From assembly GCA_039801505.1 (NCBI GenBank), contig JBDRUV010000011.1, positions 1-33,189 on the forward strand: a DNA stretch of 33,189 nucleotides. Direction: 5' to 3'. The translations under genes and the position numbers were made by a program. The stretch comes from a candidate division WOR-3 bacterium (GTDB lineage Bacteria > Hydrothermota > Tepidihabitantia > Tepidihabitantales > CAIPLT01). Below the pieces are notes generated by a model that was not told the origin of the DNA, searched no databases, and saw only the letters and a list, made by a program, of their open reading frames with translations. Within the stretch, counting starts at the first letter, position 1, and each line of letters starts with the position of its first letter. Shown one piece after another: positions 1 to 33,189 of the stretch.

Positions 1-248
1 CTGAGCGTTTAATTCCGAGTAAGTTGGTTGATTCGTTTGTGACTAAGGTATTAAAGAAGGCTGAACGGGTGATGGGGATTGAGGATTTAGAGGACAGCAG
101 TGAGTGGAACTGGACTTGGTGGGCGTTGAGAAAAGAGATGGAAAAGGTGCGCCGGGTGGTTAACGAAAGGTTATGGGAGCGTATTTATTATGGATGGGAG
201 AGAACAAAAAGAGAACAGCAGGTAAAAGAAAGAGGGGAGGCAGAATGA
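1..248 (+). CDS. Hypothetical protein, 5' end cut by the window
   Basis: The reading frame is open from the first full codon (base 3) to the TGA at 246-248, so the true start is probably upstream; a TTG at 24 is possible but has no ribosome site. The visible 80-odd residues are highly charged and Trp-rich (EWNWTWWALRKEMEK), with a long helical Lys/Glu/Arg C-terminus. No family is recognised. The stop overlaps the next ATG (ATGA), which suggests translational coupling. Confidence 0.55.
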   Translation, partial: ERLIPSKLVDSFVTKVLKKAERVMGIEDLEDSSEWNWTWWALRKEMEKVRRVVNERLWERIYYGWERTKREQQVKERGEAE

Positions 249-562
249 TAAGGGTTTTTAATATTGGGATATTGATTATCGGTGAGATAGCCGAAGAGTT
301 GCCGGGTTGGTATGTGGTTAGGGCGCCATTTGCGTTAGATTTTGTGCGAAAGGAAAACAGCATAGATGGGGTTTTTGTGCCTTATGTGTTGCCAACATTA
401 ATAAAAGAGGCAACTATAAGGTTAAATAAAGCCCAGGTTTTATGGGAAGCCGAGCCTAGTGAAGAGTTAAAGAACGAGTATGTGATCGCAAAGGCAAAAG
501 TGATGAGTGATATTCAGGTGTTTGGTCCTGACATGTTAAAGAAGTTGCAGACTAGGGCTTAA
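245..562 (+). CDS. Hypothetical protein, 105 aa
   Basis: The ATG at 245 is preceded by GAGGGGAGG at good spacing, so it is preferred over an in-frame ATG at 173 inside the upstream gene. The product starts with a hydrophobic beta-like stretch (MIRVFNIGILIIGEI) and ends in charged helices. It could be a small cytoplasmic phage protein; I recognise no family. It closes the short operon that enters from the left, and a strong promoter follows its stop. Confidence 0.6.
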   Translation: MIRVFNIGILIIGEIAEELPGWYVVRAPFALDFVRKENSIDGVFVPYVLPTLIKEATIRLNKAQVLWEAEPSEELKNEYVIAKAKVMSDIQVFGPDMLKKLQTRA

Positions 563-569
563 TAGAGTC

Positions 570-599
570 TTGACATTGAGAATTTTATAAGACTATAAT
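570..599 (+). promoter_or_regulatory. Consensus sigma-70-type promoter
   Basis: TTGACA (570-575) and TATAAT (594-599) are both perfect consensus hexamers with an 18-bp spacer. The site lies in the 127-bp gap after the gene ending at 562. It should drive the rightward run of small genes from 690, with a leader of roughly 85 nt. Confidence 0.85.
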
Positions 600-689
600 T
601 AAAACGACTAAAGATTAAACAGAAGACAAACAAAAATGATTGTCATGGACGGCTAATTTATAAAAACTAACCAAAAAGGGAGGACGGAT

Positions 690-1151
690 ATGGCAAAAAA
701 AGTTAGAGTAATTTTAGAACGAGAGTCAATGAAAGATCCCGAGATTAAGAAAGAGTTGGACAAGATATACAGAAGGGCACAAAGATACTTTAATAGTTTA
801 TTGATTCCTGATGAGGACATAGTACTTGAGTTGGCGAAAGAAACCGTGGAGTTGGTTCAAAAGATGGTAGATCGGAGACGCGAAATAATATTCGCTTATA
901 ACAAAGAAACCCGGGATTGGGAAATGGTGCGTCCGGCAGAAGACATTTTAGGCGATAAAGAAAGGGCGGTTTTGGGAGACAAAATATTATATGCTCTAGA
1001 AGAACTGGAAGTTCCGGTGAGTAGGTCTCAAGAGCTGGTGTTGTGGGGTATATTGAAGATGTGGTTTGACAAGTTGAATATGTTGTTGTATGAGAAAGCA
1101 AGAGAACGCATGAAAGAGGGAAGCTATTGGGCGTTAGAAAGTGATATGTGA
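690..1151 (+). CDS. Hypothetical helical protein, 153 aa
   Basis: The ATG follows a GGGAGGA ribosome site at 678-684. The protein is charged and almost entirely helical by composition (KKVRVILERESMKDPEIKKE, then MVDRRREIIFAYNKETRDWE), with no signal peptide, membrane segment or catalytic motif. It is the first gene downstream of the consensus promoter at 570. Function unknown; a DNA-associated or host-takeover role is possible but nothing in the sequence shows it. Confidence 0.65.
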   Translation: MAKKVRVILERESMKDPEIKKELDKIYRRAQRYFNSLLIPDEDIVLELAKETVELVQKMVDRRREIIFAYNKETRDWEMVRPAEDILGDKERAVLGDKILYALEELEVPVSRSQELVLWGILKMWFDKLNMLLYEKARERMKEGSYWALESDM

Positions 1152-1188
1152 TTATAAAGGGGTGCGTCTAAAGAGATAGTAGGGGCGT

Positions 1189-1671
1189 ATGAGGTGGAGT
1201 TTTAGAGACCTAGACAGGTTAGTTGATGAGTTACAACGGCGATATGTGTCAAGGCATGAGTGGTCTTCTGAAGAGGGGCGAGATATTTATGAGGTGCCAT
1301 TACATTTCAGAGAGCTAGGTATTTATGAGAAAGTGAGAAATGAGCGTGAGTTTCAAGAGTTGTATGATATGGTAGTGCAGACAGAGTTGGATGATTTTAT
1401 GCAACGGATGCGAAGAAAATACGAGTGGATATTAGGTTGGTGGGTTGTAGGTGAAGGTGATGGGTGGCTTCAGGTGTTAGCATCGGGGGTGTTGGATGCC
1501 GCTAAACGTGTTAAAGCGTTTGAGTTAGAGGAAGATTTGGATTGGGTGTGTGAAGAGTTAGAACGGCGAATAAGAGAGTTGGATGATTTTAAGATGCGGT
1601 TCAGGGAGGAGTTTCTGGACAAAATAAACAGCGAAGGATTTTGGCGGGAATATGTTAAGGTAGGTGTGTAG
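1189..1671 (+). CDS. Hypothetical protein, 160 aa
   Basis: The product is acidic and helical, with repeated charged/aromatic segments (RWSFRDLDRLVDELQRRYVS at the N-terminus and an EELERRIRELDDF coiled-coil-like stretch near residues 123-135). The ribosome site is weak (AGGGGCGT). The TAG stop shares one base with the GTG start of the DUF488 gene, so the two are probably co-translated. No family recognised. Confidence 0.62.
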   Translation: MRWSFRDLDRLVDELQRRYVSRHEWSSEEGRDIYEVPLHFRELGIYEKVRNEREFQELYDMVVQTELDDFMQRMRRKYEWILGWWVVGEGDGWLQVLASGVLDAAKRVKAFELEEDLDWVCEELERRIRELDDFKMRFREEFLDKINSEGFWREYVKVGV

Positions 1672-2078
1672 TGGGCGTTTTGTATACTATAGGATATCAA
1701 GACAGGCAGATTGATGAGTTTATAGACATGGTGGCGGGGCATCGGATTGAGGTGGTTTTAGATGTCCGGGCCTCGCCATTTTCGTTTAAGCGGGGGTTTA
1801 ACTGGTATGAGTTAAAAAATCGGTTTAATGAGATAGGGGTGCGTTATATTAATGTGCCAAGTCTAGGTGTTCCTAAGGACAAAAGGGCAGATTTTAAGAC
1901 AGAGTATCCGAAAATATTAGAGGAGGGGTTTTATATGGTGTGGCAGGTTATTCAGATAGTGAGGCGGGCGTTATCGGTTCTTGTGTGTTATGAGAGAGTT
2001 CCGTCGGATTGTCATCGGGGGATATTGGCAGATTATATAAAAGACAAGGTTTTTGGAGTTGTAGTAAGACATTTATAA
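1671..2078 (+). CDS. DUF488 family protein
   Basis: Starts at a GTG overlapping the upstream stop. At 135 aa it is a full-length member of the DUF488 family: an N-terminal YTIGYQDR strand-loop, VVLDVRASPFSF (D31, R33) and the C-terminal LVCYERVPSDCHR signature with C106 and C114-H115-R116. The biochemical role of DUF488 proteins is not settled; the conserved Cys/His/Arg residues suggest a metal- or thiol-dependent activity (inference). It sits two genes upstream of a radical SAM protein in an accessory cassette. Confidence 0.85.
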   Translation: MGVLYTIGYQDRQIDEFIDMVAGHRIEVVLDVRASPFSFKRGFNWYELKNRFNEIGVRYINVPSLGVPKDKRADFKTEYPKILEEGFYMVWQVIQIVRRALSVLVCYERVPSDCHRGILADYIKDKVFGVVVRHL

Positions 2079-2119
2079 GGCATTGTTAACAAAAACAATA
2101 AAAACAGAAGGGGGGACTT

Positions 2120-2419
2120 ATGGTGTTAGTAGATAAAGAAAATTTAAGTCTATCTGGGCTAAAAGTACAGCAGATAAAAAGAGAAATAAGCGATAGCGAA
2201 ATCTGGGATTGGGCAATGTCGGATGAGCTGGAGGCGTTTCTAAGTGATGAGCAGGTGGTTAGGGCGTTAAACAGGAAAATGTGGGATATTTTTCGGACCA
2301 CAACCAGAAAATATGTTTATCATCCGCAGGATTTCGTGGTGCTTGCTAGTTTAGATAAAATGGGGCGGGTAAGGTTTTATCATGTAAAAATAGAAGAGTT
2401 GACGCCTGAGTGGGAGTGA
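2120..2419 (+). CDS. Hypothetical protein, 99 aa
   Basis: An AAGGGGGGA ribosome site precedes the ATG at 2120. The product is acidic (SDSEIWDWAMSDELEAFLSD) and ends in a beta-like strand segment (VVLASLDKMGRVRFYHVKIE). No motif identifies it. It is followed by a 128-bp gap containing an 11-codon minigene and then the radical SAM gene. Confidence 0.6.
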   Translation: MVLVDKENLSLSGLKVQQIKREISDSEIWDWAMSDELEAFLSDEQVVRALNRKMWDIFRTTTRKYVYHPQDFVVLASLDKMGRVRFYHVKIEELTPEWE

Positions 2420-2475
2420 TAAGAGGATATATGAAGCAAGATGGTAATGACTGGAACAACAAAAAGGAGGCGTAA

Positions 2476-2511
2476 ATGAATTGTTGGACAGTAACAGATT
2501 TTGTAGAGTAA
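2476..2511 (+). CDS. 11-codon minigene MNCWTVTDFVE
   Basis: AAAAAGGAGG (2461-2470) is followed by ATG at 2476 and TAA at 2509-2511. The peptide MNCWTVTDFVE resembles the N-terminus of the moron-like protein at 5844 (MNCYTVTVYKD), and the first ten bases of the two (ATGAATTGTT) are identical. It may be a leader peptide, or the stub of a lost gene of that kind. Translation is plausible from the strong ribosome site; a function is unproven. Confidence 0.4.
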   Translation: MNCWTVTDFVE

Positions 2512-2547
2512 GAGCGAAAGGATTAATACAGCAGGGGTTGTGTAAAA

Positions 2548-3300
2548 ATGAAGGTTATTTATACACCCACTGGCAGGGCGGGCGAATATGCCAAATGGGC
2601 GGTTAATTTATACACCGGCTGTTCTAATGGTTGTATTTACTGCTATGTTCCTAAGTTTGCTCGTCGGTCAATTGCAGATTTTCGAGAACGGGTGGTGCCT
2701 AGAAGTCAAATTTTAAGCGGTCTAAAAAAGGATTGCGAGGAGTTTAGATTTAAGGGGCATACAGGGAATGTGTTGTTGTGTTTTTTATGTGATCCGTATC
2801 CGAGGATGGTCGCAAATGTTTTTACGAGGCAGGTGTTAGAAATATTAAGCGAGCATGGTATTAAGTTCACGGTCTTGACAAAGAATGGGAGCGAGGCTGT
2901 GCGGGATTTTGACTTATACAAGGACGGCGATGAGTTTGCGACCACATTGACCTTTATTGACGATAAAGATACAGCGAAATATGAGCCAAATGCTGATAAA
3001 TATTCACAGCGGGTTGAGGCTTTAAGGGTGGCTAAAGAAAAAGGGATAAAGACCTGGGTAAGTCTAGAGCCAGTAATAAAACCCGGGGTGGCATTAGAAA
3101 TCATTAAAGAGACGCATACGATTGTGGATGAGTTTAGAATTGGGAAGTTGAACCATTTTAATATTCCGGTGGACTGGCGAAGGTTCAAAACGCAAGCAGA
3201 AGAGTTGTGTTGTAAATTAGGTGTAAGATACCTTATAAAGAAAGACTTATCTTTGATTTACAGGACGATAGAGAATTCAAGAAAATTAAAAAACACTTGA
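2548..3300 (+). CDS. Radical SAM protein, spore-photoproduct-lyase-like (COG1533 type)
   Basis: This 250-residue protein has the radical SAM cysteine motif C25-x3-C29-x2-C32 in YTGCSNGCIYCYVP, which binds a 4Fe-4S cluster and S-adenosylmethionine. Downstream segments LLCFLCDPYPR, FTVLTKNG, EFATTLTFID and GIKTWVSLEPVI match the strands of the partial TIM barrel in SplB-like proteins. The substrate is unknown; nucleic-acid repair or modification is inference. The TGA stop overlaps the -35 box of the next promoter, so this gene ends the preceding transcription unit. Confidence 0.88.
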   Translation: MKVIYTPTGRAGEYAKWAVNLYTGCSNGCIYCYVPKFARRSIADFRERVVPRSQILSGLKKDCEEFRFKGHTGNVLLCFLCDPYPRMVANVFTRQVLEILSEHGIKFTVLTKNGSEAVRDFDLYKDGDEFATTLTFIDDKDTAKYEPNADKYSQRVEALRVAKEKGIKTWVSLEPVIKPGVALEIIKETHTIVDEFRIGKLNHFNIPVDWRRFKTQAEELCCKLGVRYLIKKDLSLIYRTIENSRKLKNT

Positions 3301-3324
3301 CAAGTCTTGGTGATTTTGTGTAAT
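3297..3324 (+). promoter_or_regulatory. Promoter of first moron-like unit
   Basis: TTGACA (3297-3302), 16-bp spacer, TGTAAT (3319-3324, 5 of 6 to consensus). The -35 overlaps the stop codon of the radical SAM gene. The preceding A-rich tract and the 14-mer AAACACTTGACAAG are nearly identical to the promoter at 5757, and the 14-mer recurs at 25730. Confidence 0.8.
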
Positions 3325-3383
3325 ACAGGTGATGAGAGAAAAGATAAATCTTAAAAATTCTAAAAAGAGAGGAGGTGAGGAAA

Positions 3384-3854
3384 ATGCCTGGCAATTGCTT
3401 AACCGTTTATTTGAATGTTCATGTCATACCTATTGTCGATTACGGCATAACTACACAGGAATCATGGTACCTGAGCGAAAAAATGAGGGTAATCCCGGGT
3501 TTTGGGGAAGTTGGGGTAAGAGTAATTGGACTTGAAGGGTCTAAGGGTAATCTTTTATCGAATGCGGAGATTGTGAAGAACAGATTTGGTTATTGGTATT
3601 TGAGGAATGAGACAAGGGTGATATCTGAATATTGTATAACGCTCGTGCGGAACATACGGGGCGCACTTGAGTTTGTCCGCCGCAGAAAATCACAAATAAT
3701 TGCGCGTTCGCGCAACGGTCGGGATTGTTTAATTCTGTTTTACAGGGGTGAGGTGTTCGTGGCGAACAACCTTGGCGAGGATTTTGTGTTTGAAGCTGGA
3801 GACAGAACTATTGAAGTTTTACAATATAGAAGATATAAAAAACTAACAACATAG
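3384..3854 (+). CDS. Moron-like gene 1, hypothetical protein, 156 aa
   Basis: The ATG at 3384 is 8 bases after a GGAGGTGAG ribosome site; the GTG at 3375 lies inside that site and is rejected. The product begins MPGNCLTVYLNVHV and is beta-rich and basic (RRRKSQIIARSRNGRDC), ending EVLQYRRYKKLTT. No family recognised. It has its own promoter (3297) and terminator (3861), the definition of a moron. Its mRNA can form hairpins: TTGCGCG-TT-CGCGCAA at 3700-3715, AGGTGTTCG-TGG-CGAACAACCT (one bulge) at 3751-3772, and GTGCG/CGCAC around 3645-3666. Confidence 0.7.
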   Translation: MPGNCLTVYLNVHVIPIVDYGITTQESWYLSEKMRVIPGFGEVGVRVIGLEGSKGNLLSNAEIVKNRFGYWYLRNETRVISEYCITLVRNIRGALEFVRRRKSQIIARSRNGRDCLILFYRGEVFVANNLGEDFVFEAGDRTIEVLQYRRYKKLTT

Positions 3855-3860
3855 AACTTA

Positions 3861-3891
3861 ACCCCCGAGGAGGTATACCTTGGGGGTTTTT
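3861..3891 (+). terminator. Rho-independent terminator
   Basis: CCCCCGAGG (3862-3870), 7-nt loop, CCTTGGGGG (3878-3886; one G-U pair), then TTTTT (3887-3891). It lies directly after the stop of the gene at 3384 and closes the first moron-like unit. Confidence 0.85.
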
Positions 3892-3947
3892 GGGTATATA
3901 TAAGTGATGACAAAAAAATCTTTAATGACGGGGGCGGGGGCGAGATT

Positions 3948-4277
3948 ATGACGAATAACCGATTAATTATGTTAATGTTACCAGTTGTTAAGGATTATGT
4001 TAGGCGGATAAACAGCGTTCCACTCAAAAAAGGCAAATTCGAGAAGGTTGAAGTAGTGGATAAATACAAAATCAGAGTGCGTATAGGACAGAGGGATAAG
4101 GCACCATGGGTGGTGGCTACTTTGCGGTTACCAACTGGTAAGTGTAGTTTAGTGTATCTAGGGTATGATGTTGCTTGCGATATGTATTTTCTCGCAAAAA
4201 AATTCAGAAACAGCAAGAATGGTCTTTTGACTTTTTTAGACGAGCAGGGCAAAATTATCGAGCGTAAGCGAATTTAA
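3948..4277 (+). CDS. Hypothetical protein, 109 aa
   Basis: The ATG follows an unusual G-run (GGGGGCGGGGGCGAG, 3930-3944) instead of a clean AGGAGG. The product is basic and beta-rich (KFEKVEVVDKYKIRVRIGQR, then WVVATLRLPTGKCSLVYLGY). The composition would fit a small nucleic-acid-binding fold, but no family is recognised. It sits between the first moron-like unit and the methyltransferase. Confidence 0.6.
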   Translation: MTNNRLIMLMLPVVKDYVRRINSVPLKKGKFEKVEVVDKYKIRVRIGQRDKAPWVVATLRLPTGKCSLVYLGYDVACDMYFLAKKFRNSKNGLLTFLDEQGKIIERKRI

Positions 4278-4330
4278 CCAACCGATGGTGTTCCGGCGAT
4301 GCTGGGGCATCTTTTCTTCAGAAATTGGTT
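4276..4330 (+). terminator. Weak hairpin before the methyltransferase
   Basis: GATGC-TGGG-GCATC (4298-4311) is followed by TTTTCTTC, which could act as a weak terminator. It is enclosed by AACCAA (4276-4281) and TTGGTT (4325-4330), which can pair and would cover the region just upstream of the methyltransferase start. It may modulate that gene's expression. Confidence 0.3.
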
Positions 4331-4333
4331 TTC

Positions 4334-5215
4334 ATGTCTGGTATGCGGGACTTAAAAATGAATGCGCTGTTTGAGGGTGTTTCTAGAGACATTTGCACAG
4401 AGCAGGATTTTTTATTGTCTATTGTTAAAAAACCTCGGGGTGTAAAAGAGGGTGACCTGTGGGCTTTGGATAATCACAGACTTTTGATTGGTGATGCATT
4501 CAGAGAAGAGAACTGGGAAAAACTGATAGACAAGGAGAAGGTTAGGGTGTTATTTACGGACCCGCCGTATGGGATAAATGTGATTCACAAGAAGAAAAAC
4601 GAGCTGGGCAATATTGCAGGGTTAAGTTATATAAAGGGGGCGATTGGACCTCGGCGGATTTATCCGTTTATTGTGGGTGATGATAGGCCGTTTGATCCTC
4701 GTCCGATTATGGAGTTGGCGAAAAAGTTTGGAGTTAAGAAAATGCTGTTCTTTGGCGGAAACCACTTTAGCGACAAGTTGCCAGTTTCGTCGTGTTGGTT
4801 TGTGTGGGATAAAAGGGCAGGCAGGGTTTGGGGGGTAAATATGAACCATCTTGAGTTGATTTGGACAAATCTAAAAAAGGCGTCAAAAATTTATTATCAC
4901 CTTTGGCATGGCATGATTAAAGATACAAAAGAAGAGGATACCCGAACAAGATATCATCCAACGCAAAAGCCTGTTGGGTTGTTAAAGGCGATTTTACAGG
5001 ATTGTTCTGGATCAGAAGAAGCAGTGGTTGACCCGTTTGCTGGGGCAGGTTCTATGCTAATTGCGTGCATTAAAACAAGACAGCGTTGTTTTTTAATGGA
5101 GATATCGCCGATATGGGGCGAGATAATTTTGGAGCGGTATTACAAGTTCACGGGCAAAGAGCCCATGTTGATTGATAGAAAGCAACCTTTAGAAGAAAAC
5201 AAGCAGGCATCATAA
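4334..5215 (+). CDS. DNA methyltransferase (N6-adenine or N4-cytosine), copy 1
   Basis: Motif IV, DPPYGI (D76), comes before motif I, DPFAGAGS (D233), the permuted order of beta-type methyltransferases. The N-terminal GDLWALDNHRLLIGDAF is typical of ParB-associated phage methyltransferases, but no ParB domain is attached. It would transfer a methyl group from SAM to A-N6 or C-N4 in DNA, probably against host restriction. The start is uncertain: TTG 4325, ATG 4334 and ATG 4343 are in frame and none has a good ribosome site. From codon 31 onward it is identical to the truncated copy at the window end. No cognate endonuclease is seen. Confidence 0.9.
   Translation: MSGMRDLKMNALFEGVSRDICTEQDFLLSIVKKPRGVKEGDLWALDNHRLLIGDAFREENWEKLIDKEKVRVLFTDPPYGINVIHKKKNELGNIAGLSYIKGAIGPRRIYPFIVGDDRPFDPRPIMELAKKFGVKKMLFFGGNHFSDKLPVSSCWFVWDKRAGRVWGVNMNHLELIWTNLKKASKIYYHLWHGMIKDTKEEDTRTRYHPTQKPVGLLKAILQDCSGSEEAVVDPFAGAGSMLIACIKTRQRCFLMEISPIWGEIILERYYKFTGKEPMLIDRKQPLEENKQAS
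4424..4669 (+). repeat. Exact direct repeat, internal copy (246 bp)
   Basis: Bases 4424-4669 equal 32944-33189 without a mismatch. Identity begins abruptly inside the methyltransferase gene: the ~50 bases upstream are clearly related but diverged (TTGTCTATT here, TTATCCATC there). The other copy runs off the window, so the true repeat may be longer. Confidence 0.97.
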
Positions 5216-5305
5216 TATTGCGAGAAATATTGAAATGGGCATTGGAATTTTGATTAAATTGCGGATAAAGTACAGGGTGGCTGCCATCCCCTATTGGAGA
5301 GAAAA

Positions 5306-5347
5306 ATGAGTAAAAGTCTTAAAAAAATCTTAAAAAGAAAGGAGTGA
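5306..5347 (+). CDS. Possible 13-codon leader MSKSLKKILKRKE
   Basis: ATG at 5306 after GGAG (5296-5299); TGA at 5345-5347, three bases before the ATG of the membrane protein at 5351. The peptide is strongly basic. It may only couple ribosomes onto the next gene, or not be made at all. Confidence 0.2.
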   Translation: MSKSLKKILKRKE

Positions 5348-5350
5348 ATT

Positions 5351-5707
5351 ATGTGGAAATGGGTTGGTGTTTTATTGGTTGTGTTTTTAGGCATGCTTAT
5401 CTTGATAAGGATAATTGTTTTGTTATACCGGTATATTGAGTATTGGCGTTGTGTGCAATCGATTGCACGGAAGGTTGCTGATCCGCAGTATTTGTTTTCG
5501 CATTACGACAAGACTATGGCTGTGTGTTGTTATTATAGGTGCTATGGACGATTAAAAAACGAGTGGAACGTTTTCTTAAAGAATACGATTGTAATTGTTA
5601 TAATCGTGTTGTGCGGAATATTGCTATACAAAATTAACACAAAATTTATGACACCCTCGCCAAATTTTTCAAGAAAATTTTCAGAAAACTTAAAACGTGC
5701 TTTGTAA
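5351..5707 (+). CDS. Small membrane protein, 118 aa
   Basis: An AAGGAGTG ribosome site precedes the ATG. Two membrane segments are evident: residues 3-27 (starting WKWVGVLLVVFLGMLILIRI) and about 80-95 (NTIVIVIIVLCGILLY). Between them is a soluble loop with several Cys and Tyr residues (VCCYYRCYGR). A role at the host membrane, such as superinfection exclusion, is a guess from its position between accessory units. Confidence 0.65.
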   Translation: MWKWVGVLLVVFLGMLILIRIIVLLYRYIEYWRCVQSIARKVADPQYLFSHYDKTMAVCCYYRCYGRLKNEWNVFLKNTIVIVIIVLCGILLYKINTKFMTPSPNFSRKFSENLKRAL

Positions 5708-5756
5708 GTCTTTGACATACAAGGATAAGTAAAAATCAAGAAAATTAAAAAAACAC

Positions 5757-5784
5757 TTGACAAGTTTTGTAATTTTTGTATAAT
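5757..5784 (+). promoter_or_regulatory. Promoter of second moron-like unit
   Basis: Perfect TTGACA (5757-5762) and perfect TATAAT (5779-5784) with a 16-bp spacer. The ~29 bases ending at the -35 match the upstream part of the promoter at 3297 except for one extra A, so the two are recently related copies. Confidence 0.9.
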
Positions 5785-5843
5785 ATAGGCGTATGAAGTT
5801 AAAAAAGTTAAAAAAAGAAATTTAAACGAAAGGAGGTGAGAGT

Positions 5844-6347
5844 ATGAAGAATATGAATTGTTATACTGTTACGGTTTACAAGGATCGTCGGAAGCCGGAC
5901 TTAAAACCCGGCATTCCCACCGAAATAGTTTCGGTGGGGGGGAGGCAATTTAGATTCGTTAAAGGCCTCCCCGTTCAAGTTCGTGGACCTGACAGGTGCG
6001 GGCGGATTGACGACCAAAACCTGGAAATGCTGTATCGAGCGATTTCGTGCAACGGCGAATTTGCGACGTATTTAGTTCCGTTGGTTCCGCAGGATGAAAC
6101 CGACGAGTGGTTTGTTCTGCTAGAGTATCCTGATGGTTTTCCGCTTCAGGATACTCTAGATGCTGATGCTGATGAATTGCAACCGAGGTGTCTTCTTAAC
6201 GGAAGACGCCTCTACACAGGAACGGAAAAGATTCTGTACCAGCTCAACGAAAATGGCGTAATTGACCTTCGAAACGATTATGTTCTTTTTGTATCCCAGG
6301 GCGAATTATACATTGACCATAAGGGTTATGTACTGGCTATTTTGTAG
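5844..6347 (+). CDS. Moron-like gene 2, hypothetical protein with hairpin-rich mRNA
   Basis: AGGAGGTGAG (5831-5840) precedes ATG 5844; a second ATG at 5853 would give MNCYTVTVYKD directly. The 167-residue product is acidic, with DETDEW and TLDADADEL stretches, and has no recognised family, signal peptide or membrane segment. The unit has its own promoter and terminator and lies between a membrane protein and the terminase. Its coding sequence contains at least five long inverted repeats (10, 8, 14, 11 and 17 bp), the last one including the stop codon. The N-terminus (NCYTV) and promoter tie it to the gene at 3384. Confidence 0.75.
   Translation: MKNMNCYTVTVYKDRRKPDLKPGIPTEIVSVGGRQFRFVKGLPVQVRGPDRCGRIDDQNLEMLYRAISCNGEFATYLVPLVPQDETDEWFVLLEYPDGFPLQDTLDADADELQPRCLLNGRRLYTGTEKILYQLNENGVIDLRNDYVLFVSQGELYIDHKGYVLAIL
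5894..5972 (+). repeat. Three consecutive hairpins inside moron gene 2
   Basis: GCCGG/CCGGC (5894-5898, 5908-5912); CCCACCGAAA/TTTCGGTGGG (5916-5925, 5929-5938; 10 bp perfect, 3-nt loop); and GGGGAGGC/GCCTCCCC (5939-5946, 5965-5972; 8 bp perfect). The second and third abut with no base between them. All are in the coding region. Confidence 0.9.
6120..6159 (+). repeat. 14-bp perfect inverted repeat inside moron gene 2
   Basis: CTAGAGTATCCTGA (6120-6133) and TCAGGATACTCTAG (6146-6159) are perfect reverse complements separated by 12 bases. They encode the segments LLEYPD and QDTLD. A 14-bp perfect stem inside a coding region is far beyond chance for a gene of 500 bp. Confidence 0.95.
6185..6212 (+). 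repeat. 11-bp hairpin inside moron gene 2
   Basis: GAGGTGTCTTC (6185-6195), 6-nt loop, GAAGACGCCTC (6202-6212). The stem is 11 bp with a single G-U pair, so it is intact at RNA level. Confidence 0.9.
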
Positions 6348-6361
6348 CCAGTACATAACCC
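6323..6361 (+). repeat. 17-bp perfect hairpin across the stop codon of moron gene 2
   Basis: GGGTTATGTACTGGCTA (6323-6339), 5-nt loop TTTTG, TAGCCAGTACATAACCC (6345-6361). The 3' arm begins exactly at the TAG stop, so the last codons of the gene and the stop are in the stem. No T-tract follows, so it is not itself a standard terminator; the real terminator is just downstream. Confidence 0.95.
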
Positions 6362-6365
6362 AAAC

Positions 6366-6397
6366 CCCCGAGGGATTACCCCCCTCGAGGATTTTTT
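6366..6397 (+). terminator. Rho-independent terminator
   Basis: CCCCGAGGG (6366-6374) pairs with CCCTCGAGG (6382-6390; one mismatch) and is followed by ATTTTTT (6391-6397). It closes the second moron-like unit and resembles the CCCCCGAGG terminator of the first unit. Confidence 0.8.
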
Positions 6398-6437
6398 ATG
6401 AATAGGGTGGAAGGAGGGAAAAAGTAAAAAAGGGGGT

Positions 6438-6506
6438 CGGGGCTGGGCTCCCGCCAAATCGCACCCATCATAGCCTACTTTACACCTGCCCAGCCCCGTT
6501 TTTTTT
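6438..6506 (+). other. GC-rich 11-bp stem with 39-nt loop and T-tract upstream of terminase
   Basis: CGGGGCTGGGC (6438-6448) and GCCCAGCCCCG (6488-6498) are perfect complements enclosing 39 bases, followed by eight T residues. It may be a terminator with a large loop. Its position, 60-130 bp before the small terminase gene, is also where lambda-type phages keep the cos packaging site, so a packaging role is possible. The sequence does not decide between these. Confidence 0.6.
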
Positions 6507-6523
6507 ATTTTTTATAAAGCCTC

Positions 6524-6551
6524 TTGACAAGACATAGCATTTTTTTTTATT
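6524..6551 (+). promoter_or_regulatory. Probable late promoter for packaging operon
   Basis: Perfect TTGACA (6524-6529) followed by AAG as in the other promoters here; at the shared 16-bp spacing the -10 is TTTATT (6546-6551), 4 of 6 to consensus, in a T-rich stretch. The weak -10 may mean that an activator is needed, as for many late promoters. It precedes the small terminase gene by about 20 bp. Confidence 0.55.
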
Positions 6552-6569
6552 TTTAAGCAGGAGAACTGT

Positions 6570-6971
6570 ATGGAGGGGCAGAAGAAGGTTAGAGGTCGAC
6601 CTTTTCAGAAGGGGTATGATCCCCGTCGGAACTTAAATGGTCGAGGGCATACACGGGATTTTTTAACTTCGTATCATTTGGCGTTGCGGAAGATTGCTGA
6701 GAATGTTGCTTCGACGGAAGAGGATGTTGAGTTAAAGATAATTGAGGTTGCGATAGCGAAGGCGTTGGCGGGTAATTTTTATTTTTATCGTGATTTAATG
6801 GACAGGGTGTTTGGTAAGGCGACGGATACGATACAGGTGCGGGCGGAGTTAGAGGGTGAGCGTAAGCCTGATTTGGAGATGGTTGGGTGGTTTTTGGAGA
6901 GGATGCCTGAGCGGGAGCGGTTGCGGGTGATAAGAGAGTTTGTGAAGTGGCGATATAAGGACCGGGTTTAG
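6570..6971 (+). CDS. Terminase small subunit (DUF5681-like N-terminus)
   Basis: AGGAG at 6559-6563 sets the ATG. The N-terminus RGRPFQKGYDPRRNLNGR is the DUF5681 signature found in phage small terminases; the rest (ENVASTEEDVELKIIEVAIA, then MDRVFGKATDTIQVRAELEG) is typical of such proteins. It would recognise the packaging site and load the large subunit, whose gene starts 15 bp later. A 133-residue length is normal for the type. Confidence 0.85.
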   Translation: MEGQKKVRGRPFQKGYDPRRNLNGRGHTRDFLTSYHLALRKIAENVASTEEDVELKIIEVAIAKALAGNFYFYRDLMDRVFGKATDTIQVRAELEGERKPDLEMVGWFLERMPERERLRVIREFVKWRYKDRV

Positions 6972-6986
6972 TTTTTTTAGGTTTCA

Positions 6987-8504
6987 ATGCGTCAGCCTCG
7001 TATAATTTGGGTGCTTGAGAATTATTGTGTTAGGGGAGAGCCGATATCTTTTTCTGAATATCGCTATATGTTGGACATATATGCGGATGAGGCGCAACGG
7101 ATAGTGGTTAAGAAGTCGGCGCAGTGTGGTGGGTCGGAGTGGTTGATTGCTGAGAGTTTATATTTGGCTGGTTATTTGGGGTTAGTTGTGGTGTATTATT
7201 TTCCGCATCAGTCGCAGGCGAATGATTTTTCGTGGGACAGGATAAACAGGGCGATATTGGGTTCGCCGGGCATTAAGCGGTTGGTTAAGAACATTGACAA
7301 TGTGAAGTTGAAGCAGGTTGGTGATGGTTCGATTTATATTCGTGGTGCTGATTCGATGGACAATGTGGTGAATGTGGCGGCGGATTGTATATTGCGGGAT
7401 GAGGAGGATTTAATTAATCCAGAGGTGATACCAGTGATGGAGGAGCGGTTAGGTGCGTCGGCGTATAAGTTGGTGCGTGTGATAGGTAATCCGACGATTC
7501 CGAATTTTGGGATTGACAAGTTATACATAGAGAGTGATAGGCGGCGGTGGTTTTTGAGGTGTGAGCATTGTAATGAGTGGCAGTATTTAGTTTTTCCTGA
7601 CAATATAGATTTTCAGAGGCGTGTTGTGGTGTGTAGGAAGTGTCGTGGAGAGATGGACAGGTCGGCGGATGGTGAGTGGGTTGCTGAGTATCCAAGTCGT
7701 GATGTGCATGGTTATCATATTAGTCAGCTTATTAATCCTCGTGTCAGTGTGGATGAGATAATAGCGAAGTCGCAGCGGAAGTCGGAGAGTGAGATACAGG
7801 CGTTTTACAATTTTGTTTTAGGTGAGGCGAGGGTGCCGCAGGGTCAGCAGTTTAATGAGGCGATGATAATGAAGTGTTGTGAGCCGCAGTATGTGATGCC
7901 GGTGCAGAGTGATGAGGCGACGACGGCGGGGGTAGATGTTGGCAAGTTATTTCACATTAGGGTATCGAGGGTTGAGAATGGTAAGCGTCGTGCGGTATTT
8001 ATAGGTGCTACGTCGTCGTATGCTGATTTGGAGGCTATTTTGCGTCGTTATCGCTCGTTGTATGTTGTGATAGATGCGGCTCCTGAGACGAGGTTGGCGA
8101 AGGATTTGGCTGGTAAGTTAGTCGGGCGGGTTTATTTGGCTTATTTTAATGACAATCAGAAGGAGTTGTATGTTGTGAAGAAGGTTGAGAATTACAATGT
8201 TGTAATGATAAATCGCACGCAGGCGATGGATGTTGCTTATGCGGATTTTTTGGAGTGTCAAAACATTTTGCCGCAGAATTTACCGCCTGATTATGTAAGT
8301 CATTTATTAAATGCGACAAGGCGGATAGAGAAGGACAAATATGGCAATGATAAGCCTGTTTGGGTGCGGGCAGGCGACGACCATTACTTTTTAGCCGAGG
8401 TGTATGACACCATAGCCAAGCATATCTATTTGGATGTCTTGTCAAAGGTTCAGAAAATAAAAACTAAAATAATAAAGCCCAGCATACAAATTGAGAAGTT
8501 TTAG
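6987..8504 (+). CDS. terL: Terminase large subunit, lambda GpA-like
   Basis: 505 residues. The N-terminal ATPase has a Walker A-like KKSAQCGGSE (42-51) and Walker B CILRDEEDL (134-142). A zinc ribbon C192-x2-C195...C216-x2-C219 lies between the domains, as in GpA-family enzymes. The C-terminal RNase H-like nuclease shows D317 (GVDVG), D363 (VVIDAAPE) and D465-H466 (AGDDHYFLAEVYD). It cuts concatemers and pumps DNA into the prohead through the portal. The ribosome site is weak, so coupling to the small subunit gene is likely. Confidence 0.93.
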   Translation: MRQPRIIWVLENYCVRGEPISFSEYRYMLDIYADEAQRIVVKKSAQCGGSEWLIAESLYLAGYLGLVVVYYFPHQSQANDFSWDRINRAILGSPGIKRLVKNIDNVKLKQVGDGSIYIRGADSMDNVVNVAADCILRDEEDLINPEVIPVMEERLGASAYKLVRVIGNPTIPNFGIDKLYIESDRRRWFLRCEHCNEWQYLVFPDNIDFQRRVVVCRKCRGEMDRSADGEWVAEYPSRDVHGYHISQLINPRVSVDEIIAKSQRKSESEIQAFYNFVLGEARVPQGQQFNEAMIMKCCEPQYVMPVQSDEATTAGVDVGKLFHIRVSRVENGKRRAVFIGATSSYADLEAILRRYRSLYVVIDAAPETRLAKDLAGKLVGRVYLAYFNDNQKELYVVKKVENYNVVMINRTQAMDVAYADFLECQNILPQNLPPDYVSHLLNATRRIEKDKYGNDKPVWVRAGDDHYFLAEVYDTIAKHIYLDVLSKVQKIKTKIIKPSIQIEKF

Positions 8505-8587
8505 GGACTTTAATAATTTTAATATTTTTAATAACAACCTTTTATTATGTCATTAAAACTTAAAAAAACTTAAAAATAGGAGGTTAG

Positions 8588-8884
8588 ATGCGTTGGTTAG
8601 CAAAGCCAAAGAAGGGGCAATTTAAGGTGGTTTTGGTTTTGTCAATGGTGGCGTCGAGTTCGGATCAGGCGATGCGGCATGCTGATGACATAATAAAGAC
8701 GCTTCGGGCGTGGAATAGTAGGGTTCAGTATTTTACAGAGATTAATTTTGAGGGTGTGCGGTTGTCGGGCAAGTTAGTGCGTGTCAAGCAGTGTCAGAAG
8801 TGTAGCAAGTATGCTTTGGCTGGGGTGTCAAAGAGGTGTGGGCGGTGTGGTGGCAAGTATCAGGATGTTTTGGACCAAAGGTGA
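8588..8884 (+). CDS. Small zinc-ribbon protein, unknown function
   Basis: AGGAGG precedes the ATG. The 98-residue product has an N-terminal alpha/beta part (KVVLVLSMVASSSDQAMRHA) and a C-terminal zinc ribbon CQKCSKYALAGVSKRCGRCG (Cys pairs near residues 69/72 and 84/87). Lying between the terminase and a phosphoesterase, it may help packaging or DNA handling; that is inference. The 83 bp upstream are AT-rich and hold nothing I can name. Confidence 0.7.
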   Translation: MRWLAKPKKGQFKVVLVLSMVASSSDQAMRHADDIIKTLRAWNSRVQYFTEINFEGVRLSGKLVRVKQCQKCSKYALAGVSKRCGRCGGKYQDVLDQR

Positions 8885-8900
8885 TTTATAAGGGTGGTTT

Positions 8901-9671
8901 ATGAGGATACTTGAGTGTAGTATCCCGGACAAGGTGGCGTATTTAGTGCCAATAGGTGATATTCATTTTGAGGATCCCGGGTTTACGGAGTCGAGTTATC
9001 ATTTGTTAAAGGGTTATATTGATTGGGTTAGGGATAACAGGAATGCTCGGGTGTTTTTGATGGGTGATTTGTTTAATTGTGCGGGGCGGAATTCGAGGAC
9101 TCAGCCGCATTTTCAGAAGCCGCAGGCGTTTCAGAGGTTATGTGAGTTATTTTCGCCGATAGCGTCGCAGATAATTGGGGCGATAGAGGGTAATCATGAG
9201 GCGCGGCTTGTTAATGATTTTGGGGTATCGTTATTGGAGGCTTTTTGTTTGAAGTTAGGGATTCCTTATTGTAAGTGGTCGGCGGTGATAAAGATGCGGG
9301 TTGGGCGTCGGACGAATGAGCGGAATAAGGCGGTGAATGTTTATTGGGTGTATTGTCATCATACTACTGGAGGTGGTGCGACGGTTGGTGGCAAGTTAAA
9401 TCGTATTGAGAGGTTGGCGCATATAATTGAGGGTGTGGATGTGATTTGTGGTGGGCATAATCATGCGTTAGGTGTGATAAGTATAGACAGGTTTTATCCG
9501 GCTGACAGGCACATTTACAAGCGGCGGATTTGGATAGTTGCGACGGGTAGTTATTTAGAGTGGGATGGGTCTTATTCTGAGCAGAGGATGATGCAGCCGA
9601 CGAAGTTGGGGTCGCCTCGGATAAGGTTTTCTGGTGAGCGTGGGCGAAAGGACATTCACGTTTCGGTTTGA
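8901..9671 (+). CDS. Calcineurin-like metallophosphoesterase
   Basis: 256 residues with the ordered motifs of the family: GDIH (D20, H22), MGDLFN (D56, N59), EGNHE (N98, H99), YCHHTTGGG and CGGHNH. These residues bind two metal ions. Phage members next to terminase genes are common; the substrate is unknown and could be DNA or a nucleotide. The expected motifs are intact, so it should be active. It is followed by a small gap with a possible promoter and a NinG-like gene. Confidence 0.9.
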   Translation: MRILECSIPDKVAYLVPIGDIHFEDPGFTESSYHLLKGYIDWVRDNRNARVFLMGDLFNCAGRNSRTQPHFQKPQAFQRLCELFSPIASQIIGAIEGNHEARLVNDFGVSLLEAFCLKLGIPYCKWSAVIKMRVGRRTNERNKAVNVYWVYCHHTTGGGATVGGKLNRIERLAHIIEGVDVICGGHNHALGVISIDRFYPADRHIYKRRIWIVATGSYLEWDGSYSEQRMMQPTKLGSPRIRFSGERGRKDIHVSV

Positions 9672-9684
9672 TTAAAAAAAGTAG

Positions 9685-9711
9685 TTGACAACACATTACA
9701 TCAGGTATTAA
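9685..9711 (+). promoter_or_regulatory. Possible weak promoter
   Basis: TTGACA (9685-9690) with TATTAA (9706-9711) at 15 bp. The -35 is perfect but the -10 and spacing are poor. It precedes the NinG-like gene. Confidence 0.35.
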
Positions 9712-9738
9712 ACTCGGGCAAGGAGAATAAGTGTTAAG

Positions 9739-10302
9739 ATGGCTGTGAAGAAAACTACAGGCGAGGTGATAAAGAAAATGGTTTATATAAACAGGCGGCT
9801 GAGCAGAGCGAGCAGGAGTTTATTGCGTGTTTGGGCTGATTGGCTTTTTTCGTATTACATTCGGTCTTTATATAAGCGGTGTTATACTTGTGGGAGTAAG
9901 AGAAATTTACAATGTGGGCATTTTGTGTCTCGGGTGTATCTATTAGGGCGATATGATGAGGACAATGTTCGGGCACAATGTGTTCGTTGTAATGTTTTTA
10001 AGGTTGGGAACAAGGAGGTATTTTCGTTAAATCTTGTGACTGAGTATGGCGAGCGGCGTTTTTGTGAGATGGTGCGGCGGATAGTTTATGGTAAGTCGCC
10101 GAGGGATTTGAGGGCGTTTTATGTTCAGGTGATTAACAGGTATACTGACAAGGTTTTATCGTTATTAGGTGATAGAGCGAAGAAAAGGTTTTTAAGATTG
10201 AGCGAGTTGAGTAAAAAAACAGGGAAAGTAAACAGGGAAAGTAAACAGGAAAAGCAAAGAAAGGTAAACAAGAGAGGCAGGGTAAAAGATGGTAAAGTTT
10301 AG
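9739..10302 (+). CDS. NinG/Rap-like nuclease with zinc-finger HNH-type core
   Basis: Residues 48-91 carry the NinG signature: C48-x2-C51, LQCGHFVSR (C59, H61), RYDEDN (N76), QCVRCN (C81, C84, N85) and a following GN. Lambda NinG (Rap) is a recombination factor acting on branched DNA. Here the gene sits between phosphoesterase and portal, where many phages keep an HNH endonuclease that helps the terminase, so a packaging or debranching role is plausible. The C-terminal tail is Lys/Arg-rich and comes from a 13-bp tandem repeat. AAGGAG before the ATG supports the start. Confidence 0.8.
   Translation: MAVKKTTGEVIKKMVYINRRLSRASRSLLRVWADWLFSYYIRSLYKRCYTCGSKRNLQCGHFVSRVYLLGRYDEDNVRAQCVRCNVFKVGNKEVFSLNLVTEYGERRFCEMVRRIVYGKSPRDLRAFYVQVINRYTDKVLSLLGDRAKKRFLRLSELSKKTGKVNRESKQEKQRKVNKRGRVKDGKV
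10219..10257 (+). repeat. Three 13-bp tandem repeats at the end of the NinG-like gene
   Basis: Units ACAGGGAAAGTAA at 10219, 10232 and 10245 (last unit ACAGGAAAAGCAA). Because 13 is not a multiple of 3, each unit is read in a different frame, giving a basic tail. The array looks like recent slippage growth. Confidence 0.85.
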
Positions 10303-11761
10303 GGATGTTTTAAGGTCGGCAGCGGGATTGTTTGATATTTTTAAGAGGGGTGATATTAAGCGTTTACAGAATGAGGTTGCGTTATTGCGGCAGTCGGTGA
10401 AGGGGCTTGAGCGTGAATATTGGGTGCCGATTGGTAGTGCTGGTGAGGCTGTAGTTCCGCGCGAGCGGTTTGTTAAGATGGTTAAGTTATCTCGTGAATA
10501 TTATCGCAATAATCCTTATTATCGGCAGGCAATTAGGTTATATTCGGCGTTTATATTTGGCAGGGGAGCGAGTATAACGAGTAATGACGAGGGAATTCAG
10601 CAAAAGTTGGATGTGTTAATAAACACATATGACAACCAGAAGACCTTTTTCTCGCCAATTGCACAAATTAGGTTATCAAACAAACTTTTGCGTGATGGCG
10701 AGCTTTTTGTGTTTTTCTTTGTTTCGCCAGATAATCAGGTGATTATTCGCATTTGTGATCCGTTAGAGATAGAAGAGATAATTACTGAGCCTGATGACCA
10801 GCAGACCGAGTTATATTATAAGCGAGCCTTCAGGTTAAGTAAGTCTTTTGGTGGAGAGCTTAAAAGGTTGGTTTATCGGTCTGTGGAGTATTTTGATTAT
10901 ACAAACTATCCGTATGCGATACCAGCGATGATGGATTTACATAGTCCAGAGACTGATGATTGTTATGTGATGCATGTTGTTTCGCCAGAGACGGACATTT
11001 TGGAGCAGAGGGGGACGCCTCCGCTTTTGTCGTCGGTTGAGTGGGCGCGATTGCATATGGAGACGATTCAGGATTTTGTGGCGTATTTACGTGCGATAAC
11101 GATGATAGTAGCCAAGGAGGTTGTGAAGGATGCCGGGGTGTCGGTGGAGGAGATAAAGCGTCAGATAGAGGGTTTGCAGGGTGAGATTCCTCGTTTTGCT
11201 ACGCGTATAGAGTTTGAGGGTGGCGATGAGTATCAGCCTGTGGAGCGTTCTGGGAATTTGGCGTCGGTGTTTGAGCGTGTGGCGCGGGCTACGAAGTTAT
11301 CTGTTTGTGCTGGGACGGGTATTTATGAGCATTATTTTGGTGATCCGTCGACGGGGAATTTAGCGACAGCGACGTCAATGGAGTTGCCGATGATAAAGAT
11401 TTTTGAGCAGTGGCAGAGGTTTTGGGAGAGTGTTTATCGTGATGTTATAGCATTTTATTTGAAATTACAGGGTATTGACGAGGTTGAGGCGATGAAGAGT
11501 GTAGAGGTTAAGTTCCCTGACTTCTTAAAGAAAGACGCGCCGGGTTTATTGAATGGTGTTATAAACGCTTATAGTATGGGTATTATAGATGGGCGGACGG
11601 CAGCGCGGATAGTGTTATCGCTTTTGGCGTATGATAAGATAGATGAGGCATTGAAGATTTGGGAGGATGAGGCGGCCGATAGTTCTTCGGGGTTAAAGAC
11701 GGGGATGTATGTTTTGGACCAAGTGAGGCAGTTGAGGCGTATTATAGAGACGATAAAGTGA
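10289..11761 (+). CDS. Portal protein
   Basis: 490 residues, overlapping the NinG-like gene by 14 bp. Recognisable portal features are the N-terminal REYYRNNPYYRQAIRLYSAF helix, the central strand DGELFVFFFVSPDNQVIIRI, the HVVSPETDILEQRGTPPLLS clip-like segment, and the late GTGIYEHYFGDPSTGNLATA loop followed by a long helix. It forms the dodecameric DNA channel at the capsid vertex and partners the terminase. Position before a Mu F-like gene supports the call. Confidence 0.88.
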   Translation: MVKFRDVLRSAAGLFDIFKRGDIKRLQNEVALLRQSVKGLEREYWVPIGSAGEAVVPRERFVKMVKLSREYYRNNPYYRQAIRLYSAFIFGRGASITSNDEGIQQKLDVLINTYDNQKTFFSPIAQIRLSNKLLRDGELFVFFFVSPDNQVIIRICDPLEIEEIITEPDDQQTELYYKRAFRLSKSFGGELKRLVYRSVEYFDYTNYPYAIPAMMDLHSPETDDCYVMHVVSPETDILEQRGTPPLLSSVEWARLHMETIQDFVAYLRAITMIVAKEVVKDAGVSVEEIKRQIEGLQGEIPRFATRIEFEGGDEYQPVERSGNLASVFERVARATKLSVCAGTGIYEHYFGDPSTGNLATATSMELPMIKIFEQWQRFWESVYRDVIAFYLKLQGIDEVEAMKSVEVKFPDFLKKDAPGLLNGVINAYSMGIIDGRTAARIVLSLLAYDKIDEALKIWEDEAADSSSGLKTGMYVLDQVRQLRRIIETIK

Positions 11762-11768
11762 GGGTGGT

Positions 11769-12701
11769 ATGATGCAGGAAAGGGACAATTTGGTTGTGTT
11801 GCAGCGGCGGGTGTTGATGCGTTTACAGAGGGCGCGGGCAAGGCGGATGGGTGAGTTGATAAAGAAGGTGTCGGGGATGTTTATGCAGGTTATGCTTGAG
11901 GAGAAGCGGCGAGTAAAGGCGGCGCTTGAGAATACCAAGTTTGACGTTTATGGTTTTTATTTGACGGAGAGTGTTGAGGGTGTTGGTGAGGCTGGTAGAA
12001 TTAATGGTAAGGCTGTTGGGACAATTGGGATAACTGGGGCTGTTTTGATGGTTTCGCAGCGTATTCCGCAGGAGATATTGGATGAGTTGGAGCGGCAGAT
12101 AGATGTTGAGGCATATAAGCGTTTTTTGCGTGAGTGTTATGTTGATGCCAGCAGGTTGGCGAATCTTGAGCTTGAGGCGCATTTGTCATACATTTTAGGT
12201 TTTAATGTTAGGCATCGGATGGCTGAGGAGTGGGTGGAGAAGAATGCTGAAAAGTATTTTAGGCGGTATATGCCGAAGATGTTGAAGTCGAAGATGCAGG
12301 CTTTGAGGGGTATTTTGTATGATGGATTGAGGCGAGGTGAGGACATATTTGAGATAATTAAGCGAGCGGAGGCTTTTTATGATGATTTGGCGAGTCGGAA
12401 GGCTGAGGTTTGGGCTCGGACAGAGGTTAATCGGGCGTATTCGTATAGTTTAGTTGAGGGGTATCGAGACGTTGGGGTTAAAAAGAAGTATTGGATTGGT
12501 TCTGGTTCGCCGTATTACTTGCAGGATGTGTGTTTAGAGAACGAGTTGATGGGTGAGATAGACATAGACGGTTCGTTTAAGGATATTGACGGGGCTGATA
12601 TAGATGCACCGCCTGCGCATCCTAATTGTTTATGTTCGGTTGGGATAGGGATTGATGAAGATTGGGAGCCGAAGAATTTATTTTTAGATGTTGGGGCTTA
12701 A
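11769..12701 (+). CDS. Head morphogenesis protein, Mu F / SPP1 gp7-like
   Basis: 310 residues. The C-terminal domain has the family pattern: ARTEVNRAYSYS, then YWIGSGSPYYLQDVCLENE and the terminal APPAHPNCLCSVG with its His/Cys cluster. The N-terminus is a basic helix (RARARRMGELIKKV). These minor capsid proteins bind the portal and help head assembly or DNA ejection. ATG 11769 and ATG 11772 are both possible starts. Confidence 0.88.
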   Translation: MMQERDNLVVLQRRVLMRLQRARARRMGELIKKVSGMFMQVMLEEKRRVKAALENTKFDVYGFYLTESVEGVGEAGRINGKAVGTIGITGAVLMVSQRIPQEILDELERQIDVEAYKRFLRECYVDASRLANLELEAHLSYILGFNVRHRMAEEWVEKNAEKYFRRYMPKMLKSKMQALRGILYDGLRRGEDIFEIIKRAEAFYDDLASRKAEVWARTEVNRAYSYSLVEGYRDVGVKKKYWIGSGSPYYLQDVCLENELMGEIDIDGSFKDIDGADIDAPPAHPNCLCSVGIGIDEDWEPKNLFLDVGA

Positions 12702-12781
12702 GATAGGGGGGTAAGGTGAGAAGAAGATTAAACAAAGAAATTAAAGAAATCAAAGAAATTAAAAGTAAAGGGGGTGAAAGT

Positions 12782-14440
12782 ATGTTAACGAGGGACAATT
12801 TGCCTGAGGAAGTTAAGGCGTTGCCTAAAGATGCGCAGGATTTGTGGTTTAGTGTTTATGAGAAAGCATTTGCTGAGTATGGTGAGGAAGATGCGCAGGT
12901 TTTGGCTTGGATGGCGGTGTTGAGGGAGTATTACAGAGAAAATGGCAAGTGGGTTAAGATTGGAAAGTCTGAGGACAAAGAGCAGGGTGGGAATTCAGCG
13001 ACAGATTATGAAGAGCAGGCGATTGATAGTAATGAGCCTTTAAGTGTTTTAATGGAAAATCGTGTGTGGAGCACCAAGTATGTCAATGATTTACCTGATG
13101 AGGCATTTGCGGTGATATTGCCGGGTGGTGAGAAAGATGAAGAGGGTAAGACTAAGCCTCGTTCGTTAAGGTATTTTCCGCATCACAATAAAAACGTGAA
13201 AGATCCTGATGACAACGACACGGTTGACTTGCCGCATTTGCGGAATGCTTTAGCACGATTACCGCAGGCTAAAATTCCTGAGGAGTATCGGGAAAAGGCG
13301 CGTCGGCATTTAATTAAGCATGCTAAGGCGTTAGGTGTTGGTCGGTATGCTGAAAATACCGGGAATGCGGAGAGCACTGGGAATACAGAGAGTGTTGGTA
13401 GGGTTGAGCAGAAGGCGAGCAAAACTAAAAAGATTGAGCGTGATTTAGTGTTTTCGGTGTTGCTTCGTGATAGTGAGGCGTTTTTAAGCTCTTCAGAAGA
13501 TGATGTTTTACAAGAACTTACAAAGAATAATCGTGTGCGTGTGATATCAACGATAAGTGGTGTTGGGAGGATTGCGAATGTTGCGTATCGTGGTAAGAAG
13601 TATCGTCCGTATATTCCGAAGGAGTTTATTTTAGAGAATTATCAGAAGTTTGATAATGTTAAGACTTTTATTGGGCATACGAGCAAGTATGAGTTAGAGA
13701 ATGGTGGGCGTGATATTACGAGGTGGGTAGGGACGTTAACGGACCCGGAGGTGATGGAGTTGGGTGATGGTCGTGTTGCGGTTGTTAACTGGTTGAATTT
13801 GCATGATACGGAGACGATACAGCGGATGAAGGTGAAGACTTTTCGGGACAATATTGGTTTATCGCATGAGATGGTAACGGACATTGTGTTGGATAGTGTG
13901 AATGGTGAGGAGGTAGTAAGGGTGATTGGGGTAAAGGAGATTCGGTCGGTTGATTTGGTGGCCCAGCCGAATTTTGATTGTGGGGTTTTGCGGTCTTCTC
14001 GGGGGTATCATGAAGAGGTGGATTATGAGTTGATTACGCTTGATGAGTTGCGTCGTCGGCGTCCTGATATTATTGAGGCGTTAGAGGTGGAGATTCGGAG
14101 CAATGTTGGTGATGAGGTGAGTAAGGCTAAGGATGAGGTTGCGAAGGGGTTGATTGAGGTTGCGTTGGGTGATGCTGATTTGCCAGATGCGGCAAAGGAT
14201 AGGATACGGCAGGAGTTTTCTGGTCAGCAATTTGGGTCGTTGGATGAGTTAAAGGGGAGGTTGAGTCAGCGGATTGCGGTTGAGAAGGAATACATTGCGC
14301 GTGTTGCTCGCGAGTATGTGCAGGCGGACAAGGGGAAGCCGAGGCATATTACTGGTGTTATGGAGCCAGCTGTAGATGGCGATTTAGATAAGATAAGAGA
14401 GGAGATGAGTAAAAAATTTAATAAAACTAAAAAACAATAA
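12782..14440 (+). CDS. ChaB-DUF6582-prohead protease/scaffold fusion
   Basis: The ATG at 12782 follows GGGGGTGAAAG and is preferred over the GTG at 12716. Three parts are visible in 552 residues: a ChaB-like domain (LPEEVKALPKDAQDLWFSVY, about 6-60), a DUF6582-like domain (LPDEAFAVILPG, then HLRNALARLPQ and LIKHAKALG, about 105-195), and a protease-like region (DNIGLSHEMV, then IRSVDLVAQPNFDCG) followed by an acidic helical scaffold-like tail. It precedes the decoration and capsid genes, the usual place for the maturation protease. The catalytic residues are not certain; H in GLSHEM and S in RSVDLV are candidates. Confidence 0.78.
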   Translation: MLTRDNLPEEVKALPKDAQDLWFSVYEKAFAEYGEEDAQVLAWMAVLREYYRENGKWVKIGKSEDKEQGGNSATDYEEQAIDSNEPLSVLMENRVWSTKYVNDLPDEAFAVILPGGEKDEEGKTKPRSLRYFPHHNKNVKDPDDNDTVDLPHLRNALARLPQAKIPEEYREKARRHLIKHAKALGVGRYAENTGNAESTGNTESVGRVEQKASKTKKIERDLVFSVLLRDSEAFLSSSEDDVLQELTKNNRVRVISTISGVGRIANVAYRGKKYRPYIPKEFILENYQKFDNVKTFIGHTSKYELENGGRDITRWVGTLTDPEVMELGDGRVAVVNWLNLHDTETIQRMKVKTFRDNIGLSHEMVTDIVLDSVNGEEVVRVIGVKEIRSVDLVAQPNFDCGVLRSSRGYHEEVDYELITLDELRRRRPDIIEALEVEIRSNVGDEVSKAKDEVAKGLIEVALGDADLPDAAKDRIRQEFSGQQFGSLDELKGRLSQRIAVEKEYIARVAREYVQADKGKPRHITGVMEPAVDGDLDKIREEMSKKFNKTKKQ

Positions 14441-14461
14441 ACAAATTAAAAGGAGGGTGTT

Positions 14462-14866
14462 ATGTCAGCACCAAATTATCTACATGATGGTATTAGAGTT
14501 AGAGTGCCAGCTGGTGATACGATTACTGCTGGGCAGATGGTAAAGATTAGTAGTGGTGTTGCGGTGCCGGTGGCTGCTGGTGATGGTCTTTTTGGTGTTG
14601 CGGCGAACAATGCGGTAGCTGGTGGGGACGTTATTGTGCATCGTTATGGTGTATTCCGTTTTGGTGTGGCTGAGGGTGCTACGATAGATTATGGGACTGT
14701 GGTATTTGCGGCGTCTGCGAGCACGGTGACGCATGCGAGTGAAGAGGGAAATACTTCGGTTGGTGTTGTGGTTGATTTTTATTCTGGCACTGAGGTGTGG
14801 GTGCAGATTACGCCGGCGGATTTAACTGCTGTGACAATTCCAGTTTCTGAAGGTGGCGGTTCATGA
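14462..14866 (+). CDS. Head decoration protein, DUF2190-like
   Basis: 134 residues with a strong AGGAGG-type ribosome site. The N-terminus NYLHDGIRVRVPAGDTITAG and the GLFGVAANNAVAGGDVIVHR/YGVFRFGV pattern fit DUF2190, a family of small beta-rich capsid-stabilising proteins found just before the major capsid gene. Its position is exactly that. Confidence 0.85.
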   Translation: MSAPNYLHDGIRVRVPAGDTITAGQMVKISSGVAVPVAAGDGLFGVAANNAVAGGDVIVHRYGVFRFGVAEGATIDYGTVVFAASASTVTHASEEGNTSVGVVVDFYSGTEVWVQITPADLTAVTIPVSEGGGS

Positions 14867-14885
14867 TGATGCCAATATCAATAAA

Positions 14886-14929
14886 AACAATAAAAACAGG
14901 AAATAAAACAGGAAATAAAACAGGAGGTG
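14886..14929 (+). repeat. 12-bp tandem repeats in the capsid leader
   Basis: AAATAAAACAGG occurs at 14901-14912 and 14913-14924, after a related AATAAAAACAGG. The last unit runs into the AGGAGGTG ribosome site of the capsid gene. Unstructured A-rich leader of this kind suits strong translation. Confidence 0.75.
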
Positions 14930-14933
14930 AAAG

Positions 14934-15911
14934 ATGTCTAAAAAATTAATTGACCTTTACAAAGAAACGGTGCTTATCAAGTCGGCTGGTGGCGTTGACC
15001 AGTTTGCGAACTTACTTGGTGAGCAGATGCATAAGGAGTTGATTGACAACTTCCGAAAAATCCCTGACACGTGGAAATACTTTGCTCGGGCTTCTACGGT
15101 TAGCGATTTTAAGCCGCATCATCGGATTATCTTATCTGAAGCTGAGCCATTGCTACCTCGGCACGAGCATGAGCCGGTAAAGGATAGCCGTCTAACTGAG
15201 GCTCGCTATTCGGTTAATGTGGTTGAGTATTCTCGGGCTTTCTCGGTCACTCGCGAGATGATAGTTAATGACGACATTGACGCAATCAAGCAGATTCCGA
15301 AGCGGCTTGGTCGTGCTGCGGCACGTGCTGTGAATGAGGTTTTGCATGCGTTGCTTAATAATGGTGGTTCGATTAACTCTTACGATGGAGTGCCATTCTT
15401 CCATAGTTCTCACAACAATACTTCTACTACGTCGTTAACTCCGGATTTGGCTGGTGCTAATGCGATTATTGCTGGTATTACCGCGATAAAAGAACAGCGT
15501 GATTTATCTGGACGTCATGTTTTAGGATTGACGCCGAAGTATCTTGTGGTGCCTCCAGCTTTATTCTCTACGGCTAAGATTCTGTGCGAGTCTGAATATC
15601 TTGTTTCGGGTGGTGTAGCGGTTTACAATCCTGCGTATGGGTTGTTAGAGCCAGTTGAGGACATTTATATTACTTCGAACACGGCTTGGTATATTACCTG
15701 TGATCCGAATGATGTTTGGCCGATGGAGGTTGCGTTCTTAGATGGTTATGAAGAGCCGAAGCTTTTGCGGCAGGCTGCTGGTGCGGTTGATGTGATTGGT
15801 GGTCAAGAGTCGCCTTATGACTTTACGTTTAGCGAGCTGAAATATAAAGTTGAGTATATTTTTGGTGTGGCGTTTGCGGAACACAAGGCGATTTATCGGG
15901 GCAACTCATGA
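14934..15911 (+). CDS. Major capsid protein, Mu gpT-like
   Basis: 325 residues with the best ribosome site of the head block (AGGAGGTGAAAG). YSVNVVEYSRAFSVTREMIV followed by DDIDAIKQIPKRLGRAAARA is the gpT-type capsid signature, an HK97-fold subunit with an arginine-rich spine helix. The C-terminal half has FFHSSHNN and KYLVVPPALFSTA, also typical. Codons in this gene use C-ending forms (AAC, TTC, GAC) more than its neighbours, as expected for the most abundant virion protein. Confidence 0.92.
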   Translation: MSKKLIDLYKETVLIKSAGGVDQFANLLGEQMHKELIDNFRKIPDTWKYFARASTVSDFKPHHRIILSEAEPLLPRHEHEPVKDSRLTEARYSVNVVEYSRAFSVTREMIVNDDIDAIKQIPKRLGRAAARAVNEVLHALLNNGGSINSYDGVPFFHSSHNNTSTTSLTPDLAGANAIIAGITAIKEQRDLSGRHVLGLTPKYLVVPPALFSTAKILCESEYLVSGGVAVYNPAYGLLEPVEDIYITSNTAWYITCDPNDVWPMEVAFLDGYEEPKLLRQAAGAVDVIGGQESPYDFTFSELKYKVEYIFGVAFAEHKAIYRGNS

Positions 15912-16008
15912 TGTTGTGGGGATTGCGACAGTGAGCGCTGGTGAGAGATGGAGATTAATGATTAGTTAAATTAGTTAAACAGATAACGAGGCATTAAAAG
16001 AGGTAAAA

Positions 16009-16353
16009 ATGGGTGTATTACAGGATTTAAGGCGGTTGGTGAGGGATACTGAGGGTAAAGTTTTTACGGACGACGAGTTATTGTTTTTTTATCAGTCGAC
16101 AAATGATATTTTTAATGCTGCGGCATTGGCACTGGTGTCGCTTTTGGCTGATACTGGTAAGTTTGGGACGTCGGTGCGGATAGGGTCGTTTGGTTATAGT
16201 GATAGTGATGCGCGAGAGAATATTACTTTATTGGTTAACACTTACAAGGAGATAGCCAAGTCGAAGAAAAGGGCTGGTTGGGCTCGGTTAGATTATACGC
16301 GGGACAAGCGGAAGCAGATTGATGAGGTTGACAGGGTGACAGAGGGTGAGTGA
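16009..16353 (+). CDS. Head-tail connector protein (gp6-like adaptor)
   Basis: 114 residues, helical, in the first position after the capsid gene. GVLQDLRRLVRDTEGKVFTD, DDELLFFYQSTNDIFNAAAL and later LVNTYKEIAKSKKRAG resemble HK97 gp6 / SPP1 gp15-type adaptors that dock on the portal. Weak AGAGG ribosome site. The stop overlaps the next start (TGATG). Confidence 0.65.
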   Translation: MGVLQDLRRLVRDTEGKVFTDDELLFFYQSTNDIFNAAALALVSLLADTGKFGTSVRIGSFGYSDSDARENITLLVNTYKEIAKSKKRAGWARLDYTRDKRKQIDEVDRVTEGE

Positions 16354-16694
16354 TGCAGTATAAGTCGTTTGAGGAGGCTTTGCGGGGGTATCCTGATTGG
16401 GTCGTTGTGGATGTGATGCGACCGGTATCGCAGAAGGTTGGTGGTGAGTATAAGAGTATGCGTTATGATAAGGTTATAGAGGGTTTGCGGGCGATTATTC
16501 AACCTCGGTCGTCGTTGACGCATATGTTGTCGGTTGGGCAATATCCTGAGATGACGCATATGATGTTTTGTCGTGATGTGGATGTGCGGGTGAATGATGA
16601 GGTGGTGGTTGGGATGCGGAGGTATCGGGTTTTAGGCGTGGATGTTTTTACTGGGCATCATTTAGAGGTTTTCTTGAAGGAGGTGCGGTCATGA
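16353..16694 (+). CDS. Head-closure / head-tail joining protein
   Basis: 113 residues from the ATG in TGATG; a GTG three bases earlier is possible. Beta-rich with RRYRVLGVDVFTGHHLEVFL at the C-terminus, a pattern of SPP1 gp16 / HK97 gp7-type stoppers. Overlaps both neighbours by a few bases, indicating a coupled connector operon. Confidence 0.65.
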   Translation: MQYKSFEEALRGYPDWVVVDVMRPVSQKVGGEYKSMRYDKVIEGLRAIIQPRSSLTHMLSVGQYPEMTHMMFCRDVDVRVNDEVVVGMRRYRVLGVDVFTGHHLEVFLKEVRS

Positions 16695-17182
16695 GGTTTG
16701 TGGTTGATGCGATAATGAAGTCGGACATATTGCGACATGTTGATGAGGCGGTTGTGCCGAAGTTGGTTGGTGCGATGGTTTCTGTTTCTCAGTGGGTGGT
16801 TAATTCGGCGAAGGAGCGTTTGAAGTGGGCTATATATACTTTTGATAAGGCGGGCAGGGTGGTTAGTGTAAGTGGTGGTGGACGGGCAACTGGGATGTTG
16901 GCGAATTCTTTGGCTTTTGAGGTGGTTTCGTCTAAGAGGGCGATAATTAGCACGATAGGGACAAATCTTGAGTATGGCAAGTATGTTGAGTTTGGGACAA
17001 GGTCTCATTTTGTGCCTTTTTCTGTGGCTCCGCAACTGATGCTTTGGGCTAAAAGGCATGGCTTTAATGTTATGAAGCGTGGTGGTATGAAGGTTAGTGG
17101 TCGGGCGATTCCGTTTTTGAGACCGGCGCTTGATAAGAACAAGGAGCGGATAAGGCGGAAGTTTGAGGGTCTTGTGATTTAG
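16691..17182 (+). CDS. HK97 gp10-like tail-completion protein
   Basis: AGGAGGTGCGG precedes the ATG, which overlaps the upstream stop. At 163 residues it shows the gp10 hallmark NLEYGKYVEFGTRSH followed by PFLRPALDKNKERIRRKF. The N-terminal VSQWVVNSAKERLKWAI helix is also typical. It joins the head connector to the tail. Confidence 0.82.
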   Translation: MRFVVDAIMKSDILRHVDEAVVPKLVGAMVSVSQWVVNSAKERLKWAIYTFDKAGRVVSVSGGGRATGMLANSLAFEVVSSKRAIISTIGTNLEYGKYVEFGTRSHFVPFSVAPQLMLWAKRHGFNVMKRGGMKVSGRAIPFLRPALDKNKERIRRKFEGLVI

Positions 17183-17204
17183 AAGGTTGATTTAGGGGGT
17201 TGGG

Positions 17205-17702
17205 ATGATATCGATGTATAAGGGTTTTTATGAGCAGATTAAGAAGGCTCTTGGGGTTTTCTTTGATGAGTTTGAGATAAGGACGATTGGTTTTGGTGGA
17301 TTTGAGAGGTTGCCGACAGATGCTGGTCGGTTATCGCAGGACTTAAACATTTTATTGGTAAGGCCTGTGATGATTGAGGAGGATTTTTTTGATGCACAGA
17401 GAACGCAACGGCGGAATACGACTTTATGGCGGATTTATTACATAAGGCGGTGGGATGGTAATTTTGATGCTTTTGATGTGATGCTTGAGCATGCTGAGCG
17501 GATGCTTGAGGTGTTAAACAAGGTGCGGTTTGAGGCTTTTAGGTTGGAGAAGAAGGAGTTTGTTTTTGAGGTTGTGCCAATTGCCCAGCAGGTGAGGCGG
17601 ATAAACACGGAGAGTGATGCCGAGTTATGGTTTTTACAGAATCCTGAGATAAATTTGCAGTGTATAGTTTTAGAGATGGAGATAACAAGTTTAATAAAAT
17701 AA
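17205..17702 (+). CDS. Tail terminator-like protein
   Basis: 165 residues, placed where the tail terminator (lambda gpU / HK97 gp11 role) is expected, between gp10-like and tail tube genes. Alpha/beta composition with FYEQIKKALGVFFDEFEIRT at the start and LQCIVLEMEITSLIK as a final strand. Function is assigned mainly from position. Confidence 0.6.
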   Translation: MISMYKGFYEQIKKALGVFFDEFEIRTIGFGGFERLPTDAGRLSQDLNILLVRPVMIEEDFFDAQRTQRRNTTLWRIYYIRRWDGNFDAFDVMLEHAERMLEVLNKVRFEAFRLEKKEFVFEVVPIAQQVRRINTESDAELWFLQNPEINLQCIVLEMEITSLIK

Positions 17703-17724
17703 AGTTTAATAAAAAGGAGGGCGT

Positions 17725-18462
17725 ATGGCAAAACTAACGGTTGCCAATGTAATAGCATTAACAGACAACATTGGTTATACTTACAAGAAGTTTGCTGAAG
17801 CGATTGGTAACACCAATACTGCTAATACTCTACTGGGGAATATGCAGGCTAATCTGACACGGATTGTTAATTTTGACGATCCAGAGAAGCAACGCTACAT
17901 TCAGGATAGTTATCTTGAGGTAATTGAAAACGTTGTAGCAACGCAACCTTTGGTGTCTTATTTTCGGCCGATTATAGGGGCTTTGCATCTTAATCTTGGT
18001 GAGTCTGTGTCAAATTTTATGCTTGACAATAAGGCAACTACTCGGCTATGTCCAGAGTTTGCTCTTATTAGTAATGCCTGTGGGTATTCAGTTGAGCCGA
18101 CATTAGTTTTCCCGCCTGCTCTTCGTCTGGCAAGTTATATCAAAGATAATCCAGAGGGTGCAGATTTTACGGATGGTGTTAATATCGATAAGTCGGTATT
18201 TGGTCCAGCGAATATTGAGGTAGTTGTGGTGGCGAAGGGTAATGGTGATATGGATGTGGAGGTATCTGGGGTTGATGAGTTTGGTCGTGACAATACTTGG
18301 ACAGCGACAATACCAGCGAATTCACCGCAAGGAACACGGATTGATTTAGAGAATGCCAATGGTTTGCGTTGTTATGATGTGACGGGGATTGAGGTTAGCG
18401 GTGGCACTTCTGGCGATGAATTTCATGTTTATACGAAGGCAGACCGAACGATTACTCCGTAA
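17725..18462 (+). CDS. Unknown structural protein, 245 aa, probably abundant
   Basis: A strong AAGGAGGG ribosome site precedes the ATG. The first ~140 residues are mixed (VIENVVATQPLVSYFRPIIG); the last ~95 are beta-rich and Ig-like (VVVVAKGNGDMDVEVSGVDE, then GIEVSGGTSGDEFHVYTK). Codon use resembles that of the capsid gene more than its neighbours. Candidates are a tail tube or tube-decorating protein or an extra capsid component. Siphophages usually have only the terminator before the tube, so this gene is an addition. Confidence 0.6.
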   Translation: MAKLTVANVIALTDNIGYTYKKFAEAIGNTNTANTLLGNMQANLTRIVNFDDPEKQRYIQDSYLEVIENVVATQPLVSYFRPIIGALHLNLGESVSNFMLDNKATTRLCPEFALISNACGYSVEPTLVFPPALRLASYIKDNPEGADFTDGVNIDKSVFGPANIEVVVVAKGNGDMDVEVSGVDEFGRDNTWTATIPANSPQGTRIDLENANGLRCYDVTGIEVSGGTSGDEFHVYTKADRTITP

Positions 18463-18491
18463 AATGTTAAAAAACTTGAAAGGAGGTCAAA

Positions 18492-19007
18492 ATGGCACAG
18501 GTGAGAACTAATGTAAACAACATTTGTTTTGGAGTTGGTAATGTGATTATAGATGGACGCACGGTTGGTGCAATTCAAGGCGAGATTGTGCTTACTGAGA
18601 CGCGGACAGTGAAAGAGATTGATGATGTGGCTCAGTATCCCGGGCAAACTCTGAAGGTGCGGATGCTAGGGCGAAAGTGGTTTTTGCGGTTAAATTTGTA
18701 TGAGGCTAATTTACAGAACTTGCAGTTGGCGTTAGAGGGTGATGTTGATGGTGAGCAATCAAAGTTGGTTGCTGGTGGGACGTCATCGGACAAGTATGTT
18801 CGAGAGCATACGATAGAGATTTATGGTCAAGGTGCTGACTTAAAGAATCGCAAGTTTTATGCTTATCGTGCTGTAGTGGTAGAGCCCGGGGAAATCAATC
18901 TTTTCTCGAATGAGGGAACACGTATTCCGATAACATTCCAGTTATTACCGGTGCCTGGGGTTCCTGCGTCAAGCAATGTGTTTTATATCCTTGATTATCA
19001 AGAATAA
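18492..19007 (+). CDS. Major tail tube protein
   Basis: 171 residues with AGGAGG before the ATG. GNVIIDGRTVGAIQGEIVLT with REHTIEIYGQGADLKNRKFY and RIPITFQLLPVPG fits the beta-barrel fold of siphophage tube proteins. It lies directly before the chaperone pair and tape measure, the conserved order. It would polymerise around the tape measure protein. Confidence 0.78.
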   Translation: MAQVRTNVNNICFGVGNVIIDGRTVGAIQGEIVLTETRTVKEIDDVAQYPGQTLKVRMLGRKWFLRLNLYEANLQNLQLALEGDVDGEQSKLVAGGTSSDKYVREHTIEIYGQGADLKNRKFYAYRAVVVEPGEINLFSNEGTRIPITFQLLPVPGVPASSNVFYILDYQE

Positions 19008-19047
19008 GAAACAAATCAAGTTAAACTAAACGCAATAGGAGGATAGT

Positions 19048-19407
19048 ATGGAAATTAAAGATACCAACATAGCGGCGTATTTATTATCGGTTAGGGACAA
19101 GAATGGCAAGCCGTTGTTTTATTTGGCGTCGACGAGGTATGATCCTGATAAGAATATAGTTTATTTTAACATTGCTGGTGCTTCTGATAGTGAGATTCGG
19201 CAGCATATAAACAAGTTTTTTAGAGAGGTGCATGATGTGTTTGCTATGCGGCGGTATCTTTTGGATATTGTGTTTCAGCAGTATGGCATTAAGCCGAAGT
19301 ATTTTGCTCCAGATTATTCGATAATCCCAGTTAAGACGACAAATCAAAATGCCAATCAAAATGCCAATCAAAATACCAATCAAAAGGTTAATCAGAAAAA
19401 CAGGTAG
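19048..19407 (+). CDS. Tail-region protein with NQNA-repeat tail
   Basis: 119 residues. The first ~98 are a compact alpha/beta protein (LLSVRDKNGKPLFYLASTRY, then EVHDVFAMRRYLLDIVFQQYG). The last ~20 are a low-complexity Asn/Gln tail from a 12-bp tandem repeat. Position between tube and chaperones suggests a tail-assembly role. No family recognised. Confidence 0.6.
   Translation: MEIKDTNIAAYLLSVRDKNGKPLFYLASTRYDPDKNIVYFNIAGASDSEIRQHINKFFREVHDVFAMRRYLLDIVFQQYGIKPKYFAPDYSIIPVKTTNQNANQNANQNTNQKVNQKNR
19342..19401 (+). repeat. 12-bp tandem repeats encoding NQNA units
   Basis: AATCAAAATGCC at 19342 and 19354, AATCAAAATACC at 19366, AATCAAAAGGTT at 19378 and a decayed fifth unit at 19390. The unit length is four codons, so copy number can change without a frameshift. 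Confidence 0.9.
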
Positions 19408-19416
19408 GGGGGTTAT

Positions 19417-19827
19417 ATGGAGCGTAAGGAATATGTTATAAGGGTTGGTGGTAAAGAGTATAAGGTGTTGACGCCGTTTTCTTTTAGGTTCTACCAGTGG
19501 TTGTTTAATGAGATTTTACCAGAAAAGATTGAGGCGGCTGATGATGTGATGGATGTTGCTACTCATAATATTTATAGCAAGTTTAATGAGATACAGAGCA
19601 AGTTGACTGGAGTACCGCTTGAGGAAATAGAAGAGAAGCAGACTGTGGATGAGCTTGAAGAGTCGATACAGAGGTTTATAGAGCAGTTTGCGGAGGAGGC
19701 AAAGAGCATCCCTTTTACAAAGGCTCTTCTGTTGGTGACTCGGTCGAGGGTGCGTATGTCGCAAGTTCCTTTGGAGCGTCCTCTGGACCGAGCGGACGAG
19801 ATAAAGATGACTGGGTCTGGCGGTTGA
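19417..19827 (+). CDS. Tail assembly chaperone (G-like)
   Basis: 136 residues starting with beta strands (EYVIRVGGKEYKVLTPFSFR) and then helical and acidic, ending GSGG. The place before the tape measure and the overlap with a short -1-frame extension match the G/GT chaperones of long-tailed phages. Near codon 99 is c-cct-ttt, a CCCTTTT heptamer (19710-19716) in the right phase for -1 slippage. The unshifted protein stops at 19825-19827. Confidence 0.75.
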   Translation: MERKEYVIRVGGKEYKVLTPFSFRFYQWLFNEILPEKIEAADDVMDVATHNIYSKFNEIQSKLTGVPLEEIEEKQTVDELEESIQRFIEQFAEEAKSIPFTKALLLVTRSRVRMSQVPLERPLDRADEIKMTGSGG

Positions 19828-20009
19828 TAGCGTTAGGGCTTAAGTGTTTTGGTGGTGGTTTATCAGAGGGCAGTGTTAACAAAGTGCTTGACATGCCGTT
19901 TGTGTGGTTAATTCGGCTTATTGCGGCGTTGCGTGCTGATGATGAGTTGGTGGGCAAATCAGACAATGGGATGACAAATATTACAAGTTTTAATACTTGG
20001 GGATATTAG
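19710..20009 (+). CDS. Frameshift extension of the tail chaperone (T-like part)
   Basis: The -1 frame is open from before the heptamer to the TAG at 20007-20009. A slip at CCCTTTT gives IPF followed by YKGSSVGDSVEGAYVA and then DKDDWVWRLIALGLKCFGGG, a sensible T-like domain with a conserved-looking Trp/Cys core. Alternatively a TTG at 19824 starts a separate 61-aa protein, but the protein-like DDWVWR residues upstream of that TTG favour the fusion. The fused product would be roughly 197 residues. Confidence 0.65.
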   Translation, partial: PFYKGSSVGDSVEGAYVASSFGASSGPSGRDKDDWVWRLIALGLKCFGGGLSEGSVNKVLDMPFVWLIRLIAALRADDELVGKSDNGMTNITSFNTWGY

Positions 20010-20051
20010 GGGGTATTAGGAGGTATTGGGAGGTATTAGGAGGTATTAATG
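20002..20051 (+). promoter_or_regulatory. Five-unit 10-bp array of Shine-Dalgarno sequences
   Basis: Units of GGTATTAGGA start at 20002, 20012, 20022, 20032 and 20042 (unit 1 GATATTAGGG, unit 3 GGTATTGGGA); the last becomes the ATG of the tape measure gene (20049). The stop codon of the upstream frame is inside unit 1. AGGAGGT cores lie at 20018 and 20038. Confidence 0.92.
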
Positions 20052-22568
20052 GCTAAAATAGGCGAGTTAGTAGTTGAGTTAAAGTTAATAAGGGAGAAGT
20101 TTTCGCAAGAGTTGCGTCGAGCAACTGATGATATTGGGCAGTTTAAGCGTTCATTTTCGGCACTGAGCAATGTTGCGGCGGTAGTTGGGACTGCGGTTGT
20201 CGGTGCTTTAAGTAAAATGACTTATGATTTTGTGCGTTATGGTAGCGAGATTGACCGATTGTCTAAGATTACCGGTATTGCTACGGATTCTATTCAGAAG
20301 TTGGTTTATGCGGCGCAGCAGGAGCATACGTCGGTTGAGGGTTTGGCTGTTGGATTGCGGAATTTATCGCGGACGATGGTTGAGGCTCAGCAGGGGACGA
20401 AAGAGTATGTTGAGTTTTTTAAGTTGGTGGGTATTGATTTTCAATCGGCAGCGGACAGGTCAATAACTTTAGAGGAGGCGCTTTTAAGAATATCAGATGC
20501 TTTTGTTAAAATTCCTGATGGTGCTGAGAAGACGGCTATAGCGATAAAGTTATTTGGGCGGTCTGGGTCGGAGCTTGTTCCTTTTCTTTCTGTTGGGCGG
20601 GAGAGGTTGCAGGCTCTTGGTGAGGAGTTTGTAAAAACTGGGAAGTTGTTATCGCCTGATGCGGTAAAGCGTGCTAAAGAGCTTAATGACCAGTTTAATC
20701 AATTAAAGACGACGATACAGGGTGTAGCACTACAAACTGCTGAAACTCTTGTTCCTGTAATTCAAGATTTGGTGCACAATTTACAGTCGCTTTTGGAGCG
20801 TTACAATAAGTTGCCGGTTGGTATTAGAAGGACAGGCACAGAGGCTTTATTGCTTGCTGGGGCGTTGGCGATATTGGTTAAAACGATAACCATAATTATA
20901 AACGGCATAAAGACGCTTCAGTCTGTCATTTTGCCGTTGATAACTGTTTTCTCAAGTTTTGCTGGTGCGATTTCTGGGGTAGCGGCGGCATTAGGTGCTG
21001 GCGGGTTAGCAATTCGTCATTTTGTGCGTGATTTGAGGACAGCCCAGGTTTTAGAGCAAGGGGTTCAGGTTGGATTGGCTGTTAAGCAGGGGCAGAGGGT
21101 TAGTTGGTTAGACAAAAGATTGCTTGAGGCAAGGTTATATGAGATAGCTGGCGGTGGTTTTACGACTCCAGAGATAGAGCGTGCTAAAAAGAGATTTGAC
21201 GAGATTAGGAATTTACAGGAGTGGTATAAGAGGGGATTGCCAGTCATAGAAGCCACCGCTGAGACGACTGAGGATTTGGCGAGTAAGATTGCGAAAATTG
21301 GCGAGAAAAGTGGCGAGGCTAAAGAGAAGGTTAAGACGCTGTTTGACATATTTACTGAGAAGACAGCCGACCTTGCAGATATCAATAAGGTGCTACAGGA
21401 TGCAGCCAACATCCTGGGCATACAACTGACGACAGCGGCACTACAAAATCGAGACATGGTAATTCAGCTTTCGGGGGTGTATGATGGTTTATTGGCGTCG
21501 GTGGAGGAAAACATTGAGAGTCAGAAGCTTGTAGCGGATTTCTTTGCTCGGGTATTGCCGCAGGGTGTTGAGGTAGCGATAAAGGATTTGGATAAGTATA
21601 AGCGAGCGTTGTATGAGACTGGGGCTGTTGCTCGGATTACCGAGCCGATGTTAAGGGTTGCGTTGGCTATAGAGAAGGTAAAGGATGTGCAGGTGGGTAA
21701 TATTGAGGTGTTGCGAGAGTTGAATGATTTATTTGGAGAGCAGGTAAAAGAGGTGGATTTGGTTAGTGAGGGTGTAGAGGGGTTGAGTGATACATTATTG
21801 GCTTTGGCTGGGGCTTATGAGATTTTGAGTGAGCGGCAGCGAGAAAATTTTGAGTTGCAGAAAAGTTTTGCGGGCACATTAAAGTTGATACAGGCGGGGT
21901 ATGATTTTGACAAGGAGGAGCTGTTAAAATTTTATGAGACTGCCAACAAGTTAGGATATGATGCGGTTAATATTGGTGGTGAGTGGGTAAATATTGAGGA
22001 AAAGATAGCGGAGTTGATGGATGAGTTGACTGAGAAGACAGAAAAGTTGACAAAAGAGCAACAGTTAGCGGTTAATCTTTTTGCTGAGTTTGCTTCTACT
22101 TTAATGGATGCGATGATTGCTGGGCGGAGTTTTGGTGAAGAGATGAATAGGGTTTTTGAGCGATTAATACAGACGATTATAAGGGCTATTATTAAGGCCT
22201 TGATACTGAAGGCGATAAAAGGTTCGGCAATGGGTTGGGGTGATGTGTTTGATGTGGTTTTTTCTGGGATAGCGGCGGGTTTTGATGCTCCTCGTAGCGA
22301 TATGCGATTAATGGTTCAGTCGTATTATTCAACTTTGCGTAATGCGTATCAGATAGCTGAGCGTTGGACCAATGATTTTAATCGGTATCGCAATTTAGGT
22401 ATATCGCAGTTGGTTGGTGTTAAGGAAAAGCCTGTGTTTTATGTTGATGTTTCTGCTCCGTTGCCCGGGGCGTATGTTAAGGCGGTGCAGCAGTTGCCGG
22501 CGGGGGAGATGGATTTGTTTTATCAGAAGGTTCAGAAGAGGGTAATAGATAGGCGTAAAATTTTGTAA
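20049..22568 (+). CDS. Tail tape measure protein
   Basis: 839 residues. RLSKITGIATDSIQKLVYAA and TSVEGLAVGLRNLSRTM (about 73-110) are the standard tape-measure start. Hydrophobic segments lie near 38-55 and 260-325 (TEALLLAGALAILVKTITII), and helical coiled-coil stretches follow (ELMDELTEKTEKLTKEQQLA). Using the known relation of roughly 0.15 nm per residue, the tail would be around 125 nm. The C-terminus has PLPGAYVKAVQQLPAGEMDL. It is translated from the repeated ribosome-site array. Confidence 0.93.
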   Translation: MAKIGELVVELKLIREKFSQELRRATDDIGQFKRSFSALSNVAAVVGTAVVGALSKMTYDFVRYGSEIDRLSKITGIATDSIQKLVYAAQQEHTSVEGLAVGLRNLSRTMVEAQQGTKEYVEFFKLVGIDFQSAADRSITLEEALLRISDAFVKIPDGAEKTAIAIKLFGRSGSELVPFLSVGRERLQALGEEFVKTGKLLSPDAVKRAKELNDQFNQLKTTIQGVALQTAETLVPVIQDLVHNLQSLLERYNKLPVGIRRTGTEALLLAGALAILVKTITIIINGIKTLQSVILPLITVFSSFAGAISGVAAALGAGGLAIRHFVRDLRTAQVLEQGVQVGLAVKQGQRVSWLDKRLLEARLYEIAGGGFTTPEIERAKKRFDEIRNLQEWYKRGLPVIEATAETTEDLASKIAKIGEKSGEAKEKVKTLFDIFTEKTADLADINKVLQDAANILGIQLTTAALQNRDMVIQLSGVYDGLLASVEENIESQKLVADFFARVLPQGVEVAIKDLDKYKRALYETGAVARITEPMLRVALAIEKVKDVQVGNIEVLRELNDLFGEQVKEVDLVSEGVEGLSDTLLALAGAYEILSERQRENFELQKSFAGTLKLIQAGYDFDKEELLKFYETANKLGYDAVNIGGEWVNIEEKIAELMDELTEKTEKLTKEQQLAVNLFAEFASTLMDAMIAGRSFGEEMNRVFERLIQTIIRAIIKALILKAIKGSAMGWGDVFDVVFSGIAAGFDAPRSDMRLMVQSYYSTLRNAYQIAERWTNDFNRYRNLGISQLVGVKEKPVFYVDVSAPLPGAYVKAVQQLPAGEMDLFYQKVQKRVIDRRKIL

Positions 22569-22586
22569 AGGCGTAAAATTTTGTAA
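22551..22586 (+). repeat. 18-bp perfect tandem duplication at tape measure stop
   Basis: AGGCGTAAAATTTTGTAA occurs at 22551-22568 and 22569-22586. The first copy encodes RRKIL-stop; the second is untranslated and duplicates the stop. A recent slippage or repair event. Confidence 0.97.
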
Positions 22587-22598
22587 ATTGGGGGTTTT

Positions 22599-25169
22599 AT
22601 GATGAAGGTTTTGATGCGTGTAGGTGATGGTGAGTGGGTTGACATAACGAGGTTTATTGAGAAGTCGAGCGTGAATGTGATAAATAATCGGACAGAGGAG
22701 GCTATAGGTGAGTATGTGCCGAGTGATTTGCGGTTGGTGTTATTAGATGATGGTGGTAGGTATGTGGAGTTTGGCAATCGGACGATAAAAGATTTTGTGA
22801 ATAGTTTGTCAGATGAGCCTATAAGTGTTGAGATTTATTGGGGGGATTGTGAACCAAGGAGTCTTATTTTTTCTGGTGTAGTTGTGCGGCAGTTGACGGA
22901 GATATCTTTGTCGAGGGTTGTTTTGACTGTTGCGTCGAGGTTTAAGCAGTTAGAGGATGTGTTATTGCGGGCGATACGGGTGCAGCATCCGAGGCGAGAG
23001 GTGCGGCGGTTGTTTTCTGGAATAATGCCGTATGAGCCAAGGGTTGAAATTCCGTCGAGGTATGCCGCCAATGGATGGTTGGACTGGGAGTTGGCGGAGC
23101 GGGTCAAGTTGACGGGGCTTTGGGATGTGCCGATGACAGAGATGGTGCTTTTGGAGTTGAAGGACAGGGTTTTTGATAGAGAGTATATAGGGCTTGTTGG
23201 TCTTGGTGGTTATGTGTATTCGGTGTCTATGGCTGACGGGATAAGTCAGGGGCGGGTGATAGTAGAGCGGGAGGACTGCGAGGGGATAGATTGGACGATT
23301 GGACCGATTACGAGGATAATTCCGTGTTATAGCTATACAGGGCATGAGACTTTTAAGTGTTTTTATTTAATTCAAAGCAAATATAGTATCAGGTATGGCA
23401 ATTATTTTGTTTACAAGTTTTATGCAAGTCGCTGGGATTATGAAAGTCATAAACTGATAATAACAGGGGAGTTTGATGCTGAATATTCACGAGTAAGGAT
23501 TTTACCTAAAAGCATTGCGTTTAATCCTCGGGTTAATTTTAATAATCCCACTCTTTTTGCAATCGGATGCCAAAATTCCCCCAACGCCAGCACTTATTAT
23601 ATCTGGGATTATCACTCCAGTTCCAGTGTTAAATGGCACATTGTCAAAGAATTACACATAGGGGCAGTTGATGTGTCGTCAGCAGGTGTGTTGGCGGTCA
23701 ATTATCACAGGGAAACTGAGCAACATAATTTAGTATGCATTACCGAAGAAGGCGACATTGTAGCAACTCGTGATGCCTACGATGGCGATAAGTATCGTTA
23801 TCTTCGGGGAGCCGAGACTGGCGAAGATAAGAAGGCATTGTATCTCCCCACTTATTATTACAACTACAACGATTTTTTCTTTGTCGGGCATAACAATTTG
23901 TATAGACTACAGAACTATTTGACAGGCAATGACATAACTAAAAGTTATTTAGACATTTTGCCTTTGGAATTTACTTTTTTTGGGCAAGGTCATAGGCGGG
24001 GGGATGGGTATGTTGAGGGTTGTGTTAAGTTAGAGACGGAATACAGACCGCCGCAGTGGGGTGGTAATGTTGTGTTGCAGCCTGGGGTGTATTTTGTGCG
24101 TTTGGCTGGGGCTTATCCTTATTTTTATTTTCAGAGCGATATTCCTATAGTTAGTTCGGTAAAGGATGTTGAGGATGTGCGGAGTGTGATGTTTTGGGAT
24201 GAGGGTGAGCGGGCGTATCTAGGGATAGTTTTGGTGCGAGAGAAGGTGGCAGATAAGGGTTATGATGTGTTTTCTGGCTACAGGTTATCAAGGTATATTA
24301 CGCCGAAAGTTTTTGAGGAAGAGGATAACGAGATATCAGCCAGAAATTTTTTAGGTGAGGTGGCGAAGGCTTTTGGGTGTTATTTGGTTTCAACTGGGTC
24401 TTGGCAGATATACGGCAATGGCATTTTCAGTAAGTTTGTGCAGTGGCAGATGCCGGCGAGGTTTTTAATCAATGACGAAGTTATCTTAAAGAATTCTGTT
24501 ATGTCGCATTGTATAAGGTATAGTGGCGTAGTTGTGAATACACGGGATGGTGGACAGGTGGTTTTGGGTAATAAGACAACTAGTAATGTGATAAGTGTAT
24601 CTGGGCGATACATAACTTATGCTTGGGCGAGGATAATAGCCAAAGATTTGTATGAGATGTATTGTCGGCGTTATTGTCGTGTTTGGCGTGTGTATTTGCC
24701 TGTGAATGAGAATACACAGGTGATTGACCTGACAACAGGTGATAGGGTTGGTGTGTCGAAGTTGATTGGGCAGGTATGCGTGCCGGTATATTTTGAGTCT
24801 GCGAAGTTAGGTGTGGGGCGTGTTAAGTGTATAGTTGTGGCGTCTGAGTTTAGGGAAAGTGATATGACTATAGAGTTGGAGTTAGAAGAGTTGCCTGAGG
24901 AGGGCGTGCTTCAGCAGTTTAGAGAGGCGACGGCGACACCGCCGAATGCTCAGATAACGATGATAGATTACGGGACTTTATGGGGGTATGAAGAAAATCC
25001 CGATGAGCAAATTACAGGGATTCATCCGGTAGATTGGACCGGCGAATATGGACTTTGGAGGGGCTATTTGACTGGTAATGATAGGTATTATGAGCCAAGA
25101 CCGAGCGATAAATTTGATGTTTATTGGGAATTAAATGAGGATGGGGATTTGACCCCAAGGAGCATCTAA
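22599..25169 (+). CDS. Large tail-tip protein with inserted domain
   Basis: 856 residues directly after the tape measure. The N-terminal ~230 (MRVGDGEWVDITRFIEKSSV, then AIRVQHPRREVRRLF) and the C-terminal ~380 look like a baseplate or tail-hub protein of siphophages. Residues about 245-470 (23.34-24.0 kb) are different: Tyr/Asn-rich repeated strands such as STYYIWDYHSSSSVKWHIVK and DKKALYLPTYYYNYNDFFFV suggest a beta-propeller-like receptor domain. The coding DNA there has C over G, opposite to both flanks. ATG 22599 or 22602 may be used. Confidence 0.75.
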   Translation: MMKVLMRVGDGEWVDITRFIEKSSVNVINNRTEEAIGEYVPSDLRLVLLDDGGRYVEFGNRTIKDFVNSLSDEPISVEIYWGDCEPRSLIFSGVVVRQLTEISLSRVVLTVASRFKQLEDVLLRAIRVQHPRREVRRLFSGIMPYEPRVEIPSRYAANGWLDWELAERVKLTGLWDVPMTEMVLLELKDRVFDREYIGLVGLGGYVYSVSMADGISQGRVIVEREDCEGIDWTIGPITRIIPCYSYTGHETFKCFYLIQSKYSIRYGNYFVYKFYASRWDYESHKLIITGEFDAEYSRVRILPKSIAFNPRVNFNNPTLFAIGCQNSPNASTYYIWDYHSSSSVKWHIVKELHIGAVDVSSAGVLAVNYHRETEQHNLVCITEEGDIVATRDAYDGDKYRYLRGAETGEDKKALYLPTYYYNYNDFFFVGHNNLYRLQNYLTGNDITKSYLDILPLEFTFFGQGHRRGDGYVEGCVKLETEYRPPQWGGNVVLQPGVYFVRLAGAYPYFYFQSDIPIVSSVKDVEDVRSVMFWDEGERAYLGIVLVREKVADKGYDVFSGYRLSRYITPKVFEEEDNEISARNFLGEVAKAFGCYLVSTGSWQIYGNGIFSKFVQWQMPARFLINDEVILKNSVMSHCIRYSGVVVNTRDGGQVVLGNKTTSNVISVSGRYITYAWARIIAKDLYEMYCRRYCRVWRVYLPVNENTQVIDLTTGDRVGVSKLIGQVCVPVYFESAKLGVGRVKCIVVASEFRESDMTIELELEELPEEGVLQQFREATATPPNAQITMIDYGTLWGYEENPDEQITGIHPVDWTGEYGLWRGYLTGNDRYYEPRPSDKFDVYWELNEDGDLTPRSI

Positions 25170-25272
25170 AGGTTGCTTAAAATGCGATTTAGAGGGGATT
25201 AAAAAGGTTTTATGGTGGTAGTTAAGGTAATTAAAGTTAAAAGAAAATTAAAGCAAGTTAGAGGGGGTGGAT

Positions 25273-25692
25273 ATGGCATTACCTAAAATTGTGATTGACG
25301 AGGTAAACATTGGTGGCACAGCGACAGAGTATATAATTCGGCAGTTGGATTGTCCGAAGATAGATTATGGTTTTAAGATAGAGGAAGACGCGCCCCCGGC
25401 GACGACGATGGCTAATGAGATAAAGACTTTTTATTCTGGTTTGCGATTTTATGCTCGGATTGAGTTTTGGGGTGATTATGATGACGAGTGTAGCACGTTT
25501 TGGTCTGAGGTATTACGGGCGGCGGTGCGAGGGGCGAAGATATATTTTTTCCCAGATGCTGAGCGTGAAGAGAATTATGAGGTAATGTTAACGGTTGATT
25601 CGAGGCGGCGATTTGAGGAGAACTCGATGCGGTTGGTGGATGGTGTGTATGAGTTTGTGGCGAAGAAGACGATATTTAGCAGAAGGATTTAA
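25273..25692 (+). CDS. Tail protein, unknown, 139 aa
   Basis: GAGGGGG at 25261-25267 fits the ATG at 25273 better than the GTG at 25267. Alpha/beta composition (PKIVIDEVNIGGTATEYIIR, then RFYARIEFWGDYDDECSTFW) with a strand-rich end. It is the last gene of the tail block before a new promoter. It could be a tip or fibre-attachment component; no family recognised. Confidence 0.6.
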   Translation: MALPKIVIDEVNIGGTATEYIIRQLDCPKIDYGFKIEEDAPPATTMANEIKTFYSGLRFYARIEFWGDYDDECSTFWSEVLRAAVRGAKIYFFPDAEREENYEVMLTVDSRRRFEENSMRLVDGVYEFVAKKTIFSRRI

Positions 25693-25735
25693 TTTTCATA
25701 TAATTTTTATTAATTTTTATATGCTGGATAAACAC

Positions 25736-25763
25736 TTGACAAGACAAGGCAAGGTGTTTTAAT
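25736..25763 (+). promoter_or_regulatory. Promoter of the fibre gene
   Basis: TTGACA (25736-25741), 16-bp spacer, TTTAAT (25758-25763, 5 of 6). The surrounding 14-mer AAACACTTGACAAG (25730-25743) is identical to those at 3291 and 5751. It gives the putative receptor-binding protein extra transcription inside the late operon. Confidence 0.75.
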
Positions 25764-25786
25764 GTAAAACAAAGAGGGAGGATAAG

Positions 25787-26497
25787 ATGGCAACACCTAA
25801 TATAATTCCCCGTGGCAATAAAGAAGGCAATATTGGTTTGCCAAACAGGCGGTGGGATAAGGTTTATGCTGATGGAGTAGATGTTAACGTAGTAAATGCT
25901 GGGGTTGTCAATGCTGAAGAGATAAATTGTGAGAATTTGCTTAGGAGGCGAAAGTATCATTTCTTTGATAATTTTTTAAGGGCTAACCTGTTAATCGGAG
26001 TTGAGGCCGGTTCGCCGTGTATTTGGTTAAGCAACAGTCCAGAAAAGTGGTATAAAGCTACAGAATTTGGTCATTATTGTATTGCTAATGATAGCGACAC
26101 TGACTTATATCTTCCAGATAATGTTTATCGTGCTATCCATAATGCTGTTTTTGAGACCGCAATTAAAGTGTCAAATAGTAATATAGTTTTTATAGTCGGA
26201 TTGTATAATGAAGATGGTGAGGGGTTTTATTTTGTAGGTAAAAATGGCCTATTGAAAGCCAGAAATTTTGACGGCAATAATGAGAATATTCAAGATTTAT
26301 TAGAATTATCAACGGAAGTGATTTACCAGTTAAGGATTGAGACCGATTTGGGGGGTGTGAAATATTTTGTCAATGATGTCTTAATGGCTACGCTTACATC
26401 TTGTATTTACGAAGGTGCTGTAAGTCCAAGAATAATAGTTGAGGCAGGGACTTTGTATCTGTATTATGTTGAGTGTTGGCAATATGGTTGGTTTTAA
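25787..26497 (+). CDS. Tail fibre / receptor-binding protein candidate
   Basis: 236 residues with a GGGAGGA ribosome site. NIIPRGNKEGNIGLPNRRWD followed by KVYADGVDVNVVNAG is the repetitive attachment motif seen at the start of many phage fibres. The C-terminal ~180 residues are beta-rich (AVFETAIKVSNSNIVFIVGL, then GVKYFVNDVLMATL), resembling a LamG/concanavalin-type sandwich. It probably contacts the host surface. Its own promoter supports a modular, exchangeable gene. Confidence 0.65.
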   Translation: MATPNIIPRGNKEGNIGLPNRRWDKVYADGVDVNVVNAGVVNAEEINCENLLRRRKYHFFDNFLRANLLIGVEAGSPCIWLSNSPEKWYKATEFGHYCIANDSDTDLYLPDNVYRAIHNAVFETAIKVSNSNIVFIVGLYNEDGEGFYFVGKNGLLKARNFDGNNENIQDLLELSTEVIYQLRIETDLGGVKYFVNDVLMATLTSCIYEGAVSPRIIVEAGTLYLYYVECWQYGWF

Positions 26498-26590
26498 TGT
26501 TTTTTTTTAATGTTTTTTTTAATGTTTTTTTTAATGTTTTTTTAATGCTTTTTTAATGTTTTTAATGTTTTTTTAATGTTTGATTTTAAT
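26492..26590 (+). repeat. T-tract tandem repeats, T5-9 AATG
   Basis: About eight units of five to nine T followed by AATG (one with a C) begin at the end of the fibre gene and fill most of the 127-bp gap. Unit length varies from 9 to 13 bp. There is no stem before the T-runs, so it is not a standard terminator. Confidence 0.95.
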
Positions 26591-26624
26591 CTTACAAAGA
26601 TTGATTTTAACAATGGGGGTGGTT

Positions 26625-26894
26625 ATGGTGTTTAGAAAGAATGGCAATGGGACGATAGAGACAAATTGGCGGACATTGGCGGCAATATTTTCGTCTTTGT
26701 CGGTGATAATTGGGCTGTTTACGACTATAATTAACATTGGCATTGCTTGGGGGCAAATTAAAAAAGACATTGACAACATAAAAACTACGACTCACGAGTT
26801 GCGACTGGATGTTAAAGAGATTAGGGAAAAAATACCAGCCTTGTGTGCCGAGATAGACGAGCACTCGAGGCGATTGGCAAAACTGGAGCGATAA
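26625..26894 (+). CDS. Holin-like / XhlA-like membrane protein
   Basis: The ATG at 26625 follows GGGGGTGG; ATG 26613 and an upstream start at 26580 are less likely. The 89-residue protein has one membrane segment (about residues 19-39, LAAIFSSLSVIIGLFTTIIN) and then a charged coiled coil (KKDIDNIKTTTHELRLDVKE). One TM plus coiled coil is reminiscent of XhlA-type lysis proteins, though in reversed order. It opens the lysis cluster. Confidence 0.6.
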   Translation: MVFRKNGNGTIETNWRTLAAIFSSLSVIIGLFTTIINIGIAWGQIKKDIDNIKTTTHELRLDVKEIREKIPALCAEIDEHSRRLAKLER

Positions 26895-26910
26895 CAATAA
26901 CGCCAAAGCA

Positions 26911-27489
26911 ATGCCGAGAAGTTATTTTGTCTTTTGGTTTTGTGTGATAATGGCTATTATAGCGGGGCTACTGCTGGGCGGCTTTGTGATTTTTAGATTT
27001 GTAGTAAAGCCCGCCTTAAGTCCTTTAACACAGAGCTACAACATTAAGCCTGTTATTCAGATTTTACAAGAAGCCCTTAAGACTCAAATTAAATCGCAGG
27101 TTCAATCGCAAGTTAAATCTCAAATTAAATCACAGATTAAGCCGCAAATTAGCCAAGACTCACCAATTTTATCACCAGCGGTTAAAGAAGCAATAGAAGG
27201 GATAATCAGCAATTCTGTAAATCCAATAATCTCGTTTATTCCTAAATCTCAGAAATACACGCAAAAGCCAAAATTTATTGTTCTGGTGGGGATATCGGGG
27301 CAATTATCGGGGAAGTTATCGGGACAGACATCGTATTCGTGGCGTCCTGTGTTGTTTTCTTCAGTAGAATATATGCGGCAAATTAAAAATTCGGACTTTT
27401 ACTGGACAATCGGCATTTCTGTCCCCTTTAGGCAAGACAGCATTATAAACAAAACCGCAATAAAATTTGGTTTGGCTTGGTTGCATTAA
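26911..27489 (+). CDS. Membrane-anchored lysis-region protein with KSQ repeats
   Basis: 192 residues. An N-terminal membrane anchor (residues 6-32, FVFWFCVIMAIIAGLLLGGF) is followed by a repetitive spacer KSQVQSQVKSQIKSQIKPQI (about 63-82) and a beta-rich C-terminal domain (KFIVLVGISGQLSGKLSGQT). Topology resembles a signal-anchored periplasmic protein; an inner-membrane spanin or wall-spanning adaptor is possible. No family recognised. Confidence 0.55.
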   Translation: MPRSYFVFWFCVIMAIIAGLLLGGFVIFRFVVKPALSPLTQSYNIKPVIQILQEALKTQIKSQVQSQVKSQIKSQIKPQISQDSPILSPAVKEAIEGIISNSVNPIISFIPKSQKYTQKPKFIVLVGISGQLSGKLSGQTSYSWRPVLFSSVEYMRQIKNSDFYWTIGISVPFRQDSIINKTAIKFGLAWLH

Positions 27490-27506
27490 TTTTATGATGT
27501 TTTTTA

Positions 27507-27562
27507 TTATAGTTTTAAATTATAGTTTTAACAATTATAGTTTTAACAAGAGCAGTTTTAAC
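27507..27562 (+). repeat. TTATAGTTTTAA repeats
   Basis: TTATAGTTTTAA at 27507-27518, 27520-27531 and 27535-27546, with a decayed fourth copy at about 27551-27562. It fills the gap before the gene at 27577 and ends near its ribosome site. Confidence 0.85.
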
Positions 27563-27576
27563 GAAAGGAGGGACAA

Positions 27577-27885
27577 ATGAACGACGATAGGGTTGTCAGA
27601 AGTGTAAAACAAGAGTTGAGGCGATTAGGTTATATGGTGTTTCTTTTGGTTGTCTCGCTATTAGGCGTGCTTTTAGGCAATGGTGCTGGGCTTTTCTTCA
27701 GAACCACACTAAAATGGTCTTTCGCAATTATCTTTACTCACTTCACTTGGAATAGCCTTTTCGGCGGCTACATTGATACCAAAGAGGCACTACATAACGC
27801 ACCAGATAACAAGTTTCTCGGAATTGCTATCCTCCGAGCCCTGTTTTACGCTGGCTGCTTAATATCCTTCAGTCTTATGCTGTAA
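27577..27885 (+). CDS. Small membrane protein, possible holin
   Basis: AAAGGAGGG precedes the ATG. The 102-residue product has two to three hydrophobic segments (YMVFLLVVSLLGVLLGNGAG, WSFAIIFTHFTWNSLFGG, and a C-terminal AILRALFYAGCLISFSLML). A short charged N-terminus precedes them. This class II/III-like topology and the neighbouring endopeptidase gene suggest a holin or antiholin. Confidence 0.55.
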   Translation: MNDDRVVRSVKQELRRLGYMVFLLVVSLLGVLLGNGAGLFFRTTLKWSFAIIFTHFTWNSLFGGYIDTKEALHNAPDNKFLGIAILRALFYAGCLISFSLML

Positions 27886-27916
27886 AAATGCTCTTAATAG
27901 TAAAATGCTCTTAATA
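27885..27916 (+). repeat. 17-bp-period duplication of a gene start
   Basis: AAAATGCTCTTAATA at 27885-27899 and 27902-27916. Both contain an ATG; the first opens only an 8-codon frame (MLLIVKCS), the second is the start of the M15 peptidase. Confidence 0.9.
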
Positions 27917-28306
27917 ATCCTTATTTTATTGGTCTCGCAATATTTTACTCTAAAAGAATTCGCATCGCCCGATAATGCTCCAATGCCACCTCTGGCACAA
28001 AAAAACATTACTGAGATTGTAATCCCCGGACTGACATTTATACGCAAAAACACAGGTATACCAATGATTATTACATCAGGGTATCGCTCACCTGAACACA
28101 ATGCTAAAGTCGGTGGCGTAAAAAATTCTGAACACACTCTGGGATTAGCCGCCGATGTCGCAGTTAAAAACGCAATAATGCGATACAAGTTTATCAAATA
28201 CGCATTAGCTTACCCAATAACCAGAATTGGCGTATACAACACCTTCTTACACTTCGGCTTCTCAACAGAACACCCCCAAAATGTCATCTGGACCAGCATT
28301 GAATGA
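27905..28306 (+). CDS. M15-type peptidoglycan endopeptidase (endolysin)
   Basis: 133 residues. The zinc ligands of the M15 carboxypeptidase fold are present: H77 and D84 in SEHTLGLAADVAV and H116 in FLHFGF, with SGYRSPEHN upstream. Family members cleave the peptide stem of peptidoglycan. Residues 1-11 are strongly hydrophobic (LLIILILLV), which could serve as a short signal-anchor for export; most phage M15 enzymes lack one. No ribosome site is visible, so it may depend on coupling to the upstream gene. Confidence 0.88.
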   Translation: MLLIILILLVSQYFTLKEFASPDNAPMPPLAQKNITEIVIPGLTFIRKNTGIPMIITSGYRSPEHNAKVGGVKNSEHTLGLAADVAVKNAIMRYKFIKYALAYPITRIGVYNTFLHFGFSTEHPQNVIWTSIE

Positions 28307-28349
28307 TAAAAAAAGATAAAAAAATAAAAAAGAAAGGAGGTGAAAAACA

Positions 28350-28664
28350 ATGGATATTACAGCCCTAATCCAACAATTCATACCTGCGGCAATTATGGTC
28401 TATTACTCAACCTGCGCCACAACCGTCGTCGCTATCACACAAATAATCAAAAACATTACCTCAAGCTTAGGCTACAAAATCCACGGCTTCCTCGCATTCC
28501 TCACATCCCTAATAGTCTCCTGCCTCGTAATACTCGCAACTTTCGCTAAACTACAACCAGACCTCGCAATACCGGTATGGCAATACATCGTCTCAATTAT
28601 CATTGTATGCGGAATTGCCAACGGCTTTTGGAAAGTAGCCAAACACTTTTCTGGACAACTATAA
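28350..28664 (+). CDS. Multi-span membrane protein, likely holin
   Basis: AAAGGAGGTG precedes the ATG. The 104 residues contain three membrane segments (about 10-33, 46-66 and 78-93) and a short basic C-terminus (WKVAKHFSGQL). This is typical of phage holins and the gene lies directly after the endopeptidase. It is the last gene of the late block, before a structured terminator-like element. Confidence 0.7.
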   Translation: MDITALIQQFIPAAIMVYYSTCATTVVAITQIIKNITSSLGYKIHGFLAFLTSLIVSCLVILATFAKLQPDLAIPVWQYIVSIIIVCGIANGFWKVAKHFSGQL

Positions 28665-28705
28665 AACAACTATAAAAAAACTATATAAAAAAATGACAAA
28701 ACAAA

Positions 28706-28780
28706 TGGCGTGCCACCGCATATAAGCCCGATAAACAGGCAATTCAACATTGGCGGACCTCGGCACGCCACCAAATTTTT
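28706..28780 (+). terminator. Structured element, probable end of late operon
   Basis: A 9-bp perfect stem TGGCGTGCC (28706-28714) / GGCACGCCA (28762-28770) encloses 47 bases with nested CCGC/GCGG (28716-28719, 28753-28756) and a small GCC/GGC inner hairpin, and is followed by TTTTT (28776-28780). It could terminate late transcription or be a small structured RNA. No promoter for a separate RNA was found just upstream. The rest of the 28665-29066 gap is AT-rich until the early promoter. Confidence 0.6.
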
Positions 28781-28939
28781 ATTGAGCACCAGCGTTAATA
28801 TCACTAAACAATTAACACCTCAATTTTAATTATACACCCTACACCATTCTTGCTAAACATATTTTAATTTTTCTTAAACTTCATTTATAAAACATTGTAA
28901 ATCAAAACATAACAAAAAAACGAGGGAATAAATTAACTC

Positions 28940-28967
28940 TTGACAAATATTGTTTTTTATGTATAAT
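28940..28967 (+). promoter_or_regulatory. Early promoter for recombination/replication genes
   Basis: Perfect TTGACA (28940-28945) and TATAAT (28962-28967), 16-bp spacer, 100 bp before the nuclease gene. It is one of the strongest promoters in the window and starts the early operon. Confidence 0.9.
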
Positions 28968-28982
28968 TTGGTTGAGGTTAAG

Positions 28983-29006
28983 ATGGAAAATTGTTTTGTA
29001 AAATAA
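28983..29006 (+). CDS. Possible 7-codon leader peptide MENCFVK
   Basis: ATG 28983, TAA 29004-29006, with GAGG at 28974-28977. It lies between the early promoter and the leader terminator, the arrangement of an attenuator. The ribosome site may sit at the very 5' end of the RNA, so translation is uncertain. Confidence 0.3.
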   Translation: MENCFVK

Positions 29007-29017
29007 AATAGAAATAG

Positions 29018-29047
29018 GGCGGAGCGTAAATTGCTCCGCCTTTTTTT
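29018..29047 (+). terminator. Leader terminator inside the early operon
   Basis: GGCGGAGC (29018-29025), 7-nt loop, GCTCCGCC (29033-29040) and seven T residues (29041-29047): a textbook intrinsic terminator. It is about 50 bp after the early promoter and 20 bp before the first gene, so early transcription must read through it. Confidence 0.93.
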
Positions 29048-29066
29048 AACCAAAAAAGGGGGAGTT

Positions 29067-30023
29067 ATGGATATAAAAACCACCCTGGAACAAAAAATCT
29101 CAGAATATATAAAAAACACAAAACGCAATTACCCCGTGCATTCTAACCGCGCATCTGAACTTGGGCATCCCTGTCTGCGATATCTTGTTTATTGTCGAAC
29201 TCGTTGGGAGGATAGGTTAATGCCGTCGGACGAATTACAAGTCGTGTTTAACGAAGGACGAATTCATGAACGAGCGGTTATTGAGTTATTAAACAATGCA
29301 GGTATCCCGGTCGTTGAGCAGCAAAGCACGCAATTCTGGCGCGAGTTTAACTTGTCTGGATCGATAGATGGCAAAATACTGCTTGATGGTCGGGCGATTC
29401 CGATTGAAATTAAGTCGGTTTCTCCGTATACGTTTGAGAAGATAAACGACGTCGACGACCTGTTTTTGGCAAAACAGTATTATCTCAGAAAATATCCGAC
29501 GCAAATGTTGATTTACTTATTGTTAAACAATACGGATTACGGAATATTAATCTTAAAGAATAAGGCGTCTGGACAGATTAAATTTATTGAAATCTACCTT
29601 AACTCTTATTTGGAGGTTGCTGAGGAGGCGATAAAGAAATGTGAACTTGTCGAAAAACACATTAAGGGAAACACTTTGCCGGACCAGATTAACGATTACG
29701 ACGTCTGCGGCGATTGTAGCTTCTTTCATATTTGTATGCCTAATATTGACTTACAGGAACTGCAATTTGTGTCTGACAAGGAACTTGAGGAGAAGTTAGA
29801 GCGGCGGGAGGAGTTAAGCAAATACGTAAAAGAGTATAACGAGTTGGATGTGGAGATTAAAGAGCGGTTTCGTGGCAAAGGGAACTTCAATGTTGGTGAG
29901 TTTTTAATCCAAAACATAAAAAGAACCCGCAAGGAATATCTAGTGCCTGCGGGCGAATATTTTGAGGTGCGGATAAAGAAACTGGCACCTCAAACAAAAA
30001 ACCAAAAGGGGAGGGAGGATTAA
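29067..30023 (+). CDS. Cas4/RecB-like PD-(D/E)xK exonuclease with Fe-S cysteines
   Basis: The ATG at 29067 follows GGGGGAG; an earlier in-frame start lies in the terminator and is rejected. 318 residues: H67 (GRIHE), D101 (SGSIDGK), E114 and K116 (IPIEIKS) form the nuclease site. C36, C214, C217 and C223 (YDVCGDCSFFHIC) fit the four-cysteine Fe-S cluster of Cas4/AddB-type nucleases. It probably resects DNA ends for phage recombination with the product of the next gene. Confidence 0.88.
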   Translation: MDIKTTLEQKISEYIKNTKRNYPVHSNRASELGHPCLRYLVYCRTRWEDRLMPSDELQVVFNEGRIHERAVIELLNNAGIPVVEQQSTQFWREFNLSGSIDGKILLDGRAIPIEIKSVSPYTFEKINDVDDLFLAKQYYLRKYPTQMLIYLLLNNTDYGILILKNKASGQIKFIEIYLNSYLEVAEEAIKKCELVEKHIKGNTLPDQINDYDVCGDCSFFHICMPNIDLQELQFVSDKELEEKLERREELSKYVKEYNELDVEIKERFRGKGNFNVGEFLIQNIKRTRKEYLVPAGEYFEVRIKKLAPQTKNQKGRED

Positions 30024-30024
30024 A

Positions 30025-30732
30025 ATGCCCGGCAAACAAATAAAACGAAAAGAACCACAAGTCCCAGAAGAGGCTGTTAGTCAGGCAGAGCCCCTACCAA
30101 ATCCAATGTTAGCAGTGCAGCGAGCTCAAGAGATGCAAGAGGCAATCCGCAAGGTGCTTCGCATTGCGGTTCAGCAGACTAATCCTGAGGACTGGGTAGA
30201 CCAAGGCGACAAACCATATCTGACTGCTGCTGGAGCTGAAAAAATTCGTGTGCTTTTCGGTATTAGTTTTAAGATAGTTCCAACCGGCCAATCAACACCT
30301 TATCTGATTGAAAATCATCCAGATGGACACTATACGATAACTTTTGAGGGGGAGTTTACATTTGCTGGTCAAACAATATCAGTAATTGGTTCTCGCTCAA
30401 GCAACGACCCGTTTTTCTGTAAGCGATATATAAACGGCAGAGAAGTTCAGCTGCCACCACAAGAAATCGATATTAAGGATGTGATTATGGCAGCATATAG
30501 TAATTTAATTATGAATGGCATTACGCGAATATTGGGGATAAGAAACTTAACTTGGGAAATGCTGAGAGATGCCGGTCTGGACTTAACCAAAATAAAGCGA
30601 GTTGTGTATCGTCAGAAGCCCCAACAGCCGCTCCAACAGCCGTATCAACAGTCAAAACAACCCCCAAATCAAACAACTAATCAATCATCCAGTCAACCAA
30701 ACCAACAACTAAAACAACCCCCAAATGTTTAG
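30025..30732 (+). CDS. Probable recombination partner protein with Q/N/P-rich tail
   Basis: 235 residues starting 2 bp after the nuclease stop. The core has DWVDQGDKPYLTAAGAEKIR (about 57-76), a pattern I associate with phage proteins encoded beside Cas4-like nucleases; a single-strand-annealing (Rad52-like) role is inference. A beta-rich middle (HYTITFEGEFTFAGQTISVI) is followed by helices. The last ~40 residues are a disordered Gln/Pro/Asn tail, as in SSB-like proteins, perhaps for protein contacts. The + strand is C-rich here, continuing into the next gene. Confidence 0.6.
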   Translation: MPGKQIKRKEPQVPEEAVSQAEPLPNPMLAVQRAQEMQEAIRKVLRIAVQQTNPEDWVDQGDKPYLTAAGAEKIRVLFGISFKIVPTGQSTPYLIENHPDGHYTITFEGEFTFAGQTISVIGSRSSNDPFFCKRYINGREVQLPPQEIDIKDVIMAAYSNLIMNGITRILGIRNLTWEMLRDAGLDLTKIKRVVYRQKPQQPLQQPYQQSKQPPNQTTNQSSSQPNQQLKQPPNV

Positions 30733-30735
30733 TTT

Positions 30736-31971
30736 ATGTTTAGACCAGATTTTTTGATTATCCCAACTCAATTGATAACTGACAAACGATTAACTCCAAC
30801 CGACTGCCTCGTCTTTAGCGTTATATATTGGTCCGAACATCTAAAAAACGGCAGATGTCTACTATCAAATGAAGTCATTGGCAAAATAATCTTAAAAGAT
30901 ACCGGCACTGTAGCCAACTCTATATCAAAACTTCGCCAACTCGGCTATGTCGGTATAATCCGACACGGCAATATGCGCGAACTTACAACCCAAATCGCAT
31001 TCAAAACCATTAAAGTAGCCCCCTCTCTACTACCCGAGGGGGCTACGTCCCCTCAAAATGTGGATAACCTGTGGATAACTCAAAAACTTACCAAAAATGA
31101 AGCTACTATATATAGTGGTTCTTTAAAAAATAAAGCACAAAATGTAGGGGGTGGATGTATGGTTTCATTAAATAATGAAGCACTTTCATTAAATAATGAA
31201 GAGGTTTCATTAAATAATGAAACGCTTTCATTAAATAATGAACATAAAGAGAATATAATAGAGAATATAAATATATATAATCTCACTTTTAATAATAAAA
31301 GTGAGAGCGTTGGTAAAAGCAACGCTCCTCCTTTTTCTTTGTCTGATGATGTATCACTAAAGGAAAGGAAAAAGTATTATGCTTGGTTAAACTCGGTGGC
31401 AAAGAGGCTGGTTGACGTGTGGAACGAGTATGGTATTTTGCCGATGCAGGATGTTAAAAACTCGTTGCCGGTGGCGTATCGACGGTTGGTATTCCCGGTG
31501 ATAGAGCGGGTGGGGGAGGGTCGTTTGGAGTGTGCGATAAGGTTTTATTTTTGGTGTGTGCGGAACAATTTAGCCAGTGCGATAGATTTTGTGAGGTGGT
31601 TTACGTGGCGTAAGTATAATGAGTTTCAGGTGATAGATATTTTTTCTGATAATACGATTGAGCAGTTAGGCAGGTTGATAAGTTTTTATGAGGAGGCGAA
31701 GAGTAAGGGGGCTTTGATGGTGTTTATGAGCAGGTTATCAAATTCGCGGATGTGGAGTCGGATAAGTATGCATCATGGTGGTATTTTGGAGAAGTTGGAG
31801 CGTCAAAACAGGAGTGTTATAGAGTTGATAGAGTTTTATAGTGATTTATTAGTGAGGATAAAGGGGCAAGGGGCGAGGTCAAATACGTCCCAAGAGTCAA
31901 AAGAGCAAAAAGAGCCAAAAAAAGAGCCAAAAGAGAAGCAAGAGCAGGGGGAGCAAGGAGGGGTAAAATGA
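30736..31971 (+). CDS. Replication initiator, lambda O-like organisation
   Basis: 411 residues. The N-terminal ~95 form a winged helix of the HTH_36 type (RLTPTDCLVFSVIYWSEHLK, then IILKDTGTVANSISKLRQLG). Residues about 95-205 are a low-complexity linker that contains the iterons (four SLNNE repeats). The C-terminal ~200 residues are helical and probably contact the replication machinery (helicase loading is the lambda O role). The N-terminal half is C-rich in the + strand and the C-terminal half strongly G-rich, so the gene looks like a fusion joined at the origin. An acidic/basic KE-rich tail ends the protein. Confidence 0.8.
   Translation: MFRPDFLIIPTQLITDKRLTPTDCLVFSVIYWSEHLKNGRCLLSNEVIGKIILKDTGTVANSISKLRQLGYVGIIRHGNMRELTTQIAFKTIKVAPSLLPEGATSPQNVDNLWITQKLTKNEATIYSGSLKNKAQNVGGGCMVSLNNEALSLNNEEVSLNNETLSLNNEHKENIIENINIYNLTFNNKSESVGKSNAPPFSLSDDVSLKERKKYYAWLNSVAKRLVDVWNEYGILPMQDVKNSLPVAYRRLVFPVIERVGEGRLECAIRFYFWCVRNNLASAIDFVRWFTWRKYNEFQVIDIFSDNTIEQLGRLISFYEEAKSKGALMVFMSRLSNSRMWSRISMHHGGILEKLERQNRSVIELIEFYSDLLVRIKGQGARSNTSQESKEQKEPKKEPKEKQEQGEQGGVK
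31059..31078 (-). promoter_or_regulatory. Two perfect DnaA boxes
   Basis: TGTGGATAA at 31059-31067 and 31070-31078, each the exact reverse complement of the DnaA box TTATCCACA. Their 11-bp period puts them on the same face of the helix. They suggest that host DnaA takes part in origin opening. Confidence 0.8.
31164..31242 (+). repeat. Four origin iterons, 21-bp period
   Basis: TTCATTAAATAATGAA (arms TTCATTA and TAATGAA around AA) at 31164-31179, 31185-31200, 31206-31221 and 31227-31242, all identical. The 21-bp spacing is two helical turns and seven codons, so it is in phase both with the helix and the reading frame (SLNNE units). Likely binding sites for the initiator's winged helix. Confidence 0.93.
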
Positions 31972-32339
31972 ATTTAAGGGTTCAAAGGGCAATATTTTTT
32001 GCCAAAATGTATAAAAAAATAAAACAGGAGCGTGCCGAGTTAAACAAGCGGTATATAAGGATAAAGTATGAGTATCAGCAGTGTAGAATACAGCGGCGTC
32101 TTTTAGATGTTTATCTCGTGCTTTACAAGGCTTTTAAGTATCGTTGGTTTACGGCAGAAGAGGCGGTAAAGGTGATAGCTCCGTCGATGGGTTTTACTTC
32201 TCAGTATTTTTCGACGATGACTTATATTACTCGTTTACGGTATTTAGGATTGGTTGAGGTGCGAAGGGAGAAGTGTAGCGATTCTGGACCAAAGGGGAGC
32301 ATAAAAAAATATACAAAGAAATACAGGCTAATTCCTTAA
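31968..32339 (+). CDS. Winged-helix-like small protein, 123 aa
   Basis: ATG overlaps the initiator stop (ATGA). The N-terminal half is basic and helical (KKIKQERAELNKRYIRIKYE); the C-terminal half (TAEEAVKVIAPSMGFTSQYF, then ITRLRYLGLVEVRRE) looks like a winged-helix fold. Placed like lambda P, which follows O, but no helicase-loader motif is visible. It may be a regulator or replication accessory. Confidence 0.6.
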   Translation: MNLRVQRAIFFAKMYKKIKQERAELNKRYIRIKYEYQQCRIQRRLLDVYLVLYKAFKYRWFTAEEAVKVIAPSMGFTSQYFSTMTYITRLRYLGLVEVRREKCSDSGPKGSIKKYTKKYRLIP

Positions 32340-32345
32340 TAAATT

Positions 32346-32831
32346 ATGGTTAGGCGTGTTGTTTTGTTTTTGCTTTTTTTAATGTTTAGTCGTGTGGAGC
32401 ATTCAGGGTATGCGGTAGGGGACAGGTGTTATTTAGGGGTGATATTACGGATAAATCCGCTTTTTGGTATTGAGAATGCGCGGCTGGTGTTGGATGCGTT
32501 AAGGGCGGCTGGGGTAAGTGATGAGGATATGCCGGTGCATTTGGCTGTGATGTGGCAGGAGACGCATTATCGTCATAATTTGATTGGCGACAAGGGACGG
32601 AGTTTAGGACTTTATCAAATTGGATTGTGGGAGGCGAGGACGGTTGATTCTGGTATTACACGCGAGATGTTATTAGAGATAGAGCACAATGTGCGAGTTG
32701 GTGCGGTTTATTTACGTCGGTTGATAGAGAGATACGGGCTTGACAGGGCGTTGAAAAGGTATAATGGCTCGTGGGCGTATGTAGAGGCGGTAAGAAAAAA
32801 GATACACAAAATAAATAAATGGTTAAATTAG
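32346..32831 (+). CDS. Lytic transglycosylase-like protein (SLT fold), exported
   Basis: 161 residues. Residues 1-23 are a signal peptide-like segment (VRRVVLFLLFLMFS). The catalytic Glu is E72 in MWQETHYRHN, followed by GRSLGLYQIG and later YNGSWAYVEAV, the SLT motifs. It would cleave peptidoglycan glycan strands outside the membrane. It is encoded in the early region, not in the lysis cluster, so it may act at DNA entry or in another step. The start has no clear ribosome site. Confidence 0.82.
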   Translation: MVRRVVLFLLFLMFSRVEHSGYAVGDRCYLGVILRINPLFGIENARLVLDALRAAGVSDEDMPVHLAVMWQETHYRHNLIGDKGRSLGLYQIGLWEARTVDSGITREMLLEIEHNVRVGAVYLRRLIERYGLDRALKRYNGSWAYVEAVRKKIHKINKWLN

Positions 32832-32853
32832 AGAGATAATATAAAGGGGTAAA

Positions 32854-33189
32854 ATGATAGATCCCAAAGGGGTGCCAAAAAAGATGCTTATTAAAGACAT
32901 TTCAAGGGATATTTGTACAGAGGAGGATTTTTTATTATCCATCGTTAAAAAACCTCGGGGTGTAAAAGAGGGTGACCTGTGGGCTTTGGATAATCACAGA
33001 CTTTTGATTGGTGATGCATTCAGAGAAGAGAACTGGGAAAAACTGATAGACAAGGAGAAGGTTAGGGTGTTATTTACGGACCCGCCGTATGGGATAAATG
33101 TGATTCACAAGAAGAAAAACGAGCTGGGCAATATTGCAGGGTTAAGTTATATAAAGGGGGCGATTGGACCTCGGCGGATTTATCCGTTT
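32854..33189 (+). CDS. DNA methyltransferase, copy 2, cut by window end
   Basis: GGGG (32846-32849) precedes ATG 32854. 112 codons are open to the last base. The first 30 residues (MIDPKGVPKKMLIKDISRDI) differ from copy 1 but share SRDICTE and DFLLSIVKK; from codon 31 the DNA is identical to copy 1, including the DPPYGI motif. The 3' part lies outside the window, so whether this copy is complete is unknown. Confidence 0.88.
   Translation, partial: MIDPKGVPKKMLIKDISRDICTEEDFLLSIVKKPRGVKEGDLWALDNHRLLIGDAFREENWEKLIDKEKVRVLFTDPPYGINVIHKKKNELGNIAGLSYIKGAIGPRRIYPF
32944..33189 (+). repeat. Exact direct repeat, terminal copy (at least 246 bp)
   Basis: Identical to 4424-4669 up to the last base of the window. 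See the internal copy. Confidence 0.97.

Follow-up and report, generated by a model that had tools for sequence, protein, structure and literature searches.

Three small transcription units (A, B, and C), each self-contained, lie on one contig of a dsDNA tailed phage whose host is an uncultured bacterium; they share a promoter and a protein start but have unrelated contents. On balance, we favor reading them as copies of one ancestral moron-type cassette whose cargo was swapped and, in B, whose message became folded. Each unit would comprise a sigma-70-type promoter read by the RNA polymerase of the host, followed by a strong ribosome site, an M(x1-3)NC start, cargo, and a terminator. The 5' module, from the promoter to about codon 8, may have spread through duplication or recombination, giving the units common descent, while the cargo would have been replaced, A and B receiving accessory proteins unrelated to each other and C almost nothing. 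Transcription of the units would not depend on the phage operons and would most likely take place early or in the carrier state.

Organization of units A and B

The window referred to below is the whole stretch of DNA analyzed (33,189 nucleotides). The main parts of units A and B, and the gene between them, are the following.

3297..3324, + strand: unit A promoter, TTGACAAGTCTTGGTGATTTTGTGTAAT, one of three promoter-family members in the whole assembly
3371..3379, + strand: unit A Shine-Dalgarno sequence, GGAGGTGAG, read directly
3384..3854, + strand: gene A, an open frame of 156 aa (MPGNCLTV...) with the coding frame weakly favored
3861..3891, + strand: unit A terminator, ACCCCCGAGG stem plus T run, fold -20 kcal/mol
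4358..5215, + strand: N6/N4 DNA methyltransferase between A and B (Pfam PF01555, E 1e-13; PADLOC MTase_II, E 7e-29)
5757..5784, + strand: unit B promoter, perfect -35/-10, TTGACAAGTTTTGTAATTTTTGTATAAT, promoter-family member
5832..5840, + strand: unit B Shine-Dalgarno sequence, GGAGGTGAG, read directly
5844..6347, + strand: gene B, an open frame of 167 aa (MKNMNCYTV...) rich in hairpins, with the coding frame favored
6365..6397, + strand: unit B terminator, CCCCCGAGGG... with T run, from the fold
6438..6506, + strand: second strong terminator, lying after unit B and ahead of the terminase promoter, CGGGGCTGGGC / GCCCAGCCCCG, T8, from the fold

As an earlier note on this DNA had described, the two units flank the methyltransferase gene (4358–5215); a small ORF (3948–4277) and a membrane protein (5351–5707) also lie between them. 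The promoters of A, B, and C are predicted to be of the sigma-70 type with consensus -35 and -10 elements, and each unit would in this way have the promoter of its own that is expected of a moron. The near-exact agreement noted between the A and B promoters over ~29 bp extends further. Positions 3282–3329 and 5742–5789 are 81% identical over 48 nt, 44 nt of upstream sequence are also alike (75%), and in a search of the whole assembly, 3250–3379 matched the region upstream of B at 72% over 130 nt (E 3.7e-11). The stretch TCAAGAAAATT(A)AAAAAACACTTGACAAGTYTTG differs between the units by one base and one indel, and the spacers of the core promoters (3297–3324 and 5757–5784) are 16 nt each. The core promoter pattern, TTGACAARTNTTG...TGTRTAAT, has three sites in the 1.94-Mb assembly, every one in this contig, and none in shuffled sequence.

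The ribosome sites, protein starts, and terminators are also alike. The perfect Shine-Dalgarno match GGAGGTGAG is present at 3371 (A) and 5832 (B), as had been pointed out, but this ribosome site is an ordinary one: GGAGGTGA is simply the full Shine-Dalgarno sequence in its usual form, and the leader of B is near-identical to that of host hsp20. The proteins start with MPGNCLTV (A) and MKNMNCYTV (B), which bears out the M..NC(L/Y)TV starts described before (pattern M..NC.TV). The N-C dipeptide is rare here, with 5 occurrences in 10,022 positions, two of which are the A and B starts. Terminators of the same type had likewise been assigned to both units; both open with AACCCCCGAGG, they have an 11-mer in common, and CCCCCGAGG is found in only two places in the window, which are these terminators. 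As expected of a moron, each of A, B, and C is followed by its own terminator, a stem with a T run.

Similarity of this kind could arise if unrelated accessory genes had converged on a phage-standard promoter, ribosome site, and terminator, with the N-C start occurring by chance. The -35 block CTTGACAAG is also present at 6523 (ahead of the terminase small subunit) and at 25735 and is thus general to the phage, so the promoter similarity could partly reflect convergence on a phage consensus. The generality of the ribosome site and the absence of any alignment between the A and B bodies (see below) point the same way. However, the likeness covers about 130 nt, non-promoter bases included, the family pattern has three sites rather than five or more, and all three members start with N-C. 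We therefore consider convergence rather unlikely.

An almost empty third unit

The remaining member of the promoter family lies far downstream of A and B and has the following parts.

28940..28967, + strand: unit C promoter, TTGACAAATATTGTTTTTTATGTATAAT, 23 of 28 positions the same as in B
28983..29006, + strand: unit C micro-ORF, ATG GAA AAT TGT TTT GTA AAA TAA (MENCFVK), read directly
about 29016..29046, + strand: unit C terminator, directly 3' of the micro-ORF, 11-pair stem plus T run, fold z -4.1

Judged from its sequence, unit C is a cassette with next to no cargo that shares the N-C start of A and B. The micro-ORF has seven codons and a stop behind the Shine-Dalgarno sequence GAGGT. Its N-C motif consists of two residues only, and the probability of such a start by chance is 0.006–0.014; with it, N-C stands at the protein start in three out of three units. 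Because unit C repeats the promoter and the N-C start and is otherwise nearly empty, it supports the proposal, made in the earlier note, of one expression cassette with diversified cargo. The restriction of the promoter to three sites in 1.94 Mb and the moron-like anatomy and codon usage support it as well.

Outside this phage, the combination was not found. The Shine-Dalgarno sequence with the NC.TV pattern had no match in IMG/VR and a single one, out of frame and attributable to chance, in 85,000 genomes. A promoter 19-mer occurred in four IMG/VR contigs, none of which (0/4, from the DNA read downstream) had a similar start, and we took these as promoter coincidences. The co-occurrence of promoter and N-terminal motif, whose lack elsewhere the note had named as a refutation of its reading, was thus not found in the other genomes searched but is present within this phage, in unit C.

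Unit C also resembles attenuator leaders, with the same order of promoter, short leader peptide, terminator, and gene (28940–29067), its terminator sitting upstream of the gene at 29067. In the predicted fold, its 5' end is able to pair with a stretch just after the terminator. In contrast to amino-acid attenuators, it lacks their typical codon run, and its antiterminator partner is at most a candidate pairing. The earlier note mentioned neither this third unit (28940–29047) nor the abundance of hairpins in the coding sequence of B.

Cargo proteins and phage context

Beyond their starts, the A and B proteins are dissimilar, as had been observed. Homology of their bodies was rejected (BLASTP E>30; z 0.5 in a global alignment and -0.25 once the N-termini were removed). 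No homologues of either protein were found in Pfam, PHROGs, PADLOC, PDB, GenBank phages, or IMG/VR, or in 147 genomes of the phylum, and none of B in plasmids or, by peptide patterns, in GTDB genomes. Structure predictions from single sequences were unusable (pLDDT 33 for A and 31 for B). No close relative of the phage was found, its nearest terminases being ~30% identical. The codon-usage score of A and B was 0.02 bits/codon, compared with 0.2–0.4 for most structural genes, and a few other window genes also score low.

The suggestion that A and B are anti-defence genes found no support in any collection searched. As anti-restriction or anti-CRISPR proteins made early beside a methyltransferase, they would suit their position around that gene, their small size and lack of family, and their predicted strong autonomous promoters. 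However, neither showed homology to anything in the collections searched, known inhibitors included (the PADLOC profiles being of defence rather than anti-defence), and the structure models offer no help. We consider this role improbable.

The name "moron" was reportedly given by Juhala et al. to autonomous accessory loci of temperate phages (HK97/HK022), and a review of phage morons is said to bear the title "The moron comes of age". Units A and B likewise have a promoter, a single gene, and a terminator among phage genes, with deviating codon usage and accessory cargo lacking homologues. Morons are often highly expressed in lysogeny, sometimes from their own promoter (PMC7067206). In contrast with known morons, one promoter and start module is common to several units within one phage, one copy (C) is nearly empty, and one cargo message (B) is rich in hairpins. 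Morons are also a feature of temperate phages, whereas no integrase or repressor was identified in this contig. If our reading is correct, the reuse of one module for unrelated genes, together with a near-empty copy, would represent natural cassette exchange via a conserved 5' module, and that module would offer a route to cargo genes beyond the reach of homology.

The folded coding sequence of B

Hairpins crowd the coding sequence of B, something unusual in a gene that encodes a protein. The principal ones are the following.

5836..5872, + strand: predicted hairpin over the B start codon, built with the N-C-Y-T-V codons, pair probability 0.91–0.99
5916..5938, + strand: perfect 10-bp hairpin within gene B, from the fold
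6120..6159, + strand: perfect 14-bp hairpin within gene B, from the fold
6185..6212, + strand: 12-bp hairpin (2 G-U) within gene B, pair probability 0.99
6323..6361, + strand: perfect 17-bp hairpin across the gene B stop codon, from the fold

Unit B folds at -234 kcal/mol (z -13, dinucleotide shuffle). Against synonymous-codon shuffles, its coding sequence scored z -7.4, -7.3, and -5.8, an excess that the amino-acid sequence therefore does not explain. With pairs restricted to within 60 nt, z was -5.5 and 0 of 400 synonymous shuffles were as stable; at 65 C, the excess was still z -6.9. The sense strand is more structured than the antisense (-7.3 vs -3.7). None of the other ordinary genes tested in the window showed an excess; the mRNA of gene A and its neighbors were near 0 in synonymous-codon shuffles. 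The start-site hairpin (-10.1 kcal/mol, z -2.2) was found in B only, so that its conservation across the three units was rejected. The B hairpins were also rejected as a repeated mobile palindrome, there being no second copy in the assembly.

This cargo gene would also have been selected for RNA folding, and its start-site hairpin and many internal hairpins would yield a long-lived, slowly translated message; the structure probably limits translation and protects the message. B could instead act chiefly as a structured RNA, serving as a decoy, sponge, or scaffold, with the open frame secondary or a relic. The overall fold, a 3' end that folds very strongly (-44.7 kcal/mol), and the unit's own promoter and two terminators would suit such an RNA, but 167 open codons follow a perfect Shine-Dalgarno sequence, the codon score of the gene's own frame tops all other frames, GC1/2/3 is coding-like (0.59/0.34/0.47), and no Rfam 15 covariance model reached its gathering score in the window. 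We judge this reading distinctly improbable.

Hairpin-rich genes elsewhere in the assembly

Two viral-looking contigs of the same assembly also contain hairpin-rich genes, one of them with a much stronger excess (z -12 to -16), and the structure of B thus need not belong to the cassette. Rfam led us to reject ribosomal RNA as the identity of host hairpin-rich ORFs. In contig C15 (L043 7461–7793, minus strand), a 110-aa NLTPH-family gene is tiled by about twelve consecutive hairpins; its protein still shares 43% identity with a homologue from a Paenibacillus phage in which such structure is lacking. The excess does not carry over from one orthologue to the other in the related contigs L047/L049, and this speaks against deep conservation of an RNA function in those contigs.

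Single-stranded RNA phages such as MS2 have coding RNA densely folded into short hairpins. B is likewise a coding sequence dense in short hairpins, although the MS2-type RNA is a packaged genome and B is a single gene of a dsDNA tailed phage. We tentatively raise the possibility, which we doubt more than we credit, that some dsDNA viruses select protein-coding genes into trains of short perfect hairpins ("hairpin-tiled"), with a message that resists attack or is slowly translated; B would be a moderate case and the L043 gene an extreme one. Genes that combine protein coding with dense RNA folding are hardly described in dsDNA phages, and a search of the open-access literature for coding genes rich in hairpins, in dsDNA phages or in viruses of archaea, turned up nothing matching. 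RNA cleavage by SauCas9 is impaired by strong target structure (PMC5796797). If such folds protect messages, for example from RNA-guided nucleases, this would be counter-defence at the level of codon choice.

The hairpins of B might also be a mutational by-product, in which template switching at imperfect inverted repeats produces perfect palindromes under weak protein constraint. Its short-range stems are indeed almost perfectly Watson-Crick (57 pairs in 5 cores, with a single G-U), and the excess is lineage-specific and not tied to protein families. GU and AC mismatches, compared as a gauge of RNA versus DNA selection, were too few to favor either. We nevertheless find this origin fairly unlikely, as the excess survives synonymous shuffles and, in L043, a conserved phage protein sequence has been kept while its gene is hairpin-tiled.

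Shared 5′ module of units A and B and its third copy

Two promoter–gene–terminator units, A and B, lie on either side of a methyltransferase gene, and a third copy of their promoter opens unit C.

Units and intervening genes in the window
3297–3324 and 3384–3854, promoter and gene of unit A (156 aa), then a terminator
3948–4277, small ORF
4358–5215, N6/N4 DNA methyltransferase
5351–5707, membrane protein
5757–5784 and 5844–6347, promoter and gene of unit B (167 aa), then a terminator
28940–29067, unit C: promoter, GAGGT, ATG GAA AAT TGT TTT GTA AAA TAA (MENCFVK), 11-pair terminator, T run

The regions upstream of A and B could be aligned over ~130 nt (72%, E 3.7e-11 in a whole-assembly search). 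Core promoters are TTGACA-16-TGTAAT in A and TTGACA-16-TATAAT in B, GGAGGTGAG precedes both starts, the proteins begin MPGNCLTV and MKNMNCYTV, and AACCCCCGAGG opens both terminators. The likeness of promoters, ribosome sites, starts and terminators claimed in the earlier note was thus confirmed, as was the dissimilarity of the proteins beyond their starts, as the two bodies gave no alignment. Two points proved weaker than the earlier note supposed. Promoter similarity holds over the ~130 nt, but the −35 block CTTGACAAG is not exclusive to these units, occurring also at 25735 and at 6523, ahead of the terminase small-subunit gene. The ribosome site is common to both but is an ordinary full Shine-Dalgarno sequence. 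The leader of B (AAATTTAAACGAAAGGAGGTGAGAxTATGA) is nearly identical to the hsp20 leader on contig C18 of the assembly.

The window contains three occurrences of the core pattern TTGACAARTNTTG, where chance would give 0.03, and a longer pattern including the −10 occurs three times in the whole assembly, each time in this contig. The third site (28940–28967) equals B at 23 of 28 positions, and unit C lies wholly upstream of the gene at 29067, ahead of the replication-region operon. Because its micro-ORF also begins with N-C, every member of this promoter family is followed by an N-C start, which supports the earlier proposal of one cassette with diversified cargo. This dipeptide occurs 5 times in 10,022 in the phage proteins, two of the five being the starts of A and B; in DNA of this kind, a short frame would open with N-C by chance with a probability of 0.006–0.014. 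The simplest reading would be one ancestral 5′ module whose cargo was replaced, with unit C most simply read as a putative near-empty cassette copy or leader-peptide attenuator. The order of promoter, seven-codon ORF and terminator in unit C is attenuator-like. At 570–660, a perfect −35/−10 with an 18-nt spacer precedes a six-codon frame (MIVMDG-stop) upstream of the gene at 690, possibly another leader, without N-C.

Proposed moron character of the units

Judged by sequence, every unit carries a promoter and a terminator of its own, and a second strong terminator follows B (6438–6506). In codon usage both genes match the remainder of the phage poorly, at 0.02 bits per codon versus 0.2–0.4 in most structural genes, and so does the membrane protein encoded between them (0.04). 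Neither A nor B had a homologue in any collection searched. We lean towards these being moron-type units (autonomous phage accessory loci) of one ancestral cassette, which host polymerase would transcribe independently of the phage operons. An anti-defence function of the two proteins is possible.

The promoter of unit A overlaps the last codons of a radical-SAM gene (2548–3300), whose product shows a weak DUF5131 relationship and matches PADLOC phage-defence candidate PDC-M41B (E 2e-6). A DUF488 protein (1671–2078) matches candidate PDC-M19A (E 6e-26).

Phage and contig structure

The window is one complete contig (C11, 33,189 bases) of a 1.94-Mb assembly in 57 contigs and, on its predicted genes, is a tailed phage; tail, endolysin and replication genes accompany the following.

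Phage head and packaging genes in the window
6987–8504, gpA-type terminase
14934–15911, Mu-gpT-like capsid protein

The closest terminases in an IMG/VR search share ~30% identity with that of the phage, and among 65 genomes of the host's class no related terminase turned up. The 5′ end of the methyltransferase recurs at the end of the contig (32854–33189 versus 4380–4669); this second copy, within which the contig stops, has a different N-terminus and is 100% identical to 4440–4669. This reflects either a duplicated methyltransferase gene or a lasso-shaped contig, with a circle of 4.4–33.2 kb and a variant branch of 1–4.4 kb carrying unit A. Judging from this contig end, the assembly seems to branch at the methyltransferase, and A and B may therefore not always share one molecule. 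The assembly bin may be a mixture of organisms. Another of its contigs matches the archaeal SRP RNA family (L035 3986–4259, 116 bits), which would be an SRP RNA carrying an Alu domain or else point to a mixed bin.

Hairpin-rich coding sequence of gene B

The B transcript had a predicted fold of −234 kcal/mol (z −13 relative to dinucleotide-shuffled sequences), versus z −0.2 for A. In a 200-nt scan the lowest sense-strand values of the window fell within B, and the sole comparable region was a stretch rich in repeats within the replication gene (~31.1–31.3 kb), possibly a replication origin. The interval 31000–31400 of that gene has SLNNE repeats, several perfect hairpins and a fold excess on both strands, and is likely an origin with iterons.

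When synonymous codons were permuted with amino acids and codons kept, B gave z −7.4, −7.3 and −5.8 in three runs, such scores varying by about one to two units from run to run. The excess remained at z −5.5 with pairs limited to 60 nt (0 of 400 shuffles as stable) and at −6.9 at 65 °C. Scores for A, the membrane protein and the ORF at 3948 were near zero; among 18 window genes tested, only the replication gene came near B (z −4.2). The stems of B include perfect hairpins of 10, 14 and 17 bp, the last spanning the stop codon, and the start codon lies inside a predicted hairpin formed with the N-C-Y-T-V codons. Since the frame is coding-like in composition, B appears to combine a protein with RNA structure.

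The excess is greater in sense (−7.3) than in antisense (−3.7), as expected if RNA were selected; the stems hold too few mismatches for a direct GU/AC comparison. The hairpins may instead have arisen through mutation by template switching, or may protect the message from RNA-guided nucleases. As a lead only, RNA targets with strong structure are known to be cleaved less well by SauCas9 (PMC5796797). Our preferred interpretation is that the hairpins make the B message long-lived and slowly translated.

Hairpin-rich genes elsewhere

Across 118 ORFs of 390–720 nt on 20 other contigs of the assembly, mean z was −1.2 (sd 1.9), and the only two ORFs under −6 were on two viral-looking contigs. None of 63 other phage genes fell below −5.0. 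Contig C15 (L043), which carries a family-B viral DNA polymerase, has two adjacent viral genes that gave the strongest hairpin signal encountered.

Adjacent hairpin-rich viral genes (synonymous-shuffle z)
L043 6843–7409, minus strand, z −10.7
L043 7461–7793, minus strand, z −12 to −16

The second of these, a 110-aa gene, consists of about twelve near-perfect hairpins in a row, 14–26 nt each; its product belongs to phage family 'NLTPH' and is 39–43% identical to Paenibacillus phage proteins. Homologues of the L043 gene from Paenibacillus, Pararheinheimera and a Methanofastidiosa virus showed little or no excess; those of an Altiarchaeum virus and a Thermobifida phage gave z −3.7 to −5.0 and −2.2 to −3.7, respectively. 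Several accessory genes of contig C21 (L049) reached −5 to −7, with weaker orthologues on the related L047. By the assembly and phage surveys together, hairpin-rich coding genes, B among them, are rare, clustered and tied to lineage, not protein family.

L049, another phage contig, carries four paralogous accessory genes in tandem (8451–11362; MKVLEL, MKVIEL, MKIIEL and MKIFVI), of which two are rich in hairpins (z −5.7 and −7.3). L047 begins with CG-rich repeats (1–173), and at 405–536 an AT-rich repeat of 34 nt, with a small hairpin, is present in four copies.

Follow-up and report, generated by a model that had tools for sequence, protein, structure and literature searches.

Bacteriophage morons have their own promoter and terminator and an alien composition, and they lie among the genes of the structural modules. 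With respect to coding sequences, the PACKEIS survey (PMC6544989) reported that viral ORFs are enriched in synonymous-codon arrangements giving structure above that of shuffled sequences, with lower values for dsDNA viruses. Its fractions are given at class level and, in its main text, the word phage does not appear. Genome-scale ordered RNA structure (GORS) is known from RNA viruses (PMC3695492). There the structure is spread across the coding sequence. Selection on local folding in coding sequences, described as species averages of cellular genes, is known across life and is reported to be weak in hyperthermophiles (PMC7063772). Finally, template-switch mutation at quasi-palindromes (PMC7202029) is known from single-site mutational hotspots, and whole genes are not known to be shaped by it. 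The stems that it leaves would be perfectly Watson-Crick paired on both strands.

The putative moron described here shares traits with these systems. As in the PACKEIS survey, the arrangement of its codons yields more structure than shuffles do; as in GORS, this structure is spread across the coding sequence; it was measured against randomised nulls, as in the study of local folding; and its stems are found on both strands, as template switching would leave them. In contrast to the PACKEIS survey, single genes that carry long perfect stems reach here z values between -6 and -12, and only short accessory genes are involved; unlike in the study of local folding, a single phage gene is concerned. 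Searches of open-access journal papers brought up none that describes accessory genes tiled with hairpins in a dsDNA phage. Over-structured viral ORFs are already in print, and this degree of structure in an accessory gene of a dsDNA phage looks like a variant of them.

Location and organization of the cassette

The window, that is, the whole stretch of DNA that was analysed, is a complete contig of 33,189 bases (C11) from a 1.94-Mb bin of 57 contigs, apparently a metagenome bin. A leucyl-tRNA synthetase of this bin, named from its translation, shares 88% identity with the enzyme of a candidate division WOR-3 bacterium. Profile searches identified large terminase, portal, head and tail tape-measure genes and, as a consequence, the contig was assigned to a tailed phage or prophage. 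Its closest terminase relatives among viral contigs show 28-33% identity. GORS concerns RNA genomes, whereas one mRNA of a dsDNA phage is involved here, the large terminase, portal and head genes being of the dsDNA packaging type. The ORF at 5844-6347 is preceded by a DNA methyltransferase gene and a small ORF, and followed by another small ORF, presumably that of the small terminase, and then by the large terminase gene. The elements of the cassette and its surroundings are the following:

5757-5784, plus strand: sigma-70 promoter of the cassette (TTGACA-16-TATAAT; 12/12 match to the consensus)
5826-5839, plus strand: perfect Shine-Dalgarno region ACGAAAGGAGGTGA, which also precedes an hsp20-like host gene (C18:6116-6129)
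5844-6347, plus strand: orphan ORF of 167 aa with an over-folded coding sequence (from folding against shuffles and from relative and profile searches)
6369-6397, plus strand: intrinsic terminator of the cassette
6438-6508, plus strand: second terminator-like element preceding the terminase gene, with an 11-bp stem, a 39-nt loop and a T run (read from the sequence)

The element at 6438-6508 sits between the cassette terminator and a promoter-like site (6524-6553) ahead of the presumed small terminase. An A-rich leader separates the promoter from the Shine-Dalgarno region, and its identity with the leader of the hsp20-like gene on C18, a name given from a reading of the translation without a profile match, is 84% over about 55 bases. 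Thus, the phage cassette (window 5800-5850) and the host gene (L021 on C18, 6086-6140) share an unusual leader and Shine-Dalgarno region.

Like morons, the cassette has, as sequence features, its own promoter (5757-5784) and terminator (6369-6397) within a phage gene module, and it lies amid structural-module genes. Its composition is also unlike that of the neighbouring genes: the GC skew is 0.13 for the cassette vs 0.29 and 0.52, a value to be read knowing that hairpin-rich sequence by itself pushes the skew towards zero, and the codon-usage score is -0.08 for the ORF vs 0.12 and 0.32. Both composition and layout fit a captured, insulated and self-contained cassette. However, its protein matches no known moron family.

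Relatives of the 167-aa product were found neither in viral contigs, phages and plasmids nor in the genome contigs of 84,980 species. Among 198 other genomes the one match (G194, E 0.0019) was judged to be noise, because the gene there reads as an ABC transporter and the match falls on its minus strand. Profile searches gave no match above the cut-off and no sequence match was found in the PDB. AlphaFold2 run on the single sequence yielded a pLDDT of 32 and no usable model.

Folding of the cassette gene

The following stems were identified in the cassette:

5894-5898/5908-5912, plus strand: 5-bp stem (read from the sequence and paired in the predicted fold)
5916-5925/5929-5938, plus strand: 10-bp perfect hairpin, loop of 3 nt (inverted-repeat search)
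5939-5946/5965-5972, plus strand: 8-bp perfect hairpin, loop of 18 nt (inverted-repeat search)
6120-6133/6146-6159, plus strand: 14-bp perfect hairpin, loop of 12 nt (inverted-repeat search)
6185-6195/6202-6212, plus strand: 11-bp hairpin with one G-U pair, loop of 6 nt (read from the sequence and paired in the predicted folds)
6323-6339/6345-6361, plus strand: 17-bp perfect hairpin, loop of 5 nt, including the stop codon (inverted-repeat search)

All six inverted repeats and the terminator had been listed in an initial annotation of this region, which also placed the stop codon in the 17-bp stem, and all were found; TAG (6345-6347) falls within the right arm. That annotation had further proposed a comparison with dinucleotide- and codon-shuffled controls, and the sequence folds beyond all of them. 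The energy of the 554 nt was -225.5 kcal/mol vs -158 ± 6.4 for 100 dinucleotide shuffles, none of which was as good (z -10.6). The ORF alone gave -185, compared with -146.7 ± 6.2 for 200 synonymous-codon shuffles (z about -6.2, remaining at -5.6 at 70 C) and with -141.2 ± 6.6 for 200 codon-order shuffles (z -6.6). It therefore shows the excess over synonymous shuffles that marks over-structured viral coding sequences. The longest stem lying fully within the ORF has 14 bp, a length that none of 400 synonymous shuffles reached (maximum 11 bp), and the capacity of the protein to encode stems was ordinary.

The initial estimate that a 14-bp stem would occur by chance once in 10^4-10^5 genes was too strong, since 3 of 363 ORFs (taken with 20 nt downstream) have stems of at least 14 bp, this one included. 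With loops of 3-40 nt, the bin sample of 386,547 bases had 3 such stems; in 557 nt about 0.004 would be expected and 2 were observed (Poisson probability about 1e-5). By local-fold z the ORF ranked first of the 43 ORFs in the window and ninth of the 612 sampled in the bin. The antisense strand of the cassette also folds strongly (z -8.8), as stems that are nearly pure Watson-Crick would lead one to expect. The predicted unpaired probability was 0.80 at 5790-5819 and 0.11-0.59 over the ORF and the 3' tail; positions 5820-5849, where the ribosome site and the start lie, were not clearly open (0.45). Searches for other copies of the 17-bp stem gave the self match only in its own genome and no exact match in viral contigs, so the cassette does not have the copies elsewhere in the genome expected of a dispersed palindromic repeat element.

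Over-folded genes in the bin and in viral loci

Among the 612 bin ORFs scored by local-fold z, 480 came from non-viral loci, and five of these had z < -4. The extreme cases were concentrated on contigs other than the window. Foremost among them, two adjoining genes of C15 (locus L018), a contig carrying a type-B DNA polymerase gene, were more extreme than the moron, with z about -11 to -12. Both, at 6422-7808 on the minus strand, consist almost entirely of perfect 7-11 bp hairpins, one per 40-60 bases, and near-identical intergenic hairpins precede two ribosome sites of this locus. The five viral-type contigs (L012, L018, L022, L046 and L056, the viral nature of the last not being established) were chosen partly for hairpin richness, and counts on them are not blind.

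For avoiding this selection bias, a protein family of C15 ("INLTPH") was used as a probe and 72 viral loci were fetched by protein only; they represent the neighbourhood of one gene family, obtained with a single query that is itself hairpin-rich. The family gene, present in diverse viruses, had a mean z of -2.3, with 26 of the 72 below -3 (near-duplicates kept), and its stems differ. In these loci z was < -4 in 57 of 550 ORFs and at or below -6.2 in 13, while the 32 ORFs longer than 1200 nt had a mean of -0.36 and none < -4. Since the blind viral ORFs show this excess and the long ones do not, the moron is the tail of a tendency among short viral genes. What counts against its generality is C20 (L045), a contig with a terminase match, in which none of 15 ORFs had z < -3.

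Nor were the other genes of the window over-folded, except for a replication-initiation-like ORF (z -4.2). Two 11-bp hairpins lie within it (31015-31046 and 31281-31306) and are possibly the phage origin. L022 and L046 (C19 and C21) belong to related phages with 83% identity over 9 kb and unlike accessory regions. L046 carries four tandem paralogues, two of them strongly over-folded and two much less so. Viral scans gave no relatives of this paralogue family or of the tiled L018b protein.

Selection on the transcript or mutation of the DNA

We favour, with a confidence just short of even, the reading that the ORF is a moron: an accessory phage gene that is translated and whose mRNA, over-folded along its whole length, has no fixed fold and probably affects transcript decay. 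The codons would be arranged so as to give local hairpins along the whole mRNA, with no particular fold to conserve. Little single-stranded RNA would then be exposed to endonucleases and the transcript might live longer; a strong hairpin would seal its 3' end, and the leader ahead of the ribosome site would be left open for translation. What maintains the over-folding would be selection acting on the transcript and not mutation. It is read as selected because of the z of -6.2 against synonymous shuffles, the excess in short viral genes, the over-folding of a whole family and the conservation of stem arms. Against this stand the lack of preference for G-U, the lack of a sense-strand excess in the 38 strongest genes and the equality of the codon registers.

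These last points bear on the main alternative, which is less probable, although far from negligible: palindromes would arise in the DNA when replication switches template at quasi-palindromes, and they would be tolerated in weakly constrained accessory genes, RNA structure being a by-product. Selection acting on RNA alone should favour G-U over A-C. Within the stems of 21 structured genes G-U was not preferred (28 vs 26 for A-C), as template switching, with stems almost all Watson-Crick, would have it; a test of G-U against A-C that used rRNA as control (16:7 under the strictest cut-off, counting the flanks) was suggestive and too small to decide. The two strands of the moron are nearly equally structured (local-fold z -6.3 vs -4.75), again in agreement with template switching. 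The sense minus antisense difference over 640 genes was -0.19 ± 0.05, with the sense strand ahead in 80 of 126 strong cases but in only 18 of the 38 strongest genes, and 260 chromosomal genes showed no difference (-0.05 ± 0.08). In addition, stems of at least 8 bp were in 2.6-3.2 fold excess in each codon register of viral genes, whereas the slight stem excess of chromosomal bin ORFs is confined to wobble-accessible registers, with none in the 3:3 register; both this flat excess and the concentration of over-folding in short accessory genes favour template switching.

Comparison with relatives was made in other structured genes. Homologues keeping the protein and losing the stems, which according to the initial annotation would speak against its proposal, do exist for the C15 protein L018a: those in L046, L065 and L066 had z values of -1.5, +0.3 and -0.4, yet the family is over-folded overall. 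The two over-folded L046 paralogues, with 64% identity, have 44 of 165 pairs in common, so that the level of structure persists while positions turn over, a shift also in line with template switching; among 64 pairs in which one or both members differ, pairing is kept in 21 and lost in 43. Across 75 stems followed in relatives, the pairs changed on both sides were still Watson-Crick in 10 cases and not in 6, and one-side changes, not oriented by transcription, gave G-U in 27, A-C in 48 and other combinations in 55. The overwritten-arm pattern, with all changes in one arm, was present in only 4 of 26 stems with at least three changes, which argues against template switching, as does the survival of a hairpin despite two-sided changes at a few sites (L158/L159/L160).

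For 32 stems of the "INLTPH" family the lower-arm percentile was 0.523 ± 0.049 (61 non-identical rows, with L220, L222, L223 and duplicates dropped and L018 and L046 added), so that the conservation of both arms equals that of random segments. Since they are conserved no differently from other segments, it is codons and not residues that make these stems. The template switching mentioned in the initial annotation thus agrees with the nearly pure Watson-Crick stems, the G-U counts and the equal registers, but not with the arm conservation of this one family.

The stem-less homologues, the spectrum of stem changes, the G-U parity and the flat registers lean towards a DNA-level origin or a very weak protein constraint, and the overall sense excess, the arm conservation and the spread across viruses lean towards selection on codon choice. 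We infer that selection is about twice as probable as mutation, and not more. As for the pressure, type III CRISPR was discarded, because no Csm1 or Cmr2 was above the cut-off in the bin, Csm1 giving a sub-threshold match only, and there was no sign of this RNA-targeting defence. Strong heat was also discarded as the cause, since a 16S G+C of 56% does not point to a hyperthermophile.

Other readings of the hairpins

It is improbable that the hairpins work in single-stranded DNA, whether during replication or recombination or when the cassette was captured. The near symmetry between strands would suit such a role and the alien composition suggests capture, but the stems lie throughout the gene body and not at the cassette ends, and no hairpin is repeated elsewhere in the genome.

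A reading in which the locus makes one defined fold, either a specific structured RNA or an element controlling translation, and in which the ORF is secondary or has a dual function, is equally hard to credit, and the dedicated structured RNA suggested in the initial annotation is the least supported reading. The strong promoter and the terminators would agree with it, as would the fraction of bases in stems, 0.164 for the cassette gene vs 0.208 for a stretch of the same bin that reads as RNase P RNA. However, there was no Rfam match within the window, no part of the cassette has relatives in its own genome, in viral contigs or in the genome contigs of 84,980 species, and a 167-codon open frame stands behind a perfect ribosome site. 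In comparable contigs one of 15 four-base loops was GNRA, with no tetraloop enrichment, and stem sites are not kept in relatives of comparable genes; moreover, many other genes are likewise over-folded but with different stems.

An assembly or amplification artefact is very improbable: inverted chimeras exist and the window belongs to a presumed metagenome bin, but the frame that contains six different short stems is intact, and independent datasets show the trend too.

Meaning for phage accessory genes

If the favoured reading of an over-folded mRNA is extended beyond this locus, it is conceivable, though rather doubtful, that many bacterial and archaeal viruses build their short accessory genes from local hairpins set one after another ("armoured" mRNAs), which would then characterise the class of gene and no protein in particular. 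Such mRNAs would perhaps outlast host nucleases or RNA-targeting defence, the moron and the two C15 genes being extreme cases. Most accessory genes of phages are orphans, and work on them deals with their proteins. Should over-folded mRNAs prove common among them but not among large virion genes, this would point to a pressure at the transcript level, such as decay or defence, or to a mutation process that makes palindromes. Either one, if true, would change the annotation of such ORFs and the reading of codon-based evolutionary tests.

What the first reader, a model, noticed from the sequence alone, without database searches (positions are those of the whole stretch)
30736..31971. Replication origin embedded in its own initiator gene, lambda-style
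Seen: two perfect DnaA boxes, four identical palindromic iterons at 21-bp period, an AT-rich block and two perfect inverted repeats, all inside one reading frame and encoding a SLNNE heptad array. Known: lambda ori lies in gene O with iterons, an AT-rich region and a palindrome in the same order. The winged-helix N-terminus here is of a different type, and lambda's iterons are not preceded by tandem DnaA boxes, so this looks like an independent or hybrid version of the scheme.
Basis: partly seen in the sequence, partly recalled or inferred. Interest (0 to 1): 0.85.

Follow-up and report, generated by a model that had tools for sequence, protein, structure and literature searches.

The report
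Phage replication origin inside initiator gene
A phage of an uncultured bacterium carries what is very probably its DNA replication start site inside the gene for its own start-up protein; this layout is already known from many phages, and the new part is a pair of host-type DnaA binding sites built into the same stretch.

Summary
In detail: inside one 411-codon reading frame (30736-31971) lie two perfect DnaA boxes 11 bp apart, four identical 16-bp palindromes at a 21-bp period, an 87.5% A+T block and perfect inverted repeats, far beyond chance. The lambda comparison is only an analogy. The N-terminus is an HTH_36 winged helix shared with phage initiators (Staphylococcus, Lactococcus, Fusobacterium, Lactobacillus, Erysipelothrix), not lambda O. 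In a survey of 38 such genes, all 38 carry tandem repeats behind that domain. In-gene origins are experimentally known (TP901-1, Tuc2009, SPP1, pSK41). So this is a divergent member of a known scheme, not an independent invention. What sets it apart: the tandem perfect DnaA boxes (a single box in 1 of 38 relatives), A+T-only iterons, a C-terminal half without detectable relatives, no recognisable helicase loader on the contig, and a host whose dnaA locus carries the same box. Most likely the initiator and host DnaA together open the origin.

The parts
30736..31971 (+). Replication initiator gene, 411 aa: HTH_36-type winged helix (aa about 6-79), linker made of origin DNA (aa about 95-200), C-terminal half without detectable relatives
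   Evidence: PF13730 E 2.8e-5, 24.3 bits, cut-off 25; phrog_8102/2880/270 'replication initiation protein'
31015..31046 (.). Perfect inverted repeat, 11-bp G+C-rich arms, 10-nt loop, left border of the origin block; the third-position GC-skew switch falls inside it (31035/31038)
31059..31067 (-). Perfect DnaA box TTATCCACA
31070..31078 (-). Perfect DnaA box TTATCCACA, 11 bp from the first, same orientation, other reading frame
31105..31116 (.). Palindrome ACTATATATAGT between the DnaA boxes and the iterons
31164..31179 (+). Iteron 1, TTCATTAAATAATGAA
31185..31200 (+). Iteron 2
31206..31221 (+). Iteron 3 (here the palindrome extends to 31204-31223)
31227..31242 (+). Iteron 4
31241..31280 (.). 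A+T-rich block (87.5%), presumed unwinding element; encodes HKENIIENINIYN
   Evidence: function inferred
31281..31306 (.). Perfect inverted repeat, 11-bp arms, 4-nt loop
31305..31327 (.). Inverted repeat, 8-bp arms, 7-nt loop, followed by CTCCTTTTTC (terminator-like on +)

Best explanation
The gene encodes the phage's replication initiator, and the middle of the gene is the phage origin. Its winged-helix N-terminus binds the four palindromic iterons (inferred); host DnaA binds the two adjacent boxes (inferred); together they open the A+T block at 31241-31280 (inferred). The host helicase is then brought in by DnaA, by the initiator's C-terminal half, or both, since no loader or helicase is recognisable on the contig. 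The linker peptide (SLNNE repeats) is mainly a by-product of the DNA sites. To the right of the block the + strand is the leading strand, where G is strongly favoured. Shown: the sites, the family relation of the wHTH, in-gene repeats in all surveyed relatives, the skew switch, the host dnaA locus with the same box. Not shown: any binding, melting or replication.
For: wHTH relation to annotated phage initiators; a profile built without the window finds it at 32 bits, but not lambda O, TP901-1, Tuc2009 or r1t. Same layout in 38 of 38 non-redundant relatives, each above all codon shuffles; palindromes three times commoner there than in shuffles (1.58 against 0.51). Iterons identical at synonymous sites. 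Third-position skew change logLR 35.8 at 31035, 0 of 2000 permutations, other long genes at most 12.1. Host dnaA gene at C1:52249-53596 flanked by four perfect TTATCCACA; the tandem pair occurs once in the host assembly and in 6 of 147 phylum genomes. In-gene origins shown by experiment: TP901-1 and Tuc2009 (PMC8965321), pSK41, and the plasmid pPR9 with an HTH_36 N-terminus, whose rep region replicates autonomously (PMC5703833).
Against: No close homologue in any collection, so iteron conservation could not be tested in a near relative. The family relation rests on about 75 residues at 26-32% identity, and the Pfam score is just under its cut-off. The left side of the skew is not uniform (genes 29067-30732 are +0.19), so a mosaic join could contribute to the switch; lambda O shows no such switch. 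DnaA participation rests on sequence and host box usage only. Assignment of the contig to this host rests on genome binning.
Confidence: 0.82

Rival explanations
1. It is an in-gene origin, but the initiator alone opens it and the DnaA boxes only regulate it, for example by tying initiation or transcription to host DnaA level, as DnaA acts on lambda through the pR promoter.
For: Most relatives (37 of 38) have no perfect DnaA box in the gene and yet have the rest. DnaA affects lambda through pR (PMC7466680).
Against: The boxes sit about 85 bp from the iterons inside the origin block in oriC-like tandem arrangement, and no promoter stands out there. No phage loader is seen, so another route to the helicase is missing.
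Confidence: 0.3
2. The palindromic array is a partition or operator site (centromere-like or autoregulatory), not the origin.
For: Winged-helix proteins bind palindrome arrays in partition systems; the wHTH profile gives a weak match to TubR (E 0.09).
Against: No ParA, TubZ or other P-loop partner in the window (only a spurious Walker A on the minus strand). Same layout in genes annotated as replication initiators, A+T block next to it, skew switch.
Confidence: 0.07
3. The repeats are a protein-level feature (an SLNNE spacer repeat) from a recent tandem duplication, with no DNA function.
For: The repeats are in frame and encode a 7-residue-period peptide.
Against: Spacers have diverged (4 of 5 columns vary) while 0 of 16 palindrome columns vary (5/5985 by chance, hand count on the sequence); identical synonymous codons although TCA and GAA are minority codons here (0.13, 0.23); relatives have different peptides but repeated, often palindromic DNA in the same place.
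Confidence: 0.04
4. The skew switch marks a mosaic junction: the N-terminal and C-terminal halves of the gene come from different phages joined at the origin block. Compatible with the origin, but it would remove the skew as independent evidence.
For: Such initiators are modular; pPR9 is a natural HTH_36/pSK41 chimera (PMC5703833). Relatives have diverse C-termini. Left-side skew is patchy.
Against: It does not by itself explain a strongly negative third-position skew in a + strand gene; the direction of the switch fits an origin; relatives show a weaker change in the same direction (29 of 38, not independent).
Confidence: 0.25

Closest known systems
HTH_36 (PF13730) phage initiators: Staphylococcus phages 77 and SP120, Lactococcus phi31.1/63301, Fusobacterium FNU4, Lactobacillus Lcr_AB1, Erysipelothrix SE-1; PHROG 8102/2880/270
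   Same: wHTH N-terminus, tandem repeats (often palindromic) directly behind it in the gene, A+T/Asn-rich linker, separate C-terminal half
   Different: Only 26-32% identity in the wHTH; period 21 rather than 22-24 or 45-48; iterons A+T-rich TTCATTAAATAATGAA, not TCAATACCCCTATTGA-like; two DnaA boxes; unrelated C-terminus; no loader gene next to it
Plasmid pPR9-type hybrid initiators (HTH_36 NTD + pSK41 CTD) and RepA_N plasmid pSK41 (PMC5703833)
   Same: pSK41: origin in the middle of rep, NTD binds it, linker encoded by origin DNA and dispensable as protein, C-terminus host-specific. pPR9: HTH_36-type NTD, rep region replicates autonomously
   Different: Plasmids of staphylococci; pSK41 NTD is RepA_N, not HTH_36; no DnaA boxes mentioned in the passages read
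Lactococcal phage replisome organizers TP901-1 ORF13 and Tuc2009 Rep2009 (PMC8965321); SPP1 G38P and Staphylococcus phage 80alpha ORF20 (PMC5499656)
   Same: Origin inside the initiator gene, by experiment (for 80alpha inferred from failed complementation)
   Different: N-termini of TP901-1 and Tuc2009 Rep do not match the HTH_36 profile; 80alpha and SPP1 were not compared here
Lambda O / ori-lambda
   Same: In-gene array of four inverted-repeat iterons followed by an A+T tract
   Different: No match to the family profile, no lambda-O-type Pfam hit for the window protein, P-type partner absent, no DnaA-like box found in the O gene

Membership tests
HTH_36 phage initiators with in-gene origin | HTH_36-type winged helix at the N-terminus | tested here: met
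   Pfam 24.3 bits against cut-off 25 (marginal); profile built without the window 32 bits
HTH_36 phage initiators with in-gene origin | Tandem repeats inside the gene directly after the wHTH | tested here: met
   Score 44 against shuffle maximum 13.5; 38 of 38 relatives have them
HTH_36 phage initiators with in-gene origin | A+T-rich linker after the repeats | tested here: met
   31241-31280, 87.5% A+T; relatives 0.74 against 0.68 and 0.66 on either side
HTH_36 phage initiators with in-gene origin | Initiator binds its repeats and drives replication | not testable with these tools
   Needs biochemistry
HTH_36 phage initiators with in-gene origin | Helicase loader gene next door (common, not universal, so not defining) | tested here: not met
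   No P-loop protein on the contig; the same crude test finds one in 16 of 35 relatives; contig ends are open
Lambda O / ori-lambda | Lambda-O-type N-terminal domain | tested here: not met
   No such Pfam hit for the window; lambda O scores -0.9 bits with the profile that finds the window at 32 bits
Lambda O / ori-lambda | In-gene palindromic iterons followed by an A+T tract | tested here: met
   Sequence; lambda iterons 39034-39118 annotated in gene O
Lambda O / ori-lambda | P-type helicase loader directly downstream | tested here: not met
   Next gene 31968-32339 has no such match
RepA_N plasmid initiators | RepA_N domain | tested here: not met
   No PF06970 hit
DnaA-assisted origins | Perfect DnaA boxes of the host type close to the initiator sites | tested here: met
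DnaA-assisted origins | DnaA binds and is required | not testable with these tools
   Needs footprint and dnaA depletion

The most novel reading that the evidence does not exclude
An in-gene phage origin that has taken in a chromosomal-type DnaA-box pair, so that DnaA recruits the host helicase and the phage can do without its own loader: a composite of the phage in-gene origin and the chromosomal DnaA origin.
Probability: 0.35. Interest if true: 0.55.

Novelty: new variant of a known kind. Interest (0 to 1): 0.4.

Why it matters
It extends the in-gene origin scheme to a phage of an uncultured bacterial group and shows a version with host DnaA sites built into the coding sequence. The survey gives a simple rule (HTH_36-type wHTH, then iterons, then A+T linker) by which origins can be read directly from phage initiator genes, and the third-position skew switch inside one gene is an independent marker for such an origin. 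If DnaA is needed, it links phage replication to host initiation control.

Tried and rejected
Close homologues: none in IMG/VR, GTDB contigs or 61 related genomes, nor for the C-terminal half. The SLNNE array in any codons: none in IMG/VR; the paired palindrome: none in IMG/VR or genome contigs. Anchoring on terminase and on the Cas4-like exonuclease gave only distant phages, and the one stretch examined had no initiator. Single-sequence fold of the initiator failed (mean pLDDT 34) and was not used; no solved structure matches it. An alignment that included the window was too divergent for a scan, so relatives alone were used. Rfam gave nothing. Phylum hits of the wHTH profile: L025 (same host family) has two short palindromes 24 bp apart behind its wHTH, but the repeat score (9.5) is within its shuffles (the stretch reported for L025 was misplaced); L026 and L027 look like other HTH proteins. 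Considered and rejected: protein-level repeat, partition site.

Full report
What is in the sequence. The reading frame 30736-31971 (411 aa) contains, in order: a perfect inverted repeat (31015-31046), two perfect DnaA boxes (31059, 31070), a short palindrome (31105-31116), four identical 16-bp palindromes at 21-bp spacing (31164-31242), a block of 87.5% A+T (31241-31280) and two further inverted repeats (31281-31306, 31305-31327).

Chance. The repeat array scores 44, against at most 13.5 in codon shuffles of the same gene. With the peptide repeat given, four copies sharing all five codons has probability about 1.7e-5 under window codon usage, and two of those codons are minority codons. The spacers between the palindromes differ in 4 of 5 columns while none of the 16 palindrome columns differ (hand count). 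Two perfect DnaA boxes never arose in 3000 dinucleotide shuffles of the gene; they lie in different frames, so no peptide repeat explains them. A caution: in shuffles that keep the protein, 19 of 300 had two boxes, because the peptide NVDNLWIT itself allows them; the linker peptide is probably dictated by the DNA rather than the reverse, but this is inference. With one mismatch allowed, boxes in the window are no commoner than chance, so the signal is the perfect pair only.

An independent signature. Over most of the window + strand genes have a third-position GC skew of about +0.4 to +0.85. In this gene the part before the origin block has -0.62 and the part after it +0.74. A change-point fit puts the switch at 31035/31038 with a log-likelihood gain of 35.8; none of 2000 permutations exceeded 10.5, and the other long genes tested gave at most 12.1. 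The all-site profile shows the same. The direction is that of a replication origin. The left side is patchy (+0.19 for 29067-30732, negative for 27577-28664), so a mosaic join may contribute.

Which family. The N-terminus matches HTH_36 (E 2.8e-5, just under the Pfam cut-off) and three PHROGs named replication initiation protein. tblastn links it to the initiator of Erysipelothrix phage SE-1 (31%, E 4e-4) and, more weakly, to those of Staphylococcus, Lactococcus, Fusobacterium, Lactobacillus and Acetoanaerobium phages. A profile made only from such phages finds the window at 32 bits and does not find lambda O, TP901-1 Rep, Tuc2009 Rep or r1t ORF11.

Do relatives have the repeats. Yes. Of the phage genes first fetched nearly all have them, while two plasmid Rep hits do not. 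From IMG/VR, 38 non-redundant genes were taken; in all 38 the best tandem array exceeds every codon shuffle and lies behind the wHTH, mostly in codons 92-140. In about a third of them the top-scoring array is the Asn-rich linker repeat (AATAATACAAG) rather than the iterons proper, but iteron-type units are visible in most of the same genes. Palindromes with arms of 5 or more are three times commoner there than in shuffles, and 17 of 38 have two or more. The set is rich in Firmicutes phages and is not a random sample. A perfect DnaA box inside the gene was seen once in 38 (L028, the Lcr_AB1 type).

DnaA. The host assembly has a dnaA gene (C1:52249-53596) with perfect TTATCCACA at 52092, 52257, 53628 and 53704, so the host DnaA very probably reads this box. 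The 11-bp tandem pair occurs only once in the host assembly, in the window, and in 6 of 147 genomes of the phylum. In IMG/VR the tandem pair is not rare (at least 120 contigs), usually outside long genes; one contig (L136) has a gene with a related wHTH and no in-gene repeats, with a DnaA-box cluster directly behind it, so pairing of this kind of initiator with DnaA boxes is not unique.

Helicase. No helicase, loader or P-loop protein was recognised on the contig. Nearby P-loop genes were found in 16 of 35 relatives by a crude motif test. The contig has open ends, so absence is provisional.

Literature. In-gene origins with experimental support: TP901-1 ORF13 and Tuc2009 Rep2009 bind repeats within their own genes (PMC8965321); SPP1 G38P and probably 80alpha ORF20 (PMC5499656); pSK41, and pPR9, whose N-terminus is HTH_36 and whose rep region replicates autonomously (PMC5703833); lambdoid O genes (PMC7466680).

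Mechanism. Most likely the initiator N-terminus occupies the palindromes, host DnaA the adjacent pair, and the A+T block opens; the helicase is host-derived. All steps after the sequence features are inferred.

Noticed in passing
window 32900-33189 and 4380-4669: The last 290 bp of the window repeat 4380-4669 at 97% identity (start of a DNA methyltransferase gene); the contig probably ends at this repeat. Two methyltransferase copies or a strain variant; the contig ends are found nowhere else in the assembly.
   Followed up: partly
window 28940-29042: A consensus sigma-70 promoter (12 of 12) at 28940-28967 is followed by a strong terminator-like hairpin at 29016-29042, just before the operon that contains the initiator; looks like an attenuated or antiterminated early operon.
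   Followed up: no
window 27500-31040: This stretch has low or negative GC skew although its genes are on the + strand, unlike the rest of the window; possible short left replication arm with an end near 27.5 kb.
   Followed up: partly
window 29067-30732: Cas4-like exonuclease gene followed by a gene whose product looks like a single-strand annealing protein with a Q/P-rich tail (the second by eye only; no family match).
   Followed up: no
L041, L043, L053, L054: In some relatives the iteron itself (GGGGTATCCACAAAAAG) contains 8 of 9 bases of a DnaA box; possible overlap of initiator and DnaA recognition.
   Followed up: no
L136 (reverse strand, about 170-1120): wHTH initiator-like gene without in-gene repeats, with a cluster of DnaA boxes directly behind it.
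   Followed up: partly
L025 (reverse strand, 1462-2454): Distant wHTH relative in a genome of the same host family, with two short palindromes (GACATGGATGTC, GGACACAGATGTCC) 24 bp apart behind the wHTH; not above shuffles.
   Followed up: partly
window 1671-2078 and 2548-3300: DUF488 gene and a radical-SAM/DUF5131-like gene in the accessory part of the phage contig.
   Followed up: no
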